DNA from: Alicyclobacillaceae bacterium I2511
GTDB taxonomy: Bacteria > Bacillota > Bacilli > Alicyclobacillales > Alicyclobacillaceae
NCBI GenBank assembly: GCA_003584005.1
Contig: QXHL01000012.1
Coordinates: forward strand, 1-64,000
Length of the DNA stretch: 64,000 nt
Reading direction: 5' to 3'
Part shown: in pieces, positions 1-64,000 of the stretch
How the letters are laid out: the number at the start of each line of letters is the position of its first letter
Position numbering within the stretch: the first letter of the stretch is position 1
Program-made: the position numbers and the translations under genes
Notes under the pieces: model-generated
Told to the model about the DNA's origin: nothing
Databases searched by the model: none
What the model saw: the letters and a program-made list of their open reading frames with translations, nothing else

Positions 1-11
1 TGCAACCCCAT

Positions 12-88
12 AAAACGCACCTCCGAATTGGTAATTTGGTTGCCTTAGACAGCTCCAATTTTACCATTTTCGAACCGGGGTGCGTTTT
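12..88 (+). terminator. possible terminator hairpin
   Basis: AAAACGCACC at 12-21 is complementary to GGTGCGTTTT at 79-88, and the 3' arm ends in T residues. The loop is long (57 nt), so this is only a possible end of a transcript entering from the left edge. Confidence 0.35.
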
Positions 89-110
89 GTTATTTACTCA
101 ACTTAGGGGG

Positions 111-131
111 CTTTCCGGACAACCTCTATAA
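111..131 (+). repeat. dispersed short repeat, copy A
   Basis: This copy contains the core GGACAACCTCTATAA (117-131), preceded by CTTTCC. Related copies lie at 22372-22389 (opposite strand, 18 identical bases CTTTCCGGACAACCTCTA), 24021-24036 and 24656-24671. All sit in intergenic DNA close to hairpins. The origin is unknown; it could be the end or scar of a mobile element. Confidence 0.6.
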
Positions 132-231
132 ATAACTCGTGGCTGAATTCGTTCTGCTCTGGACGAACACGAACAGGTATGTTAGACTTTGGGCATTGTT
201 TGAATGGAGTGCAGCAAGGATTAATAAATAT

Positions 232-314
232 GCGGGTGTGGCGGAATTGGCAGACGCACCAGATTTAGGTTCTGGCGGGCAACCGTGGGGGTTCGAGTCC
301 CTTCACCCGCACCA
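232..314 (+). tRNA. tRNA-Leu (anticodon UAG)
   Basis: The sequence folds as a class II tRNA. The acceptor arm GCGGGTG pairs with CACCCGC. The anticodon stem CCAGA/TCTGG encloses loop TTTAGGT, giving anticodon TAG, which reads CUA leucine codons. A variable arm and the T-loop GTTCGAGTC follow, and CCA is encoded at the 3' end. No other tRNA is next to it. Confidence 0.95.
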
Positions 315-474
315 TTGTTAGTTTGGTGGGCGAAATTTGTGTCCGCCTTTTTATATGCTTGTTCATGAAATCAAAACCCGCTTTGAGGGGTATGTAAAAA
401 ACGCTAGGTGTGCAGGGAATTCCAATGACCCATTACCTGTGGAACACTTCCTAATGCCATCAAGCGGTTCCACA

Positions 475-483
475 TGGTATGAT
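475..483 (+). promoter_or_regulatory. possible extended -10 promoter of ccpA
   Basis: TGG-TATGAT at 475-483 fits an extended -10 box (TGn followed by a TATAAT-like hexamer), 31 bases before the ccpA start. The -35 region is poor. This is an inference from position and motif only. Confidence 0.3.
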
Positions 484-514
484 AGAAAAAACTGGTGTGG
501 GGGGAGGTGCTGGC

Positions 515-1495
515 ATGACGGTGACTATTTACGATGTGGCTCGAGAAGCTAAAGTTTCCATGGCCACAGTATCCAGGGTACTTAACGGGACGGCCGTCGT
601 GAAAGATGACACCAAGCGACGGGTCTTAGATGCAATTGCTCACTTGAGATACAGACCCAATGCCGTAGCGAGAGGACTAGCCAGCAAAAAGACTAAAACT
701 ATTGGTGTAATTGTGCCCGATGTATCCGCTGCATTCGTGGCAGAGGTCGTACGGGGCATTGAAGATATTGCGACTATGTACAACTATCACATTATCTTGA
801 CCAACTCTGACGCACAAACGGATAGAGAGGTTGCATTGATAGGTACTATGTGGGAAAAGCAAGTCGATGGAATTGTGTTTATGACACATCGCTTGAATAA
901 ATCACAAATCAATGCATTTGAGCAAGCGCAAATTCCAGTGGTTCTGTGTGCCACGGAAGATGAAGAACGCCGTGTGCCCTCCGTTAACATTGATAACCGC
1001 CGCGCTGGGAAAGACGCAGCTGAGTACCTGATGAAACGTGGTTGCCAAAAAATTGCTTTCGTTACCACGGAGGAGGGACTTTCTGTACTGTCTGATCGCC
1101 GTGGGAAAGGGGTAGCGGCAGTGGTTCCCCCTGATTCGCTGATTCGAATTGACACTGGAAATGGACGCTATGAAACGGCTTTGCCGATTCTACAGGATTT
1201 CATTGCTACACGCAAAATTGATGGTATGATTGCCGCTTCTGACGAACTGGGGTTAGCGTCCATTCACGCAGCGCAGGATGTCGGTAAAAACACACCTCAG
1301 GATGTAAAAGTCATTGCTTTCGACAATACTCGCTTGGCCACAATGGTTCGACCTGAAATGACCGTAATTGCTCAACCAATGTACGATTTTGGTGCAGTGT
1401 CTATGCGGTTGTTGACTAAGTTATTATTGGAGGAACCGGTGGATAATTATACGGTGATTCTTGATCATAATGTGGTGGAAAGATCGTCCACCTAG
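515..1495 (+). CDS. ccpA: LacI-family regulator, probable catabolite control protein CcpA
   Basis: A DNA-binding regulator expected to act with HPr-Ser46-P at cre sites in carbon catabolite control. Residues 1-24 contain the LacI helix-turn-helix (YDVAREAKVSMATVSRVLNG). The hinge (RPNAVARGLASKKT) and the following RGIEDIATMYNY stretch are very CcpA-like, as is FDNTRLATMVRPEM near the C-terminus. I chose the ATG at 515 because GGGGAGGTG lies just upstream; a longer reading from 479 has no such site. At 326 aa it is slightly shorter than typical CcpA (about 332-334): the segment after IAFVTTEEG looks shortened, in the effector/HPr-binding half. It could therefore be a CcpA paralogue with altered co-repressor binding. 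Confidence 0.85.
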   Translation: MTVTIYDVAREAKVSMATVSRVLNGTAVVKDDTKRRVLDAIAHLRYRPNAVARGLASKKTKTIGVIVPDVSAAFVAEVVRGIEDIATMYNYHIILTNSDAQTDREVALIGTMWEKQVDGIVFMTHRLNKSQINAFEQAQIPVVLCATEDEERRVPSVNIDNRRAGKDAAEYLMKRGCQKIAFVTTEEGLSVLSDRRGKGVAAVVPPDSLIRIDTGNGRYETALPILQDFIATRKIDGMIAASDELGLASIHAAQDVGKNTPQDVKVIAFDNTRLATMVRPEMTVIAQPMYDFGAVSMRLLTKLLLEEPVDNYTVILDHNVVERSST

Positions 1496-1590
1496 GTGCC
1501 AGGGAAAACATACCTGTGGAGCGAACAGGTTTAGAATCCGAGACAGGGCTCTTAGAGCTTTTAAATAAATCGTAGGAAGGAGATGGGTTG

Positions 1591-2970
1591 GTGTTCGACG
1601 ACTTTGTCGCACAGCATGAGCGGGAAATGGTCGACACCTTGCAGACCTTACTGCAAATTCCCAGCGTGCTGGGACCTGCATTGCCACATCAGCCTTTTGG
1701 AACAGAAATTGACAGAGCTCTGCAAAGTGTCCTTCAGCTTGCAGAGCAATATGAGCTGGTGACTTGTAACGTAGATGGATACGCTGGCCATGTGGAGTAT
1801 GGTGAGGGTGCTGAATATGTGGGAGTACTTTGCCACTTAGACGTAGTACCAGCGGGTGAAGGGTGGACAACCCCAGCATTTTCTGCGGCAATTCGGGAGG
1901 GACGAATATACGGCAGGGGTGCGATTGATGATAAAGGTCCATCATTGAGCGCACTTTGGGGCTTGATAGCAATAAAAGCGTTAGGATTGCAACCGCGTCG
2001 TAAAATTCGCATAATTTTTGGGCTGGATGAAGAAAGCGAATGGCGCTGTGTCAAACAGTATTTTCAAAAGGAAAGTTTCCCCTTGGGGGGATTTACTCCG
2101 GATGCAGATTTTCCCCTGGTTTTTGCCGAAAAGGGATTGGTAACACTAAAGCTTGTGGTGTCTGCAGACGTATTGTCCATGAGCCCTCGCGTGGTACGCT
2201 TCGAGGGGGGGGAACGAGTCAATATGGTCCCTGATTTAGCAGTAGCGGTTGTCGAATGTCATTCAGAAACGGCTGCCCTGGAATGGCAACAGGCGATGAC
2301 TAGAGAAGCTAAATCTAAGCAAGTGGATGTGGATGTTATGACATCCGGGTCTCAAATTGAGTTAAATGTGAGAGGCATTTCTGCCCATGGAAGTACACCA
2401 CACCAGGGGCGCAATGCGATTTGTCTGCTCGCAGGACTTTTGTCTTCTCAACCCATTGCGAACGTCTCCTTATGGCGATTTTTAGCACAACAAGATACGT
2501 CCGGGAAATCATTGGGGATTGAAATAAGTGATGAGGTCATGGGCCCCTTGACAGTGAACTTAGGCATGTCCAAACTGACAGGAGAACAATATACATGTTG
2601 GTTTGACGTTCGTTATCCGGTAAATGTCCGGCCTGATGACCTAATTACTCGCTGTGTGGCGTATGTATCAGATAAGTGGAATATTGACATGGTTCATCAA
2701 GTGGAGCCTTTGTACATGCCTTTGGCACATCCAGTGGCACAGGTATTGCAGGACGTTTATCGACAAGAGACCGGGGATGACGCGGGGCCGATAGCCATCG
2801 GAGGTGCAACCTATGCTCGAGTCATTCCGAATGCAGTGGCTTTTGGACCCGTGTTTCCAGGTCAAAGAGACGTAGCACACCAGCCAGACGAGTCATGGGA
2901 TCTGCAAGACTACTTGCGTTGCGTAAAAATATATGCGCGAGCCATGTTAGAGCTGGCAAATCATTTGTAG
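1591..2970 (+). CDS. pepV: M20 family dipeptidase PepV
   Basis: A cytoplasmic zinc metallopeptidase of the M20 family, expected to cleave dipeptides and some N-terminal amino acids. The metal and catalytic motifs are visible: HLDVVP near residue 82, DDKGP near 114 and DEESEW near 147. HGSTPHQGRNA further on belongs to the inserted dimerisation/lid domain. The C-terminal half carries IGGATYARV, typical of PepV. Length (459 aa) matches the family. GTG at 1591 has a good ribosome site (GGAAGGAG, 1575-1582); TTG at 1588 is also possible. It follows ccpA by about 95 bases and is followed by mecA after 33 bases. Confidence 0.9.
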   Translation: MFDDFVAQHEREMVDTLQTLLQIPSVLGPALPHQPFGTEIDRALQSVLQLAEQYELVTCNVDGYAGHVEYGEGAEYVGVLCHLDVVPAGEGWTTPAFSAAIREGRIYGRGAIDDKGPSLSALWGLIAIKALGLQPRRKIRIIFGLDEESEWRCVKQYFQKESFPLGGFTPDADFPLVFAEKGLVTLKLVVSADVLSMSPRVVRFEGGERVNMVPDLAVAVVECHSETAALEWQQAMTREAKSKQVDVDVMTSGSQIELNVRGISAHGSTPHQGRNAICLLAGLLSSQPIANVSLWRFLAQQDTSGKSLGIEISDEVMGPLTVNLGMSKLTGEQYTCWFDVRYPVNVRPDDLITRCVAYVSDKWNIDMVHQVEPLYMPLAHPVAQVLQDVYRQETGDDAGPIAIGGATYARVIPNAVAFGPVFPGQRDVAHQPDESWDLQDYLRCVKIYARAMLELANHL

Positions 2971-3003
2971 GGACTACGTCTGTAGTTAGGGGAGGGAAGG
3001 GGC

Positions 3004-3645
3004 ATGCGTGTCGAGCGGATCGCCCGAAATAAGGTTCGGATCTTCATCAGCTATGAAGATCTAGAAAAAAGGGGTATAGACCGTAATGAATTATGGAAAA
3101 ACGGTCGTAAAGTACAAGAATTGTTTTGGGATATGATGGAAACTGCATACGAACAAACGGGGTTTGAAATAGTCGGTCCAGTTTCTATTGAAGCTTTTAC
3201 CATGCCCACGGAAGGCGTGGTTGTGATTGTTACACGGGTTCCCGCCCTACCCATGCATAACCGTTCAGAGAATGCGGATGAGGAAGAGGACTTTGATGAA
3301 GAAGAGGACTACGGTCTGGCAGATGATGGTGATTCCGGGAATTCACTTTCATTGTTTGCACTGAGTCCTGTATTTCGATTTGATGACATGGAAGACGCCA
3401 TTCGGGCAGCGCATGCTATGATAAGTAACCCGCCAGTCTCTACAGTATACAAGTACCAAGGCGTCTACTATGTAACTTTGGAGGAAAGCGAGCTAACTCG
3501 AGATGAATTTGAGTCTGCTGCGGCTGCACTGTTGGAATATGGTGAAAAAACGTCTATGACGGACGCCTTTCTATTTGAATATGCAGAATTGCTATTAGAT
3601 GGGAATGGGTTGGCACAACTGGCTAAAATTTTCCCATTAAGTTAG
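3004..3645 (+). CDS. mecA: adaptor protein MecA
   Basis: An adaptor that brings substrates such as ComK or misfolded proteins to the ClpC-ClpP protease. The N-terminal domain (about residues 1-80, beginning MRVERIARNKVRIFISYEDL) is typical. An acidic linker rich in D and E (about residues 90-115) separates it from the C-terminal ClpC-binding domain, where FALSPVFRFDDMEDAI and the later YLLEYGE-like region fit the family. The 213 aa length is normal. A GGGGAGGGAAGGGGC stretch just before the ATG supplies the ribosome site. Confidence 0.93.
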   Translation: MRVERIARNKVRIFISYEDLEKRGIDRNELWKNGRKVQELFWDMMETAYEQTGFEIVGPVSIEAFTMPTEGVVVIVTRVPALPMHNRSENADEEEDFDEEEDYGLADDGDSGNSLSLFALSPVFRFDDMEDAIRAAHAMISNPPVSTVYKYQGVYYVTLEESELTRDEFESAAAALLEYGEKTSMTDAFLFEYAELLLDGNGLAQLAKIFPLS

Positions 3646-3742
3646 TCAAGCATGTGTTCAAAAATGGGTAAAAGTGAGTTGCAGGTATAACGAATCGTTT
3701 GTGGACAACCCTTGTGTGAACTGACATCAAGTAACCATTTAT

Positions 3743-3953
3743 TTAAACAAATCTACCGCCTGATAAAAAGAAAGCGGCCAGTGCAGCTGCCATGTGTGGG
3801 CCCACTGGCGTACCTCCAAATCCTGAAATATCAATGACAGCATCAATGAAGATGATAATCAGCAAGGGTGGATATTGTTATAAAATTTTTAACCATTTGT
3901 AATTCATGACCGTAGCTATCATTCCGGCAATGACGGTTAAGAGTCCAAGCCAT
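3743..3953 (-). pseudogene. decayed gene for a small membrane protein
   Basis: Reading the minus strand from 3953, an ATG behind GGAGGG is followed, one base out of frame, by a hydrophobic frame LGLLTVIAGMIATVMNYKW. That frame meets an in-frame TAA at 3880-3878 (next residues Q, Y). It then continues PPLLIIIFIDAVIDISGFGG and on to a TAA at 3745-3743. Removing one base near the start and one stop codon would restore a protein of about 70 aa with two membrane-like segments. I do not recognise the family. It could also be two unrelated chance frames, but the hydrophobic pattern on both sides of the stop in the same frame argues for a decayed gene. The rest of the mecA-glutamate dehydrogenase gap shows nothing else. 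Confidence 0.55.
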
Positions 3954-4078
3954 CTCGTTTCCCTCCATCAGACACCCCTTTGTACATTGTATTCAGTGAT
4001 TCACAGGCCCATGTTAGGAAGAATGAACTTAAAGTTGTATACTAATTCTGTCTATCTTGGTGTAAAGGGCGGTTTTTC

Positions 4079-5392
4079 ATGGATAAGCAAATAGAATATC
4101 CGGTTATTCCTCCCAAAGGGCAGTCTGAACAGCCGGAAATTGATTTTCTTGAACAAATTCAATCACTCACGGATGGGGCATTAGCACAATTAGGATTACA
4201 GAATGAGCTTCGAGATTTAATATTGGAACCTTGGCGGGTTCTGAAGGTTCGGTTTCCGGTTCATATGGATGATGGTAGAATTGAAGTTTTTACTGGATAC
4301 CGTGTTCAGCACAATGATGCCGTTGGCCCCACACACGGGGGTGTACGGCTTCATCCAGACGTCACTGAAGATGGCATGAAGGCACTTTCCATGTGGATGT
4401 CCATTAAATGTGGCATTACGGATCTGCCATTTGGAGGTGGTAAGGGGGGGATTGTCTGTGACCCACGGCAGATGTCCTTTGACGAAGTGGAGCATGTGAG
4501 TCGAGCCTATGTGCGTTCCATCAGCCAGATGGTAGGCTCAAATAAAGATATTCTTGCTCCTGACGTATTTAGTAACTCTCAAAATATGGCATGGATGTTG
4601 GACGAGTATACCCATCTCAGAGAATTTGATGCTCCAGGCTTTATTACAGGGAAGCCCTTGGTACTCGGGGGAACTCGTGGACGAGAAAGCGCAACAGCGC
4701 GCGGTGTTGCTATATGTACACAACAAGCATTACAGGAGTTACAGATTCCACTGTATCAAGCACGTGTGATTATTCAAGGATTTGGCAATGTGGGTAGCTA
4801 TTTAGCGCAAACATTGTTTGACCAAGGTGCTAAAATCATTGGCATTGCTGATGCCTATGGGGGTCTATATGAGGAAGATGGACTAGATGTCCCTGATTTG
4901 TTGGAAAGAAGGGATTCATTTGGTACGATTACCAAACTGTTTCGCAATACCTTATCCAACACAGAGATGTTAGAAAAACCTTGTGATGTTCTTGTTTTGG
5001 CTGCTTTTGATCAACAGATTACAGAGAAAAATGCCCAACATATTCAAGCCCGCATTGTGGTTGAGGCGGCCAATTCACCCATGACAGCCGCTGCCACCGT
5101 TATTCTCACCGCTGCTGACGTTTTGTTAGTCCCTGATGTGCTGGGCAGTTCTGGTGAAGTTGTGGTTTCTTATTTTGAGTGGATACAAAATAATCAGGGA
5201 CTCTATTGGACAGGTGAGGAAGTGGAGTCAAAGTTAGCGTATATCATGAGTAATAGTTTTCATAGAGTATATGAAACAGCACAAAGGTATCATGTGGATA
5301 TGCGCCTTGCTGCCTATATGGTGGGTCTTCGACGCATGGTTGAGGCAATTTCAGCACGTGGTTACGGACCAAATGGACGGTATCTATTTTAA
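4079..5392 (+). CDS. gudB: NAD-specific glutamate dehydrogenase
   Basis: Catalyses oxidative deamination of glutamate to 2-oxoglutarate and ammonia with NAD+. The catalytic half contains GPTHGGVRLHP, MSIKCGITDLPFGGGKGGI and NKDILAPDVFSN. The Rossmann half carries GFGNVGSYLA and EAANSPMT. The 437 aa length fits the Bacillus GudB/RocG type. No insertion like the tandem duplication of laboratory B. subtilis GudB is seen. The ribosome site (AAAGGGCGG) is weak. TATACT at 4038-4043 could be a -10 box, with a poor -35. It is the first gene of the stretch syntenic with B. subtilis gudB-sleB-ypeB. Choosing gudB rather than rocG rests on context only. Confidence 0.88.
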   Translation: MDKQIEYPVIPPKGQSEQPEIDFLEQIQSLTDGALAQLGLQNELRDLILEPWRVLKVRFPVHMDDGRIEVFTGYRVQHNDAVGPTHGGVRLHPDVTEDGMKALSMWMSIKCGITDLPFGGGKGGIVCDPRQMSFDEVEHVSRAYVRSISQMVGSNKDILAPDVFSNSQNMAWMLDEYTHLREFDAPGFITGKPLVLGGTRGRESATARGVAICTQQALQELQIPLYQARVIIQGFGNVGSYLAQTLFDQGAKIIGIADAYGGLYEEDGLDVPDLLERRDSFGTITKLFRNTLSNTEMLEKPCDVLVLAAFDQQITEKNAQHIQARIVVEAANSPMTAAATVILTAADVLLVPDVLGSSGEVVVSYFEWIQNNQGLYWTGEEVESKLAYIMSNSFHRVYETAQRYHVDMRLAAYMVGLRRMVEAISARGYGPNGRYLF

Positions 5393-5576
5393 GGGATACT
5401 GTTTTTAAGTACACGCACAGGCGGTGAGTTGTTGACAGGTTTCCATTAGCTTTTACCCATAGGGATTAGGCCGTGGAAAAGTCGAAAGCTTTATTGGGTA
5501 ATTAGTTTAGTTCAGTGCTCCCACGGCCATAATGTTGTTCAACATGGGAAAAGTGGATTTTAGGGGGCACGATTTA

Positions 5577-5798
5577 ATGCAGGCTCAAGCAATGTTTTCT
5601 CAGGCAATGATTTCTCAAGGAGTGAAAGATATCGGGATGCTATCACAACACAGAGTGAAGGTCTATATTCGCTGCCGAAAATGTGGTGAAACATTCATTC
5701 TTCGTGGTGTTCGGGATGCCAAAGGCCGCGTTGAGACCGGATTTAAACGTTGCGTCTGTGATAATGAAGAAGATTTTGATATTGAGCCTTTAAGTTAA
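5577..5798 (+). CDS. small zinc-ribbon-like protein of unknown function
   Basis: A 73-residue protein. An Ala/Met/Gln-rich N-terminus (MQAQAMFSQAMISQG) precedes a basic stretch with CRKC and then CVC, separated by about 26 residues. This could bind one zinc ion. The ATG at 5577 follows AGGGGG at 5562-5567 with good spacing; an upstream in-frame ATG at 5532 lacks a ribosome site. A hairpin-forming pair GGCCGTGG (5469-5476) and CCACGGCC (5521-5528) brackets its upstream region and could be a regulatory RNA or DNA structure. I do not recognise the family. The four cysteine positions are not those of anti-TRAP. It sits alone between glutamate dehydrogenase and sleB. Confidence 0.6.
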   Translation: MQAQAMFSQAMISQGVKDIGMLSQHRVKVYIRCRKCGETFILRGVRDAKGRVETGFKRCVCDNEEDFDIEPLS

Positions 5799-6019
5799 AG
5801 TTTTCACTCTTTTACCCACCCTACGCGTTTCAGCACAATGTCTTTTAATTATGTTGCTTTTCATGCAAATACACAATGTCTATCCGAATGTCTGTCCGAA
5901 ATTTGGGCAGGCATATTTTCATTGATAGGGTGGAACAATCCTTGTAGAATTCCACAGCTGTTGTTTAATTTTAAAAATCAACAATCTCCAACTTAAGGAA
6001 ACTAGAAGGAGCGTAGCGG

Positions 6020-6823
6020 ATGGGCAACAAACTACAGGCTTTTGCATGGAGAGTTACTGTCCTTGTGTTGGCAGCCTTTTTTCTTTCAGCAATTTTTCTA
6101 CCACTTGTTTCAGTAAAAGCATTTACATCGCAAAATTTGGCCGAGGGAAGCGTCAATAACGACGTATTCGAATTACAAGGTCGTCTACAATTTCTGGGGT
6201 ATTATCACGGCAAAGTTGATGGGACCTTCGGAAAACTAACCTACTGGGCTGTGAAAAATTTCCAGTCAAGTTTTGGTCTGCCTGTTACAGGTTTCGTGAA
6301 TATGCCCACCAAGATAATGTTGGTGAAAGCTACATCCGATTGGCACTCCAGTTGGTATAAAGCACAGCATCAGGGTAATTCAGGACCTGCTTATGGAGGT
6401 ACTGCACAAGTTGTCATGACTGGGAACCAACAGTCAAGTTCTCAAGTACTGCCGGTTGTTCCAGGTTTGACGGCTGCAGATTTGAATTTAATGGCCCACG
6501 TGGTTTACGCAGAGGCTAGGGGGGAGCCCTTTGATGGTGAGGTGGCCGTTGCTGCTGTTGTACTTAATCGGTTGCATGACCCCAAATTCCCACATACTAT
6601 TCCGGGCATAATTTATCAACCAGGAGCTTTTACCTCTGTGAATGACGGACAGATTAATTTACAGCCCAATCAACAGTCCATGAATGCGGTGATGGATGCT
6701 GTGCATGGTTGGGATCCTAGTCATGGAGCTTTGTACTACTTCAATCCATCCACTTCAACCAGTACATGGATATGGTCAAAGCCGGAGATACTGCAAATTG
6801 GGCATCACATTTTTTGCAGTTAG
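6020..6823 (+). CDS. sleB: spore cortex-lytic enzyme SleB
   Basis: A lytic transglycosylase that degrades muramic-delta-lactam-containing spore cortex during germination. Order of parts: a signal peptide (hydrophobic residues 12-33, ending near VKAF), a peptidoglycan-binding domain (about 45-95: DVFELQGRLQFLGYYHGKVDG...FGLPVTG), a Ser/Gln-rich linker, then the hydrolase domain (about 150-267) with VVYAEARGEPFDGEVAVAAV, VLNRL and YQPGAFTSVNDG. The glutamate in YAEARGE is the expected catalytic residue. Ribosome site GAAGGAG before ATG. The stop codon overlaps the ribosome-site region of ypeB, its usual partner, so the two are very probably co-transcribed in the forespore. Confidence 0.93.
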   Translation: MGNKLQAFAWRVTVLVLAAFFLSAIFLPLVSVKAFTSQNLAEGSVNNDVFELQGRLQFLGYYHGKVDGTFGKLTYWAVKNFQSSFGLPVTGFVNMPTKIMLVKATSDWHSSWYKAQHQGNSGPAYGGTAQVVMTGNQQSSSQVLPVVPGLTAADLNLMAHVVYAEARGEPFDGEVAVAAVVLNRLHDPKFPHTIPGIIYQPGAFTSVNDGQINLQPNQQSMNAVMDAVHGWDPSHGALYYFNPSTSTSTWIWSKPEILQIGHHIFCS

Positions 6824-6834
6824 GAGGAAGTGTT

Positions 6835-8160
6835 TTGCGATTACATCACACAACATGGATAGTGATTCCAATAATTGGAATGGCCTTTATCGGTGTCGGT
6901 TTAGGTTTATGGGGGTACAACCAACATCTTGAAAAACAGGCTATAATCTATCAGACCGAGGCACAGTACGCGAATACATTTCACACACTTGTTTCAAATA
7001 TGCAAAACACACAAATTCAACTTGCTGAAACTCAGATTTCCACAGATCCTAGTACATTTCAACAACATCTGAGGGATTTGTGGAGGCTAAATTACGCTTC
7101 ACAACAGGAGATAGGGCGGTTGCCTTTGGCCTTAATGCCCATGCACACAACTCAAGCATTTTTGGTTCACGTGTGCAAGAACATGGAACAATGGATGAAT
7201 GACAATACTCCACCCACAAATAAAAAGGTGCAAAAACAGTTGCAAGTTTATTACAATGAATCCAGGCAACTACACACACAACTGACTGGATTGCAAGAAA
7301 AAGTAATGGACAAGAACTTGCAATGGTTAGCAGTAAATCAGGATTTAGCACATTCACATGGAGACAACCAGATTATTGATGGATTTCGCGATCTTGACCA
7401 TGTATCCAAAACCTTTACGGAATCTGAGTTTTCTCCGGAGAGTGTACACAGGCAAAGTCAGCCTCATTTTTCATCTGCACAGCCGATACTTACAGGACAA
7501 CAAGCGACCCAACAGCTGGCACATTTTTTAGGATCTGGAGACTGGAAAAAGTGGTCTGTAAATTTGACAGGAAAAGGCGCTATTCGTCCTGATTATTTGA
7601 TACATGGAACTATTGATGGTAATACATTGTCAGGTGCAGTCAGCAAAAATTCAGGACACATCATATATTTTCACATCGCACAGGATAATCAGCCCAGCAA
7701 CAAACTGATTTTTGATGTTCTGCAAGCCCAAAGTATTGCTCATAAATTCCTCCAAAGCAGGGGTATTTATGCTCCCCTAGTACAAGATATACAACCCTAT
7801 AATAGCCAAGTTTATATTGTACTTAATCCAGAATATCTGGGAACCCCTGTCCTAGGTCGTTCGATTGTTCTAAAAGTTTCGTTAATCTCCGGAAAGGTGA
7901 TCCAATATGATGCTAGTCAATATTATGATTACCCAGTGACCCTTGTTCCACAACGACAATTTTCAGCGGCTCAATTAAAGCAAAAATTAAGTAATAATTT
8001 CCATATTGAACAACAACGATCAGTCCTTTTGTTGGATGACCAGCATCATTACCAACCAGCGGTTGTCTTTGACGGAGTGATTTATCATGAGACCTATAGA
8101 GTGTTTGTCAATGCCGTTACAGGAAAGGAAATGCATATAGACTTGCTGTCCAAACTCTAG
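6835..8160 (+). CDS. ypeB: germination protein YpeB
   Basis: Membrane-anchored partner that stabilises and localises SleB in the dormant spore. An N-terminal membrane segment (about residues 8-28, WIVIPIIGMAFIGVGLGLWG) is followed by a long helical, Gln-rich region and C-terminal PepSY-type repeats (for example AQSIAHKFLQSRGIY and the final YRVFVNAVTGKEMHIDLL). The TTG at 6835 is preferred because AGGAGGAAG directly precedes it, just after the sleB stop at 6821-6823. An in-frame ATG at 6766 would overlap sleB by 58 bases with no ribosome site. Predicted 441 aa, close to the usual 450. Confidence 0.92.
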   Translation: MRLHHTTWIVIPIIGMAFIGVGLGLWGYNQHLEKQAIIYQTEAQYANTFHTLVSNMQNTQIQLAETQISTDPSTFQQHLRDLWRLNYASQQEIGRLPLALMPMHTTQAFLVHVCKNMEQWMNDNTPPTNKKVQKQLQVYYNESRQLHTQLTGLQEKVMDKNLQWLAVNQDLAHSHGDNQIIDGFRDLDHVSKTFTESEFSPESVHRQSQPHFSSAQPILTGQQATQQLAHFLGSGDWKKWSVNLTGKGAIRPDYLIHGTIDGNTLSGAVSKNSGHIIYFHIAQDNQPSNKLIFDVLQAQSIAHKFLQSRGIYAPLVQDIQPYNSQVYIVLNPEYLGTPVLGRSIVLKVSLISGKVIQYDASQYYDYPVTLVPQRQFSAAQLKQKLSNNFHIEQQRSVLLLDDQHHYQPAVVFDGVIYHETYRVFVNAVTGKEMHIDLLSKL

Positions 8161-8199
8161 GCTTCATCCATTAGATTCGCACCCTTACGGAGGATTCCT

Positions 8200-8205
8200 T
8201 ATAAT
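8200..8205 (+). promoter_or_regulatory. possible -10 box upstream of ypfA
   Basis: A perfect TATAAT lies 51 bases before the ypfA start. No convincing -35 is visible 16-18 bases upstream, so an activator or an undetected element may be needed. Confidence 0.35.
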
Positions 8206-8255
8206 AGGGGATATAAGTTTATAGCGGTGTCTGTGGGAGGTGCGTCTGTCTGCTA

Positions 8256-8897
8256 ATGCTTCCAATGATTGGTCAAACTCTGTATGTTCGCCGCACACGC
8301 ACGGATCTGGTAACTTTCAAATCTCGGCTTGTGGAACTTCGTCAGACATTTGGATATCTAGATATTCCAATTCATGCAGAGCATCATACACCCCTCCAGA
8401 TTGAACGAGGAGAGGCATTCTGGGTGGAATTTCGGGAACAAGATGGCGCTTTATGTGCTTTTCCCACCCATCTTCTTTCTGTTGAAGCAATTCCACAGAC
8501 AGTTTGGCAGATTGAATTGCCATCAGAAGACGATGTACTACGGGAGCAACGGCGAGATTTTTTTCGGGTCCAGGCCAGTTTTCCAGTTAAACTGGAGTAT
8601 GAAAACGAGACACACAAATTTCTCGTGGATGTCATGTGTAAGGACATCAGCGGTGGAGGAATGGCACTCATTATTCCTAGGTCTGTGTTGATACACGCGG
8701 GTTCACTGGTGCGTGTTCGTTTTACATTACCTAGTCTGAACTTTGCGGTCGATACATTTTGCAATGTCATTCGTGTCGGCCCCATGAATGATCATGGATA
8801 CAAAGTGACTTCTTTAGAATTTTCAAATCTTAAAGAGCCAATTCGGAAAAAAATTATTCAATTTACGTTTTGGCGTCAAAGATATTTACAGGAATGA
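8256..8897 (+). CDS. ypfA: PilZ-domain flagellar brake protein (YpfA/DgrA type)
   Basis: A cytoplasmic cyclic-di-GMP receptor of the YcgR type. The N-terminal YcgR-like domain covers about residues 1-95. The PilZ domain begins at REQRRDFFRVQA (about 100), where the R-x-x-x-R pattern binds c-di-GMP, followed by DISGGGMAL (about 132), the second binding motif. The 213 aa length fits YpfA. Binding of c-di-GMP is expected to slow motility, although no flagellar gene is in this window. GGGAGGTG lies 15 bases upstream of the ATG. It precedes the ypfB-like gene and cmk, as in B. subtilis. Confidence 0.88.
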   Translation: MLPMIGQTLYVRRTRTDLVTFKSRLVELRQTFGYLDIPIHAEHHTPLQIERGEAFWVEFREQDGALCAFPTHLLSVEAIPQTVWQIELPSEDDVLREQRRDFFRVQASFPVKLEYENETHKFLVDVMCKDISGGGMALIIPRSVLIHAGSLVRVRFTLPSLNFAVDTFCNVIRVGPMNDHGYKVTSLEFSNLKEPIRKKIIQFTFWRQRYLQE

Positions 8898-8926
8898 GAT
8901 GAGTTATCGTCAAACTGGACGATTTT

Positions 8927-9067
8927 ATGGCCGCTTGCGAAAAAAGGATTTTATTAGGAACATTGCGCCTATTGATTCTTACTGGAATTGTCCAGACATT
9001 ACTGTATTACCCTCCTGTGAGACAATTTATTGAAATACACAGTGGACGTTTTATACACCTTTTATGA
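8927..9067 (+). CDS. ypfB: very small membrane protein at the ypfB position
   Basis: A 46-codon frame encodes a peptide with a basic N-terminus (MAACEKRILLG) and one hydrophobic helix (LRLLILTGIVQTLLYYPPV), ending in HSGRFIHLL. B. subtilis has a similarly tiny membrane-protein gene, ypfB, between ypfA and cmk, and position plus layout support equivalence. There is no strong ribosome site, so the start is uncertain and may lie slightly upstream. A competing frame from 8899 (44 codons) overlaps it and has no membrane segment. Function unknown. Confidence 0.5.
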   Translation: MAACEKRILLGTLRLLILTGIVQTLLYYPPVRQFIEIHSGRFIHLL

Positions 9068-9080
9068 ATTCTTTAGTCTA

Positions 9081-9126
9081 AGGGGTCTGCATCTGTTGGC
9101 GTTTTGAGGTGGGTAGACCCCTTTTT
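9081..9126 (+). terminator. terminator after ypfA-ypfB
   Basis: AGGGGTCT at 9081-9088 pairs with AGACCCCT at 9115-9122, followed by TTTTT. It closes the ypfA-ypfB unit. Confidence 0.75.
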
Positions 9127-9142
9127 ACACTTTAGGATTTTG

Positions 9143-9171
9143 TTGCAGCAGTGATAACAGTATGTTAACAT
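9143..9171 (+). promoter_or_regulatory. probable promoter of the cmk leader
   Basis: TTGCAG at 9143-9148, a 17-base spacer, then TAACAT at 9166-9171 preceded by TGT (extended -10). Transcription would start near 9178 and give a leader of about 150 nt before cmk that contains the hairpin at 9272-9303. Confidence 0.45.
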
Positions 9172-9271
9172 GAAATTGCTACGAGAGTCGTTGCGCCGCT
9201 TTCTCACTTGGGGTTTGAAGGGCAGTTGAGTCTTGCGTGATAATGGATTTGAGGGGAAAATATTCCACGTG

Positions 9272-9303
9272 AGCGGGCTTGATAGGCCTGCTTTTTGTTT
9301 TTT
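9272..9303 (+). terminator. intrinsic terminator in the cmk leader
   Basis: AGCGGGC (9272-9278) and GCCTGCT (9286-9292) form a 7-bp stem with one G-T pair and a 7-nt loop, followed by TTTTGTTTTTT. It lies only 26 bases before the cmk ATG and downstream of the promoter at 9143, so it may act as an attenuator. Confidence 0.6.
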
Positions 9304-9329
9304 CCGGCTTTTGAATTGGGGGTTGGTCC

Positions 9330-10007
9330 ATGCAGCATGTTGTCGTGACCATCGACGGTCCTGCTGGAGCGGGCAAAAGTACTGTGGCTAAAAAACTAGC
9401 GCGGCGTATGGGGGCCCTATACGTGGATAGTGGGGCGATGTATCGTGCAGTGGCATGGTTAGCAGTTCATTACCGAGTTCCTGAAAATCAAGAGGAATTG
9501 CTGCTTAATCTGCTTTCTGAACATCCGCTGGAACTACACAGGAGTCACCACGGTATCATGGAGATCTCCGTAGATGGACATCCAGTCGCAGACCAACTCC
9601 GCACCCCTCAGGTCTCAAATATTGTGTCTCAGGTGGCGGCACACCCACGGGTCAGACAACAACTGACTCGATGGCAACGAGAAGTTGGTAAACGGGAGTC
9701 GGTTGTAATGGATGGCAGGGACATTGGTACTGTGGTTTTTCCCGATGCCCAAGTCAAAGTTTATTTAACGGCCTCCCTGACTGAGCGGGCGCGTAGACGA
9801 GTTGCGGAATTGAGTGATCAGGGCTACAGCCTGAGTACGGAGGAGTTGATTGGAGCCATAGAGAGTCGCGATGAACAGGATGCTTCTCGAACTGTGGCAC
9901 CCCTGCAACCTGCCGCAGACGCTTACCACATCGACTCCACAGGGAAAAGCGTAGCAGAAGTGGTGGATGAAATTTTGATATTAGTTCACAAAGTGACCCA
10001 TGAGTGA
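9330..10007 (+). CDS. cmk: cytidylate kinase
   Basis: Phosphorylates CMP and dCMP to the diphosphates with ATP, in nucleotide salvage and CTP/dCTP supply. The P-loop GPAGAGKS lies at about residues 10-17, the substrate-binding DSGAMYRA at about 33-40, and the conserved VMDGRDIGTVVFPDA at about 128-142. The LID arginines RRRVAELSDQG follow. The 225 aa length is normal. GGGGG precedes the ATG. It overlaps plsC by 8 bases, which implies translational coupling. The gene order cmk-plsC-S1 protein is conserved in Bacilli. Confidence 0.96.
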   Translation: MQHVVVTIDGPAGAGKSTVAKKLARRMGALYVDSGAMYRAVAWLAVHYRVPENQEELLLNLLSEHPLELHRSHHGIMEISVDGHPVADQLRTPQVSNIVSQVAAHPRVRQQLTRWQREVGKRESVVMDGRDIGTVVFPDAQVKVYLTASLTERARRRVAELSDQGYSLSTEELIGAIESRDEQDASRTVAPLQPAADAYHIDSTGKSVAEVVDEILILVHKVTHE

Positions 10008-10593
10008 CAGGCAACGTCCTTATCCAATGTATTGGTTAGTTCGGGCCTTGGCGTGGTGGACGATGCATACTTTCTTGTGCTTGTCCGTACACAATCGACA
10101 AAGAGTCCCAACTGAGGGTGGACTGATTGTTGTATGTAACCACATTAGCAATATTGATCCCGTCCTTTTGGGAATCGCTACACCGAGGTTATTGCGTTAT
10201 ATGGCCAAAGCGGAACTCTTTCAAAACCGCTGGCTTGGCACCTTTCTTCGCAGTCTGGGTGCTTTTCCTATTCGTCGCGGCGGTTCTGACCGAGGAGCCA
10301 TTAGAAAAGCGTTAAGTATAACCGCTACAGGTGGGTGCTTAGCCATTTTCCCCGAGGGACACCGTTCCAAAGATGGGAAATTGGGTCAGGGAATGACAGG
10401 AGCGGCATTTTTAGCCCGCAGGGCCGGATGTGTTGTGGTTCCCGCCGCCATCAGTGGGCATTACAGACTATTTCAGCGAGTTACTGTGCGTTTTGGAGAG
10501 CCCATACAACCCACTGTGGATGTTTCTAACGAGGAATTCATGGGGATTCTCATGGACCACATCGCCGAACTCTTACAAGAAAATACAAAGTAA
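10000..10593 (+). CDS. plsC: 1-acyl-sn-glycerol-3-phosphate acyltransferase
   Basis: Adds the second acyl chain to lysophosphatidic acid at the membrane, giving phosphatidic acid. The family motifs are visible: NHISNIDPVLLG near residue 43 (an NHxxxxD-type active site, with N-H and D), then FPEGHRSKDGKLGQG near 113 for glycerol-phosphate binding, and the C-terminal VVPAAISG. At 197 aa it is a compact bacterial PlsC. Its start overlaps the end of cmk (ATGAGTGA). PlsY and GpsA, which supply its substrate, are encoded at 15.0-16.7 kb. Confidence 0.92.
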   Translation: MSDRQRPYPMYWLVRALAWWTMHTFLCLSVHNRQRVPTEGGLIVVCNHISNIDPVLLGIATPRLLRYMAKAELFQNRWLGTFLRSLGAFPIRRGGSDRGAIRKALSITATGGCLAIFPEGHRSKDGKLGQGMTGAAFLARRAGCVVVPAAISGHYRLFQRVTVRFGEPIQPTVDVSNEEFMGILMDHIAELLQENTK

Positions 10594-10810
10594 AACCGTT
10601 CAACACCACCCTGGCTAGCTGATGTGGGCGTCCGTTCCTAAGAGTATTGATTTTTATCATCTGTCTGTTGAGTGGCGAAAGTTCAATGTGGGAACTCTAT
10701 CCATGATGAATCATATGTGCGTGCCTTGAGAAACCGTTTGATGTTCTGTTCACAATACGGCGGGGCTCGAGGTAAGGATACAAAGTATCGGACCGCGAGG
10801 AGGGTACACG

Positions 10811-11959
10811 ATGTCTGAGGAACTTCAAGAGGCTGTGAATGCTTCCATTTTGTCGCCTGGGGATATTGTGACAGGTAAGGTTACTGCCTTGGATGACAAA
10901 AAAGTAACAGTGGATATTGGTTACAAATTTGAAGGGATTATTCCTATCCGCGAATTGTCTGCGTTGCGCATTCAGCATCCAAGTGAGGTGTTGGCAGTAG
11001 GAGACGAGGTGCACACAAGCGTGTTGAAAATTGATGAGGAAGATCAAGTTGTAGTCTTATCCAGGAGAGAAGCCTCTGCAAAAGAAGCATGGGTTTCACT
11101 ACAGTTAAAATTTGAACAAAATGAGACTCTTGAAGTCACGGTTCAGGATGTGGTAAAGGGCGGATTGGTCACAGATGTTGGAGTGCGTGGATTTATTCCA
11201 GCATCTCTGGTAGACCGCAAATTTGTAGAAGATCTGTCTGAGTTTAAGGGAAAATTGATTCGAGTGAAAGTAGTGGAAATTGAATCAGAAAACAACAAAC
11301 TAATTTTATCCCGTAAAGCTGTTATGGATGAAGAACATGATGTTGCTGTACAGAGTTCCTTAAGTACCTTACAAGAAGGAGATACGATTGAAGGCACCGT
11401 TCAACGTCTTACAAATTTTGGAGTCTTTGTGGATGTGGGAGGTGTCGATGGGTTGGTACACATTTCAGAAATGGCATGGCACCATGTGGATCATCCGTCC
11501 GATTTAGTTAAAATTGGAGATCATGTGCGTGTTCGAGTGTTGCGAATGGACCCTGCGGCAGGTCGTATTTCTTTGTCCATGAAGGAAGCTGCGAATAACC
11601 CTTGGGATGATGTGATGGAATTCCAATCTGGGTCCATTGTAAACGGAACAGTTCGCCGGGTTGTGGATTTTGGCGCCTTTATCGAACTAAAGCCCGGCGT
11701 CGAGGGTTTGGTACACATCTCTCAATTGTCTCAAGAACACGTAAATCAAGTATCTGATGTCTTGCAAGAAGGTCAGCAGGTTCGGGTCAAAATTCTCTCA
11801 GTAGATCCCATTCGTAAACGAATTTCGTTGTCTCTCAAAGATGCTCAAGAGAAGACTCGTAACGCAGAGAATAAACGTCCGGCAGCACCACAGATGCAGG
11901 AAGAGTCAGGAACTGGCGCCACACTGGGAGACCTCTTTAGAGACCTCTTCAAAAGCTGA
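10811..11959 (+). CDS. rpsA: S1 RNA-binding domain protein, ribosomal S1 homologue (YpfD type)
   Basis: Four S1 domains can be followed along 382 aa. They start near residues 15 (LSPGDIVTGKVTAL), 100 (TLEVTVQDVVKGGLV), 190 (GDTIEGTVQRLTNFGVFVDV) and 275 (GSIVNGTVRRVVDFGAFIEL); each ends in a pattern like RISLSLK. The protein is a short homologue of S1 and probably associates with ribosomes or mRNA. In low-GC Gram-positives it is not the full six-domain S1, so its role in initiation is uncertain. A good AGGAGGG site precedes the ATG. The 217-base gap after plsC holds nothing I recognise. Confidence 0.92.
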   Translation: MSEELQEAVNASILSPGDIVTGKVTALDDKKVTVDIGYKFEGIIPIRELSALRIQHPSEVLAVGDEVHTSVLKIDEEDQVVVLSRREASAKEAWVSLQLKFEQNETLEVTVQDVVKGGLVTDVGVRGFIPASLVDRKFVEDLSEFKGKLIRVKVVEIESENNKLILSRKAVMDEEHDVAVQSSLSTLQEGDTIEGTVQRLTNFGVFVDVGGVDGLVHISEMAWHHVDHPSDLVKIGDHVRVRVLRMDPAAGRISLSMKEAANNPWDDVMEFQSGSIVNGTVRRVVDFGAFIELKPGVEGLVHISQLSQEHVNQVSDVLQEGQQVRVKILSVDPIRKRISLSLKDAQEKTRNAENKRPAAPQMQEESGTGATLGDLFRDLFKS

Positions 11960-12057
11960 TTAGCTTTTCAACAGACGGTGGGATGTCAATTTGAAATTTG
12001 TTCCACTTGATGTTCAACTTTAGTGGAACGAGTTCACTTCCTGCCAAGTCAAAATTC

Positions 12058-12087
12058 GCGGGTCAGGGCGTCCTGGCCCGCTTTGCT
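12058..12087 (+). terminator. terminator after rpsA homologue
   Basis: GCGGGTCAGG (12058-12067) pairs with CCTGGCCCGC (12072-12081) around loop GCGT, followed by TTTGCTT. It ends the S1-protein transcript and argues against the next gene starting as far upstream as 12023. Confidence 0.7.
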
Positions 12088-12190
12088 TACTGGCATAGTT
12101 CCATTATTTTTGTTTCATTTTGAGACTGTCTGTCTCAAACAATTTGACGTAGTACGGGAATGTCTCCATAATGGGAAATTAGGACTTTTT

Positions 12191-13582
12191 ATGTCAGGAG
12201 TGCTGAAGGTGCCAAAAATCCTGCGCATTCACCCTGGGTCATTGGCAGAAGAATTAGACCTTTTGGCCGGCGATGAATTGCTAAAAATAAATGGGCAACC
12301 GGTGAAAGATGTGGTGGATCTGCAGTTTGCTTTAGCAACAGAAGAAATTGAGTTGGAGGTTCGCAAAACCACTGGTGAAGTGTGGCTGGTGGAAGCAGAC
12401 AAGGAATACGACGAGGATCTCGGCGTAGACTGGGAGTACCCTACGGTAGATCCAGTTCGTTTGTGTCACAACAAGTGTGTGTTTTGCTTTGTTGATCAAA
12501 TTCCTGGGAGAATGCGAGAAACTCTAAACATTCGCGACGATGACTATCGCTTGTCTTTTCTCCACGGTAATTTTGTGACTTTAACCAATGTCACAGATGC
12601 TGAATTGCAGCGAATTATTCAGCTAAAAATGACTCCTCTCAATGTGTCTGTCCACACCACCAATCCTAACCTACGGGTGCGTATGCTTGCCAACAAACGC
12701 TCAGGTAAAATATTGCAACAAATTAAAATTCTGGCGCTTGGTAACATTGAAATGAACACCCAAGTTGTGTTGTGCCCTGAGTGGAACGATGGACCAGAAT
12801 TGGATAAAACAATTGCGGATTTAGCACAATTTTACCCGGCTGTCCGTACATTGTCTGTGGTGCCAGTCGGTTTGACAAAACATCGTCGAGGCCTTCACTC
12901 GCTTCGTTCCAGTACAATTGAAGAGGCACGGACCACTGTCTTACAGGTGGCAAGCTGGCAACAAAAGTTGCGGGCTCAACTGGGGGTATCGTTTGTTCAC
13001 GCCGCTGATGAATTTTATGTACTTGCAGACATGGAAGTACCTCCTGGGATAATGTATGACGAGTTTGCTCAAACCGAAAATGGAGTCGGAGTCATTCGTA
13101 CCTTTTTAGATGAGGTTACGGAGGTATGGGCCCGTGCACCTAGAACTCTTCCGGGCACAGGGTCTCGAAATGTGGGATTGATAACCGGAATCTCTGCACG
13201 AGCGGTATTGCAAAAACAGTTGCGCAGATTCATTGGAATACCCGGATTACAGACTGAAATATTTCCGGTGGTCAATGATTTTTATGGTCATAATGTGACT
13301 GTCACCGGCTTACTAACAGGACAGGATATTGTCAGCCAGTTAAAAGGGCAATTGTCCATGATTGACACTTTGCTGTTGCCAGATGTGATGCTTAAGGATG
13401 AGCAAGATGTATTTCTCGATGATTATACTGTGGAACAAGTCAGTAACGCGCTAGAAATTCAAATTCACGTGGTTCCTGCTTCCGGAAGCGGATTTGTGTT
13501 GGGCGTTCTCGGTCACACACAGGACTTGCCGCCCCGGCGTCGCTACGAAGCAACGCTCAGAGAAAGTAGAAACCTCTCCTGA
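12191..13582 (+). CDS. DUF512 protein with PDZ-like N-terminus and radical SAM-like cysteine motif
   Basis: The N-terminus (RIHPGSLAEELDLLAGDELLKINGQPV) is PDZ-like. It is followed by CHNKCVFCFVDQIPGRMR, a cysteine cluster of radical-SAM type, and by the DUF512 region in the C-terminal half. Proteins of this layout are widespread in Firmicutes and usually lie just upstream of der, as here. Their reaction is not known to me. An ATG at 12191 (weak AGGA site) and a GTG at 12209 (good AGGAG, 8-base spacing) are both possible starts; an upstream frame to 12023 crosses the terminator at 12058-12087 and is unlikely. The next gene, der, starts 67 bases later. Confidence 0.85.
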   Translation: MSGVLKVPKILRIHPGSLAEELDLLAGDELLKINGQPVKDVVDLQFALATEEIELEVRKTTGEVWLVEADKEYDEDLGVDWEYPTVDPVRLCHNKCVFCFVDQIPGRMRETLNIRDDDYRLSFLHGNFVTLTNVTDAELQRIIQLKMTPLNVSVHTTNPNLRVRMLANKRSGKILQQIKILALGNIEMNTQVVLCPEWNDGPELDKTIADLAQFYPAVRTLSVVPVGLTKHRRGLHSLRSSTIEEARTTVLQVASWQQKLRAQLGVSFVHAADEFYVLADMEVPPGIMYDEFAQTENGVGVIRTFLDEVTEVWARAPRTLPGTGSRNVGLITGISARAVLQKQLRRFIGIPGLQTEIFPVVNDFYGHNVTVTGLLTGQDIVSQLKGQLSMIDTLLLPDVMLKDEQDVFLDDYTVEQVSNALEIQIHVVPASGSGFVLGVLGHTQDLPPRRRYEATLRESRNLS

Positions 13583-13649
13583 GCCAAGGTGTTTAAAATA
13601 TATTTAGGGAACTCACATCTGATTTTTAAAGAAAGTTGAGGGATGAACT

Positions 13650-14957
13650 ATGTCAATGGTGGCTATCGTAGGACGAGCCAATGTCGGAAAGTCCACTTTG
13701 TTTAACCGTTTGACGGGCCACAGGATTGCCATTGTCGAAGACATTTCAGGAATTACACGAGACCGCATCTCTGCATCTTGTGACTGGAATGGATTGGAGT
13801 TTCAATTAGTGGATACCGGGGGTATTCAACTGGCCGGAGCTGACGAAATGACAAACCTGATTCGGGTCCAGGCGGAGATGGCGATTGATGAGGCGGATGT
13901 GATTATTTTTCTTGTGGACGGGAGGGACGGAATGACCGGACCAGACCGAGAAGTGGCCGATCTGTTACGACGTAGCGGTAAACCAGTGACTGTCGCTGTG
14001 AATAAACTGGATTATCCCACACATCAGTCATTGGCCTATGAATTTTATGAACTGGGATTTGGGGAGCCAATCGGGGTTTCTGCTGAACATGGACAAGGGA
14101 CTGGTGACTTGTTGGATATTGTGGTATCCCAGCTCCCACCACAGCCCTCCTTACTTGCGGGTGAGGACGTCATTAAGGTTGCAGTAATTGGAAGGCCCAA
14201 CGTCGGAAAATCTTCCCTGGTTAACGCCATTTTGGGCCAAGAACGGGTAATGGTAAGTCCAGTTGCGGGGACGACGCGAGATGCCGTTGACCTGCCCTTT
14301 GTGACCGACGGCCAATCCTATTTATTGATTGACACGGCGGGTTTGCGTAAAAGAGGGAAAGTGTATGAGAGCATCGAAAAATATAGCGTCATTCGGGCCC
14401 TGCGAGCAATTGAACGTTGCGATGTGGCAGTGCTGGTATTGGATGGTCACGAGGGAATTACAGAGCAAGACAAACGGGTGGCCGGACTGGCTGTGCAGGC
14501 AGGCCGGGCGGTGATGATTTTGGTTAATAAATGGGATATTGTAGAAAAAGACGATAAAACTGCACCACACTTTGAACAACACATCAAAGATGAGTTTCAG
14601 TTCATGCGCTGGGCACCGGTTGCATTTGTATCTGCCAAGAACAAACAGCGAATTCAGCGAATACTACCGATGGTTCGCCAAACATCCGAAAACCACGCAA
14701 TGCGCATTACAACCGCTACGTTAAACCGAGTGCTTTCTGAAGCAACGGGGACTGTCCCGCCCCCATCTGTTCGGGGACGCAAGCTACGGGTGTACTATGC
14801 CACACAAGTGAGCACCAAACCGCCTTCCATCGCGGTGTTTGTCAATGACCCGGAATTGATGCATTTTTCTTATCAGAGGTATTTAGAGAATCAATTCCGT
14901 TTGGCGTTCGGTTTTGAAGGCACCCCCATGCGTCTATTTATTCGTGCCCGTACTTGA
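13650..14957 (+). CDS. der: ribosome-assembly GTPase Der (EngA)
   Basis: An essential GTPase with two tandem G domains, needed for maturation of the 50S ribosomal subunit. G domain 1 has GRANVGKST (about residues 7-15), DTGG and NKLD. G domain 2 has GRPNVGKSS (about 179-187), DTAGL and NKWD. A KH-like C-terminal domain follows (from about 350, ending in PMRLFIRART). The 435 aa length is normal. AAAGTTGAGGG lies before the ATG. Confidence 0.97.
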   Translation: MSMVAIVGRANVGKSTLFNRLTGHRIAIVEDISGITRDRISASCDWNGLEFQLVDTGGIQLAGADEMTNLIRVQAEMAIDEADVIIFLVDGRDGMTGPDREVADLLRRSGKPVTVAVNKLDYPTHQSLAYEFYELGFGEPIGVSAEHGQGTGDLLDIVVSQLPPQPSLLAGEDVIKVAVIGRPNVGKSSLVNAILGQERVMVSPVAGTTRDAVDLPFVTDGQSYLLIDTAGLRKRGKVYESIEKYSVIRALRAIERCDVAVLVLDGHEGITEQDKRVAGLAVQAGRAVMILVNKWDIVEKDDKTAPHFEQHIKDEFQFMRWAPVAFVSAKNKQRIQRILPMVRQTSENHAMRITTATLNRVLSEATGTVPPPSVRGRKLRVYYATQVSTKPPSIAVFVNDPELMHFSYQRYLENQFRLAFGFEGTPMRLFIRART

Positions 14958-15023
14958 TGTGAAAAGTCGTCTCATACGAATGATTCACTGTGTGAGACAG
15001 ACGGACTGGAGAGGAGAAGCACC

Positions 15024-15614
15024 GTGATTGTCCTGTGTGTTTTTGCTGCTTACCTTATTGGCTCTATTTCTTCGAGTACCATCGTAAGCCGCCAGTTTGC
15101 TCATTTGGACATTCGAGAACACGGCAGTGGTAATGCCGGAGCGACGAATACTTTGCGCGTATTGGGATGGAAGTGGGCCGTAGTTGTGCTGTGTGCAGAC
15201 ATTGCAAAGGGAATTCTCGCCGTGTTACTTGCGCAGGCACTAGGACATGGGACATTTTTGTATGTGGCTATGGCAGGTCTAGCAGTCATTGCTGGACATA
15301 ACTGGCCGGCGTTCTTTGGCTTTAGGGGGGGGAAAGGGGTTGCAACCACTATGGGCGTCATGGTCATGGTGTTGCTTGTGCCGGCCCTCTTAGCTGGCGC
15401 CCTGAGTATTTTGATTGTCGTGCTCAGTCGTTATGTATCACTCGGCGCTTTGGTATTTGTTGTTCTCACATCTCTTTTCGCTTTTATTTTACATTATCCA
15501 TTGAGTGAGGGCATCTGGGCCGGGGTAATTGCTTTACTAACGATTTATCGTCACCGGAAGAATATTTCTAGGCTATTTCGGGGTCACGAGAATAAAATTT
15601 TTGCGCACAGGTAG
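15024..15614 (+). CDS. plsY: acyl-phosphate:glycerol-3-phosphate acyltransferase PlsY
   Basis: An integral membrane enzyme that transfers an acyl group from acyl-phosphate to glycerol-3-phosphate, the first acylation in phospholipid synthesis. Several hydrophobic helices are visible. The conserved loops are IGSISSS (motif 1 region, near 13), GSGNAGATNTLR (near 35) and GGKGVATTMGV (near 107). The 196 aa length fits. The GTG start follows GAGAGGAGAAG. gpsA, which makes its substrate, begins 21 bases downstream, a common pairing. Confidence 0.95.
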   Translation: MIVLCVFAAYLIGSISSSTIVSRQFAHLDIREHGSGNAGATNTLRVLGWKWAVVVLCADIAKGILAVLLAQALGHGTFLYVAMAGLAVIAGHNWPAFFGFRGGKGVATTMGVMVMVLLVPALLAGALSILIVVLSRYVSLGALVFVVLTSLFAFILHYPLSEGIWAGVIALLTIYRHRKNISRLFRGHENKIFAHR

Positions 15615-15635
15615 GCCGTCGATTGGAGGGGTGGA

Positions 15636-16685
15636 ATGCCCATGAACATCACCGTACTCGGAGCTGGAAGCTGGGGAACGGCCTTGGCGTCGCTATTGTC
15701 AGAAAATGGACACCAGGTCACTCTGTGGGCCAGAAGGCCAGAACTATGCGTTGAAATTGCCACATATCACGAAAATCATCACTACCTTCCCAATGCCCAG
15801 CTTTCCAACCAATTGAGAACTACCCACAGTTTGCAAAACGCTTTGCAAAACGCACAGTTAGTTTTATTCGCAGTTGCTTCTGCAGGCATGTCGGATGTGG
15901 TGAAGTCCGCTGCGCCATGGATTCCTCAAGATGCCTGGATTGTTCATGCTGTAAAAGGATTTGATGTACAGTCAAAGTTGCGGATGAGCCAAATCATTCT
16001 TCAACAGCTTCCCTGGGTAGAACCCCATCTGAGTGTCATAGCTGGTCCCAGTCATGCCGAAGAAGTCATTCGACACATGCCTACAACGTTGGTAGTGGCG
16101 GGTTATGCACAGGAGGCAGCAGAGGTTGTACAGGATGCCTTGATGAACCACTACCTACGTGTGTATACGAATCCAGATGTTACCGGCGCTGAGTTAGGTG
16201 GGACACTAAAAAATATCATTGCACTCGGTGTAGGCATTGCCGATGGACTGGGGTTTGGAGACAACGCAAAAGCTGCGCTAATGACCCGCGGTCTGGCAGA
16301 AATAACTCGACTAGGCATTCAAATGGGAGCTTCCGTATTGACATTTGCCGGGCTGTCCGGCGTGGGTGACCTGATTGTTACTTGTACTAGCCAGCACAGT
16401 CGAAATTTTCGGGCAGGTCGTTTGCTCGGTCAGGGGGCCTCTTTAACAGAGACTCTTTCTGCAGTTGGCATGGTGGTAGAAGGGGTAAAAAGTACACAGG
16501 TGGCCGTTTTGTTAGCCCAAGATTATCAAGTGAACATGCCTATAGCACAAGTCATCTATGAAGTGCTGTTCTCAGGAAAGCTTCCAAAACAGGCTGTCGG
16601 GGAACTAATGAACAGGGAACGGGCACACGAAATTGAAGAGGTTGCACGAGCCGCCATGGCCCCCAAATGGATTCATCCTCGCTAG
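15636..16685 (+). CDS. gpsA: NAD(P)H-dependent glycerol-3-phosphate dehydrogenase
   Basis: Reduces dihydroxyacetone phosphate to sn-glycerol-3-phosphate for lipid synthesis. The nucleotide-binding GAGSWGTALA lies at about residues 8-17. Later motifs AVKGF and GPSHAEEV are characteristic, and ELGGTLKNIIALGVGIADGL holds the catalytic lysine region. The 349 aa length is typical. GGAGGGGTGG precedes the ATG at 15636; a second ATG at 15642 would give a protein two residues shorter. Its position downstream of plsY makes a glycerolipid unit. Confidence 0.96.
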   Translation: MPMNITVLGAGSWGTALASLLSENGHQVTLWARRPELCVEIATYHENHHYLPNAQLSNQLRTTHSLQNALQNAQLVLFAVASAGMSDVVKSAAPWIPQDAWIVHAVKGFDVQSKLRMSQIILQQLPWVEPHLSVIAGPSHAEEVIRHMPTTLVVAGYAQEAAEVVQDALMNHYLRVYTNPDVTGAELGGTLKNIIALGVGIADGLGFGDNAKAALMTRGLAEITRLGIQMGASVLTFAGLSGVGDLIVTCTSQHSRNFRAGRLLGQGASLTETLSAVGMVVEGVKSTQVAVLLAQDYQVNMPIAQVIYEVLFSGKLPKQAVGELMNRERAHEIEEVARAAMAPKWIHPR

Positions 16686-16784
16686 AAGCCATGGTACTTG
16701 GCAAGGCTTTTTGTTAGACTGGAGCTAGCATCGTGGGGTGTGCATTGGCGGGGTCGACTTTTTATTCACAGGAGGCAAACAAGC

Positions 16785-17171
16785 ATGAGCCAGGTTCCGG
16801 AAAACCTGAAGTACACAAAGGAACACGAATGGGTAAGAGTAGAAGGGAATACAGCATTTATCGGAATCACCGACTTTGCCCAAGACGAATTGGGAGACAT
16901 CGTTTTTGTCGAACTTCCAGAAGAAGGGAGTTTACTGATTGCAGAGCAAACCTTTGGTACTGTAGAGTCCGTGAAGACGGTTTCTGACCTGTTTGCTCCT
17001 GTCAGCGGAAAGGTTATTCAAGTTAACGCGGACCTAGGGGAACACCCGGAAAAGGTCAACGAGCAACCTTATGAGGCTGGCTGGATGGTCGCTGTGGAGA
17101 TGTCAGATGCCGCAGAAGCGAATGCACTACTGAATGCAGTTGAATATCAAGCACATATTGTTGAGTCTTAA
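16785..17171 (+). CDS. gcvH: glycine cleavage system H protein
   Basis: A lipoyl carrier that shuttles the aminomethyl group between the P, T and L proteins of glycine cleavage; in Firmicutes it can also relay lipoyl groups to other enzymes. The lipoylation site is [16 protein letters not shown] (lysine near residue 64). The start [14 protein letters not shown] is classic. ATG at 16785 has an AGGAGG site; the longer frame from 16698 has none. At 128 aa it has normal length. It stands alone between gpsA and spoIVA with no gcvT or gcvP nearby, so the position is unusual compared with B. subtilis. Confidence 0.95.
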
Positions 17172-17179
17172 CGGACATT

Positions 17180-17320
17180 TTTGAAACTCGTACACTTGTG
17201 GCTTCATGTGGGTTTCAAATAAGTTCCAAATATTTCTTTAGAGAAACACCGCTTTTGCCCATGCTCATCCCTTAGGTAGCTGCATAACCGTGCAGGTCTT
17301 TTGAGACTGTGCGGTTTTTG
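17180..17320 (+). terminator. gcvH: hairpins and terminator after gcvH
   Basis: TTGAAAC near 17180 and GTTTCAA near 17212 can pair. A second, better hairpin lies at 17287-17320: ACCGTGCAGGTCT against AGACTGTGCGGT with some G-T pairs, followed by TTTTTG. It ends the gcvH transcript. The rest of the 389-base gap before spoIVA holds only the weak promoter noted next and a 42-codon frame from 17455 that I do not recognise. Confidence 0.55.
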
Positions 17321-17416
17321 TCATTCACGACGCAATCAACTTTTCTATTCTGTCATGAATTGAAACTCAATGGGAAGGTTTTGCGATTGTTCTATCTATC
17401 CTGCTCGGACAATATA

Positions 17417-17424
17417 CATACGTT
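17417..17424 (+). promoter_or_regulatory. possible sigma-E -10 element for spoIVA
   Basis: CATACGTT resembles the sigma-E -10 consensus CATACANT (one mismatch), 137 bases upstream of spoIVA. The -35 region 14 bases further up (CTATCCT) is a poor match, so this is tentative; spoIVA is a mother-cell gene in B. subtilis. Confidence 0.25.
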
Positions 17425-17560
17425 GTACGTGACCAATGGGAGTATTTCTTCGTGATGGCCGTCTTCTCAATGGAGCACAGCCACGACAAACCAGGGAGAC
17501 TGGCCGCCCGAAGATATCATGCGGTCCAATCAGCGCCGGTTAGCTTGAGGAGGGAAAAGC

Positions 17561-19039
17561 GTGGAAAAGTTCGACGTCTTTAAGGACATCGCCGAACGCA
17601 CCGGAGGGGACATTTATCTAGGCGTGGTGGGGCCGGTGCGAACTGGAAAATCTACTTTTATTAAAAAATTCATGGAAGTTATTGTGTTACCTAACATGAA
17701 AGATGATGCCGACCGCGTCCGCGCCACAGATGAGTTGCCTCAAAGTGCCGCCGGTCGAACCATCATGACCACAGAACCCAAATTCATTCCCAACCAGTCT
17801 GTAGAAATCACTGTGGCTGAAGGTCTAGACGTCAATATTCGCCTTGTAGACTGTGTAGGCTATACGGTGGAAGGGGCTCGTGGCTATGAAGACGAGGGTG
17901 TGCCCCGTATGGTCAGCACACCCTGGTTTGATGATCCCGTTCCTTTTCAGGAAGCTGCAGAAATTGGCACTCGTAAGGTGATTGCCGATCATTCTACACT
18001 TGGAATCGTAATTACCACAGATGGTAGTGTTGGGGAAATCCCCAGAGAAGGGTACATGGAGGCTGAGCGACGGGTAGTGGAAGAGTTGAAAGAACTCGGA
18101 AAACCATTCGTCGTCATTGTGAATTCCACCCATCCGGATCATCCTCGAACTCAAGAAATCCGGATGGAACTGGCACAGTCCTACGATGTTCCCGTATTGG
18201 TGCTGTCCTGTGCCACCCTAACAGCGCCTGAAATTCACAATGTCTTACGAGAGGCACTCTACGAATTCCCGGTAAAAGAGGTCAATGTCAACTTACCCAA
18301 TTGGGTAATGGTGCTAGAGGAAGACCATTGGCTTCGAAAAGAATTTCAATCAAGTGTGCAAGATACTCTACAAGATATCAAACGAATTCGGGACATTGAC
18401 AGGGTAGTTACGCAGTTCTCTACTTATGAGTTCGTCTCATATGCCGGACTATCCCACATGGATATGGGCCAGGGAATTGCAATTATTGAGTTGTCAGCCC
18501 CCGATGAGTTGTACGACAAAGTACTGACAGAGGTTGTTGGAGTGCAAATCACCGGACGTGATCAACTACTTCGTATGATGAAAGATTTCGTCTATGCTAA
18601 ACGAGAGTATGATAAAGTGGCAGATGCCTTAAAGATGGTGAAAATGACGGGCTACGGCATTGCTCCCCCGGCATTAGAGGAAATGGCCTTAGATGAACCG
18701 GAATTGATTAAACAGGGGGCTCGCTTTGGTGTCCGTTTGAAGGCCACTGCTCCATCGATTCACATGATTCGTGTCGATGTAGAATCGGAATTTGCGCCGA
18801 TAGTGGGGACAGAAAGGCAATCTGAAGAACTGGTGCGTTACCTTATGCAAGATTTTGAACAAAACCCATTGAAAATTTGGGAGAGTGATATTTTCGGTAA
18901 GTCTTTAGCAGAAATTGTACGGGAGGGCATCTCAGGCAAGCTAGCCATGATGCCGGAAAATGCGCAGTACAAGTTGAAAGAGACCCTACAACGGATTATC
19001 AACGAGGGCAGTGGCGGTCTGATTGCCATCATCCTTTAA
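17561..19039 (+). CDS. spoIVA: stage IV sporulation protein A (SpoIVA)
   Basis: The ATPase that polymerises on the forespore surface as the basement layer of the spore coat and is needed for cortex formation. The Walker A motif GPVRTGKST lies near residues 24-32; VDCVGYTVEGARGYEDEGV follows in the switch region. The C-terminal domain, which contacts SpoVM and the membrane, ends NEGSGGLIAIIL. The 492 aa length is standard. The start is GTG behind GAGGAGGG. Its presence shows an endospore-forming host. Confidence 0.97.
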   Translation: MEKFDVFKDIAERTGGDIYLGVVGPVRTGKSTFIKKFMEVIVLPNMKDDADRVRATDELPQSAAGRTIMTTEPKFIPNQSVEITVAEGLDVNIRLVDCVGYTVEGARGYEDEGVPRMVSTPWFDDPVPFQEAAEIGTRKVIADHSTLGIVITTDGSVGEIPREGYMEAERRVVEELKELGKPFVVIVNSTHPDHPRTQEIRMELAQSYDVPVLVLSCATLTAPEIHNVLREALYEFPVKEVNVNLPNWVMVLEEDHWLRKEFQSSVQDTLQDIKRIRDIDRVVTQFSTYEFVSYAGLSHMDMGQGIAIIELSAPDELYDKVLTEVVGVQITGRDQLLRMMKDFVYAKREYDKVADALKMVKMTGYGIAPPALEEMALDEPELIKQGARFGVRLKATAPSIHMIRVDVESEFAPIVGTERQSEELVRYLMQDFEQNPLKIWESDIFGKSLAEIVREGISGKLAMMPENAQYKLKETLQRIINEGSGGLIAIIL

Positions 19040-19065
19040 AATTTCCCTCCCAGATGAAATCTGTT

Positions 19066-19111
19066 AAAACGAGACATAAAAGGTCTTCAGACCTGGATTG
19101 TCTCGTTTTTT
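19066..19111 (+). terminator. terminator after spoIVA
   Basis: AAAACGAGACA (19066-19076) pairs with TGTCTCGTTTT (19099-19109), ending in a T-run. A smaller perfect hairpin AGGTCT-TC-AGACCT sits inside at 19081-19094. Confidence 0.8.
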
Positions 19112-19157
19112 ATGGTGTTGTAAAAGGTCGAGAAAATATGAAAAAACAAAGTCACAC

Positions 19158-19283
19158 TTGAATAAAACAGAACTGATTCACAGTATAATTGAAATTGCCG
19201 CGAGTCGAATCCCTACTTTCAAACCTGGAAAAGCTCTGCGAGATGGGGTTCAATCAGTAACGAGTGTAGATAGATATTTTTAA
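19158..19283 (+). pseudogene. hbs: internally deleted hbs (HU) remnant
   Basis: The frame begins TTG-AATAAAACAGAACTG, matching the HU N-terminus (M/L)NKTELI. After about ten residues it jumps to IEIAASRIPTFKPGKALRDG, which is the C-terminal arm of HU (compare IEIPASKVPAFKPGKALKDA). About 45-50 residues of the DNA-wrapping middle are missing, and a short unrelated tail (SVTSVDRYF) follows. No ribosome site is visible before the TTG. The locus is where B. subtilis carries hbs, between spoIVA and mtrB. I read it as a decayed gene; a second intact HU is expected elsewhere. A short functional peptide cannot be excluded. Confidence 0.7.
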
Positions 19284-19299
19284 AAAGCAGGAAATGACG

Positions 19300-19328
19300 T
19301 TGCGTCCCGGGTGCGGATTCGTTATAAT
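19300..19328 (+). promoter_or_regulatory. promoter of tRNA-Pro
   Basis: TTGCGT (19300-19305), 17-base spacer, TATAAT (19323-19328). The start point would be near 19335, 17 bases before the tRNA. Confidence 0.75.
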
Positions 19329-19351
19329 GGCTATTGCGCAGTGGGATGCAA

Positions 19352-19428
19352 CGGGATGTGGCGCAGCCTGGTAGCGCGCTACCTTGGGGAGGTAGAGGTC
19401 CCGGGTTCGAATCCCGGCATTCCGACCA
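19352..19428 (+). tRNA. tRNA-Pro (anticodon GGG)
   Basis: The acceptor arm CGGGATG pairs with CATTCCG. The D stem is GCGC/GCGC. The anticodon stem CTACC/GGTAG encloses loop TTGGGGA, giving anticodon GGG for CCC/CCU proline codons. The T-arm is CCGGG-TTCGAAT-CCCGG, and CCA is encoded. Confidence 0.95.
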
Positions 19429-19431
19429 AAC

Positions 19432-19459
19432 AGCCAGCGTGAGAAGCGCTGGCTTTTTA
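19432..19459 (+). terminator. terminator after tRNA-Pro
   Basis: AGCCAGCG (19432-19439) and CGCTGGCT (19447-19454) form a perfect 8-bp stem, followed by TTTTAT. Confidence 0.85.
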
Positions 19460-19527
19460 TTGCACATCCCGAATGTCGCAAGTACTTGCGGCAAATCGGG
19501 AGAGGATGGGTGGGAGGAGGAGCGCAT

Positions 19528-19776
19528 ATGGGTGATTCCCCAGTATTGGGCGATTATTTTGTGATAAAAGCACTGGAACACGGGGTTCAGGTGATCGGTT
19601 TGACGCGAGGAACAGAAACAAAATTTCACCATGCAGAAAAGCTTGACAAAGGTGAGGCCATGGTGGCCCAGTTTACAGAACATACTTCAGCCATGAAAAT
19701 TAGGGGTCATGCGATTCTTTACACCAAATTTGGTACTATTCCTGTTGGAGATGAAATCCGCGATTTGACAAAATAG
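19528..19776 (+). CDS. mtrB: trp RNA-binding attenuation protein (TRAP)
   Basis: TRAP forms an 11-subunit ring that, when loaded with tryptophan, binds (G/U)AG repeats in leader RNA and favours termination. The sequence is close to known [24 protein letters not shown] and [15 protein letters not shown] carry the tryptophan pocket and the RNA-contacting lysine and arginine residues. It has 82 aa against 75 in B. subtilis, with a slightly longer C-terminus. GGAGGAGGAGC precedes the ATG at 19528. mtrA (folE), its partner in B. subtilis, is absent here. A matching eleven-triplet target lies at 29253-29312. Confidence 0.95.
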
Positions 19777-19831
19777 CATCCATTTAATAACATTGTTCAT
19801 CATTTTGTTGTGATAGGCCATGCTATCCTTG

Positions 19832-19840
19832 TGCTATAAT
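19832..19840 (+). promoter_or_regulatory. extended -10 promoter of hepS
   Basis: TGC-TATAAT at 19832-19840 is a consensus extended -10 box 50 bases before the hepS start. The -35 region is weak, as is usual for this class. Confidence 0.6.
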
Positions 19841-19890
19841 ATTGTCGAAAGTTGTACCCAGTGAAGTGTGGCGAGGGGGATGACACCAAC

Positions 19891-20637
19891 GTGAGCGTCA
19901 AAATCCAAAAAATCACGTTTGCTGAGGTAGAGACACGGTTTAGACAGTACACACACCATCCGTTTCTACGGACTGCTCACGTGACCCCCACACCCAGTCG
20001 ATTTCATTTTGAAGTAGGTCGCGCCATTTTGATGGAAGCCCATATCCCCATTGAGGTCGCAACAGATACTCTGGCGGCGGTCTTACTACTACAGGAAGGT
20101 CTTACGATACACGAAACAGTAGACCAAGTGCAGGACTTACATCGACAGTTACGGGTGCTGGCAGGGGATTACTGCAGCAGTTGGTACTATCGTCTAATTA
20201 CGCGGGTTTCCGACAACAGCTTGATGGCCGCTTTATCCCAGGCAGTTGTTGAAATTAACGAAGCCAAGATGGCTCTATTCACACACCTCGATATGTGTGA
20301 AGAAGAATATCTTACACATCAAGACATCATTCAAGGTTCACTTTTGGGAGCACTTATTCGTGTTTTTATTAGGGCATCCGAGCAACGTTGGAAAACTCAA
20401 GTGGCCTCTTTGGTCAGAGGCTACGGGGTTCAAAAAGTTTTACAGAGGGGATCTCAAAACGACGAAATTCATCATCCAGAACAGTATGAACAGTGCCTGT
20501 TAGAAACAGCAATGAAATTGCGCCAAGCAGCTGGCGATGGTGTATCCGGAATGATTTCGCAGATGTTGCTGCAATATCTGCAGCCCATACAAACAGCGAT
20601 GGACCACTCATTTTTGGCAGAGGGGAATCGCGGATGA
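19891..20637 (+). CDS. hepS: heptaprenyl diphosphate synthase component I (HepS)
   Basis: The small subunit of the two-component polyprenyl diphosphate synthase that makes the menaquinone side chain. The protein (248 aa) is helical and resembles the HEPPP_synt_1 family, with EVGRAILMEAHIPIEVATDT near residue 42 and GLTIHETVDQVQDLHRQLRVLAGDY in the middle. These subunits are poorly conserved, so the call leans on position before hepT. GTG at 19891 is preferred, with GAGGGGG upstream; the in-frame start at 19852 has no ribosome site. menG, found between hepS and hepT in B. subtilis, is missing here. Confidence 0.82.
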   Translation: MSVKIQKITFAEVETRFRQYTHHPFLRTAHVTPTPSRFHFEVGRAILMEAHIPIEVATDTLAAVLLLQEGLTIHETVDQVQDLHRQLRVLAGDYCSSWYYRLITRVSDNSLMAALSQAVVEINEAKMALFTHLDMCEEEYLTHQDIIQGSLLGALIRVFIRASEQRWKTQVASLVRGYGVQKVLQRGSQNDEIHHPEQYEQCLLETAMKLRQAAGDGVSGMISQMLLQYLQPIQTAMDHSFLAEGNRG

Positions 20638-20670
20638 TGGGAAAGCAGTCGAAATTTAGGGAGAATAGAA

Positions 20671-20775
20671 CTGAAATCTTTGTTCCGTGTGACGGGCCAA
20701 GAGCGCGGTAAGGGTTACCTTCTTACGGTAGGCATTACTGCCTTGTATCTGGGAAGTAAGCTGGGGGACAATTAA
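20671..20775 (+). CDS. possible 34-residue peptide between hepS and hepT
   Basis: A frame begins with CTG (or TTG at 20680) after AGGGAG and encodes KSLFRVTGQERGKGYLLTVG followed by ITALYLGSKLGDN. It ends 3 bases before the hepT ATG, an arrangement that often reflects translational coupling. The middle could form one short membrane helix. It occupies the place of menG but shows no similarity to it. I do not recognise the peptide, and non-ATG starts make it doubtful. Confidence 0.3.
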   Translation: MKSLFRVTGQERGKGYLLTVGITALYLGSKLGDN

Positions 20776-20778
20776 CAA

Positions 20779-21747
20779 ATGGATTTTGTCGATGTTTATC
20801 AGCGCTACAAGTCGGATCTAGATGCTGTGGATGAAACCTTGCTGCAGTCGGTGCAAAGTCAAAATTCAGGACTCACGGAGTCCTCCACACAGCTTGTACT
20901 AGCCGGTGGCAAGCGCCTCCGGCCTCTGTTCGCGTTAATTTGCAGTCAGATTGGCCCTACTCGCGACATCGAGCAGCTGTATTGGCTAGGTGCAGCTTTA
21001 GAGATGGTGCACATGGCAACACTCGTTCATGACGACGTCATTGATGATTCGGATATGCGCAGGGGGCGGCCTACGGTACGTGCACAGTTTGGAAATCGAC
21101 CTGCCATGTACACTGGGGATTTTCTGTTTGCTCGGGCTATTTGGATGTTTACAAAGATTGGTGACCCTCGTGTCCACCAAACAATGTCTGCGGCAATGGT
21201 TGAGATGTGTCAAGGTGAGATTGAACAAATCCGCGATTTTTATCGTTGGAATCAGTCTCTGAAAGTTTATCTCCGACGAGTGAAGCGAAAAACAGCTCTC
21301 TTGATTTCTGTGAGCTGTTCTTTAGGGGCTTTGGTGGCTGGCGCTCCACCTGAAGTGTTCAAATCTCTAGGTAAATTTGGTTACCATGCTGGAATGGCAT
21401 TTCAGATTATTGACGATGTTTTGGACTATGTAGGCGATGAAGCGGTGGTTGGAAAGCGTGTGGGTAGCGACCTTTTCCAGGGGAACATGACTCTCCCTGC
21501 CTTGTACGGAACCAGTTGCGGACCCCATGCCAAACATCTGCAGGAGTTAATTCACCCCAATATGTCTCCCCAAGATACCCGGCTTGCGATTTCGCTAATT
21601 CGCGAATCTGGGGGTGTGGATGTGGCTCGCAACCTTGCTCGCACGTATTTAGACAGGGCTATTCGCGATTTGGATGGGTTGACACTTACCCAAGTAAGAG
21701 AGGAACTAAGCGTGTTGGCACGGTTTTTGAATCAACGGATGTTCTAA
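20779..21747 (+). CDS. hepT: heptaprenyl diphosphate synthase component II (polyprenyl synthetase)
   Basis: The catalytic subunit that condenses isopentenyl diphosphate units onto an allylic primer. The first Asp-rich motif is DDVIDDSDMRRGRPT (near residue 83) and the second is DDVLDYVGD (near 211). GGKRLRP near residue 42 binds the homoallylic substrate. The 322 aa length fits HepT or a related chain-length enzyme; exact chain length cannot be read here. It follows hepS with a 34-codon frame between, and forms its isoprenoid unit. Confidence 0.92.
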   Translation: MDFVDVYQRYKSDLDAVDETLLQSVQSQNSGLTESSTQLVLAGGKRLRPLFALICSQIGPTRDIEQLYWLGAALEMVHMATLVHDDVIDDSDMRRGRPTVRAQFGNRPAMYTGDFLFARAIWMFTKIGDPRVHQTMSAAMVEMCQGEIEQIRDFYRWNQSLKVYLRRVKRKTALLISVSCSLGALVAGAPPEVFKSLGKFGYHAGMAFQIIDDVLDYVGDEAVVGKRVGSDLFQGNMTLPALYGTSCGPHAKHLQELIHPNMSPQDTRLAISLIRESGGVDVARNLARTYLDRAIRDLDGLTLTQVREELSVLARFLNQRMF

Positions 21748-21778
21748 TAAATTAAAAACGATTGAAAGGACGGTTCAC

Positions 21779-21807
21779 TTGCTCCTCGCCCATCACCAGG
21801 CTACAAT
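21779..21807 (+). promoter_or_regulatory. probable promoter of ndk
   Basis: TTGCTC (21779-21784), 17-base spacer, TACAAT (21802-21807), about 50 bases before the ndk ATG. Confidence 0.55.
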
Positions 21808-21857
21808 ACCTGAGAGAACTGTGATGGATGTGGTAGAGTGTGACAGGAGGCGCTGAA

Positions 21858-22310
21858 ATGGCCGTAGAGACGACCTTTGTAATGGTGAAACCTGATGGCG
21901 TACAGCGGGGATTAATCGCTGAAATAATGTCCAGGTTTGAGAGGAAGGGTTTGCAATTAGTGGGGGCTAGATTGCTGCAAGTCAACCCAGACTTGGCGCA
22001 ACAACACTACGCGGAACATAAAGATAAACCCTTTTTCAAAGATTTAATCAGTTTTATTACTTCTGCACCTGTTTTTGCGATGGTCTGGAGAGGCGACAAT
22101 GCAATTTCAATTTGTCGCACGATGATGGGCAAAACAAATCCGGCAGAAGCCGCACCAGGTACCATTCGTGGGGATTATGGGTTGACAATTGGAATGAACA
22201 TCGTGCATGGCTCAGATTCTTTGGAGAGCGCAAAACGGGAAATTGCTTTGTGGTTTGGTGACAACAACGTAATCCAATATGAAAAAACTCTCGATGTTTG
22301 GGTCCGCTAG
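21858..22310 (+). CDS. ndk: nucleoside diphosphate kinase
   Basis: Transfers the gamma-phosphate of a nucleoside triphosphate to diphosphates through a phosphohistidine. The catalytic histidine is in [12 protein letters not shown] (near residue 115). The N-terminal [17 protein letters not shown] is diagnostic. It has 150 aa, the usual size. ATG at 21858 follows AGGAGGCG. It lies downstream of hepT, as in Bacillus, but the cheR normally next is gone and an accessory block begins instead. Confidence 0.97.
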
Positions 22311-22326
22311 GCATTTCTGTGAAGAC

Positions 22327-22367
22327 AACGCCTACCTTGTTTAAATGCCGAGGTAGGCGTTTTTTTA
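22327..22367 (+). terminator. terminator after ndk
   Basis: AACGCCTACCT (22327-22337) pairs perfectly with AGGTAGGCGTT (22351-22361), followed by a T-run. Confidence 0.85.
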
Positions 22368-22371
22368 CTTG

Positions 22372-22389
22372 TAGAGGTTGTCCGGAAAG
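22372..22389 (-). repeat. dispersed short repeat, copy B (inverted)
   Basis: On the minus strand it reads CTTTCCGGACAACCTCTA, identical over 18 bases to copy A at 111-128. It sits directly after the ndk terminator and marks the left edge of the block holding patatin, mscL and the orphan gene. Confidence 0.65.
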
Positions 22390-22433
22390 GGTCAAAACTC
22401 CCCAGCGAACAGCGATGTCGTCGCCCAGGAGGG

Positions 22434-23327
22434 TTAACTGGAATTGGATAAAAAGGATTTTAATCGTTCTGCCTGTTGATACACCTCGTTTTGTCCAGCG
22501 GCTGCGTTAACCCTCATATGGTGTACAGATAGCCAAGAATTTTCCTTAATTTTAGGTTGTAAAATCATCACGTCACTACCCTCAGTGTCTTGGTCCACAG
22601 TTTCTTGTAACAATATATCTAAAGAACGCACCAACACATGCACGAAAGTTTGAGGTTCCCACTCTTGATCAAGACGATATAAATCCACGGCCACAATGCG
22701 GGGACAACCTGCTTGCCGTAAAATGTCCACTGGAACATAGTGTCGTAACGCCCCATCCGCCAGCAGATAAGGTGGATATGTGACTGGAGTGAGAATTCCT
22801 GGCAGCGCACAGCTTCCCACTACGATCGCTGCTGGACTTTGGATATCTTTCATGTCCAGCCCACTGGGACGATTCGGATCATTCGTAAAAGAGATAGGTT
22901 TCCCCGTCCACAAATCGGTTGCAATTACATAATAAGGCATACGGGCCGTTCTACCTTTCAGTAAAGTATCCAAGTAATGATACAGTTTTTTCCCACGTAT
23001 CACTCCATGGGCCAGCTTTAATTCGTTTGGTTTACTTAGTACAGGTATGCGGTAGCGCCAGTAGTTCCACAGGGAAGACAGCAGTGGGAATCCGTAATCT
23101 AACAAATTCACGCCTGAAAATCGTTCCACCATTTGCTGCATCTCGGCGGGAGGATAGCCGTGGGCATAGAGGGTGGTGACAACAGCTCCAGCACTTGTAC
23201 CGGCAATGCAGTCGGGGTGCCATCCTAATTTTTCCAAGGCGGCAAGGACCCCCACATGGGCTGCGGCTTTCAAGGTGCCACCACTGAGAGCCAACCCAAA
23301 CCTGCGCATTTTATGTGGTTGGCCCAT
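22434..23327 (-). CDS. patatin-like phospholipase family protein
   Basis: A serine acyl hydrolase of the patatin/RssA type. The oxyanion-hole segment is GGTLKAAAHVG (residues 16-26); the nucleophile elbow GTSAG has its serine near residue 45; the catalytic aspartate is in ADGALR (near 192). The 297 aa length resembles YqhO and related bacterial proteins. Expected substrates are membrane lipids or acyl esters, but the true substrate is unknown. It runs opposite to ndk and is followed upstream by mscL with a gap of 15 bases, so the two may share a transcript starting before mscL. Confidence 0.87.
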   Translation of the reverse strand: MGQPHKMRRFGLALSGGTLKAAAHVGVLAALEKLGWHPDCIAGTSAGAVVTTLYAHGYPPAEMQQMVERFSGVNLLDYGFPLLSSLWNYWRYRIPVLSKPNELKLAHGVIRGKKLYHYLDTLLKGRTARMPYYVIATDLWTGKPISFTNDPNRPSGLDMKDIQSPAAIVVGSCALPGILTPVTYPPYLLADGALRHYVPVDILRQAGCPRIVAVDLYRLDQEWEPQTFVHVLVRSLDILLQETVDQDTEGSDVMILQPKIKENSWLSVHHMRVNAAAGQNEVYQQAERLKSFLSNSS

Positions 23328-23342
23328 GCGTGAATTCCCTCC

Positions 23343-23816
23343 TCAAATGTGGCCTTGGGTTGAAGCGGGTGGCAAATCAGATCTACAGTGGGGGCAGCGA
23401 ATGGCCTGTAGGGAAATAGACTCCGCACAATAGGGGCACTGCTGGACTGATTTCGCGTGCCCACGTGTCAAACGCGTTACGGCCACATAAACCATGAAGG
23501 ACTCAATAAAAAAATCCAAGACATAGGCCGCAAAAGACCCATAATTGAGCGTGGGGGATGCTGCCGTTTTCGCTTCACTGAGTGTCGCGAAATGGCGCCC
23601 TGATAAGTTTACATAAAGGTCATGAAAGTCGACTTGGTTAAATATGAGGCTGAGGGGTGGTACTATCACATCGTTGACAAGAGATTCAATTACCTTGCTG
23701 AAGGCCGTTCCCACCACGATGCCAGTTGCCCAATCCAATACGTTTCCACTGGCAATAAAATGACCAAATCCCGGCTTCAAAGTGTCCGTCACCTCCAGAC
23801 CAAAGTCCCTTGTCAA
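23343..23816 (-). CDS. mscL: large-conductance mechanosensitive channel MscL with C-terminal zinc ribbon
   Basis: Opens a wide pore under membrane tension to release solutes after osmotic downshock. The first helix contains GNVLDWATGIVVGTAFSKVI followed by VNDVIVPP (residues 24-54), a clear MscL signature. The second helix, NYGSFAAYVLDFFIESFMVYVAV, spans about 91-113. Instead of a simple cytoplasmic helix bundle, the C-terminus carries CPYC (127-130) and CPHC (141-144), a zinc ribbon. The 157 aa length is slightly above the usual 130-150. The metal-binding tail could act as a gating or assembly element. No regulatory site is obvious. Confidence 0.88.
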   Translation of the reverse strand: MTRDFGLEVTDTLKPGFGHFIASGNVLDWATGIVVGTAFSKVIESLVNDVIVPPLSLIFNQVDFHDLYVNLSGRHFATLSEAKTAASPTLNYGSFAAYVLDFFIESFMVYVAVTRLTRGHAKSVQQCPYCAESISLQAIRCPHCRSDLPPASTQGHI

Positions 23817-23932
23817 CTGTAAGCAAATCTGCAGGGAACAATGGCGGAACGAAATCGTAAGGGAATCATAGCCCTGTAGACATTTTCAAAGGACTTCCAC
23901 TGAAACAAAGGTCTGCCTTAATGCATATGCGC

Positions 23933-23970
23933 AAAAAAGAAGGGTACAACCCTCTGGGGTGTGCCCTTCT
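23933..23970 (-). terminator. terminator after the orphan gene (minus strand)
   Basis: On the minus strand AGAAGGG...CCCTTCT (23970-23938), with an extended inner pairing, is followed by TTTTTT. It lies between the orphan gene at 24037-24459 and mscL. Confidence 0.65.
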
Positions 23971-24020
23971 AAAATAAAAGTCGAAGCAAACAGATTTGTC
24001 ACACTAGCGAGCGTCCAATC

Positions 24021-24036
24021 GAACAACCTCTATAAG
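24021..24036 (+). repeat. dispersed short repeat, copy C
   Basis: GAACAACCTCTATAAG differs by one base from the GGACAACCTCTATAAG core of copy D. It touches the stop codon of the orphan gene on the minus strand. Confidence 0.55.
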
Positions 24037-24459
24037 TTATGCTCCTGGAGCCAAGGCTTCCAGCCCCAATGCACATCGAAACGCTTCTGCAACAGCATCT
24101 TCAAAGTTTTGTTGACGATTCAACAAATCCACATTCAACACGATTTGTTTGCCATCTGTGGCCACACCTGTCGCGGCAGCCTGAATCGCTTCTGGCTTCG
24201 AATACCCAGAACGCATTAATCCATATTCAAATCCATTGGGCGTGGTAAACAAAACAACCTTCAGAGTCGACAATGATAAATTTCTCCTGAGACTGTATTT
24301 GCGGATCACTTTGTCCACATGCTTCACGGTAATTTTGACCTCGCCGATAGTCACCCCGTAATCGCCAGCCATCACCTGAATCCCTTCGTCGCTGGTTATT
24401 GACAACATAGTCTTGAAAGACACTAGCTGTCGGTCCAAATGTTCACATGACCTGTCCAT
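24037..24459 (-). CDS. protein of unknown function
   Basis: A 140-residue protein I do not recognise. It has no clear membrane segment or signal peptide. Recognisable stretches are GDYGVTIGEVKITVKHVDKV and a central LSTLKVVLFTTPNG. The C-terminus has DAVAEAFRCALGLEA. ATG at 24459 follows GGAGGCGGG on the minus strand; an upstream in-frame ATG at 24528 lacks a ribosome site. It is bracketed by repeats C and D and lies next to hsp20, both on the minus strand, but a strong hairpin (24624-24659) separates them. The gap 24460-24680 holds no other gene. Confidence 0.55.
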   Translation of the reverse strand: MDRSCEHLDRQLVSFKTMLSITSDEGIQVMAGDYGVTIGEVKITVKHVDKVIRKYSLRRNLSLSTLKVVLFTTPNGFEYGLMRSGYSKPEAIQAAATGVATDGKQIVLNVDLLNRQQNFEDAVAEAFRCALGLEALAPGA

Positions 24460-24623
24460 CTTACCCGCCTCCGTGTAATGATACAGTTGTTTACAGATAA
24501 TAGGCTTAAAACCAGCCCTTCCGAACAATGTTCAAACGTATTTTACACCGTGCACCCTTGGAAAGACAGGCACGGGTGGACAAGGCATGCATAGTAAAAA
24601 ACTTCTTTTCAATATAAGTGCAT

Positions 24624-24659
24624 GTCCAAAAAGGGGTCTGACCAGACCCCTTTTTGGAC
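24624..24659. terminator. perfect 16-bp hairpin, bidirectional terminator
   Basis: GTCCAAAAAGGGGTCT and AGACCCCTTTTTGGAC are perfectly complementary around a GACC loop. The stem ends in T-rich arms on either strand, so it can terminate hsp20 from the right. Repeat D begins inside its last four bases. Confidence 0.8.
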
Positions 24660-24671
24660 AACCTCTATAAG
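24656..24671 (+). repeat. dispersed short repeat, copy D
   Basis: GGACAACCTCTATAAG, directly abutting and partly within the hairpin at 24624-24659, shares its 15-base core with copy A (117-131). Confidence 0.6.
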
Positions 24672-24680
24672 AAACTTTTT

Positions 24681-25181
24681 TCAATGATCTTCGAATTGAA
24701 TGGGTACTTGATTCTTTCGCAATGTGTCATGTCCTTCTTCCTCGCGAACCATATAGATTTCTAAAACACCATTGCGATAAATGGCCTGTACCTTGTCTTT
24801 ACGCACACGAGCAGGTAGCGCAACTTCCCGTTCAAAAGCCCCCTTGTGTCGCTCAGACAGTGCAAATTGCCCCTGTGGGGTATTCGGGGGTTGCTGAATG
24901 TTACCTTTCATCCATAAGCGATTGCCTTCCACTGACAGACTGATGTCTGAGGGCCGAAAGAGTCCTGGAATATCCGCTAATACGATGACCTGTCGGCCCT
25001 GTTCATACACATCTATAAGGGGAAAGTTTGTATTCCACAGGCCGGAAAAAGAGGGGGGCATGTTTACATTGGCTGCATCCCCATTGGGCATGGCATTCCA
25101 AAAGTTGTCCCCTAACATCTTCTGCAGATTTCCCAACTGACCTAACTGTTTAAGAAAATCAAACGGGTTTTGATTGTTCAT
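24681..25181 (-). CDS. small heat-shock protein, Hsp20/alpha-crystallin family
   Basis: An ATP-independent holdase chaperone. The alpha-crystallin domain spans about residues 60-155, from PLIDVYEQGRQVIVLADIPG to GVLEIYMV; the N-terminal region is rich in Asn/Gln and the C-terminus ends in a short VPIQ tail. The 166 aa length is typical. ATG at 25181 has GGAGGAAATTCC upstream; an in-frame ATG at 25199 would lack a ribosome site. It may respond to stress, but no CIRCE or similar operator is visible in the 160 bases upstream. Confidence 0.9.
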   Translation of the reverse strand: MNNQNPFDFLKQLGQLGNLQKMLGDNFWNAMPNGDAANVNMPPSFSGLWNTNFPLIDVYEQGRQVIVLADIPGLFRPSDISLSVEGNRLWMKGNIQQPPNTPQGQFALSERHKGAFEREVALPARVRKDKVQAIYRNGVLEIYMVREEEGHDTLRKNQVPIQFEDH

Positions 25182-25344
25182 GGAATTTCCTCCACCCATG
25201 AAAATACCGTGAGGTGAGACCTACAGTTTCAAACTGGCCCGTCCCCAGAATCCGTCGTTCACACTACTCCATTTTGATTCTATGCCCGAGTTATTCAATT
25301 TGTGCCGCATTAACAGGGACATTAAAAACTAGATCAAAACATCA

Positions 25345-25380
25345 AATCAGGTAGTAACCTGTGATGGTTACTACCTGATT
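25345..25380. terminator. bidirectional terminator by tRNA-Gly
   Basis: AATCAGGTAGTAACC (25345-25359) and its exact complement (25366-25380) enclose TGTGAT, with T-rich flanks on the plus side and a run of A residues upstream. It ends tRNA-Gly on the minus strand. Confidence 0.8.
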
Positions 25381-25406
25381 GTTTTTACTACAGTGGGCTT
25401 TATTAG

Positions 25407-25482
25407 TGGAGCGGATGACGGGGTTCGAACCCGCAACATTCAGCTTGGGAAGCTGACGCTCTGCCAATTGAACTACATCCGC
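25407..25482 (-). tRNA. tRNA-Gly (anticodon CCC)
   Basis: On the minus strand the acceptor GCGGATG pairs with CATCCGC, the D-arm is GTTC/GAGC, and the anticodon stem TCAGC/GCTGA encloses TTCCCAA, giving anticodon CCC for GGG codons. U73 and an encoded CCA fit bacterial tRNA-Gly. Confidence 0.93.
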
Positions 25483-25590
25483 AGGATTGTTATTCTTAGT
25501 ATACACATTCGGTCTTTGCCGCGCAAGCCGCCGCTTGCGACAGATAGAATCCTGTTTTATTGCTGATGACAGTAGAGGAGACCACACACA

Positions 25591-26682
25591 TTGTCCAAGT
25601 TGCCCTTCCGGTATACCCTTACTGTGACCGATAATCAGTCTGGCCGAACCATTCGCTCCTTGCTTCAACATGAACTCCAGTTTTCTACACGACTGCAACG
25701 AAATCCAGTGTTTCGGGAACAGGTGCGCTGCAATGACAGACCCGCCTTCTTACATGAACGAATCAAGCCAGGAGACATTTTGAGTGTTCCTTTACCCCCA
25801 GAAGTGACAAGTGTAGCATTGGAGCCCACACCAATTGACATATGTTATGAAGATGACCAGGTGTTAGTTATTAACAAATCTGCTGGCATACTCACACATC
25901 CCAGTGCGCGAGAACGCCAAGGATCTTTGTTGGCGGCGGTGGCCGCATACTTGCATCCCCTGGGTCAGGTTCCACACTGTGTGCACAGACTCGACCGTGA
26001 AACCTCGGGGGTAGTGATGTTTGCCCGCCATGCCCACTTTCATCACCTGTTTGATGTATGTCTTAGAGACGGAAAAATGCATCGCAGTTACTGTGCCTTG
26101 GTGAGACCCCCAAAACCCAGACGTATCTCTTTAAATCTCCCTATGCTGTCTGTAGAAACAGGACAGGATACGTGGCAAACCATTGATCTAAACATCGGCC
26201 AAGACCCGCAGCGTCCTTCTCGACGCGTCATTATGGCACAGGGTCAACGGGCCATCACTCATTTTCGCGTGTTGGCTCGCACCGATACGGCTTGGCTAGT
26301 GGGAGTTCACTTGGAAACTGGACGAACCCATCAAATTCGTTTGCACTTTGCGGCGGTAGGGATGCCCCTTCTAGGTGATTTTGTTTACGGAGATAGGCAA
26401 GAGACAAATCTTTGGAAGCAAGAAACCAACTTATTTACACCTGTCTCAAAATCGGGATTCGATGGCGCCAAGATGGACCCGGCTTTGCAGTTCCTTATTC
26501 CAAACGAGATACATCGGGGCCGTCAAGCACTGCATGCCGTTCGGTTAAGTTGGCAAGACCCAGTGACCGGGACTTCACGACAGGCAGATGCTCCGGTAGC
26601 GCAGGATCTAAAGCAATTGTGGCAAAGCCATGGGGGAGCGGCCAACGTGTGGCAAGATGTGCAGAACTCCCTTTTGGACTAG
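25591..26682 (+). CDS. RluA-family pseudouridine synthase
   Basis: Isomerises uridine to pseudouridine in rRNA or tRNA. The catalytic motif HRLDRETSG (aspartate near residue 133) is present, followed by the family's GRTHQIRLHFAAVGMPLLGD (near 246). An N-terminal S4-like segment (about 1-70) precedes it, as in RluD-type enzymes. A 27-residue insertion rich in polar residues lies after the GD motif. The start is TTG at 25591 behind GAGGAG. At 363 aa it is longer than average. The exact RNA target cannot be told. Confidence 0.88.
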   Translation: MSKLPFRYTLTVTDNQSGRTIRSLLQHELQFSTRLQRNPVFREQVRCNDRPAFLHERIKPGDILSVPLPPEVTSVALEPTPIDICYEDDQVLVINKSAGILTHPSARERQGSLLAAVAAYLHPLGQVPHCVHRLDRETSGVVMFARHAHFHHLFDVCLRDGKMHRSYCALVRPPKPRRISLNLPMLSVETGQDTWQTIDLNIGQDPQRPSRRVIMAQGQRAITHFRVLARTDTAWLVGVHLETGRTHQIRLHFAAVGMPLLGDFVYGDRQETNLWKQETNLFTPVSKSGFDGAKMDPALQFLIPNEIHRGRQALHAVRLSWQDPVTGTSRQADAPVAQDLKQLWQSHGGAANVWQDVQNSLLD

Positions 26683-26780
26683 TTTGCACATTTCACAAAA
26701 GTATTCTGTTAACCTGTTTAGGTTCTCCTGTATCTTAGTACGGTACCGTCCACCCTCCCTTTGGGTACGAACGGGGATTG

Positions 26781-26809
26781 TTGGAAACGTGTGAACCATC
26801 TGATAAGAT
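26781..26809 (+). promoter_or_regulatory. promoter of aroC-aroB
   Basis: TTGGAA (26781-26786), a 17-base spacer, and TAAGAT (26804-26809) preceded by TGA, an extended -10. It lies 37 bases before the aroC ATG. Confidence 0.65.
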
Positions 26810-26846
26810 ACGAAAGAAGTCATTGCTGTGGAAAGGGGCTTTCGTC

Positions 26847-28004
26847 ATGATCCGCTATTTATCCGCAGGTGAGTCCCATGGGCCTGGTTTGACTGTGATT
26901 GTGGAAGGCCTCCCGAGTCGCTTAGCCGTGTCAAAAGATGAAATTGATGAGCAGTTGCGCAAGCGCCAGCAAGGCTATGGCCGGGGCTATCGAATGAAAA
27001 TTGAGAGCGATAGGGTTGAAATCACCAGTGGCATCCGTTTTGGATTAACGCTCGGTTCGCCAGTGACAATGCAGGTTATGAATCAAGACTTCAGTCACTG
27101 GACGGATCGCATGTCTGTCTGGGGGGAAACGCCTGCTGAACTGAAACAAGTCACTCGACCTAGACCTGGACATGCGGATCTCGCGGGTGCAATTAAATAC
27201 GATCACCAAGATGTACGAAATGTTCTAGAGCGTGCCAGTGCACGCAACACAGCAACCATGGTAGCTTCGGGCGCCTTGGCACGACAGTTACTAACTTATT
27301 TTGGCATCGATGTCACCGCACATGTTGTGGAAATTGGAGGGGAGACGGTGCAATCCTTACCAGAGTCATGGGAAGAATTAGTACGTCATACCGCTGGATC
27401 CCCTGTGCGGTGTGCAGATGCAGAGGCAGAAGCAAGAATGATAAAAAAAATTGATGCAGCCAAAGAACAGGGAGATACAGTGGGAGGCGTATTTGAGGTA
27501 ATCCTCCGTGGCTGTCCTGTAGGGTTGGGAAGCTATGTCCATCCCGACCGCAAGCTCGACGGTAAATTGGCTGGCGCTTTGATGAGTATTCCTGCCATTA
27601 AAGGCGTAGAAGTGGGATTGGGGTTTGCTACTGCCCACCGTTTTGGCTCTCAAGTCCATGACCCAATTTTGTATCAAGATGGGCGCTATTTCCGCCCAAG
27701 CAATGGCGCAGGAGGGCTAGAGGGAGGCGTGACCAACGGGCAACCGATTGTCCTGCGAGGAGCTATGAAACCTATAGCCACACTTTATCACCCTCTACCC
27801 AGTGTAGATATGAAATCAAAACAGGCAGAAGAAGCCACGGTGGAACGTTCGGATTTTTGCGCGGTGCCCGCAGCTTCCGTGGTTGCAGAAAATGTGGCTG
27901 CCTGGGTGATTGCGGATGCATTTCTTGAAAAATTTAGCGGGGATTCTTTAGAACAAATAGAGGATTCTTTTCACGCTTACCAGAAAAGGGTGAGTCTGCG
28001 ATGA
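26847..28004 (+). CDS. aroC: chorismate synthase
   Basis: Forms chorismate from 5-enolpyruvylshikimate-3-phosphate with reduced FMN. The start MIRYLSAGESHGPGL is diagnostic, as are RPRPGHADLAGAIKY (near residue 105) and ERASARNTATMVASGA (near 131). The C-terminal VERSDFCAVPAASVVAENV completes the FMN site. It has 385 aa. ATG at 26847 follows AAAGGGG. Its stop overlaps the aroB start (ATGA). Confidence 0.97.
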   Translation: MIRYLSAGESHGPGLTVIVEGLPSRLAVSKDEIDEQLRKRQQGYGRGYRMKIESDRVEITSGIRFGLTLGSPVTMQVMNQDFSHWTDRMSVWGETPAELKQVTRPRPGHADLAGAIKYDHQDVRNVLERASARNTATMVASGALARQLLTYFGIDVTAHVVEIGGETVQSLPESWEELVRHTAGSPVRCADAEAEARMIKKIDAAKEQGDTVGGVFEVILRGCPVGLGSYVHPDRKLDGKLAGALMSIPAIKGVEVGLGFATAHRFGSQVHDPILYQDGRYFRPSNGAGGLEGGVTNGQPIVLRGAMKPIATLYHPLPSVDMKSKQAEEATVERSDFCAVPAASVVAENVAAWVIADAFLEKFSGDSLEQIEDSFHAYQKRVSLR

Positions 28005-29086
28005 GACGGCTTGAGGTGCATACCCAAACAACCCACTACGAAATGGTTATTGGGGCTAATTTATTAAAACAGATTTCTCATTTCATAGCACAATTAGGAC
28101 TGTCTCCAGAGGGAGGGTGCCTGATTGTCAGTGATGATCAAGTGACTGCACTGGGTTACCCGGACGCAATCTTAACGGCCATGCAGCAGGCGGGATGGCC
28201 TGCACAGTTGGCGGTTATTCCTGCAGGTGATGAAAGCAAATCACTGTTACAAACACAGGCTTTGTACACACACCTGTTGCAATCCAGAGTTCGCCGATCT
28301 GGCGTGGTCATTGCGGTCGGTGGCGGAGTGGTAGGTGATTTGGCAGGGTTTGCAGCCGCCACTTACCTGCGAGGCGTTCACTTTGTCCAAGTACCAACAA
28401 CGCTGTTGGCCCATGACAGCAGTATTGGGGGCAAGGTCGGAGTAAATCTACCGGAAGGGAAAAACCTGATAGGAGCCTTTTATCATCCACGGTTGGTTTT
28501 GTATGACATTGACACATTAAAAACTTTAACCGAACGGGAGTGGCGCGGGGGGATGGCGGAAGTTATCAAACACGCCATCATTGGCAATCCACAGTTGTTT
28601 TCTCAACTGCAGACAACACCGCAACCCACTTTTGGGGAACCTGTAACCGTGGAAGACATGATTGCACAGGCTAGCGCAGTGAAAATTGCCATTGTCCAGT
28701 CGGACGAGCGTGAGGCGGGACTGCGTATGCACCTCAACTTAGGACATACGGTAGGACATGCAATTGAACAGGCTTCCCACTATCTACTTAACCACGGCGA
28801 ATCCGTTGCCCTAGGACTGCGTATTGAAGCAGAAATTGCAGTGGCTAAAAATTGGTTGGAACCTGTGATTAGAGATCAGATCATTGCCGTATTACGTCAA
28901 CATCACCTGCCCGTTAGTCCGCCAAACCTAAATTGGGAGCAGGTTGTTGCCTATTTAGAAGTGGACAAAAAACACTCCGGAAAGGGTTGGACCTTTGTGT
29001 TACCTAGGGAAATTGGCCGCGTGGAAGTAACTCGGGAAATCACACAAAACGACGTATTGAATGCTTGGCGCGCGTCTATTGCATAA
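28001..29086 (+). CDS. aroB: 3-dehydroquinate synthase
   Basis: Second step of the shikimate pathway, converting DAHP to 3-dehydroquinate with NAD+. Motifs: GDESKS near residue 76, VIAVGGGVVGDLAGFAAATY near 104 (NAD binding), IGGKVGVNLPEGKNLIGAF near 143, and zinc-binding HLNLGHTVGHAIE near 247. 361 aa, usual length. It overlaps aroC by 4 bases. No aroH follows, unlike in B. subtilis; instead the TRAP-regulated leader begins 90 bases later. Confidence 0.96.
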   Translation: MRRLEVHTQTTHYEMVIGANLLKQISHFIAQLGLSPEGGCLIVSDDQVTALGYPDAILTAMQQAGWPAQLAVIPAGDESKSLLQTQALYTHLLQSRVRRSGVVIAVGGGVVGDLAGFAAATYLRGVHFVQVPTTLLAHDSSIGGKVGVNLPEGKNLIGAFYHPRLVLYDIDTLKTLTEREWRGGMAEVIKHAIIGNPQLFSQLQTTPQPTFGEPVTVEDMIAQASAVKIAIVQSDEREAGLRMHLNLGHTVGHAIEQASHYLLNHGESVALGLRIEAEIAVAKNWLEPVIRDQIIAVLRQHHLPVSPPNLNWEQVVAYLEVDKKHSGKGWTFVLPREIGRVEVTREITQNDVLNAWRASIA

Positions 29087-29173
29087 ACGTAGCCTTCAAA
29101 ACGGCTAGGGTCCGTCCAATGATGGGACAGCAGCAATGGGTATTTCTAAATCGATGAATGGGCACTTGACCTG

Positions 29174-29202
29174 TTGACGAGCGGACTATCACACCGTATG
29201 AT
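29174..29202 (+). promoter_or_regulatory. promoter of the trp operon leader
   Basis: TTGACG (29174-29179), 17-base spacer, TATGAT (29197-29202). The predicted transcript starts near 29209 and runs through the TRAP site and terminator before trpD. Confidence 0.75.
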
Positions 29203-29252
29203 GTGAATAAGTAATAAGTATACACATGTGATATTATCTGTGCATGGCGGTG

Positions 29253-29312
29253 GAGCTGAGATTAGGCAAGTAGACGAGTATTCAGTGGAGTTGAGCGGAG
29301 CGGAGTGAGTAG
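29253..29312 (+). promoter_or_regulatory. TRAP-binding site: eleven GAG/TAG triplets in the trp leader
   Basis: Triplets start at 29253, 29258, 29263, 29271, 29276, 29288, 29293, 29298, 29303, 29307 and 29310: exactly eleven GAG or TAG. Most are 2 bases apart, as in known TRAP sites. AAG (29268) and CAG (29283) fall in the two wider gaps. Flanking GCATGG (29242-29247) and CCATGC (29318-29323) can pair and close a stem around the whole site. When TRAP binds, an antiterminator should be blocked and the terminator at 29347 favoured. Confidence 0.85.
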
Positions 29313-29346
29313 CTGATCCATGCCAGTTTTGGACGGACGGGTGCAG

Positions 29347-29388
29347 AATCCGCAGGTTAGGGCTTAATCCTAGCATGTGGATTTTTTC
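29347..29388 (+). terminator. trp leader attenuator terminator
   Basis: AATCCGCA (29347-29354) pairs with TGTGGATT (29376-29383), with an inner GTTAGG/CCTAGC helix, followed by TTTTCTT. It lies 35 bases after the TRAP site and 65 bases before trpD. Confidence 0.8.
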
Positions 29389-29453
29389 TTATCCGTTGGT
29401 GGCTACTGCTGTTCGCTTTCCCACTGGGCACAGGTCCGAGGGGAGTGGATTTC

Positions 29454-30494
29454 ATGCCAACCAGTATCCGTGAAGTGTTAAAAATTGTATCTTCCGGAAA
29501 TAGTCTTAATCAAGAAATTGCGGAGTCTTTTATGAATGAACTGATGTCTGGACAGGTGACACCCGTGCAGACGGCTGGTTTGTTGGCGGCGCTGACTGTA
29601 CGTGGGGAGACAGTGGACGAAATTGTTGGATTTGCTCGAGCCATGCGAAGACATGCCGTTACACTGCGAGTGCCCTTTGATGTGATGGACACCTGTGGCA
29701 CGGGTGGGGATGGGGCTAAAACTTTTAATATTTCAACTGCGGCTGCTTTCGTGGGTGCGGCGGCTGGAATACCCATTGCCAAACATGGAAATCGTGCCGT
29801 TTCCAGTCGCAGTGGTAGTGCAGACGTGTTAGCGGCCTTAGGTGCAGATATTGACTTGACGGGGAACGAGGCGTTGTCTTGCTTGGAGGATGCCAATTTA
29901 TGTTTCTTATTTGCACAGTCCTACCACCCAGCAATGAAACACGCTGCAGAGGCACGCAAGCAGCTGGGGTTTCGGACTGTTTTTAATATCTTGGGTCCAC
30001 TCACAAATCCAGCTGGGGCGACGAAACAAGTTTTAGGCGTATTTCAGCCTCACCTTGTGGAAAAAGTGGCCGAGGCGTTGTTGCAACTGGGTACCACCCG
30101 TGCCTTAGTAGTCCATGGCGCTGGCGGTATTGACGAGCTATCCTTGCAGGGACCCAACTCGATTGCCGAAGTGGTGGACGGCAGAATTCACCGGTACACG
30201 CTATTACCAGAGGATTGTGGACTGGAAAGAGCAGACTTGGCAGTTTTAATTGGTGGCGATGCTCGTGAAAATGCAGCCATCTTGCACAGCATCTTCGCTG
30301 GTGAAAAGGGGCCAAGGCGGGATGTTGTTGTTCTGAATGCGGCGGCCGTTCTGTATGTCGGAGGAAAAACGGCAACGATTCAAGAGGGTGCGTTGCTTGC
30401 TGCAGAGTTGATTGACTCTGGATCTGTTTTGGCCTCTATGCAACGCTTTATTACAGCCACAGCTCTACACCCACAAAGGGAGGTGGCTCAATGA
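29454..30494 (+). CDS. trpD: anthranilate phosphoribosyltransferase
   Basis: Second step of tryptophan synthesis: anthranilate plus PRPP gives phosphoribosylanthranilate. DTCGTGGDGAKTFNISTAAA holds the PRPP loop (near residue 79). AKHGNRAVSSRSGSADVL and FLFAQSYHPAMKHAAEAR follow. 346 aa. ATG at 29454 follows GAGGGGAG; GTG at 29445 is too close to that site. It is the first gene of the operon: no trpE or trpG precedes it, which departs from trpEDCFBA order. Confidence 0.95.
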   Translation: MPTSIREVLKIVSSGNSLNQEIAESFMNELMSGQVTPVQTAGLLAALTVRGETVDEIVGFARAMRRHAVTLRVPFDVMDTCGTGGDGAKTFNISTAAAFVGAAAGIPIAKHGNRAVSSRSGSADVLAALGADIDLTGNEALSCLEDANLCFLFAQSYHPAMKHAAEARKQLGFRTVFNILGPLTNPAGATKQVLGVFQPHLVEKVAEALLQLGTTRALVVHGAGGIDELSLQGPNSIAEVVDGRIHRYTLLPEDCGLERADLAVLIGGDARENAAILHSIFAGEKGPRRDVVVLNAAAVLYVGGKTATIQEGALLAAELIDSGSVLASMQRFITATALHPQREVAQ

Positions 30495-31279
30495 ATGAAT
30501 TTTTAAACCGAATATTGTTAACGAAAGAAGCCGAAGTTGCCCAATTGCGAACTCGTGACACACAGGGTGTGACAGTGGAATTGAGCAATTTACCTCCCTG
30601 TCGGGGGTTTCTTGCGCAGTTGGAGACAGCACCTCAATTTGCGGTGATTGCCGAGGTAAAAAAGGCCAGTCCGTCGAAGGGATTAATTCAACCAGACTTC
30701 AACCCGGTTAAAATTTCGCAGGTATACGCAACCGCTGGGGCTCAGGCTATTTCTGTATTGACAGATGAAACTTATTTTCAAGGAAGCATGGCAGACCTGA
30801 CGGCTGTCCATGAGGCGGTAGGGTTACCAATATTACGAAAGGATTTCATCATTGATGAACGACAAATTGATCAGGCACGTATCGCCGGAGCGGACGCAAT
30901 CTTACTCATCTGTGCCGTACACACTGCCAAGCGTTTATCCGAGTTATCGGAGTACGCCCAATTTGTGGGTCTCGATGTATTGATAGAGGTGCACCAAGTA
31001 AGCGAAGTGGCAACGGCGTTGGCGGCAAGCCCCGCCGTATTAGGAATCAATAATCGAGATTTACACACCTTTCGGGTGTCACTGGAAGTTACTCGAGAAG
31101 TGATAAAAGAAATTCCACCAAGCGTGTTTACCATTGCAGAAAGCGGCATCCGGTCAAGAGAGGATGCATTGCGCATGGCACAATATGGTGTGCGTGGGGT
31201 ACTGGTAGGGGAATCGCTCATGCGGGCTGGAACTCCATCACAAGTCGCTGCCTTGTTACGTGCCTTGCAAAAAGTGTAA
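30491..31279 (+). CDS. trpC: indole-3-glycerol-phosphate synthase
   Basis: Converts carboxyphenylaminodeoxyribulose phosphate to indole-glycerol phosphate. AVIAEVKKASPSKG (near residue 53) contains the catalytic lysine, and LRKDFIID (near 115), ILLICAV, GINNRDL and ESGIRSREDA complete the TIM barrel. 262 aa, normal. It overlaps trpD by 4 bases (ATGA). Confidence 0.96.
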   Translation: MNEFLNRILLTKEAEVAQLRTRDTQGVTVELSNLPPCRGFLAQLETAPQFAVIAEVKKASPSKGLIQPDFNPVKISQVYATAGAQAISVLTDETYFQGSMADLTAVHEAVGLPILRKDFIIDERQIDQARIAGADAILLICAVHTAKRLSELSEYAQFVGLDVLIEVHQVSEVATALAASPAVLGINNRDLHTFRVSLEVTREVIKEIPPSVFTIAESGIRSREDALRMAQYGVRGVLVGESLMRAGTPSQVAALLRALQKV

Positions 31280-31336
31280 CGGACTTTTCCTGTACAGGGC
31301 AAATAAGGGCGATGTCAAAGGAGGGACCCATGGGTG

Positions 31337-32053
31337 ATGGAGCCAAAAATTAAAATTTGTGGTCTTCATCCTGAGGATGACTTTTCTTTCACAGACAATG
31401 AAAGAGTTGCTTATAGTGGCTTTGTTTTTGTTCCCCACAGCAAGCGTTTTGTCACTCCACAACAAATTAAACCGGTTATCCAAAAGATTAATAATCGGTG
31501 TCAAACTATGGCCGTCGTGGCGGGAATGAATTTGGCGGATATTCATGAAATTTTATCACTGTCGGGTATCACTGGGGTACAATTACACGGGGAGGAACCG
31601 CCGACATGGTGTGACGAATTGCGCCACAACGGGTACACTGTCTGGAAAGCCATCCAGGTACCCACCGCCACTGAGTTTCGTCATAGGGATCTAATGCAAA
31701 CGAAAGTGATGCGCGAGGTTTCCCTATATATCCATCATGTGGATGGAATATTGCTGGATGCAAGTTCACCCGTCCGCGCACCCCACGGTGTTACGGGAGG
31801 ATTTGGGAAACCTTTTGCTTGGGATATTATACCTACCGTCGGGTCCTTGCTACAAGCGATGGTAGCCCCTCCACATCTGTGGGTGGCGGGAGGCATTCAT
31901 TCCGGGAATGTAGCGGACCTTCTGTCCGTGTGGAAACCTGACGGTTTGGACGTGTCTTCAGGGGTGGAGGAAAACGGACGCAAATCGATTGCGAAAATTT
32001 TGGAACTCATCGAGGCGGTGGAAGAATATGCAGGACACACAAACATATCCTGA
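31337..32053 (+). CDS. trpF: phosphoribosylanthranilate isomerase
   Basis: Amadori rearrangement of phosphoribosylanthranilate. KIKICG at the N-terminus carries the catalytic cysteine; GVQLHGEE (near 76), and GILLDASSP (near 137) with the aspartate, are recognisable, as is [12 protein letters not shown]. It is about 238 aa and diverged from Bacillus TrpF, with an insertion of about 15 residues around [19 protein letters not shown] precedes ATG 31337 (GTG 31334 is also possible). The gap after trpC is short, and its 3' end overlaps trpB by 26 bases. Confidence 0.9.
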
Positions 32054-33242
32054 CTCGCTGGGCCGATTTGGCCCTTTCGGCGGGCGTTACGTCCCAGAAA
32101 CACTCATGTCGGCACTCCATCAGTTGGAGAGCGACTACGAGCGACTATCCATTGACACTAGGTTTCAAGAGGAACTGCAATATTATTTAAAAAATTATTC
32201 TGGCCGTCCAACTCCACTGTATTATGCGGAACGATTTTCTCGTGAACTCGGAGGTCCTAAAATTTATCTCAAGCGTGAAGACCTGAATCACACGGGAGCA
32301 CACAAAATCAATAATGCCATTGGGCAGGCCTTACTTGCTGTGCATACCGGGAAACGGCGAGTGATTGCAGAAACAGGCGCAGGCCAACACGGTGTGGCAA
32401 CAGCCACTGTGGCCGCCCGATTTGGCTTGGAATGTACCGTGTTCATGGGTGAAGAAGACATGCGTCGGCAAGCTCTCAACGTATTTCGAATGCGTATGTT
32501 GGGAGCCAATGTGGTGTCGGCAACGGCTGGATCCCGTACCCTTAAGGATGCCACCAACGAGGCCATCCGACATTGGGTGGAACATGTAGAAGATACCTAT
32601 TATATCATTGGGTCTGTCGTCGGTCCCCATCCATATCCGCGAATTGTCCGAGACTTTCAACGGGTTATTGGGGATGAAACAAAAGCCCAAATACTTGCTG
32701 CAGAGAGCCGCCTGCCAGACAAAATTCTGGCTTGTGTGGGTGGTGGGAGCAATGCAATAGGAATATTCTATCCCTTCATTCCAGACAAAAAAGTGGCTTT
32801 AGTGGGTGTTGAGGCCGCTGGTAAGGGGGTGGATACACAATATCACGCAGCCTCCATAAACCGTGGGAGACCCGGTGTTTTACATGGGTCGTACACCTAT
32901 CTTTTGCAGGATGAGTTTGGTCAAGTTCTGCCCGCACACTCCATTTCTGCGGGTCTGGACTATCCCGGGGTGGGGCCTGAGCATGCTTGGTTGCACCAAA
33001 TAGGGCGCGCACAGTATGTGCCTATCACCGATGCGGAGGCTTTGTCTGCCTTCTATTTACTATCGAAAAGTGAGGGCATCATTCCTGCACTGGAGAGTGC
33101 CCATGCGCTGGCCCAAGCGGTCAAAGAAGCGCAAACTATGGACAAGCATGACGTTCTGGTAATTTGCCTGTCCGGACGAGGGGATAAAGACGTGGAAGAG
33201 ATTGCCCGCCAAAATCGAGGTGTTGAATATGAATCGAATTGA
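32028..33242 (+). CDS. trpB: tryptophan synthase beta subunit
   Basis: PLP enzyme that joins indole and serine. [16 protein letters not shown] starts the protein; the PLP lysine is in [13 protein letters not shown] (near residue 88); GGGSNAIG (near 236) binds phosphate. 404 aa, usual length. ATG at 32028 lies inside the end of trpF and follows GAGGCGGTGG. The downstream trpA start overlaps it, so the alpha and beta subunits are translationally coupled. Confidence 0.97.
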
Positions 33243-34071
33243 GGGTGTCTTCCGCAAACAAACACAGCATTCCGCTTTAATTCCGTTTTTAAATGCAGGC
33301 GATCCATCCTTGGACATTTCACTGCAACTCTTTCGATCCGTACTACAGGCGGGTGCGGATATTGTCGAAATTGGAATCCCTTATTCGGACCCCTTGGCGG
33401 ATGGTCCGGTGATTCAGGCCTCGGCCACCCGAAGCCTGAAATCAGGGTTTCAATTTCCTCAGGTATTTGACCTTGCACAGGCACTACGGTCAGAATCGGA
33501 TCAAGGGTTGGTCGCCTTCACGTACATCAATCCGCTGTTACAGTACACATTAGAAAGATTTTTTGCAGACGCCAAAAGCGCTGGGATTGACGGGGTCATC
33601 GTACCTGATTTACCTTACGAAGAAAGTGGACCTGTTTTACAGGTGGCGGACCGTAATGGAATTGCTCTCATTCCCTTGGTTGCACTTACTTCCGGGGAAC
33701 AGCGGATTATTGACATTTGTCGCTCGGCCCGGGGATTTGTGTACTGTGTGTCGTCCCTAGGGGTCACGGGAGAGCGCACCCGCATGTCAGAACGGGTGCG
33801 GGAACTGGTGGAGCGGGTCCAGTCCCACACCTCCCTTCCTGTAGCAGTAGGATTTGGCGTTAGCACACCAGAACAGGCCCAATACCTGTCCGCATTTGCG
33901 GACGGGGTCATTGTAGGGAGTGCATTGATCCGCCGCATTGAGGCAGCATTGCATCAGAACCCCAATGCTCCCGTAAATATCCTGCAGGCAACCGTTCAAG
34001 AATTTGTAAAAATACTTGTGCAGGGATTGACCCATCCGGTTCCACCAAAGCAGTTTCCACCTAGAATTTAA
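33229..34071 (+). CDS. trpA: tryptophan synthase alpha subunit
   Basis: Cleaves indole-glycerol phosphate to indole, passed to Trp[17 protein letters not shown] (near 20) contains the first catalytic glutamate region with [17 protein letters not shown] (near 47), and [12 protein letters not shown] carries the catalytic aspartate. 280 aa, slightly above 260-270. ATG 33229 follows GAGGTG and overlaps trpB by 14 bases. A C-terminal tail ([11 protein letters not shown]) is proline-rich. Confidence 0.95.
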
Positions 34072-34087
34072 CGAGGAGCTGAGTAGC

Positions 34088-35125
34088 TTGATTATTGTAA
34101 TGAAGGAAGGCGCGACGTCGGAACAGATAAACCAAGTGGTGGAAGCCATTGAAAGCCGGGGTCTGTCTCCACATATCTCAAAAGGTGCTGAAATAACGAT
34201 TATTGGTATCATTGGACCAAAGAACCAAATTTTAGAGTTGCCTATTGAAGGACTACCGGGGGTGGAAAAAGTGGTGTCGGTCAGCAATCCTTTTAAACTG
34301 GCCAGCCGAGCGTTTCATCCCCAGGATACCTTAATTCAGATTGGGGGACACGTCGTTGGCGGCCTTCAACCCACCATTATCGCAGGCCCTTGTTCTGTGG
34401 AATCCAAAGATCAAATCCTAGATATCGCTCGCCAAGTCAAGGCTTTGGGTGCTCATATGCTACGAGGGGGAGCATACAAACCAAGGACTTCTCCGTATGC
34501 ATTTCAGGGGCTGGGTGAGGAAGGTTTGAAGTACCTGGCGCTTGCCAGGGAGGATACAGGATTGCCTGTGGTCACTGAAATCATGGAAGTCGGCGTATTA
34601 CCCATGATGGATGAATATGTGGATGTATTTCAAATTGGCGCCAGGAACATGCAAAACTACCCTTTGCTGAAAGCAGTGGGACGTACGCAAAAACCTGTGC
34701 TGCTGAAGCGAGGGATGTCCGCAACCATTGAAGAGTGGTTAATGGCTGCAGAGTATATTTTAGCTGAAGGGAATCCAAACGTTATTTTGTGTGAACGGGG
34801 AATTCGAACTTTTGAAACTTACACTCGCAATACCCTAGATCTGAACGCAGTCCCTGTGGTTCAACACTTGTCACATCTACCTGTGTTTGTCGATCCAAGC
34901 CACGGTGTCGGGCATTGGCGTTATATTATTTCAATGGCCAGGGCTGGCATTGCAGCTGGAGCGCAGGGATTGATTGTAGAAGTGCATCCCCATCCTGAGC
35001 GGGCACTGTCCGATGGAGAACAGTCTTTAACGTTTGAAAACTTTGCTCAATTGGTACACAGTGTGGAACAAATTGTTCAGGCACTGGGCACAGCGGGTGA
35101 GGCTCTTGCCACAGGACAGCACTGA
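34088..35125 (+). CDS. aroF: 3-deoxy-7-phosphoheptulonate synthase (type I-beta)
   Basis: First shikimate step, condensing phosphoenolpyruvate and erythrose 4-phosphate. The N-terminal ferredoxin-like domain (about residues 1-75) is a feedback domain in related enzymes. The barrel follows with [10 protein letters not shown] (near 97), [19 protein letters not shown] (near 125), [11 protein letters not shown] and VDPSHGVGH. 345 aa; the start is TTG behind GAGGAG. Named AroF-type by family; B. subtilis uses aroA for this enzyme fused to chorismate mutase, which is absent here. Its place after trpA puts aromatic entry under the trp leader. Confidence 0.92.
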
Positions 35126-35180
35126 TTTCCGCCCGGCGGCATCTACCACTGGCGAGCTCGCGGCTGCGGCAGATGCCGGG

Positions 35181-36023
35181 ATGTCCCGATTACTGGTGGT
35201 GGGTTGTGGTCTCATGGGGACCTCTTTGGCATTGGCCTGGCAGCGAGCTATTCCAGGATTGTGGGTGGAGGGGGTGGAAATATGTCCTGCACATCGCCTG
35301 GCAGCACAATCCACTGGCGCTTTCAAAAACATCTGGGAAAAAATCCCAAACAATAAATACGACTGGGCCGTTTTGAGTACACCTGTGGACGAGGCCCTGC
35401 AATTACTCCCTGAAGTGGCACAAGTAGCAGAGTTTATCCTTGATGTTTGCAGTGTGAAAACTAGAATTTGCGAACTAGCAGAGACTTTAAATCTAAAACA
35501 ACGGTTTGCTCCAACCCACCCGATGGCAGGGAAGGCCACCGCCGGTCCGCAAACGGCTACGGCGGAACTGTTTGTGGACATGCCGTGGCTATGTATTGTT
35601 GGTTGGCCTGCCTGTGCAAAAATCATTCCCGTATTGTCTGCCAGTAGAGCTTTGGTACAGTACTTACCCAGCGCAGAGGAGCACGACTTAGCTGTGGCTT
35701 TCGCCAGTCACGGTGTCCACCTAACCTCACTGGCGGTCATGTTGGCATTTCAAAAGGCCTGTACACAAACCGAGGACTGTACCTCCTGGCAGCGCATGAC
35801 AGGTCCTGGCTTTCGCGATGTTACCCGGCTGAGTGCCTCGCCACCGGGATTCTGGGTCACCACGTTAGCACACAACCGCACCTTTGTACTGCAGGCATTA
35901 GAGGGTGTGATGGAGGAATTGCAACGGTTTCGAGAAACCCTTGTTCATTCGCCACATCAGATAGAGCCTTTACTACAAGCAGCGCAGGACGCCTACATCC
36001 AATGGAAGGAAGGCCATGCATGA
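35181..36023 (+). CDS. tyrA: prephenate dehydrogenase
   Basis: NAD-dependent oxidative decarboxylation of prephenate to 4-hydroxyphenylpyruvate for tyrosine. The nucleotide-binding VVGCGLMGTSLALAW lies at residues 6-20; THPMAGKATAGP (near 112) and the DVCSVK motif match the family. From ATG 35181 it has 280 aa and lacks the C-terminal ACT domain found in some Bacilli, so direct tyrosine feedback may be missing. The upstream GTG 35097 could also be used; neither start has a good ribosome site. Its end overlaps aroA by 4 bases. Confidence 0.85.
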   Translation: MSRLLVVGCGLMGTSLALAWQRAIPGLWVEGVEICPAHRLAAQSTGAFKNIWEKIPNNKYDWAVLSTPVDEALQLLPEVAQVAEFILDVCSVKTRICELAETLNLKQRFAPTHPMAGKATAGPQTATAELFVDMPWLCIVGWPACAKIIPVLSASRALVQYLPSAEEHDLAVAFASHGVHLTSLAVMLAFQKACTQTEDCTSWQRMTGPGFRDVTRLSASPPGFWVTTLAHNRTFVLQALEGVMEELQRFRETLVHSPHQIEPLLQAAQDAYIQWKEGHA

Positions 36024-37351
36024 CCGATTCAAAAACAAATCCGCGCACACAGTATTTTGCCCCCAGTGGATCTCTCCGCGGTACACTACAGGTTCCTGGA
36101 GATAAGTCCATTACACACCGGGCCATTTTACTGGGATTGTTGGCCAATGGAGAAACGGAGATTGACGGTTGGCTGGATGCAGCTGATTGCCGATCTTCCT
36201 TACGCGTGGCAAGCCTGCTTGGGGCAGGGGTCAAGGAACAGGGACCAGTGCTCCAAATTCAAGGTACTGGAGGGACCCTCGCAGAACCTGTGGACGTGCT
36301 AGACTGTGGCAATTCAGGAACCACGCTGCGCGTATTCTTAGGGGCCCTCGCTGCACGGGTAAGGTTTTGCAGTGTCACTGGTGATTATTCTTTGCGGCAC
36401 CGACCGATGGGAAGAGTCATCCAACCCTTGCAGGCAATGGGTGCACAGATTTTCGCACGCAGTGGCCACTTGGCACCTTTGTGTGTACAAGGGGGTCGCT
36501 TACATGGCATTGAATATACCCTGCCAGTGGCCAGCGCACAGGTAAAATCCGCTATTTTGATGGCGGGTTTGCTAGCAGAGACAGGGACTACAACCGTGAT
36601 TGAGCAGACCGTTAGCCGTGATCATACCGAAAATATGCTATTGGGATTTGGCGCCCATGTAGAACGGGAATGGCTCTCTACTGGTGGGCAAAGAATTACC
36701 GTTGCCCCCGGGCAAAGCTTGCAGGCTTGCCGCGTTCAAGTTCCTGGTGATTTTTCCGCTGCTGCCTTTCATGTGGCCGCCGCACTGGTGGTTCCAGGGT
36801 CGACGGTGACTTTACAAAACGTCGGATTGAATCCAACCCGTACAGGTTTTCTAAACGTGGTGGAACGTATGGGGGCACACCTATCTATCACAGGTCAACG
36901 TCTATCTGCCGGCGAGGCCTTAGGGAATTTAATTGTGCATTCTGAGGCTCTCCAGGGTGTCGACATTCACTCAGAAGAGGTCCCTGCGCTCATTGATGAG
37001 TTGCCGGTGATTGCTGTCTTAGCTGCCTATGCACATGGCACAACCCATGTGCATGGTGCCAGTGAACTACGCTTCAAAGAAACGGATCGAATTACTGCCA
37101 TGGTCAGCGGCTTGCAAAATATAGGAGTGGATGCGGAGGAAACGGCCGACGGTTTCATTGTTCGAGGGCGAGGGGATGGCATCCCAGGTGGACAGGTAAG
37201 TAGTCGCGGAGACCACCGGGTGGCCATGAGCCTTGCAATTGCAGGAATGGGTTCACAGCGTGGAGTTGAAGTGGAAGAATGGGGTTGTGTCGAAATTTCC
37301 TATCCCCGTTTTCTCACGGACATTCGCCAATTGGGATATATCGGATTATAG
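36020..37351 (+). CDS. aroA: 3-phosphoshikimate 1-carboxyvinyltransferase (EPSP synthase)
   Basis: Sixth shikimate step. LQVPGDKSITHRAILL (near residue 22) holds the substrate-binding lysine and arginine; LDCGNSGTTLRVFLG (near 88), VASAQVKSAILMAGL and KETDRITAM are also clear. 443 aa. ATG 36020 follows GGAAGGAAGG and overlaps tyrA (ATGA). It is the last gene of the TRAP-controlled operon. Family class I or II was not judged. Confidence 0.95.
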   Translation: MTDSKTNPRTQYFAPSGSLRGTLQVPGDKSITHRAILLGLLANGETEIDGWLDAADCRSSLRVASLLGAGVKEQGPVLQIQGTGGTLAEPVDVLDCGNSGTTLRVFLGALAARVRFCSVTGDYSLRHRPMGRVIQPLQAMGAQIFARSGHLAPLCVQGGRLHGIEYTLPVASAQVKSAILMAGLLAETGTTTVIEQTVSRDHTENMLLGFGAHVEREWLSTGGQRITVAPGQSLQACRVQVPGDFSAAAFHVAAALVVPGSTVTLQNVGLNPTRTGFLNVVERMGAHLSITGQRLSAGEALGNLIVHSEALQGVDIHSEEVPALIDELPVIAVLAAYAHGTTHVHGASELRFKETDRITAMVSGLQNIGVDAEETADGFIVRGRGDGIPGGQVSSRGDHRVAMSLAIAGMGSQRGVEVEEWGCVEISYPRFLTDIRQLGYIGL

Positions 37352-37371
37352 TGATTTGAAAATAAACGGTC

Positions 37372-37400
37372 TTGACAGCGCTTCCATGGAATGATATGCT
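37372..37400 (+). promoter_or_regulatory. strong sigma-A-like promoter upstream of the helicase pair
   Basis: TTGACA (37372-37377), exactly 17 bases, TATGCT (37395-37400): the -35 is consensus. Transcription would start near 37407 and soon meet the terminator at 37457-37485. Confidence 0.8.
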
Positions 37401-37417
37401 TCTCAACGAAGGGTGTT

Positions 37418-37522
37418 ATGTCTGATTTCTCTCCACTCCTAGCAAGCTTTATTTTAGGAATCTGCGTTGCAGATTCCTTTTTTTTGTTTGCAAATGCACC
37501 TAGAGGTGTATGTTCCACATAA
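37418..37522 (+). CDS. possible 34-residue leader peptide
   Basis: ATG at 37418 follows AAGGGTG and gives MSDFSPLLASFILGICVADS followed by FFLFANAPRGVCST. The codons run straight through the perfect terminator hairpin at 37457-37477, with the hairpin and U-run encoding ICVADSFF. This is the layout of a leader peptide or small hydrophobic peptide whose translation could affect termination. No obvious run of one rare codon is seen. It could also be a chance frame within a small RNA gene. The remainder of the gap to the helicase (to 37686) shows nothing else. Confidence 0.35.
   Translation: MSDFSPLLASFILGICVADSFFLFANAPRGVCST
37457..37485 (+). terminator. terminator 60 bases after the promoter
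   Basis: GGAATCTGC (37457-37465) and GCAGATTCC (37469-37477) form a perfect 9-bp stem with loop GTT, followed by eight T residues. Together with the promoter at 37372 it would define an RNA of about 75-80 nt or an attenuator. Confidence 0.85.
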
Positions 37523-37686
37523 AAGAGACGCCAATCCCAGAGTTAATTCCCTTTGGGTTGTCCACACTAAAGTAAAATCCCCCTGTATACCCACGGAAAG
37601 ACCAAGGCATACTGAAAATGGCTGGAATTTTTGCACCAGAGTCTGCCACACATTGCAAGCTTTGCCCTTGAAGGGTGGCGAAACCT

Positions 37687-39300
37687 ATGTTTGTTCGCAA
37701 GGATGGAAGCGTGTGGATTCCGGAAACAGCTAGTAATGAAGTGATAAACTTTGTAGCCAGCTTTGCCGAGCGAGTGACCGACATGGGAAGTGTTCAAGTA
37801 TTTCACATTACCCCAGTCAGTTTGTGGGAAGCAGCTGCCAATGGGCGAACCGCCCGCGATATTTTACGGTTTCTCAAGCTTCACTGTAGCCCAGAAAATT
37901 TATCATTCCAAATTCAAGAAAAAATCGTGGTGGAAATGGGTAAGTGGGGGTGTACCAGGCTCACCATGGCAAGTGACAAAAAACTGTTTTTACAAATTTG
38001 CCCTCGCCTAAGCAGTCAGGTCAAAGCTTTGGCTGAACTGCCCCAGCACCGAACAACTGAGGATGGCCTGGTGTTTGATTTATCACAGCGAGCCACCGTA
38101 AAACGGGTTCTGGCACGGTCTGGAATTCCAGTACTTGATAAAACAGGCTACACTCATCCACCCCAACTGTGTTTTTCCCTCTCGGAACAAACTCACTTAC
38201 GAGATTATCAGCAACAGGCTGTTGACTATTTCTTATCATCCACCATTGGTGGTAGCGGCGTGGCTGTCCTACCCTGCGGATCGGGCAAAACCTTGGTGGG
38301 AATTGCAACGGCCCAAAAATTACAGGCAACAACCCTAATATTGGTACCCAATGAAACTTCAGCCTTACAATGGCAAAAAGAATTTTATCAACGAACTACA
38401 TTAAAGGCTCCCCAAGTCGGCTCATATCAACCCAAAGCTCCCCTGCGTCCGGTGACCCTTGTCACATATCACCGTGTGGCTTCCCGTTCTGCCCAAGGAC
38501 AACGGATGAATTTTCAACACCTGCTTGAGCAAACCTGGGGTTTGGTTATTTACGATGAGGTACATATGTTACCTGCCCCCTGGTTTCGCTTGGCAGCAGA
38601 ACTTCAGGGGTCCCATCGACTTGGTTTGACCGCGACACTGGTAAGAGAGGACGGAGCACAGGCGGATGTGTTCAGTCTAATCGGTCCAAAGTTTTATGAT
38701 CAAAGCTGGCGTGCACTTGAACAAGCGGGCTTTTTATCCAGGGTTCGTTGCGTTGAAGTGCGAATTCCTATGGATGCTACGTCACAGGCCTTATACGGGG
38801 CAGCTTCGGCACGAGAGAGACACAAAATTGCTGCACAGAATCCACAAAAACTGCCTGTAGTTCGCAGCATTCTCAAAGATCACGAGGGCCAGAGTGTTTT
38901 GTTAATGGGTCAATACCTGGAGGGACTACGAAGCACAGCACAAGCCATAGGGTGTCCGTTAATTGAAGGAAAAACTCCACGTACACAGCGGGAAAGACTG
39001 TTTTCTGACTTCAGGCAGGGAAAGTGTCTGCAACTGGCGGTATCTCGAATTGCAAACGCTGCGGTGGATCTTCCTACCGCTTCTGTCGCCATTCAAGTTT
39101 CTGGATTATTTGGGTCTCGTCAAGAGGAAGCGCAGAGAATTGGCAGACTGTTGCGTCCTGATACAAAAGAGGGGATATTCTACAGCTTAGTGAGTGAAGC
39201 AACGGTGGAGGAGAAAATGGCTGCCCACAGACAAACATTTTTAGCGGAACAAGGATATGCCTACGATATTCGCTCTGCTGCAGAAATCTTGGCGAGATGA
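37687..39300 (+). CDS. XPB/Rad25-type DNA helicase
   Basis: A superfamily 2 helicase. Walker A is GSGKT (near residue 197), the Walker B-like box DEVH near 289, LTATLVRED near 314 (motif III region) and RQEEAQRIGRLLRP near 478 (motif VI). The N-terminal 170 residues are the XPB-specific region. The pattern matches bacterial relatives of eukaryotic XPB, thought to act in DNA unwinding or repair. 537 aa. ATG at 37687 follows AAGGGTGG; GTG 37675 is also possible. It is followed after 45 bases by a helicase-associated protein. No DEAH-box nuclease domain is fused. Confidence 0.85.
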   Translation: MFVRKDGSVWIPETASNEVINFVASFAERVTDMGSVQVFHITPVSLWEAAANGRTARDILRFLKLHCSPENLSFQIQEKIVVEMGKWGCTRLTMASDKKLFLQICPRLSSQVKALAELPQHRTTEDGLVFDLSQRATVKRVLARSGIPVLDKTGYTHPPQLCFSLSEQTHLRDYQQQAVDYFLSSTIGGSGVAVLPCGSGKTLVGIATAQKLQATTLILVPNETSALQWQKEFYQRTTLKAPQVGSYQPKAPLRPVTLVTYHRVASRSAQGQRMNFQHLLEQTWGLVIYDEVHMLPAPWFRLAAELQGSHRLGLTATLVREDGAQADVFSLIGPKFYDQSWRALEQAGFLSRVRCVEVRIPMDATSQALYGAASARERHKIAAQNPQKLPVVRSILKDHEGQSVLLMGQYLEGLRSTAQAIGCPLIEGKTPRTQRERLFSDFRQGKCLQLAVSRIANAAVDLPTASVAIQVSGLFGSRQEEAQRIGRLLRPDTKEGIFYSLVSEATVEEKMAAHRQTFLAEQGYAYDIRSAAEILAR

Positions 39301-39345
39301 TGATGATTTAAAACGAAACTGCATTTTAGGAGGCTGAGTGTTGCA

Positions 39346-40737
39346 ATGAGATTGTCTGAGTGTTTAACCCATGCTGATATTTCTGTACTGCAAAAAGTCG
39401 CTGACTATCATCAATTAGCTTGTATTCGTCATTCAAAGATGTCGCTGTTGCAGGAGCTACTGATGACCTTACGAAATCCCCAATTGGCCACGAATCAAGT
39501 ACGGCAGTGGCCTGTTTTGCGCCGTCAGACAATGATGAGATTGTCCTTCAACAGGAAAGGAATATTTGCCGCAGAAGAACTGGAAGCAATGTTTCAATCG
39601 CAAGGCGGCAGCACCGCATTAACGGAACTCACTCGGCAAGGGTGGCTGTATCCTACGACTCGTTTCACAGGTCGACTACAGTATTGTTTGCCAGAAGAGC
39701 TACAACAGCAGTTAGCAAAAAGTTTGATGGCCGAGCTCATGGAACACGTGCGAGTAAGATCACAGGCACCGCTGATTTGCAGTGATGAAGGATATGCTGT
39801 AGTCCGAGATTGTGCAGTTTTACTTGAGTATGTGGAACGACACCCTGTACAACTGACAGTGGAGGGGAGCATATATAAGCGTAATCTTGAACAATTATTG
39901 CAATTACTGGAGGTTGCTGAGCCACCCCTAGAACCAGGCTGGCGATTTGGCTATGGACGACGGTTTCACGACTACCCAGACCGCTTAGCTTTAATCTACG
40001 ATTTTGCTTTTCAACAAAAGTTTTTGGTGGAACATGTGGACGGTATGCTGACAGTCACAGAGGAAGTAAATCAATGGCGGCTGCAATCGGAGTCTGCAAA
40101 GCTCAAAAGTTTATTTGGCTTTTACATTTCCCTGTACCGCCGAGCCGTCTTTCGGCTACCTCTTATATTGCGGTTATTCACACAACTGCCAAAAGACTGT
40201 TGGGTAAGTAGTCTGGATTTTGCAGCAGCCTTGGGTAACTTGGTACAACCCTATTATTATGATACCAGGGACCACGTATGGCAAAACCGAATTGTAAAAA
40301 TGCTCATGCATATGGGAGTTTTACGGACTGGAAGCGACGAAGATAATCAAATTTGGTTTCAAATTACACAAACTGGTCAACAATTATTATTAGGGGATAC
40401 TCTTTCAGAAGAAATTGATGAAACAGCGATTGAAAAGCGGATCTTTATCGTCCAACCTAATTTTGAGATTGTCATCACCGCCAATAACGCTGCAATTTTG
40501 TCAGATTTAGCATTGTTGTGTGACCTCAAAGAGGGTGGGACTCTGCGCGTCTATCGAATGACGGAAAGTTCCATACAACGCGGTTTGGCAGCAAGAAAAA
40601 CGGCCAATCAATGGATTGAATTTTTAAACCGCTTTTCGCAGACACCAGTGCCTGGTAACGTGGAACGAACCCTGCGAGAATGGGAACGGCGGGGCAATGC
40701 GCTGAAAGAATCTGAACAGGAAAGTTTAAGCAGCTGA
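39346..40737 (+). CDS. helicase-associated protein, partner of the XPB-type helicase
   Basis: A 463-residue protein, mostly helical with no membrane segment. The C-terminal third (about residues 365-430, starting IEKRIFIVQPNFEIVITANN and followed by LYRMTESS-like text RVYRMTESSIQRGLA) resembles the XPB N-terminal / helicase-associated domain seen in proteins encoded next to bacterial XPB genes. The N-terminal part has winged-helix-like character (GGSTALTELTRQGWLYPTTR). AGGAGG lies 12 bases before the ATG. Co-transcription with the helicase at 37687 suggests a two-subunit machine. The name is inferred from this context. Confidence 0.7.
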   Translation: MRLSECLTHADISVLQKVADYHQLACIRHSKMSLLQELLMTLRNPQLATNQVRQWPVLRRQTMMRLSFNRKGIFAAEELEAMFQSQGGSTALTELTRQGWLYPTTRFTGRLQYCLPEELQQQLAKSLMAELMEHVRVRSQAPLICSDEGYAVVRDCAVLLEYVERHPVQLTVEGSIYKRNLEQLLQLLEVAEPPLEPGWRFGYGRRFHDYPDRLALIYDFAFQQKFLVEHVDGMLTVTEEVNQWRLQSESAKLKSLFGFYISLYRRAVFRLPLILRLFTQLPKDCWVSSLDFAAALGNLVQPYYYDTRDHVWQNRIVKMLMHMGVLRTGSDEDNQIWFQITQTGQQLLLGDTLSEEIDETAIEKRIFIVQPNFEIVITANNAAILSDLALLCDLKEGGTLRVYRMTESSIQRGLAARKTANQWIEFLNRFSQTPVPGNVERTLREWERRGNALKESEQESLSS

Positions 40738-41059
40738 TTACTTACGATACATACTTTACACATTCCAAATTTGGACCACCAATCAGGATAGTAAAGCTGT
40801 GTTATCGTTAGTAATACTTAAAAAATTCATTAAAATGAGCCCCTGTGGTAAAAAAGTCCGTTGCAAGAATTCCCTTCTGGCGATACCATAGGATAAAGGC
40901 AGAAAGTTCGAAAAATGCACGGACTTTCTGTAGGCGAGCAGGAAAAGATGACGAGTCCGGCGAATAAACTAAATAAACAGTTCGGTACTCGTTGTCGCAT
41001 CTCAGTTCATTAATTGTTCAGGCCATACCAGGTTACAGCCATCGAGGGGGGAGACGGAC
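40738..41059. other. intergenic stretch without recognised gene
   Basis: 322 bases between the helicase partner and ypiB. One hairpin-capable pair, AGAAAGT (40901) and ACTTTCT (40923), is visible, without a T-run. No frame of interest, tRNA or riboswitch was recognised. B. subtilis has ypiA hereabouts; no remnant is seen. Confidence 0.5.
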
Positions 41060-41638
41060 ATGGGTAACGCGGTCACAGTTGCCGAAAAAAAACATTTTCT
41101 GCGTTGGTTTCTGACCACCTACCAACTTCAGAGCCGTGAGGCAGAAATGCTGATGCGTTACTTGATGACTCGAGAGAACTTGTTGCGACGCGTACACTTT
41201 GTTGAAAACTTTCGTCAGTTGTCACGTGTCATCGTCGTGTCCACCACTTGCGTCCAGGCTGCCCCTTTTCGTTTCTATCGTCGTAATAAACCCGTATCCA
41301 CAGACGTGGAACAGGCATTTTTAGACATGTATCAGCATCCAGATGAAGACATTTACCTGGGATTGTTTTTTAGAGACAGAGCCACTTCTGCAGCCTATGC
41401 TGCAGTTTTGGAAGAAGGGATTGCCACTGAGATGGAGCCTGCAGTTCAGGAATATATCAGCATTCAAGCGGACTGGATGATTGAACAACTGCAACGAACC
41501 TTCGAACGCAATAAGTTGATGAGAGAAGTGGACGAGGCTTTAGACCAGCAGGACCGCGGAGCGTTTTTAGAGGCCAGTCGACGTCTCATTGCGTTTGACG
41601 AATCACTGGTCAAAGACTCTGCTGTATCCTCCCGCTAA
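41060..41638 (+). CDS. ypiB: UPF0302 family protein YpiB
   Basis: A conserved Firmicutes protein of unknown function. The start VAEKKHFLRWFLTTYQLQSREAEML and the central RRVHFVENFRQ, PFRFYRRNK and EYISIQADW fit YpiB closely. 192 aa. No membrane segment. GAGGGGGGAGAC lies before the ATG. In B. subtilis it precedes ypiF and the qcrABC cytochrome genes; these are absent here and ypjC follows instead on the other strand. Confidence 0.88.
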   Translation: MGNAVTVAEKKHFLRWFLTTYQLQSREAEMLMRYLMTRENLLRRVHFVENFRQLSRVIVVSTTCVQAAPFRFYRRNKPVSTDVEQAFLDMYQHPDEDIYLGLFFRDRATSAAYAAVLEEGIATEMEPAVQEYISIQADWMIEQLQRTFERNKLMREVDEALDQQDRGAFLEASRRLIAFDESLVKDSAVSSR

Positions 41639-41681
41639 GCATGCACTTCGCCCACAAATTCGATGGCAATCCTCATTCAGG

Positions 41682-41720
41682 TTGGGATTCTGCGGAAGCG
41701 TAGAATCCCAACAATTTTTT
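41682..41720. terminator. terminator between ypiB and the YitT-family gene
   Basis: TTGGGATTCT (41682-41691) pairs with AGAATCCCAA (41702-41711), followed by CAATTTTTT. Being symmetrical, it can end both convergent genes. Confidence 0.8.
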
Positions 41721-41748
41721 GCAAGCTGGATGCTGTTTGTGTCCCACT

Positions 41749-42630
41749 TCAGATACTTTCCTTGGTGAAATCCGTGGGACTTGGCGCATCAAAGGTAAAT
41801 CCTTCACCAAGGACTTCATGTGCATTACTGACCACCACAAACGCCCGTGTGTCCACCTTTTGAACAATTTGTTGGACCCGACTGACTTCCATGCGGGACA
41901 CTACGCAATAAATGACTTGCTTCACCTCGCCAGTATAACCGCCTCTGGCCTGTAACAGGGTGGTGCCCCGTTCTAAATGTTCATGAATTGCCGCCAAAAT
42001 CAGTTCGTGATGTTCTGAGATAATCGTCACAGCTTTGGCGGATCGGACGCCTTCAATCACAAAGTCAATCACTCGACTAGAAACAAATAATGCGACCAGT
42101 GAATACATGGCTGTTTCAAGTCCAATGATAATCGCAACCAGGCCAATGACACAGACATCGATGGCAAATAGGGTTTTCCCCATTGAAAATCCGATGAAGT
42201 GACGAATCAGTCGAGCGATGATATCGGAACCTCCAGTAGTGGCACCCGCACGAAAAATCATGCCTAATCCAAGACCCGTAAGCACACCTGCGTAAAGGGC
42301 TGCCAACAGTGGGTCATGTGTCTGTACCTGCCAATGAGCTGTCAGGGTGCTAAAAAGGGAAACTCCCAATACTCCCACAGTCGTTTTAAAGATAAATTCA
42401 TGACCGAACTTTCGCCAACCCAACCAAAGCAACGGAATATTCAAAATGAAAAATGTTAATCCCAACGGCCACTGCAATTTATACAATAGCAACAAAGAAA
42501 TGCCAACAAACCCGCCTTCCGCCAAGTGGTTGGCGACTAAGAATAAATTTAAACCGAGAGAATAAACCAAAGAACCTACTAAAATAGATCCCCATTGAAT
42601 TATAAAAACCCACACTTTCCCTTTTAACAC
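41749..42630 (-). CDS. ypjC: YitT family membrane protein (YpjC position)
   Basis: An integral membrane protein with about six hydrophobic segments in the N-terminal 200 residues (the YitT/DUF161 part), followed by a cytoplasmic C-terminal DUF2179-like domain (AVTIISEHHELILAAIHEHL ... TLLQARGGYTGEVKQ). Transport function is assumed, not known. GTG 42630 follows AGAGGAG on the minus strand; a longer frame to 42702 lacks a ribosome site. 293 aa. The gene is inverted relative to ypiB and ypjD. B. subtilis ypjC sits in the same neighbourhood, hence the symbol. Confidence 0.8.
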   Translation of the reverse strand: MLKGKVWVFIIQWGSILVGSLVYSLGLNLFLVANHLAEGGFVGISLLLLYKLQWPLGLTFFILNIPLLWLGWRKFGHEFIFKTTVGVLGVSLFSTLTAHWQVQTHDPLLAALYAGVLTGLGLGMIFRAGATTGGSDIIARLIRHFIGFSMGKTLFAIDVCVIGLVAIIIGLETAMYSLVALFVSSRVIDFVIEGVRSAKAVTIISEHHELILAAIHEHLERGTTLLQARGGYTGEVKQVIYCVVSRMEVSRVQQIVQKVDTRAFVVVSNAHEVLGEGFTFDAPSPTDFTKESI

Positions 42631-42720
42631 TGTGCCATCGCTCCTCTTTGCCAGGTTCTCTTGCTTATCTTGCCAGACGCAGGGGGATTGATTCAATGGC
42701 AAACGTAATTTTTGCTAGAA

Positions 42721-43794
42721 TTAATTACTTTTATCTAGCCAAGGGTGCCAAAGAACTGAAAATATAATAAAAGTACAAATCCAACCAAATAGGGGATACG
42801 CGAATCGCACAATAGCTGTAAATCCAATCAGACTAACACCAAGTGAAACTAATAAGATTAATGCATAAGTCCATTGAATTCTATTTTCATTGTTTGGAGT
42901 TATCCAAGCAGCCAAGGCGAACACATTGGCAACAAGGGTGGAATAAATTTCGCCCCAGAGGACAAACACGAACACCCAGCGTAGCCAAGGACCGAGAAAT
43001 GTAGCAATGTGGGCCATTGGAATTGTATAAATATGGGCGTCCGGATGACCAGCTAGCGCCACCATGACGGCTGCCGCCATACAGCCTAATCCCACCGCAC
43101 CCAAAAAGGCCCCCTGACGGATTACCCATGCATTCGGCATAGACGCCCCCAATGGCAACAGCACACCTACCGCCAGGCCTGTGTTAAAAGCAACATACAG
43201 CACAGTCGATACAAAAGCGGAAAACCAAACATTCCCAGGTAAAATAGCTCGAAAGTCCAGTACCTGCAGCCCAGCACCGGGTCTAAGCAGACTTTGCCCT
43301 GCGGTAGCCAGGACAAAGGTTATCATTGTAGGCACAATGACGGTATTGGCCTGTAGAATTCCGCCCATGCCGCGTAAGAGTGTTGCATAAGTCACCGTCA
43401 AGGTCAGCAAAGCCCCCAGCAGATAGGACCACCCTAATCGTTCTTGTAACAATGCCCCGGCACCTGCAACCATCGCAACAGTGACACCAAACAACATTCC
43501 TGTCATCATCCAGTCCACAAAGTAGCCTATTCGGGATCCATATAAGTAGGTGTTCAATTCCCTATAAGATGTGGCCCCAAGCTTTTGTCCGAGGTGCATG
43601 ACGCGGTAACCAACCCAAGCAAATAGCACAATTCCCAGCATCACACCCATCAATCCAGCCACTCCGAAACGGCCAAAAAACTGATAAATTTCTTGCCCTG
43701 AGGCAAAACCAGCACCAACAACCGTTCCAATATAAGTAAGCCCTACCTGCAGGGCCAGGTTAAACGAGCCTGACCGTAAATCTCGTTTAGCCAC
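42721..43794 (-). CDS. YkvI-like membrane transport protein
   Basis: A 357-residue integral membrane protein with about ten hydrophobic helices. The N-terminus (LALQVGLTYIGTVVGAGFASGQEIYQFFG) carries a broken-helix GAGFASGQE motif of the LeuT-fold/APC superfamily; proteins annotated as YkvI share it. Substrate unknown. The start ATG 43794 has GGAGGGATGTCCAGTGGC-like sequence upstream on the minus strand. No homologue lies here in B. subtilis, so this and uppP appear to be insertions. It diverges from uppP with 172 bases between. Confidence 0.8.
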   Translation of the reverse strand: MAKRDLRSGSFNLALQVGLTYIGTVVGAGFASGQEIYQFFGRFGVAGLMGVMLGIVLFAWVGYRVMHLGQKLGATSYRELNTYLYGSRIGYFVDWMMTGMLFGVTVAMVAGAGALLQERLGWSYLLGALLTLTVTYATLLRGMGGILQANTVIVPTMITFVLATAGQSLLRPGAGLQVLDFRAILPGNVWFSAFVSTVLYVAFNTGLAVGVLLPLGASMPNAWVIRQGAFLGAVGLGCMAAAVMVALAGHPDAHIYTIPMAHIATFLGPWLRWVFVFVLWGEIYSTLVANVFALAAWITPNNENRIQWTYALILLVSLGVSLIGFTAIVRFAYPLFGWICTFIIFSVLWHPWLDKSN

Positions 43795-43966
43795 TGGACA
43801 TCCCTCCAGTTCATTCTATGGGGATTAGAAAAAATTCATGTTGTCCGGGCATTCGTTGCATCAACCTGTCCTAAAAAAATATACATAAATTGAGGGGGTG
43901 ACCGAACATCCTCGTTCAGCCACTATGGTTAGCCACATCGTCGAGCAAACAGAAAGGTGGGAGGCC

Positions 43967-44776
43967 ATGACGAGCATACAAGCTATGATTCTTGGAGTTG
44001 TTCAAGGCATTACCGAATTTTTGCCCGTGAGTAGTTCGGGTCATCTGGTAGTTTTAGAAAGGATTTGGCATATTTCCGATGGGGGCCTGTTATTTATTAC
44101 TTTTTTACATCTAGGTACCTTATTGGCTGTTGTCTGGGTTTTTAAGCAAGAGTGTCTATGGCTCATTCGCCACCCCAAAGCATGGGTTAACCGAATGATT
44201 TTAGCCGCTTTAATTCCCACGGTGGTTATCGGTGTGATTTTTGAAGAGTTGTTTGAGGACCTATTTTCTAACGCAGTTACCTTAGGTTTCGAGTTTGTGA
44301 TTACCGGGATTATTCTGTGGTGGATGGATTCTCTGGGAAACCGTCCGGGAAAATCAGAAACGGATATGACCGCAGTAGATGCTATGTGGGTTGGAATTCT
44401 CCAAGGTGTATCCATTTTACCCGCCTTATCTAGGTCTGGTTTGACCATTGCGGCTGGTTTGTGGAGGGGAATGGATGGAACGGCCGCCGGAAGGTTCTCC
44501 TTCCTACTCGCTATTCCGTCGATTTTAGGGGCTACTTTCGTTGAACTGGATGATTTATGGGAGTCCCATGGATTGCTTCACCAGGTGCCCTGGTCCCCAC
44601 TATTGATTGGCACTGTTGCTGCATTACTGGCAGGATATGTGTCTGTGAAGGGAACCTTGTGGCTCTTGCAAACCGCTCGCATGAGGTTTTTCGCAATCTA
44701 TGTTTGGGGGTTGGCAGTGTTCATCCTCTGGGACCAAATCACTGTTCATCGTTGGTTTCCACCCCTCCTCCATTAA
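43967..44776 (+). CDS. uppP: undecaprenyl-diphosphatase (BacA type)
   Basis: Membrane phosphatase that recycles undecaprenyl diphosphate in cell-wall synthesis and confers bacitracin tolerance. GVVQGITEFLPVSSSGHLV (near residue 8) holds the catalytic glutamate, and LPALSRSGLTI (near 158) the arginine and serine. About eight membrane segments. 269 aa. ATG 43967 has GGTGGGAGGCC upstream; the longer reading from 43898 does not. Confidence 0.93.
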   Translation: MTSIQAMILGVVQGITEFLPVSSSGHLVVLERIWHISDGGLLFITFLHLGTLLAVVWVFKQECLWLIRHPKAWVNRMILAALIPTVVIGVIFEELFEDLFSNAVTLGFEFVITGIILWWMDSLGNRPGKSETDMTAVDAMWVGILQGVSILPALSRSGLTIAAGLWRGMDGTAAGRFSFLLAIPSILGATFVELDDLWESHGLLHQVPWSPLLIGTVAALLAGYVSVKGTLWLLQTARMRFFAIYVWGLAVFILWDQITVHRWFPPLLH

Positions 44777-44814
44777 CAGACCAATGCCTGGCCTAACTGC
44801 AGAGAGTACAAAGA

Positions 44815-44845
44815 ACCCGTCCCATCGGACAGCGCTGGGACGGGT
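44815..44845. terminator. hairpin between uppP and ylbJ
   Basis: ACCCGTCCCA (44815-44824) and TGGGACGGGT (44836-44845) are perfectly complementary around an 11-base loop. No good T-run follows on plus, and on the minus strand TTCTTTGT follows, so it may end both convergent genes. Confidence 0.6.
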
Positions 44846-44948
44846 ACAAAAAAGGTAGGACCAAGAGATCCTAAAGGAACTATTAGGGATTTGGCAGAGG
44901 CTGCATACGGACTCCAGACAAGCATTCATACCGAGATTTCTGGATGTT

Positions 44949-46229
44949 TTAACGCCGCGGCAGGCGAACGTGCCAAGCCACAATGCGGAATCCCCTTCTC
45001 AAAGTAAACATTAGACTCAGCATCAGACTCAGCGTCAAGAGACACGCAATGGCCCATCCCCAAACACTTAAATCAGTCCACCAGATGTGCCACCAGGGTG
45101 CACCGCTGTTAGCCATTTGAAAGGACGTGAAAGCCGGCAGGACCGCAAAGGCGTGTGCAGCAGCTTTTCCAATCCCCAAAAAATATAGCAGAACTGTTAA
45201 TCCTGCGGCTAAAATGGCATGCAAAAACCGGGCCAAAAAATAGGGTGTCATACGAATGTCTGTGTTAGTAATCACGCTAGCCACCTGAGCATGTACGGCC
45301 AACCCACTCCAAGCAATGATGCCACTAACCAGGGCCAGGCGCTGCAAAATGGGAGCTTGCGTCACTGCAGCCGTCTGTGCGCTACCAATATCGATTTCCA
45401 ATACTCCCGCCAAAGTGGGATGGACCAAGGAAGTATCAATGCCAAAAAGATGGTATAGAAAAACAAATGGGAGTCCAATCAAAGCCAGCAGACCAGACAG
45501 TCGCAAGATGTCAATCATCACAGCAAAAAACACGATAAAGCCACAAATCATCAGGAGCGTCATAATAGACTCGGTGACCGCTTCGCGCAACAATTTTCCA
45601 AACGGTCGACCGTCCTCTTGACGAGCTTTAAACACTTCAGTCAATGCCCGTATCAGGATACTGCCGCGGCCCCGCACTTGCTCAACGGGTTCAGTCCGAT
45701 TCTCACGCCGTCCCCACAGTTTAAAACTAACTCCAACCAGGAATGCGGACACGTAATGGGCAATGGCCAGCAGACCGCCTACGGCAGCAGATTTGAACAT
45801 ACCTACCGCTACCGCACCAATCATAAACAATGGATCTGCCGTGTTTGTAAATGCCAGTAAGCGTTCACCCTCGATTCGACTGCACAGGCCCTGCTCTCGA
45901 AAACGTGCGGTAATCACGGCATCCATCGGATAGCCCGCAGCCAGACCCATAGACAAAGCAAAAGCCCCAATCCCGGGAACGCCAAACAGGGGACGCATCA
46001 GGGGTTCTAGCAGCACCCCAAGACCGCGCACAACTCCAAGCCCAAGCATCAATTCTGCCAAAATAAAAAAAGGCAGCAAAGAGGGGAAAACAATATCCCA
46101 AAAAACCTTTAATCCAGCGATACCTGCTGCAAATCCCTGTTCTGGATATATGACCAGGGCCAAGGTGAAGACGATGACAGCTAGGCCGAGTAAAACCGTC
46201 GACCACTGGTCCCTCCGTCTCTGCGCCAA
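44949..46229 (-). CDS. ylbJ: sporulation integral membrane protein YlbJ
   Basis: A polytopic membrane protein (426 aa) needed for spore cortex formation in B. subtilis. The nucleoside-recognition (Gate) domain is evident: VFWDIVFPSLLPFFILAELMLGLG near residue 41, ALSMGLAAGYPMDAVITARF near 90 and FTNTADPLFMIGAVAVGMF near 127. The TTG start follows AAGGAGGG. It is far from its usual B. subtilis neighbours and appears inserted between uppP and ypjD. Confidence 0.9.
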   Translation of the reverse strand: MAQRRRDQWSTVLLGLAVIVFTLALVIYPEQGFAAGIAGLKVFWDIVFPSLLPFFILAELMLGLGVVRGLGVLLEPLMRPLFGVPGIGAFALSMGLAAGYPMDAVITARFREQGLCSRIEGERLLAFTNTADPLFMIGAVAVGMFKSAAVGGLLAIAHYVSAFLVGVSFKLWGRRENRTEPVEQVRGRGSILIRALTEVFKARQEDGRPFGKLLREAVTESIMTLLMICGFIVFFAVMIDILRLSGLLALIGLPFVFLYHLFGIDTSLVHPTLAGVLEIDIGSAQTAAVTQAPILQRLALVSGIIAWSGLAVHAQVASVITNTDIRMTPYFLARFLHAILAAGLTVLLYFLGIGKAAAHAFAVLPAFTSFQMANSGAPWWHIWWTDLSVWGWAIACLLTLSLMLSLMFTLRRGFRIVAWHVRLPRR

Positions 46230-46446
46230 TTCAGTACCCTCCTTCTCATGCTACGCGCCCGCAAGTTGTCCACTTAATCCGTAAATCCTATGTGGCAAGC
46301 AGATGTTTATGACCCAATGGTCTGCGCAATCGGGTAGTCGTTGTCTGAACCCCGGAAATAGCGATATGATGATGGGAGAATTAAGGCAAAGACGAACCTG
46401 TTTGAAACAGGTTGTTGAAAAACTTATTGCAGGGAGTTTGGGGTAC

Positions 46447-46788
46447 ATGTCTGTCACCCTCGCACAGGTGCAACAACAGGTAGATGAGTACATTCGCCAG
46501 TTTGCAGAAGGCTACTTTCCACCCATGTCTTTGGTGGTACGTTTAACCGAAGAACTCGGAGAGTTAGCCAGAGAAGTCAACCATAGTTTTGGTGAAAAAC
46601 GTAAAAAATCCACTGAGCCTATTGGCAGTATTGCCTTAGAACTGGGAGATTTACTGTTTGTCTTAAGCTGTCTTGCCAATGAATTGAAAATTGATTTGTC
46701 CGATGCTTTTTCGGCCGTCATGGACAAGTATGAAACCCGAGACATTCACCGCTGGACTCCCAAGTTTCCGGAGCAACCAAAAGACTAG
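46447..46788 (+). CDS. ypjD: MazG-like nucleotide pyrophosphohydrolase YpjD
   Basis: Expected to hydrolyse nucleoside triphosphates to monophosphates and diphosphate. The MazG signature is RLTEELGELAREVNH (near residue 30) followed by ELGDLLFVLSCLANEL (near 59), supplying the acidic metal ligands. 113 aa, as in B. subtilis YpjD. The ATG at 46447 follows GGGAGTTTGGGG; the in-frame start at 46303 is preceded by sequence without a ribosome site. It precedes dapB as in Bacillus. Confidence 0.87.
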   Translation: MSVTLAQVQQQVDEYIRQFAEGYFPPMSLVVRLTEELGELAREVNHSFGEKRKKSTEPIGSIALELGDLLFVLSCLANELKIDLSDAFSAVMDKYETRDIHRWTPKFPEQPKD

Positions 46789-46852
46789 GGTGTCAGAAAC
46801 AGTTACAAATCATTAAGGGAGTGCTAAATTATGAAAGATGGGAGCCTAACTA

Positions 46853-47674
46853 ATGGAGGATATTTCAAATCCAATCACAATAGCTCTAGCAGGTGCCACT
46901 GGGAAAATGGGTTTATCTGCGGCTGCAGCAATTCTTGGTGATCCCCGTTTTCAGTTAAGTGCAGTCCTAGTCCATCACCAGTCCGCCAATTTGCAGCTCC
47001 CCTGCCCAACGTACACAAACGTCGATACCCTGTTGACGGAGATTCATCCTCGTGTTTGGCTAGACTTTACCGACGCCAACAGTGTTGGCACCCACGTGGA
47101 TGCTTGTCTGGAGTACGGAGTTCGTCCGGTAATTGGCACCACTGGCTATACCGATACAGACTTGAAACAGTGGCATGAGCGTTATTTGGCAGCAGACTTG
47201 GGAGGAATTGTGGCCCCTAACTTTGCCATTGGGGCACTTCTCATGATGCGATTTGCTGCGGAAGCTAGTCGCTTTTTTAGTCACGCAGAAATCATTGAAT
47301 TACACCATGTGGGGAAAAAGGATGCCCCTTCAGGCACGGCGAGGCGAACCGCAGAAACCATGGCGAAAGCAAGAGAACAAGCCAGATCTGTTACTGCACT
47401 CCCGGCGCGTCTTTTAGAAGCAGAGTTGTCCCCTTCTGACGAGAATCTATCGACAGCGCGTGGTCTGTCTGTCGCGGGGATTGCAGTGCACAGTGTTCGC
47501 CTGCCTGGACTTGTAGCCCACCAAGAGGTCTTACTAGGCGGACAAGGAGAGACCCTTACTGTGAGACATGATACTTATGACCGCCAAAGCTTTATGCCGG
47601 GTGTCTTATTGGCGTTAGATAAGGTAGAACAGGTGCGTGGCATTGTCTATGGATTGGAACACTTACTGTGGTAA
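46853..47674 (+). CDS. dapB: 4-hydroxy-tetrahydrodipicolinate reductase
   Basis: Reduces the dihydropicolinate-stage intermediate in lysine and diaminopimelate synthesis. ALAGATGKMG (residues 10-19) is the nucleotide-binding glycine loop; GTTGY (near 100), ELHHVGKKDAPSGTARRTAE (near 148) holds the catalytic histidine and lysine, and the C-terminal SFMPGVLLALDKV is typical. 273 aa. It supplies meso-diaminopimelate to peptidoglycan and dipicolinate to spores. mgsA starts 14 bases after its stop. Confidence 0.94.
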   Translation: MEDISNPITIALAGATGKMGLSAAAAILGDPRFQLSAVLVHHQSANLQLPCPTYTNVDTLLTEIHPRVWLDFTDANSVGTHVDACLEYGVRPVIGTTGYTDTDLKQWHERYLAADLGGIVAPNFAIGALLMMRFAAEASRFFSHAEIIELHHVGKKDAPSGTARRTAETMAKAREQARSVTALPARLLEAELSPSDENLSTARGLSVAGIAVHSVRLPGLVAHQEVLLGGQGETLTVRHDTYDRQSFMPGVLLALDKVEQVRGIVYGLEHLLW

Positions 47675-47688
47675 TAGGAGGATAGATT

Positions 47689-48111
47689 ATGAATATTGCT
47701 CTAATTGCCCATGACAAAAAAAAAGCGGATCTCGTCAACTTTGTGCTTGCATACCAGAGCATTTTTAGCCACTATGAACTGTTTGCTACGGGTACTACTG
47801 GACTACGCATTGCCGAAGCCACTGGATTACCTATTTCGCGTGTACAGTCAGGTCCACTGGGCGGCGATCAGCAGATTGGCGCAATGATTGCCGAGGACCG
47901 CATGGATTTGATTATCTTCTTGCGAGACCCATTGACCGCACAACCCCATGAGCCTGATATTGCAGCACTGTTGCGCCTGTGTGACGTGCACAATGTACCG
48001 GTAGCCACTAACCTAGCGACTGCTGAAGCCCTACTACGGGCCCTCGAACATGGGGCGCTAGACTGGCGGCGGACAATTCGGACCGATGGGCCAGCAGAGC
48101 GACGCTTATGA
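47689..48111 (+). CDS. mgsA: methylglyoxal synthase
   Basis: Converts dihydroxyacetone phosphate to methylglyoxal plus phosphate. [12 protein letters not shown] (residues 5-16) and [10 protein letters not shown] (near 32) are the phosphate sites. [11 protein letters not shown] (near 58), with its catalytic aspartate, and FLRDPL (near 77) complete the family pattern. 140 aa. AGGAGG precedes the ATG. It overlaps bshA by 4 bases. The bshB1 deacetylase that sits between them in B. subtilis is missing. Confidence 0.94.
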
Positions 48112-49241
48112 GAATTGGGATTAGTTGTTACCCTACAGTTGGGGGCTCTGGAGCGGTGGCCACAGAACTGGGCAAGGCCTTGGCACACAAAGGCCATCAG
48201 GTGCACTTTATTGTGACAGATGTTCCCTTTCGACTGGGGGAGTTTCACCAAAATATATTCGTCCATGAAGAAGACACAAGTACTTACCCGGTGTTGCGAA
48301 CTCCTCTTTATGATCTATCTTTAGCGGCGCTTATGGCTAGAACCATTCGTGAACAAAATTTAGATATTTTACATGTCCATTATGCACTTCCCTTTGCGGT
48401 ATGTGCCTTTTTAGCCAAACAAATGACAGAAAATCATCACTGCAAAGTTGTCACAACCCTCCACGGTACAGACATCACTGTCCTGGCACAAGACAGCAGT
48501 CTGTACGACGTCATTCAACTGGGGATTGCCCGAAGTGATGCGGTGACAGCGGTCAGTTACAGTTTGGCAGAGCAAACACAGGTTTTATTTCCGCACTCTC
48601 CGTCCATCCAAACGATTCACAATTTTGTCGATCCGGACGTTTTTCGTCCCGTTTGTCACCCGGATATGCGCAGGTGTTTTGCCGCAGACGACGAGAAAAT
48701 TCTCCTGCACATCTCTAATTTTCGAGCGGTCAAACGGGTTACTGACGTCGTCCGGGTGTTTGTACGAGTACAGGAGCGTGTTAAGTCACGGCTGTTATTG
48801 GTAGGGGAGGGGCCGGAAGAGGGAGCAGCACGCAACCTTGTGCAGGAGCTGGATTTAGCATCTAAAGTGCGCTTTCTAGGGAGGCAGGATGAAGTGGCAG
48901 ACCTGTTTGCTACAGCGGATCTGTTGCTGTTGCCATCTCAAAAGGAAAGCTTTGGGCTGGTGGCACTAGAAGCTATGTCCACAGGTGTGCCAGTAGTTGG
49001 GTCACGAGCAGGGGGCATTCCAGAAGTCGTGGCACACGGCAAGACTGGCTTTTTGACTGAGATAGGAGATATTGCGACCATGTCAGAAGAAGCAATACGG
49101 TTGTTAACAGATGATGAATTGTATCACCGCATGTCTGTGGCGGGCCGAGAGCGGGCACAAACGCAATTTCATATCCAGGACAAGGTTGCCGAGTACGAGT
49201 CTTTATATGTATCGCTACTTGATGTGGCCGGGAAAAAATAA
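48108..49241 (+). CDS. bshA: N-acetyl-alpha-D-glucosaminyl L-malate synthase (BshA)
   Basis: GT4 glycosyltransferase that starts bacillithiol synthesis by joining GlcNAc to malate. The N-terminal [18 protein letters not shown] is characteristic; HVHYALPFA (near residue 84) and the C-terminal [20 protein letters not shown] (near 276) form the nucleotide-sugar site. 377 aa. It overlaps mgsA (ATGA). A BshB deacetylase and BshC must be encoded elsewhere. Confidence 0.93.
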
Positions 49242-49271
49242 AAGTTGGTTTGCTGCAAGGAGCGTGCAGGG

Positions 49272-50606
49272 ATGGAGAAGCCATGGCCAAGTTTTGTTTC
49301 AACTGTATTACAAACCCTGCAGAAATCCGGTTTTGAAGCCATGTTGGTGGGGGGCTGCGTTCGAGATGGCTTGTTGCAAAGGCGTGCACGAGATTATGAT
49401 GTGGCTACAAATGCGACACCCCACCAAGTGATGTCCCTGTTTCCAAAAACCGCGTCCACAGGCATTCAACATGGTACAGTTACGGTGATTAGCAAAGGCC
49501 AGCCAATAGAGGTCACCACTTACCGGGTGGATTTGGGTTATTCAGACGGCCGACACCCTGAAAAGGTCTGCTTTACTCCCAACTTGGTGGAAGACTTAGC
49601 ACGCCGAGACTTTACCATCAACGCCATTGCGCAAGACTTACAGGGCCGCTTTATAGACCCGTATCAAGGGCGGGTTGACTTGGGACGACAAACGATTCGC
49701 TGTGTGGGTTCCCCAACGATTCGCTTTCAAGAAGATTCCTTGCGTATCCTGCGAGCTTTGCGTTTAGCGGCTGAACTCGCGTTTAGCATTGAAAAAACGA
49801 CCTTTTATGAAATGCTGAATGCCGCACCCCTGTTGGCGAAGTTGCCTGGAGAACGGGTGGGTCAGGAACTGTGGCGATTGGCGGCTGCAGGCCACTGGTT
49901 TGAGAAACTGCAGTCTCTTGCAAATATTACATTCTGGGAACCATTGGGCCCGGCCGTTTCGAGCCTTCAACCGGGTTTGGCAGCCCTTTCCCGGGAGAAC
50001 GAAATACATCAAAAAGCTTGGCTAACGGTGCCAGAAAATCCGGAGGATTCCCAGCAGCGAGCCTTAGCCGCTTTAATAACATGGCTGTGGGCAGGGAAAC
50101 AATCTCTGGAGTCCGCGGAGGCACTGGCCCGCCACTGTGGCTGGTCCAAGGCTATCGGGAATACCTTGACACATACTTTGGCCATGATGCAAGATGACCC
50201 CGCTGTATGGTCTATACTTGATTGGCGCATACATCTCTATGAGGGTCCACGAGAGTCCCTGGGGTTGGCTTGTCGCATATTAGATTGGTTCGCTGGTCTG
50301 GACCCCGGTGCTGCCAATTCTCGCTGGCGCCTTTGCCAAAAAATTTGGGACAAACATCCCCTGCAAACACCGCGTGCTTTGAGTATTACAGGTGAAGACC
50401 TGATTCATCTGGGACTGCAAGGACAGAACATAGGGCAAGTAAAAAAAGCCTTGGTGGCAGCAGTGTTGTCTGAACGTTGTCCTAACCAGCGGCAGAGCCT
50501 ACTCACACTGGCCCGGGAAATATCACAGCCTTTGGCATACCCACAGAACGAAGTGCTTGAACCAACAAACACACCCGAATCTTGGCATGGCTGGGAACAG
50601 GGCTGA
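49272..50606 (+). CDS. cca: CCA-adding tRNA nucleotidyltransferase
   Basis: Adds or repairs the 3' CCA of tRNAs. The head domain has VGGCVRDGLLQRRARDYDVATNA (split: VGGCVRDGLL near 26 with the catalytic aspartates in DYDV), RRDFTINAIAQD (near 109) and RFQEDSLRILRALRLA (near 149). 444 aa, slightly longer than many class II enzymes. ATG 49272 follows AAGGAG; the TTG at 49245 is less likely. birA follows closely. Confidence 0.93.
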   Translation: MEKPWPSFVSTVLQTLQKSGFEAMLVGGCVRDGLLQRRARDYDVATNATPHQVMSLFPKTASTGIQHGTVTVISKGQPIEVTTYRVDLGYSDGRHPEKVCFTPNLVEDLARRDFTINAIAQDLQGRFIDPYQGRVDLGRQTIRCVGSPTIRFQEDSLRILRALRLAAELAFSIEKTTFYEMLNAAPLLAKLPGERVGQELWRLAAAGHWFEKLQSLANITFWEPLGPAVSSLQPGLAALSRENEIHQKAWLTVPENPEDSQQRALAALITWLWAGKQSLESAEALARHCGWSKAIGNTLTHTLAMMQDDPAVWSILDWRIHLYEGPRESLGLACRILDWFAGLDPGAANSRWRLCQKIWDKHPLQTPRALSITGEDLIHLGLQGQNIGQVKKALVAAVLSERCPNQRQSLLTLAREISQPLAYPQNEVLEPTNTPESWHGWEQG

Positions 50607-50639
50607 GAATTGCCGCGATACAGACAGGAGATGGCCGAC

Positions 50640-51686
50640 GTGGAGCAGCGAAACATACATCCAACCACTCGAATTCCCGTGCGTTCCGAATCCGAACAGA
50701 TCCGTGATCAGATTATACAATTTTTTTTGCAGGCTAACGGTGGATTTGTCAGCACCAGGGACCTCAGCGTTCGGCTGGGTATATCGCGCACCGCTGTTTG
50801 GAAACACATTCAATTACTGGAATCTATTGGATTTTCATTCACCGTTCAGCCACGACTCGGCCATCGACTTGAAATAGTTCCCAATATTATACTGTTACCC
50901 CTTTTGGAAAGGCATTTATCCGCAACCTGTCAACTAGGGCGAGAAGTCAAGTGGTTGTCAGAAGTGGACTCCACGAATGCTGTGGCCACGCGTCTAGCGG
51001 CTTTGGGTGCACCCCATGGTACCGTCGTTGTCGCCGCGCGCCAAACCGCTGGTAGAGGGCGGCGCGGCCGAACCTGGTTCTCTCCTGTCGGCGGTCTGTG
51101 GGTGTCCGTATTATTGCGACGTCCCATTCCCTTGCAACACGCTGCAGAATTGACTTTATTAAGCAGTTTTGCAATGCGTCGAGCCTTAATGGCAGAAACC
51201 AACCTCCACATTGATGTGAAGTGGCCCAATGACCTACTGTACAACGGCAAGAAAGTGTGTGGAATTTTGGCGGAAATTCGTTCCGAAGGGGAGAGCTTAG
51301 CGACGGCAGTGCTAGGAATGGGTGTCAATACAAATCTATTAGCAACCGATTTCCCAACAGACTTGTTGAAAAACGCTGCCACTCTTTCCACCGCGCGAAA
51401 TCAGCCAGTGTCCCACCAGAAGGTATTGGCCCAAGTACTTTCCCAGTTAGATCCATGGGTTGAGCAATTGTCTACTGGGCAAAGCGTATTCCCACAAATC
51501 GCTAAAGAATGGCGACAATCTTGCATTACTTTGGGACAGTCAGTCCGAGTTAATACCCCGGCGGGTCTGGTGACAGGACAAGCCATCGCGGTGGATGATG
51601 GGGGGATTTTGTATGTGCGTACACAGTCTGGTTTGATGCAGAAAATTCATACCGGAGACGTGTTGTTCGAGGAGGGTCAAGAGTGA
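50640..51686 (+). CDS. birA: bifunctional biotin ligase / biotin operon repressor
   Basis: Attaches biotin to carboxylases through biotinyl-AMP and, with an N-terminal winged helix, represses biotin genes. The HTH is seen at LSVRLGISRTAVWKHIQLLE (about residues 41-60); the catalytic GRGRRGRTWFSP lies near 138, VKWPNDLLYNGKKVCGIL near 192. 348 aa from GTG 50640, which follows AGGAG with 9-base spacing; starts at 50631 or 50610 are also possible. It overlaps dinG by 4 bases (GTGA). Confidence 0.9.
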   Translation: MEQRNIHPTTRIPVRSESEQIRDQIIQFFLQANGGFVSTRDLSVRLGISRTAVWKHIQLLESIGFSFTVQPRLGHRLEIVPNIILLPLLERHLSATCQLGREVKWLSEVDSTNAVATRLAALGAPHGTVVVAARQTAGRGRRGRTWFSPVGGLWVSVLLRRPIPLQHAAELTLLSSFAMRRALMAETNLHIDVKWPNDLLYNGKKVCGILAEIRSEGESLATAVLGMGVNTNLLATDFPTDLLKNAATLSTARNQPVSHQKVLAQVLSQLDPWVEQLSTGQSVFPQIAKEWRQSCITLGQSVRVNTPAGLVTGQAIAVDDGGILYVRTQSGLMQKIHTGDVLFEEGQE

Positions 51687-54466
51687 GGCCATTGATTGTC
51701 GTCGTCCCGCAGTGGGATGGGCTCCCGAGTCAACGACTCGTTAGCCTGATTGCCCTACGCTGGCAACCTGGCCAAACAGCAGAGTGTTGCCACATTCAGG
51801 TGGCAAACGTGGACTCGTCCTTCCCAGAACGAATTTCATTACATCCTTGGCCAACTCTGCTGTCCTTTGCCAATGAGGGGATGTGGAGCCTCTGGGAGGT
51901 GGGGGAAAGTCTTGCACCCATTCAAAATGCCTGTGAAGATGCAGGATATGCTTTAAACACCCCGGTGGGACAAGTGCTCGACCTCAGCCAATTGGCCCGT
52001 TTGTTACAGCCTGGCATAGCGGCGGAACAGCTTGTTCCAACTTGGCAAACAACAGAGTCAGATGCCAATACAGATGAAGAGCTAGGACACATTCAGGATC
52101 TAACCACTACTACCACGCAGTGGTTAGAAAATCTGTGGACGCGCTCAACAGCTTTCCCCTTCATTACCCTGCAACAGCTGACACGTTTGGCAAGCCTGTT
52201 GTCTCCCGCCTTGGCGGAATGGTTTGCAGCCGCTGCGCAACAGCGAATGGAACATGCTGGGGATCACTTGCCACCCGAGTGTGACTGCATTTCCCAGCTG
52301 GTTTTTAGTTCTACAAAGCCCCATAGTACATCGGAAAATGCACTGGGGAATCAACAAAGCAGCGATAACGTGGAAAATAAGGCAGAGTTCCTACTGTCCG
52401 CAAACGGCCCCTTGGCGACTGCATTGTCTGGATTTGAGGTTCGTCCGGGTCAACAAATCATGATGCGAGAAGTTGTCAAAGCACTGGTTGGGGATACCCA
52501 TCTGCTTGTTGAAGCGGGAACCGGCATTGGCAAATCCCTAGCTTATTTGATTCCTGCCCTGTTATATGCAAAGGCTGAGGATACCCGAGTAGTAGTTTCA
52601 ACGCAAACCATCTCACTACAGGACCAGATTCAGCAACGGGATTTCCCCATGTTGGGACAAGTCGTCGGAGATGGCCTGTCCTTAGCAGTACTCAAGGGAC
52701 GGACCCACTATGTGTGTTTGCGTAAAATCCATCAAGAAATGCCACTAATAAGTGTGGGATTGCCTGTAGAGGAAATAGAAGCCTTCATCAAACTGTTGGT
52801 GTGGTTAGTGGAAACTCCCGCAGGATTGCGGGAAGAACTCCCCCAGACACGGCAGGACAGAGAAACTTGGCAACGTGTGCAAAGTGAGTCAGAAACGTGT
52901 ATTTCGCGACGTTGCCCATTTTTTCGGGCATGTTACTATTTCCGGGCGCGTGCTGCTGCATATGATGCGGATGTTCTGGTCACAAACCACTCCTTGCTGT
53001 TTACCGATCTAAAAACAAATCATCGAATACTCCCTAAATATGACAAACTAATTGTAGACGAGGCCCATCATCTAACAGAACAGGCTACCGTGCATTTGGG
53101 TCAAGAGGTTTATTGGTATCAATTGTTGGCATCCTTCAATCGTCTGACTCGAGACCATGGTCGGCGTGGTGTACTGGCTGATTTACAGCAACGTCTCACG
53201 GAAACGGCGGCAGTTTCCCTGTTGAATACACTCACAAAGGTGCAGGAGCACTTAGAAGGGCTCCGTTTCACCGTAGAACAAGCATTTGTCGCCTTGGCCA
53301 GTTTATTACCTCAGGCGGGTCCACAAGAGGTGCGTCTCGCCACACATATGGTTTCCCATCCAGCCTGGGGACGTTACTTGGAGCAGTGTATACTGATTTC
53401 TGACGTTACCCGTTCATTGGGTCAAGACGCAGTGAAATTAGGAGAAGCTGCAAATGCCGCTGTTGATGTGGAACTGGCCGGACGGCTTTTAGATGGCTTT
53501 GGATACTTACAGGAATTATTGTCACAGTTGAACATCTTGGTAGACACTCGCTTGGAGGATGAAAATTGGGTGCTGTGGTTGAATCAATCTGGCGTATCTC
53601 CGGTAACTTTGGGGATACACCACACCCCGATGAACGTAGCAAAACTGTTGCATGATACCCTATTTCAGGAAACGCGCAGCGTCATTCTAACATCTGCTAC
53701 CCTCTCAGTGGATGGAAAATTTGACTATCCGGCACGCGAATTAGGGTTGGATACTGAACTGACCGAGGGAGGACTGCGAACCCTGTCCGTCGCCTCACCT
53801 TTTGATTACTCGAAACAAGCATTATTGTGTATTCCTAACGATGTACCCGATTTAGCTGGTGTGACAGATACTCAGGCAGCCGCGTGGCTAGCACATTCTC
53901 TGCTGACCCTGGCGACAGCAAGCGGCGGGCACATGCTGGTGTTGTTCACCAGTCACGGTCTGTTACGAGCCACGGCACAAAGTCTGCGCATACCGTTGGA
54001 ACATACGGGCATACGTCTGTATGCACAGGGGATTGATGGTGGGCGCAGTCACCTGTTACAGTCTTTCCGCAATCACCCCCAATCTGTGCTGCTGGGAGCC
54101 CAGTCTTTTTGGGAAGGCATTGATCTGCCAGGCAAAGAGTTGACGGTGTTGGTAATCGTGCGCCTGCCGTTTGCACCGCCCACACACCCGGTGACCCAAG
54201 CACGACATGAACGATTACAATCTCTAGGAAAGAGTCCTTTCTGGTTCGCCAGCCTGCCTGAGGCTGTGGTGAGGTTTAGACAGGGATTTGGCCGTCTGAT
54301 TCGAACCACACAAGATCGGGGAGTTGTGATTGTCTATGATAAACGCATCATTAAATCCACTTATGGGAAGTCATTCCTTCGTTCGTTGTCTGGCGTGACA
54401 CCATTGGTGGGGCCTGAGCAACAGGTGGTAGGCAAAGCAGTCGCTTTTTTGCGTCATGAACATTAA
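51683..54466 (+). CDS. dinG: DinG-type ATP-dependent helicase with degenerate exonuclease domain
   Basis: An XPD-like superfamily 2 helicase. Walker A EAGTGIGKS lies near residue 277; CISRRCPFFRACYYFRAR (near 407) carries iron-sulfur-type cysteines; DEAHH near 457; FWEGIDLPG and QGFGRLIR (near 868) are C-terminal motifs. B. subtilis-type DinG has an N-terminal DnaQ-like exonuclease. Here the corresponding 250 residues are present, but the first acidic motif is replaced (VVVPQWDGLPS where DxE would be), so nuclease activity is doubtful. 927 aa. GTG start overlapping birA; AGGAGGGTCAAG site. Confidence 0.9.
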   Translation: MRPLIVVVPQWDGLPSQRLVSLIALRWQPGQTAECCHIQVANVDSSFPERISLHPWPTLLSFANEGMWSLWEVGESLAPIQNACEDAGYALNTPVGQVLDLSQLARLLQPGIAAEQLVPTWQTTESDANTDEELGHIQDLTTTTTQWLENLWTRSTAFPFITLQQLTRLASLLSPALAEWFAAAAQQRMEHAGDHLPPECDCISQLVFSSTKPHSTSENALGNQQSSDNVENKAEFLLSANGPLATALSGFEVRPGQQIMMREVVKALVGDTHLLVEAGTGIGKSLAYLIPALLYAKAEDTRVVVSTQTISLQDQIQQRDFPMLGQVVGDGLSLAVLKGRTHYVCLRKIHQEMPLISVGLPVEEIEAFIKLLVWLVETPAGLREELPQTRQDRETWQRVQSESETCISRRCPFFRACYYFRARAAAYDADVLVTNHSLLFTDLKTNHRILPKYDKLIVDEAHHLTEQATVHLGQEVYWYQLLASFNRLTRDHGRRGVLADLQQRLTETAAVSLLNTLTKVQEHLEGLRFTVEQAFVALASLLPQAGPQEVRLATHMVSHPAWGRYLEQCILISDVTRSLGQDAVKLGEAANAAVDVELAGRLLDGFGYLQELLSQLNILVDTRLEDENWVLWLNQSGVSPVTLGIHHTPMNVAKLLHDTLFQETRSVILTSATLSVDGKFDYPARELGLDTELTEGGLRTLSVASPFDYSKQALLCIPNDVPDLAGVTDTQAAAWLAHSLLTLATASGGHMLVLFTSHGLLRATAQSLRIPLEHTGIRLYAQGIDGGRSHLLQSFRNHPQSVLLGAQSFWEGIDLPGKELTVLVIVRLPFAPPTHPVTQARHERLQSLGKSPFWFASLPEAVVRFRQGFGRLIRTTQDRGVVIVYDKRIIKSTYGKSFLRSLSGVTPLVGPEQQVVGKAVAFLRHEH

Positions 54467-54598
54467 AGCGCTTGTCTAAAAAGCAAAAAACTCGTGGGGA
54501 TCTCTGCCTGGCAGTCGGAAGGGGAATCCCGTATAATCGAAAATGTTGTGAGAGGTTTAGCGGCTTGTGCGACTGTAAGCACAGAGAGGAGCAGCTTG

Positions 54599-55363
54599 AT
54601 GCGCATTTTAATCAGCAACGACGATGGAATCCACGCCCCGGGGATTCGAGCCTTGTTAAAAGTCGTCGCAGACCTCGGTGAGGTGGTGGTGGTGGCACCG
54701 GACGGGCAGAGGAGCGCTTCCAGTCACGGCATCTCTTTGCACGGCCAATTGCAGGCACAGCCGGTGTCACTCGGTTACGGCCATGTGACGGGGTTTGCAC
54801 TCACTGGAACACCTGTGGACTGTGTGAAATGGGCCATTTCGGTCGTCAATCATGGCAGACCCTTTGATTTAATGTTTTCTGGTATCAACGAAGGTGCCAA
54901 TTTAGCCACAGACGTACTTTACTCTGGCACGGTGGCTGCCGCTGGAGAAGCGGCCTTACTCCATACTCCGGCCATCGCCTTTTCTCTTGTCGGACCGCCC
55001 TTTCCCTTCACTGAGGCTGCCGACACAGCGCTTCGAATTATTCAGCAAGTGTCTTTGGAAACCTTGCCAGCAGACACCTTTTTAAACGTAAATATTCCTG
55101 CTAAACAGGCGAGCACAGACAAGTGGACCATCACAAAACTAGGTGCCCGCAGTTACAAGGACGAATTTGTCACACAAACAAATGCCCATGGCCAGGTTGT
55201 TTATCGTTATAGTGGTGAACCCCTGGATGGACCCATGGATGAGGATACAGACGTGGCCGCCATCATGCGGCGTGAAATTAGTATGACTCCCTTGCGCTAT
55301 CGTTTTACCGACTATGCAACGGTGAAAGCGATGACTGCCAGCGAAGCATTGCTCAACAGATGA
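54599..55363 (+). CDS. surE: 5'/3'-nucleotidase SurE
   Basis: Metal-dependent phosphatase acting on nucleoside monophosphates and possibly short polyphosphate. MRILISNDDGIHAPGIRAL contains the aspartate metal ligands (residues 8-9), followed by VAPDGQRSASSH (near 32), GTPVDCVKWAI and SGINEGANLATDVLYSGTVA (near 94). 254 aa. ATG 54599 follows GAGGAG. It is not a neighbour of dinG in B. subtilis and looks like an insertion before ypmA. Confidence 0.93.
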   Translation: MRILISNDDGIHAPGIRALLKVVADLGEVVVVAPDGQRSASSHGISLHGQLQAQPVSLGYGHVTGFALTGTPVDCVKWAISVVNHGRPFDLMFSGINEGANLATDVLYSGTVAAAGEAALLHTPAIAFSLVGPPFPFTEAADTALRIIQQVSLETLPADTFLNVNIPAKQASTDKWTITKLGARSYKDEFVTQTNAHGQVVYRYSGEPLDGPMDEDTDVAAIMRREISMTPLRYRFTDYATVKAMTASEALLNR

Positions 55364-55426
55364 TAGCTAGATAATGCTTACCCCAACGCGTTTATTGCCA
55401 AGTATGTGGGCGAGGAGAAATGAGCC

Positions 55427-55597
55427 ATGTCTGGGGAATTTACTGTTTTAGGGACATTCACCATGGGGGCTACAGACGACCTGTATCGTCTTGTGGACTT
55501 TTTAAATCGGAATCTAAAAAATCAACAGGTGATTTTTGGCTTGTCTAAAGCCACCGAGAAGGACAAAATGATAATCACTCTTTATCGAACCGAGTGA
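55427..55597 (+). CDS. ypmA: small protein YpmA (DUF4264 type)
   Basis: A 56-residue protein, GEFTVLGTFTMGATDDLYRL and later FLNRNLKNQQVIFGLSKATE, ending in ITLYRTE. Spacing and pattern (TDLYKIVDSLNR...FGLA..YRT) match B. subtilis YpmA, and it is followed directly by ypmB. Function unknown. CGAGGAGAAA precedes the ATG. Confidence 0.82.
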   Translation: MSGEFTVLGTFTMGATDDLYRLVDFLNRNLKNQQVIFGLSKATEKDKMIITLYRTE

Positions 55598-56145
55598 GAT
55601 GGATGAGACATTGGAAACGCTGGCTCACCCTGAGTGGGTTGGCCTTAGTGGTGATTGCGACCGCTTTTATATGGGCTGTCTGGAACAGCTTGTCCAGTGA
55701 ATGGAGAATTGAAGCAAGCGCAGCCCAATACGCATTAAATCACTCCCCCATGCAACAACTAACGAGCTACAGCGTATTTACAGGGGCTGGAGCACAGGAG
55801 GTATTCACAGGCAAAGACGGATTTGGCAGAAAATGGGTTGCTTTTGTGTATGGACCGCCTTATGCTGTCAAATCAGTGCCTAGCACAGGGATGTGGTCTG
55901 CAACACGTCTGACAAAATCTCTGAAATTACAGCACATCACACCCGTTCATTTGAATCTTGGGTACTTCAACGCAGCCGCTAGGGAATCCTTTCACACTGC
56001 AGCCGATGTGGTGTGGGAGTGTTACGTCCGTTTACCCTCTGGACTTCTGGCCTATATCTACTACGATGCCTATTCTGGACAACAAATTGCCACATACATC
56101 CTGGCCCCATCGTCTTTCAGTCAACTGACCCAAAACTTTGGCTGA
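55594..56145 (+). CDS. ypmB: membrane-anchored protein YpmB
   Basis: One N-terminal membrane segment (about residues 12-31, LSGLALVVIATAFIWAVWN) with a large outer domain of the DUF5590/PepSY type (YSVFTGAGAQEVFTGKDGFG...YYDAYSGQQIATYI). 183 aa. It overlaps ypmA by 4 bases; GTG at 55594 or ATG at 55603 may be the start. Same order as B. subtilis, though aspB, which normally follows, is missing. Function unknown. Confidence 0.82.
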   Translation: MRWMRHWKRWLTLSGLALVVIATAFIWAVWNSLSSEWRIEASAAQYALNHSPMQQLTSYSVFTGAGAQEVFTGKDGFGRKWVAFVYGPPYAVKSVPSTGMWSATRLTKSLKLQHITPVHLNLGYFNAAARESFHTAADVVWECYVRLPSGLLAYIYYDAYSGQQIATYILAPSSFSQLTQNFG

Positions 56146-56237
56146 ATAGCTTGTGTAGCCATTTCAATGGCACGGGGTTAGATCATTTAGTGGAACTATT
56201 TTTCTATTAACTGTGGATAGCTGTGGTAAGATGTGCT

Positions 56238-56267
56238 TTAACCACTTTTGTTTGAGCATGCTATACT
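56238..56267 (+). promoter_or_regulatory. probable promoter of the membrane protein / M41 protease pair
   Basis: TTAACC (56238-56243), 18-base spacer, TATACT (56262-56267) preceded by TGC, an extended -10. It lies about 48 bases before the TTG start. An imperfect palindrome GGCCATTC...GAACGGCC follows at 56281-56298. Confidence 0.55.
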
Positions 56268-56314
56268 GTAGTTATTCTCAGGCCATTCGTGAACGGCCAA
56301 GGAGGCGCGAGCCA

Positions 56315-56839
56315 TTGTCACGGATTCGCCTCGTTCCAATCATTTTCATTATGCTGGTAAGTTTAGTCGTGCTGTTTGGAGGCTGGCAGGCCTATCAGCG
56401 TTTGAATTTAGTGAATCCACTTAAAACCAAGTTACAAACTATTCAAGGAGTTCAGTCTGTACAAGTGGTGAATGGCAATCCCAATGTGATTACGGTTCAA
56501 CTGGGTAAGGTCAAAGACCTCCAGACTACTTACCATTCTCTTACCCAGACTATTACGGAAACTCTAGGGAGTAACCAGCCAATCACTATCTTGGATCACC
56601 GCAACAGCATTCTCACTCAAGATGATGAGTCATTGCAACCCATTATTCTTGAAGGGTTGGCCAAGGGCAACTATGTCGAAATGATTCTCCAAGTTAAGCA
56701 GGCCGCTGTGAAACTCGGAATCAATGTGAGAGTGACCATGGACAGTCAAAACGTGTTTGTACAACTGGAGCAGGGATCCTATTATCTGTACGATGTGCAG
56801 AGTTACCATCTACCAGGAACGGGGGGTGCAGCCTCTTGA
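56315..56839 (+). CDS. single-pass membrane protein of unknown function, coupled to an M41 protease
   Basis: One hydrophobic helix near the N-terminus (VPIIFIMLVSLVVLFGGW, residues 7-24) precedes about 150 residues predicted outside the cytoplasm. No cysteine or known motif stands out; repeats of V-Q-V and ITVQLGKV suggest small beta-alpha-beta folds. TTG at 56315 has AAGGAGG upstream. 174 aa. Its stop overlaps the M41 protease start by one base (TGATG), which argues for coupled expression and a shared complex. It could provide the outer domain that the protease lacks, an inference only. Confidence 0.6.
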   Translation: MSRIRLVPIIFIMLVSLVVLFGGWQAYQRLNLVNPLKTKLQTIQGVQSVQVVNGNPNVITVQLGKVKDLQTTYHSLTQTITETLGSNQPITILDHRNSILTQDDESLQPIILEGLAKGNYVEMILQVKQAAVKLGINVRVTMDSQNVFVQLEQGSYYLYDVQSYHLPGTGGAAS

Positions 56840-58395
56840 TGAAAGAATGGCTGTTGGGCATTGGTGTTGCGTTGGTTATTTTTCTTGCCTTTTTGCACGT
56901 GAACATCTTGCCATTGCTGTTTCTTGGTGGACTTGCTGGTATGTTATGGTTTATGATGGAGCGACGCAATGGGACTCCCGCCATAGCCAGAGACATCCCC
57001 GTTAAGCATCACGTGGAATTCGACGAAATTGGCGGTCAAGAAACAGCAAAGCGGGAATTGATGGAAGCTTTGGACTTCTTGCGCTACCGGGATCGCATCA
57101 AGAGTTTGGGGATTCGGCCGTTGAAAGGCATCTTGCTCACTGGCCCACCCGGAACGGGTAAAACGCTGATGGCCAAGGCAGCTGCCACGTATACGGATTC
57201 AATCTTTCTTTCCGCTACCGGGAGCGAGTTTGTGGAGATGTATGTAGGTGTCGGCGCACAGCGAGTGCGGGACTTGTTCCGACGGGCGAGGACCTCGGCT
57301 AAAAAAGAAAACAAGGACTCGGCCATTATCTTCATTGATGAAATTGACGTGTTAGGTGGGCGGAGGGGACAATTCAGCCATCAGGAATATGACCAGACCT
57401 TAAATCAGTTGCTGACTGAAATGGATGGCATGTCCACAACTCAAAGTCCATCGGTGCTTCTGGTTGCAGCCACCAACCGTTCTGACATCCTTGACCCAGC
57501 ATTACTGCGCCCGGGTCGGTTTGACCGTCAAATCAAAGTCGATTTACCAGACAAGGATGGCCGATTGCATATTCTCAAAATTCAGACTCGCAGCAAACCT
57601 CTCGCAGAAAACGTGGACATGGAGCACATCGCCCGTGAAACTTATGGGTTCTCTGGTGCCCAGTTGGAGGCGCTAGTTAATGAAGCGGCCATTATTGCCC
57701 TGCGCAACAATGGAGACAAAGTGACCCAAGAAATGTTTCGAGACGCTGTGGATAAGGTATTGATGGGGGAAAAAACAGGTCGAAAGCCCACAGAAGAAGA
57801 CCTGGAACGTGTGGCCATCCATGAACTGGGGCACGCCATCATTAGCGAACTGATGCGGCCGGGAACAGTTTCTCACATTACCATCGCACCCCGTGGAGAC
57901 GCCTTGGGGTTTGTGCGGCAAATTCCGGAAAGTGATCGCTATTTGTATACGCTGGATCACCTGAAACAGCAAATCAACGTTGCTTTGGCGGGTAGTTTAG
58001 CTGAGGAACTTCATTATGGAAACCGCAGCACAGGAGCACAAAATGATTTTATGCAGGCTTCTTCTCTAGCACGCACCCTGGTAAAGTGTGGCTTATCCCG
58101 CATTGGTATTGTGGATGAGGAAAACCTACCAGATGCGGTATTGGACACGGAGGTACGCTATATTCTTGCAGAGCAGGACAAAATCACACGAGAATTGTTG
58201 AAACCCTTTAAAGACCATATATTGGAATTTGCTCATCACATTGTGGAAGAAGAGAGCATCAACGGAACAGAGTTTCGCGGTTGGTTGGACCCCATTCAAG
58301 CAACACAGGTAGGAGCGCAAAAGGGCGTAACTATAGAAAATACCATCAATATACAATTACCAGAAACGAGTCATAGTTTATCCCAGGGAGCGTAA
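56839..58395 (+). CDS. FtsH-like AAA+ zinc metalloprotease (M41) without outer domain
   Basis: A membrane ATP-dependent protease. Two membrane helices are packed within residues 5-40 with only a short turn between them, so the outer domain of FtsH is absent. Walker A GPPGTGKT is near residue 100, Walker B IIFIDEID near 163, the SRH ATNRSDILDPALLRPGRFDR near 210. The zinc motif is HELGH (near 327) and the third ligand lies in TGAQNDFMQA (near 400). 518 aa, shorter than FtsH (about 600-650). It lies in the place of aspB and is coupled to the single-pass protein upstream. ftsH itself should lie elsewhere. Confidence 0.87.
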   Translation: MKEWLLGIGVALVIFLAFLHVNILPLLFLGGLAGMLWFMMERRNGTPAIARDIPVKHHVEFDEIGGQETAKRELMEALDFLRYRDRIKSLGIRPLKGILLTGPPGTGKTLMAKAAATYTDSIFLSATGSEFVEMYVGVGAQRVRDLFRRARTSAKKENKDSAIIFIDEIDVLGGRRGQFSHQEYDQTLNQLLTEMDGMSTTQSPSVLLVAATNRSDILDPALLRPGRFDRQIKVDLPDKDGRLHILKIQTRSKPLAENVDMEHIARETYGFSGAQLEALVNEAAIIALRNNGDKVTQEMFRDAVDKVLMGEKTGRKPTEEDLERVAIHELGHAIISELMRPGTVSHITIAPRGDALGFVRQIPESDRYLYTLDHLKQQINVALAGSLAEELHYGNRSTGAQNDFMQASSLARTLVKCGLSRIGIVDEENLPDAVLDTEVRYILAEQDKITRELLKPFKDHILEFAHHIVEEESINGTEFRGWLDPIQATQVGAQKGVTIENTINIQLPETSHSLSQGA

Positions 58396-58596
58396 CTTTT
58401 TAATTTCTTGGGACAAAAAAATTCTCCCCTATGGGTGTTGTGCAATTCCACTTGTGTCCATGATTCACCTGATCTATGTTATTTAGAAGAGGGGCCCCCT
58501 AAATGGGCTGTACCATACCCAGGGCAACCTCTCTTCAAGTGTTGTGTCGTTTTCTCAGAGACACCTTCTACCCCATGCAGAAAGAAGGACTTGCTG

Positions 58597-59907
58597 TTGA
58601 ACCCAGCGGAATACCCCATTACAACCACCATTGCACAGGTTCACAACTACATGGATCAAAACATCCGTATTCAGGGATGGTTATACAGTAAACGTTCCAG
58701 CGGTAAAATCCATTTTTTACAAATTCGGGACGGCTCCGGATCTATTCAATGCGTGGTGGTCAGAAGTGAGGTACCCCCGGAAGTTTTTGCCGTCAGTGAG
58801 GTACTCTCACAGGAGAGCGCCGTAATTGTGGAAGGTCTTGTTCGTAGAGATACTCGCTCGTCATTAGGTTACGAACTCAGCGTACAGAATCTGATACACG
58901 TTTCAACTGCCCCGGATTATCCGATAACTCATAAGGAACACGGGATTGACTTTCTACTGGATCATCGCCATTTGTGGATCCGTACCCCGCGCCAACGAGC
59001 CATCTTAAAGATACGGGCCGAAGTGTTACGGGCTATGTCCGATTATCTAGACGGTAATGGGTTCACACGGGTAGATCCACCGATTCTTACACCCACCGCT
59101 GCAGAAGGGACAACAGAACTTTTCCATATTCAGTACTTTGATCAAGAGGCTTATTTAACCCAAAGTGGTCAAATGTATATGGAGGCTGCGGCCATGGCCA
59201 TGGGTAAAGTGTATTCCATGGGGCCGACCTTTCGTGCGGAGCGTTCGAAAACTCGTCGCCATCTGATTGAGTTCTGGATGATTGAACCGGAAATGGCCTA
59301 TTTTACACATGAGGACAACTTAAAATTGCAGGAATCCTTTTTGTCCGCTGTGGTCCAACAGGTGTTAAATCACTGCCAACCCGAATTAGAACTTTTGGGA
59401 CGAGACTTAACCCGATTGCGCGCTGTGCAGCCCCCGTTTCCCCGCATGTCTTATGATGACGCTGTAGTTTGGCTGCAAAATCAAGGACATGAAATTCAGT
59501 GGGGAGAAGACTTTGGCGCACCAGACGAATCTGAACTCGCCAATCAATTTGACCGTCCCGTATTCATTGAGCGATATCCAACAAAAGTGAAGGCTTTCTA
59601 TATGCAGCCAGACCCAAAACGGCCAGAAGTGGCACTGTGTGCTGATTTATTGGCACCTGAAGGGTATGGAGAGATTGTGGGGGGCAGCGAAAGAATCCAC
59701 GATTATACGTTGATGAAGGAGCGGTTTATCGAGCACAAGCTTCCAAATGAGGATTATGCTTGGTACCTGGATTTACGCAAATATGGGTCTGTCCCGCATT
59801 CTGGGTTTGGCATTGGGTTAGAACGCACAGTCGCCTGGATCTGCGGATTGGAGCATGTTCGAGAAGCCGCTGCATTTCCACGACTTCTTTACCGATTATA
59901 CCCTTAA
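58597..59907 (+). CDS. asnS: asparaginyl-tRNA synthetase
   Basis: Class II synthetase charging tRNA-Asn. The N-terminal OB-fold anticodon domain contains [20 protein letters not shown] (near residue 26). Class II motifs are visible: motif 2 [20 protein letters not shown] (near 209) and motif 3 [15 protein letters not shown] (near 407). 436 aa. TTG 58597 after AAGAAGG is the likely start; the long upstream frame to 58408 has no such site. No T-box sequence was seen in the 200 bases upstream. Confidence 0.94.
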
Positions 59908-60057
59908 TCAAATTAATTTAAATTTATACAAGGGTATCCCTTCATTATGTTCAAAAGTGAAGTAGGACAGTACAGCGGAGGTGGGGATGTAGCTGCACAG
60001 GGAGGTAGCTGTTCAGGGATCTCCCCACTCTTACACATATTCTTTTGTAAAATACCA

Positions 60058-60066
60058 TGGTATACT
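60058..60066 (+). promoter_or_regulatory. extended -10 promoter upstream of dnaD
   Basis: TGG-TATACT at 60058-60066 is a near-consensus extended -10, 85 bases before the dnaD start. The asnS-dnaD gap also holds a hairpin-like GTGGGGA (59981)/TCCCCAC pair. Confidence 0.45.
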
Positions 60067-60151
60067 GACCGTAAAATAGAGGATCGGACAGTCGTTGGAC
60101 TTTAAAAAATGTAAATAAAAATATAAAAAGAATAGGGAAGGGGCTAAGAGG

Positions 60152-60928
60152 GTGACACAAGCAAACCGGCCGTGGCACGGACCTGCTTGGTTGCAAACAC
60201 CGTTTGTAGCAGTCCCTTACACCTTGTTAAGGAACTGGAACGAATTAGAGTTAAGTGTGGAAGACTTGATTGTGGTGTTGGAAATTATTGCAGCTGGGCA
60301 GGTAGAGGGAAAAGAATTTTTAACTCAGCAGGAGCTCGGGCAGCGCTGTCACCTAGATCCACTCAAAGTCGGTGAATGTATTGGACGACTGTTGGAAAAA
60401 AGTTTGATTTCTATGGGGGAACGTTTGGAACCAAAGGAAGGGACTGTCGCTACCTTTTTTGACGTATCTCCTTTATGGGACAAGCTCTCACAGCCAGAGG
60501 AAGTACCAGACTTGGCTGTGAATAACGAGGAATCCACCAGTGGGACAGACGCTTTCAGCCTGTTTGAGCGTGAGTTTGGTCGGCCTTTGTCTGGTTTTGA
60601 ATACGATCAGATTCAACAGTGGTTACGAGAGGACGAACATCCCCAGTGGATGGTGATTGAAGCATTAAAAGAAGCGGTATTTGCTAACAAGTGCAGTATC
60701 CGTTACATAGATCGCATTTTGTACGATTGGCAACGCCATCAGGTACGCTCTCGTCGAGACTTAGAAACTTATCAGGAAAGTTACCGAGAACGTCAACGGG
60801 CAAGAGAACAGGTGGCAGCCACTCGTGGCAATCGCGGCAACAACGGACGGAAACCAGGGAAACCAGACGTCGGAAATTCCAAGGATGAACGTTATTCAGC
60901 TTTTTACCAATTATTTCCTGACGCTTGA
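60152..60928 (+). CDS. dnaD: DNA replication initiation protein DnaD
   Basis: Loads with DnaB/DnaI in replication initiation in low-GC Gram-positives. The N-terminal winged-helix DnaD domain (about residues 25-110) and the C-terminal DDBH2 domain (from about 140: FEREFGRPLSGFEYDQIQQW ... RYIDRILYDWQRHQVRSRRD) are both seen. 258 aa. GTG start behind GAAGGGGC. nth, which follows in B. subtilis, is absent. Confidence 0.9.
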   Translation: MTQANRPWHGPAWLQTPFVAVPYTLLRNWNELELSVEDLIVVLEIIAAGQVEGKEFLTQQELGQRCHLDPLKVGECIGRLLEKSLISMGERLEPKEGTVATFFDVSPLWDKLSQPEEVPDLAVNNEESTSGTDAFSLFEREFGRPLSGFEYDQIQQWLREDEHPQWMVIEALKEAVFANKCSIRYIDRILYDWQRHQVRSRRDLETYQESYRERQRAREQVAATRGNRGNNGRKPGKPDVGNSKDERYSAFYQLFPDA

Positions 60929-60953
60929 AATAGGGACACCTAACACTCACGGC

Positions 60954-61538
60954 TCATTGTATTGTATTTTTACACTGCAACAGGCCCATCAACTGCGCAA
61001 CTGCGGTCTCCCTGGTCCATGGCAAGTGACCATTCACTTCCCATCGAGTTACCAGCGAATATAAGGTACCGAGAAAAGACTGTGCCAGAAATTCAGCATC
61101 TAAGCGACTGCAGATTTCCCCCTTCATTTGTCCGCGCTGGATTAAATCAGTCACTTGACCTGAGATCACCGACGAAACCTGTTGTTGCAAGAGCTGACGT
61201 ATCTCGGGAACGGCAGTTGAATTTCCAACGAGTTGGAAAAGAATTTGCCGCTCTAAGGAGTTGGTATACGCCTCCAAGTAAGCATCCGCCACATACTGTA
61301 GCTGAGATATCGGATCTGCATTCTTTTGAGCCTGTACAATTTCGTCAATATGTGAAAATGGAGATGCCGCAGCAGCGACCGCTAAAAGTAGTTGTTCTTT
61401 GTCTTTGAAGTACCAAAACACAAGACTAGGTGAAGATAATCCTGCTGCCTTAGCAATATCCTTGATAGTGGCACGAAATCCTTTTTGTGCAAAGGCCACT
61501 CGTGCCCCTTCAATAATGCTCTCTTTCGTGTCTCTCAT
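60954..61538 (-). CDS. TetR family transcriptional regulator
   Basis: A 194-residue repressor. The N-terminal helix-turn-helix is at about residues 5-50 (ESIIEGARVAFAQKGFRATI, then AAGLSSPSLVFWYFKDKEQL). The ligand domain is unassigned. It is encoded divergently to the small YjcZ-like gene at 61800, with a 15-base palindrome between (61755-61769) as a candidate operator. ATG 61538 has AGGGTGATTAC-like sequence upstream on the minus strand. Ligand and target genes unknown. Confidence 0.85.
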   Translation of the reverse strand: MRDTKESIIEGARVAFAQKGFRATIKDIAKAAGLSSPSLVFWYFKDKEQLLLAVAAAASPFSHIDEIVQAQKNADPISQLQYVADAYLEAYTNSLERQILFQLVGNSTAVPEIRQLLQQQVSSVISGQVTDLIQRGQMKGEICSRLDAEFLAQSFLGTLYSLVTRWEVNGHLPWTRETAVAQLMGLLQCKNTIQ

Positions 61539-61754
61539 GTAATCACCCTTCTATAGAACTGTAAGTACTTTTATGAGGGTTCCCAGAAACCCACATAAAA
61601 AATTCCCTACCAAGTTTAACCTTTCCCGTAGTGACCCGTCAATCAAGGACACAAGACTCGTTACAATCCGCAAGGTCCACGCTGCTTGTCAGGCTAGGGG
61701 ACAAATAAAGGCCGATGGCCATCGCCAAATGTCTTGCTTCCTTGCGTAAAATTA

Positions 61755-61769
61755 CCATACACTGTATGG
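61755..61769. promoter_or_regulatory. palindrome, candidate operator
   Basis: CCATACACTGTATGG is a perfect inverted repeat (CCATAC-ACT-GTATGG). It lies 31 bases before the YjcZ-like start and 217 bases before the tetR start. TACACT inside it could be a -10 box with TTGCTT upstream, which would place an operator over a promoter. Operator function is inferred. Confidence 0.4.
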
Positions 61770-61799
61770 CACACAATAAAAGTTTGGGAGGTCGATTTT

Positions 61800-61952
61800 A
61801 TGATGGGTGCATTTGGCGGCTATACACAGTGGGCTGTAGTGTTCTTAATCATCTTTGTACTGTTCATTTTGATTGTTCCTGCAGGTGCTGGCTACGGTGT
61901 AGGTGCAGGGCCTGTTGCTGGTCCAGGTGTGGGCGGCGCAATGATGTATTAA
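61800..61952 (+). CDS. YjcZ-like small hydrophobic sporulation-type protein
   Basis: A 50-residue peptide, MMGAFGGYTQWAVVFLIIF then VLFILIVPAGAGYG, with one membrane segment flanked by Gly/Ala-rich tails. The aromatic-glycine start and size resemble YjcZ/YhjA-type spore proteins, but it is too short to be sure. GGGAGGTCG precedes the ATG pair. It lies between tetR and kamA, and the terminator at 61986 follows. Confidence 0.6.
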   Translation: MMGAFGGYTQWAVVFLIIFVLFILIVPAGAGYGVGAGPVAGPGVGGAMMY

Positions 61953-61985
61953 TTCGCTAAGTTCATCGGTGTTACTGGAATAAAA

Positions 61986-62022
61986 TAAAAAGTCTAGAAC
62001 CAGTGGGTCCTAGACTTTTTAT
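61986..62022. terminator. bidirectional terminator
   Basis: AAAAAGTCTAG and CTAGACTTTTT are complementary around AACCAGTGGGTC, with T-rich 3' flank on both strands, ending the YjcZ-like gene and the KamA-family gene. Confidence 0.8.
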
Positions 62023-62110
62023 TTTATTAATGCTTTCACTGCCCATCTCGTTCGTTGGGGTGGGCTGCAAGCGTGCGGTTGTCCGCCTCTTTCAAATCCA
62101 TGGGGATCAC

Positions 62111-63232
62111 TCAATATTGTCCAGTGGCTGCGACCTCCTCTCGAGCAGACTCCTCTGCAGCAATCAAGTCATCGAACCACGCAGCCCCGTCTGGCAGGTG
62201 AAAGACCATGAAACGACCCATGTCCTCTGGCCTTCTGGCTTGATGATATTTCAAGTAAATCTTCCCCTGCGATACAGACAAAATCTCAATTTTTCCCGAT
62301 GCGTGACTCATCACGTATTTAACCCGCTTGCCCAAACCAGAGATGCGCGCCTTTGCTTCTTCAATGACCTTGTATGCCCTGTAAAACGGCACCACAAAAT
62401 CGGCATTGCCAGCCACCGGACGGTTTTGAAAGATGTAGTACGGCGTCACCCCCGCGAAAGACAGCTTGTCTAAGAGTTCTGCCAAGATCTCTGGATGGTC
62501 ATTGATCCCTCGCAAGATGGGAGTTTGGTTAACCGTGATGACTCCTGACTCTTGCAGGGCTGCAATGGCTTGGTGAGACTCAAGGGTTAACTCTCTTGGG
62601 TGATTAAAGTGAGCCATGACGTAGATGCGCGCCTCTGGCTGAGAAAAGCTGGACAATACTCGAAGAAGCGCCTCATCTTCATAGATACGCATAGGATTAA
62701 ACGCGAGCAGTTTGGAGCCTAAGCGGATCACTCGTACATGTGGGATATCCCGCAATTTTCTAAGAATGGTCTCCAGACGAGAAGTGGACAACATTAGGGA
62801 GTCGCCGCCTGTGAGCAGGACGTTGTTGATTTCTGGGTGTGCTGCAATATAGTCCAAACCCGATGAAACGTCCAAACGAACCTCACGAACATCATTGCGA
62901 AACAACCGTTTTCGGAAACAAAAGCGACAGTATGCCCCACATACCTCGGAGACCAGCAACAAAGCCGTGGTCTTGTACTTGTGTTGACAACCAGGGGCCG
63001 CGTAATTGGTGTGTTCCGCCGATGCGTCCCAGGCTCCGTATTCCTGCAATTCGCCAGCACTTGGGATGACCAATCTACGAATAGGATCGTGCGGGTTGGC
63101 CCAGTCAATCAGACTCTTGTAGTAGTCATTGAGGCGAAAAACGTAGCGGTCAGTAATCTGCCTTAAATACGCCCGTTCTTTCAAATTCAACTCTTGTATC
63201 TGGTCAATACGGGTGAAATAGGTGGTTTTCAT
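62111..63232 (-). CDS. KamA-family radical SAM protein (lysine 2,3-aminomutase-like)
   Basis: The iron-sulfur motif CGAYCRFC (C98, C102, C105) is in place and followed by FRKRLF. The radical SAM barrel (GGDSLMLS, LGSKLLAFNPMRI, NQTPILRGINDHP) fits the aminomutase family. Unlike canonical lysine 2,3-aminomutase, no PGGGGK PLP-lysine loop is visible; the C-terminus reads MSHASGKIEILSVSQG instead. At 373 aa it is shorter than KamA. Its substrate may therefore not be lysine. AGGGAGGAGG precedes the ATG. It is preceded on the same strand by a c-di-AMP riboswitch. Confidence 0.82.
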   Translation of the reverse strand: MKTTYFTRIDQIQELNLKERAYLRQITDRYVFRLNDYYKSLIDWANPHDPIRRLVIPSAGELQEYGAWDASAEHTNYAAPGCQHKYKTTALLLVSEVCGAYCRFCFRKRLFRNDVREVRLDVSSGLDYIAAHPEINNVLLTGGDSLMLSTSRLETILRKLRDIPHVRVIRLGSKLLAFNPMRIYEDEALLRVLSSFSQPEARIYVMAHFNHPRELTLESHQAIAALQESGVITVNQTPILRGINDHPEILAELLDKLSFAGVTPYYIFQNRPVAGNADFVVPFYRAYKVIEEAKARISGLGKRVKYVMSHASGKIEILSVSQGKIYLKYHQARRPEDMGRFMVFHLPDGAAWFDDLIAAEESAREEVAATGQY

Positions 63233-63391
63233 AGGCCGTCCTCCTCCCTAAAATAGGCGAAGAAGGAAGCGAGAGTAAAGCCATATAAAGGGTTCCCCTG
63301 CACGCAACAGAAAATGTAAGTAATGGGCCGGGGGCAACTCCCGGGGACAGTCCGTGTTCCCATCTATACAACGCCAGGTGAACTTTCCCTT

Positions 63392-63530
63392 TCTACGCTT
63401 GCGAAGTTAGCTGACGGGTTCGGATTGAAAGTTAACCCTACCTGGAAAATCGACGAATTAGCTTCGACTTCTCAGGATTCACCCCAGAAACTTGGTTCCC
63501 CCGCTTCTTTCTCCAAGAATTCAGCGTAGA
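63392..63530 (-). ncRNA. c-di-AMP riboswitch (ydaO-yuaA type)
   Basis: On the minus strand the conserved ydaO elements occur in order: GCGGGGGAACC, GGGGTGAATCC (near 63475), GTAGGGTTAAC (near 63436) and the signature CCCGTCAGCTAACTTCGCAAG (split here as CCCGTCAGC and TAACTTCGCAAG, 63418-63400). P1 is closed by TCTACGCT (63530-63523) with AGCGTAGA (63399-63392). Cyclic di-AMP is expected to bind and alter expression of the gene downstream, which is the KamA-family radical SAM gene. No clear terminator with a U-run follows the aptamer, so control may be by access to the ribosome site or a weak hairpin. Confidence 0.9.
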
Positions 63531-63652
63531 CTGTCCAATATCTACAGTGTAGCGGAGAAATGCGTATTGGGGAAGGGCTGTAACCTATGAAAGTCCTTGG
63601 GGCTGAAATTCACCCTCTTAAGTGGGCTCCCTATTTTAGTCAGCGACTGTCT

Positions 63653-63693
63653 CCCGTAAGACTGGTATGCTATGGATACTACCAGCTTACGGG
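63653..63693. other. long hairpin before the sigma-54 regulator
   Basis: CCCGTAAG (63653-63660) pairs with CTTACGGG (63686-63693), and CTGGTA (63662-63667) with TACCAG (63680-63685), leaving one bulged A. No T-run follows on either strand. It lies between the riboswitch's upstream region and the activator gene, and may be an RNA or DNA-binding structure. The flanking part (63580-63650) also holds paired GGG/CCC blocks that I could not assign to a riboswitch class. Confidence 0.5.
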
Positions 63694-63710
63694 ATTGATT
63701 ATAAGGAACG

Positions 63711-64000
63711 GTGATCTTTTTGACACAGGACAGACAGGAAATTCAGCAGGCGTGGGAAGAGTTTGTTCGCGGCGGTGGGGGGGCAGACCATCTAGTGAAC
63801 GGAGTGATTCGTGAGTCTTGGTTGCGGTCTCACCAACTGGGCGTAAATCCCTGGCAATTAGTAGGACCTGAACGGGTGAGTCCTGAGGAGTTACACCACC
63901 TTCGAGAAGTGAAACAAACACTCCTGGATGCGGCATCACCCCACATGGATCACCTCTATGAGTGGGTGAAGGGAACCGGATTTGTGGTTACCCTGTGTGA
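63711..64000 (+). CDS. probable sigma-54-dependent activator, N-terminal part (cut by window end)
   Basis: About 96 codons are visible, running off the right edge. The start (GTG 63711, or TTG 63720) has AAGGAAC upstream. The N-terminal text HLVNGVIRESWLRSHQLGVN matches the pattern of AcoR/PrpR-type activators (R.SW.R....GV.P), which usually continue with a GAF domain, an AAA+ module and a Fis-type helix-turn-helix; none of these can be seen here. It is divergent from the KamA-family gene and could regulate lysine or amino-acid catabolism, an inference from the pairing only. Confidence 0.6.
   Translation, partial: MIFLTQDRQEIQQAWEEFVRGGGGADHLVNGVIRESWLRSHQLGVNPWQLVGPERVSPEELHHLREVKQTLLDAASPHMDHLYEWVKGTGFVVTLC

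Follow-up and report, generated by a model that had tools for sequence, protein, structure and literature searches.

A c-di-AMP riboswitch leads a KamA-family aminomutase gene in Alicyclobacillaceae bacterium I2511 and may control synthesis of a beta-amino acid osmolyte

A ydaO/yuaA-type aptamer and a single KamA-family radical SAM gene form a one-gene unit on the minus strand of the window, that is, the whole 64,000-nt stretch of Alicyclobacillaceae bacterium I2511 DNA that was analysed (Table 1). The link between the two is real, conserved and biologically coherent, and we lean towards the explanation that the c-di-AMP riboswitch governs the production of a beta-amino acid that serves as a compatible solute. 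A c-di-AMP riboswitch on a KamA-family aminomutase gene is known in principle (PMC9337991); the different aminomutase subfamily, its substrate pocket and the recurrent attachment of the switch are new.

Table 1 Features of the riboswitch unit in the window
Feature	Position	Strand	Basis
Putative sigma-70 promoter preceding the aptamer	63698..63726	-	10/12 positions, consensus scan only
c-di-AMP (ydaO/yuaA) riboswitch aptamer	63381..63536	-	RF00379 match
Leader from aptamer to start codon (candidate expression platform)	63233..63380	-	Switching element hypothetical
KamA-family radical SAM gene, 373 aa (P0001)	62111..63232	-	TIGR00238; aligned to PDB 2a5h; residue table
Intrinsic terminator ending the one-gene unit	61970..62050	-	Fold -28.6 kcal/mol, z -5.84

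The identity of the riboswitch is near certain. The RF00379 alignment scored 100.3 bits (E 1.3e-22; gathering score 38), covered the model over its full length (1-134) with zero broken pairs marked, and bore out the ydaO-type aptamer that an earlier note had read from the minus strand; the coordinates given there for aptamer and gene (62111-63530) were correct to within 6 bases. The same aptamer was recovered by a whole-genome RF00379 search. The KamA-family ORF has an ATG start and begins 148 nt past the aptamer on the same strand. A sigma-70 scan of the minus strand found no promoter-like site in this interval, and so none that would make the gene independent of the aptamer, an outcome that the earlier note had named as a refutation; across the region, the consensus scan returned 4 sites against 1.9 expected. 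Just beyond the stop codon, a hairpin with a U-run, equalled in stability by none of 200 shuffles, closes the unit and confirms that the aptamer has a single downstream gene. This terminator is symmetrical and could act on both strands. No match to a second riboswitch was found in the leader beside RF00379. A functional tie between riboswitch and gene is very likely. A divergent gene (63711-63998, plus strand) has only its first 96 aa inside the window; these gave no Pfam match and look like the start of a GAF/sigma-54-type regulator.

Of the 399 genomes sampled from the class, 54, including the window's own, carried orthologues with at least 59% identity, and the closest orthologue (93% identical) belongs to the same genus. 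The earlier note had called for a comparison of related genomes, and the pairing withstood it. In a survey of the 80 best named orthologue loci with an RF00379-type model (R1, spot-checked with Rfam), the aptamer lay directly upstream of the gene in 42 of the 50 Paenibacillaceae orthologues; the window's genus and a single genome of a sister family showed the same arrangement. It was found at none of the 27 loci from Bacillaceae, Thermoactinomycetaceae, Anoxybacillaceae, Caryophanaceae and an Alicyclobacillus relative. Nine further genomes of the window's class were concordant. Among 13 sampled orthologue loci lacking RF00379, the only other riboswitch was one unrelated SAM box. RF00379 was likewise found directly upstream of glutamate 2,3-aminomutase (EAM, TIGR04368) genes at 21 of 30 clostridial loci (L147-L176), a set made up of the highest-scoring loci, so that 70% is not an unbiased frequency; 'clostridial' is our own reading of genomes outside the window's class. 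The lysine 2,3-aminomutase (LAM) loci carried no RF00379 (0/19), and bona fide LAMs occur separately in related genomes without the riboswitch. Across the whole KamA tree, the riboswitch label changed eight times, indicating that the switch was gained or lost repeatedly, and its pairing with clostridial EAM is independent of that with the window subfamily.

Known ydaO switches turn expression off. Leaders from Paenibacillus, and most of the EAM leaders sampled, have an intrinsic terminator within approximately 20-50 nt past the aptamer, which fits this known off-switch. Where relatives carry the terminator, the window leader has a G+C-rich hairpin without a U-run (~63320-63364). Additionally, a pyrimidine-rich tract, CUUCCUUCUUC (~63259-63249), could pair with and mask the Shine-Dalgarno sequence of the KamA-family gene. 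The 93%-identical sister shares this layout of hairpin and CUUCCUUCUUC tract, and the anti-Shine-Dalgarno tract was found again in the sister family. Several candidate elements were set aside. The hairpin does not qualify as a terminator (no U-run, z -0.81); a Shine-Dalgarno-sequestering hairpin, matched in stability by 966 of 2000 shuffles of the window leader, is retained as a candidate rather than a proven expression platform; and pairing of the P1 3' strand with the tract was equalled by 412 of 1000 shuffles. The whole-leader MFE fold was uninformative (z -0.14). Because the hairpin and the tract of the window did no better than shuffles, we infer off-switching by c-di-AMP in I2511 from the known ydaO switches and the terminators of the relatives.

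The encoded protein scored 226.2 bits against TIGR00238, the KamA family (cut-off 199.2), and below the cut-offs for AblA (TIGR03820; 213.7 vs 525.4), EAM (TIGR04368; 224.2 vs 650), the EF-P lysine aminomutase EpmB (TIGR03821; 188.6 vs 369.3), arginine 2,3-aminomutase (196.6 vs 600) and AblA-like-2 (213.7 vs 396). The earlier description 'lysine 2,3-aminomutase-like' therefore stands at the family level; as the name of a lysine enzyme, it agrees with neither the cut-offs nor the pocket. In LAM, Asp293 and Asp330 grip the epsilon-ammonium group of lysine; EAM has Lys and Asn instead. When the protein was aligned to the sole solved relative found, LAM (PDB 2a5h, 180-bit match), Arg271 fell on Asp293 and Val307 in the Asp330 column. 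A joint alignment of 118 members of the window subfamily, 19 LAM paralogues, 30 EAM and E. coli EpmB extended this substitution to the whole subfamily. The Asp293 column held Arg in 117/117 subfamily rows (the 118th is truncated), Asp in 19/19 LAM, Lys in 30/30 EAM and Asp in EpmB; the Asp330 column held Ser/Val/Ala, Asp, Asn and Glu, respectively. The CxxxCxxC radical SAM motif, Arg107 and the PLP lysine Lys314 were all conserved in the subfamily.

With both aspartates replaced, a cationic lysine side chain would not be expected and an acidic one would, so the 'lysine' reading of the enzyme is probably wrong. The pocket suggests a substrate with an acidic, or at least non-cationic, side chain, leaning mainly on the single residue in the Asp293 column. 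A glutamate-type substrate is plausible, and a beta-glutamate-type product would fit better than a lysine-derived one. The EAM-like pocket (basic at Asp293, no Asp at 330) argues that the protein may work like EAM, not that it belongs to EAM. In a tree built by a quick method and with long branches, the window subfamily formed a single clade separate from EAM and LAM, and the basic residue and any EAM-like chemistry may hence be convergent. The Arg is also retained in distant relatives from other classes and from rhizobial plasmids (41%). The rhizobial-plasmid relative lies between two ATP-grasp-type ligase genes (L186, 6899-7990; L187, 6908-7987), perhaps for a small molecule containing a beta-amino acid.

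No conserved operon partner was found around the orthologues, whose flanking genes were mostly unrelated, as expected of a stand-alone unit. In several Paenibacillus genomes, ectA-B-C-D immediately precede the riboswitch and kamA. In P. silviterrae, a BCCT transporter gene begins 40 nt past kamA with OpuA genes beyond, and in P. phyllosphaerae, ectD and BCCT genes lie upstream of kamA. PhyH/EctD proteins (3) and BCCT transporters (2) were present among 122 flanking proteins. Most of the orthologues are solitary genes with no osmolyte-related neighbour.

The other eight targets of the nine RF00379 copies in the I2511 genome are mostly classical: kdpA, an OpuA-type ATPase and several NlpC/P60, LysM or 3D-domain wall proteins. 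Cell-wall proteins, named by reading their sequences, account for 4 of the 9 targets. On contig C98 (L006), an aptamer (1501-1699) lies 314 nt ahead of two overlapping genes (2013-2708 and 2708-3199) for a HAD hexitol-phosphatase-like protein and a mannitol-1-phosphate 5-dehydrogenase. This layout could be a second biosynthetic ydaO target, making mannitol, a known osmolyte. The genome's top-scoring copy (104.8 bits; L001, 831-1436, minus strand) leads a protein of ~178 aa that gave no NCBIfam match. The OpuA-type ATPase behind the copy on contig C160 (L008, 1711-2401) is apparently split into two overlapping frames, which may reflect a frameshift or an assembly error. The genome has two diadenylate cyclase genes, and no ectB over the cut-off was found in it.

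In the proposed mechanism, sufficient turgor and potassium would keep c-di-AMP high, the aptamer occupied and expression off. Under hyperosmotic stress, c-di-AMP would drop, the leader would switch and the radical SAM/PLP aminomutase would be made. The enzyme would then act on an alpha-amino acid, moving its amino group to C3; the simplest substrate would be L-glutamate, giving beta-glutamate. To our knowledge, few studies have looked for beta-glutamate in Bacillota. An osmolyte role for the product is likely. The earlier note's proposal that c-di-AMP signalling reaches a beta-amino-acid osmolyte gains comparative support from the Paenibacillaceae pairings, the clostridial EAM loci and the ectABCD/BCCT neighbours; the product is a predicted one, and the link itself has a precedent (PMC9337991). 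More tentatively, and with somewhat less than even confidence, we suggest that the Arg-at-Asp293 subfamily arose independently in Bacilli as a second glutamate-type 2,3-aminomutase, that c-di-AMP riboswitches became attached separately to this subfamily and to clostridial EAM, and that beta-glutamate synthesis is a recurrent osmotic output of c-di-AMP in Bacillota. If the preferred explanation is true, de novo beta-amino acid synthesis joins ion and osmolyte transport as an output of c-di-AMP, one that spans many soil and thermophilic Bacilli and also Clostridia, and a radical SAM subfamily gains a regulated context and a candidate substrate.

The same observations bear on four other explanations. 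The enzyme might be a lysine 2,3-aminomutase after all, its unit yielding beta-lysine, acetylated or not, as in the Dehalobacter case. TIGR00238 membership, the match to 2a5h and the published precedent of a lysine 2,3-aminomutase gene behind a c-di-AMP riboswitch (PMC9337991) speak for this, but the AblA score is far from its cut-off, both aspartates are absent throughout the subfamily, authentic LAMs of related genomes are separate and lack the riboswitch, and no AblB acetyltransferase gene adjoins the gene in the window; we regard beta-lysine as unlikely. A building-block role, in which the beta-amino acid is destined for a modified peptide, the cell wall or ligation, appears to us just as unlikely. 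It would match the cell-wall branch of ydaO targets, four of the nine in this genome, and the ligase genes beside the Arg-retaining rhizobial relatives. However, the window gene has no adjoining ligase or cell-wall gene, and no such neighbour recurs among the riboswitch-bearing relatives.

Slightly less improbable is a catabolic route, in which an alpha-amino acid is converted to a beta-amino acid and then transaminated, and c-di-AMP reflects nutrient status or the glutamate/potassium balance rather than solute synthesis. In eight alkaliphilic Bacillaceae (L057, L082, L091, L093, L095, L096, L105 and L112), the orthologue faces genes for a HemL-like class III aminotransferase and an RpiR regulator, joined in six of the eight by a fused TRAP permease, and this locus is a possible catabolic module for beta-amino acids. 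Those eight orthologues, however, lack the riboswitch, whereas riboswitch-bearing members lack such partners and some adjoin ectoine or betaine genes. That riboswitch and gene adjoin by chance, with no functional link, is very improbable: the window leader shows neither an obvious terminator nor a proven Shine-Dalgarno switch, as chance would allow, but the two elements are close together on one strand with no promoter-like site between them, and relatives keep the pairing in most Paenibacillaceae surveyed, with terminators in most of those sampled. Control of the synthesis of a beta-amino acid as a compatible solute remains the explanation we prefer.

Among known systems, the canonical ydaO/yuaA targets are kdp/ktr, opuA and NlpC/P60 hydrolase genes. 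They share the aptamer class with the window gene, and such genes carry it in the same genome too; they are transport and wall genes, whereas the window gene encodes a biosynthetic enzyme. Clostridial EAM resembles the window protein in being a radical SAM/PLP enzyme of the KamA family with a basic residue at LAM Asp293, in the shared PYYIF..(K/R)PV.G loop and, at 21 of the 30 loci, in the RF00379 aptamer upstream of its gene. It differs in belonging to a separate clade, in the window protein's shorter length and its score of 224 bits against a cut-off of 650, and in having Lys and Asn where the window subfamily has Arg and Ser/Val/Ala. Beta-glutamate is an established, classical archaeal osmolyte that also occurs in a few bacteria, e.g., Nocardiopsis, and NMR evidence from methanogens argues against an aminomutase as its source there (PMC1224877). 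Genes for EAM (eam, beta-glutamate) are among the targets of the Na+ riboswitch (PMC9337991). In the open full-text literature, with subscription papers outside the scope of the search, no paper on c-di-AMP and an aminomutase was found besides that 2022 report on Dehalobacter sp. CF. There, the gene for lysine 2,3-aminomutase (ablA) is preceded by a tandem Na+/c-di-AMP riboswitch, which was assayed by in vitro transcription and read as osmolyte control (PMC9337991). As in the window, a c-di-AMP aptamer there leads a KamA-family aminomutase gene and an osmolyte reading was reached; unlike in the window, the c-di-AMP aptamer follows a Na+ aptamer and AblA was the name given to the enzyme, whereas the window leader gave no other riboswitch match and neither the cut-off nor the pocket identifies the window enzyme as AblA.
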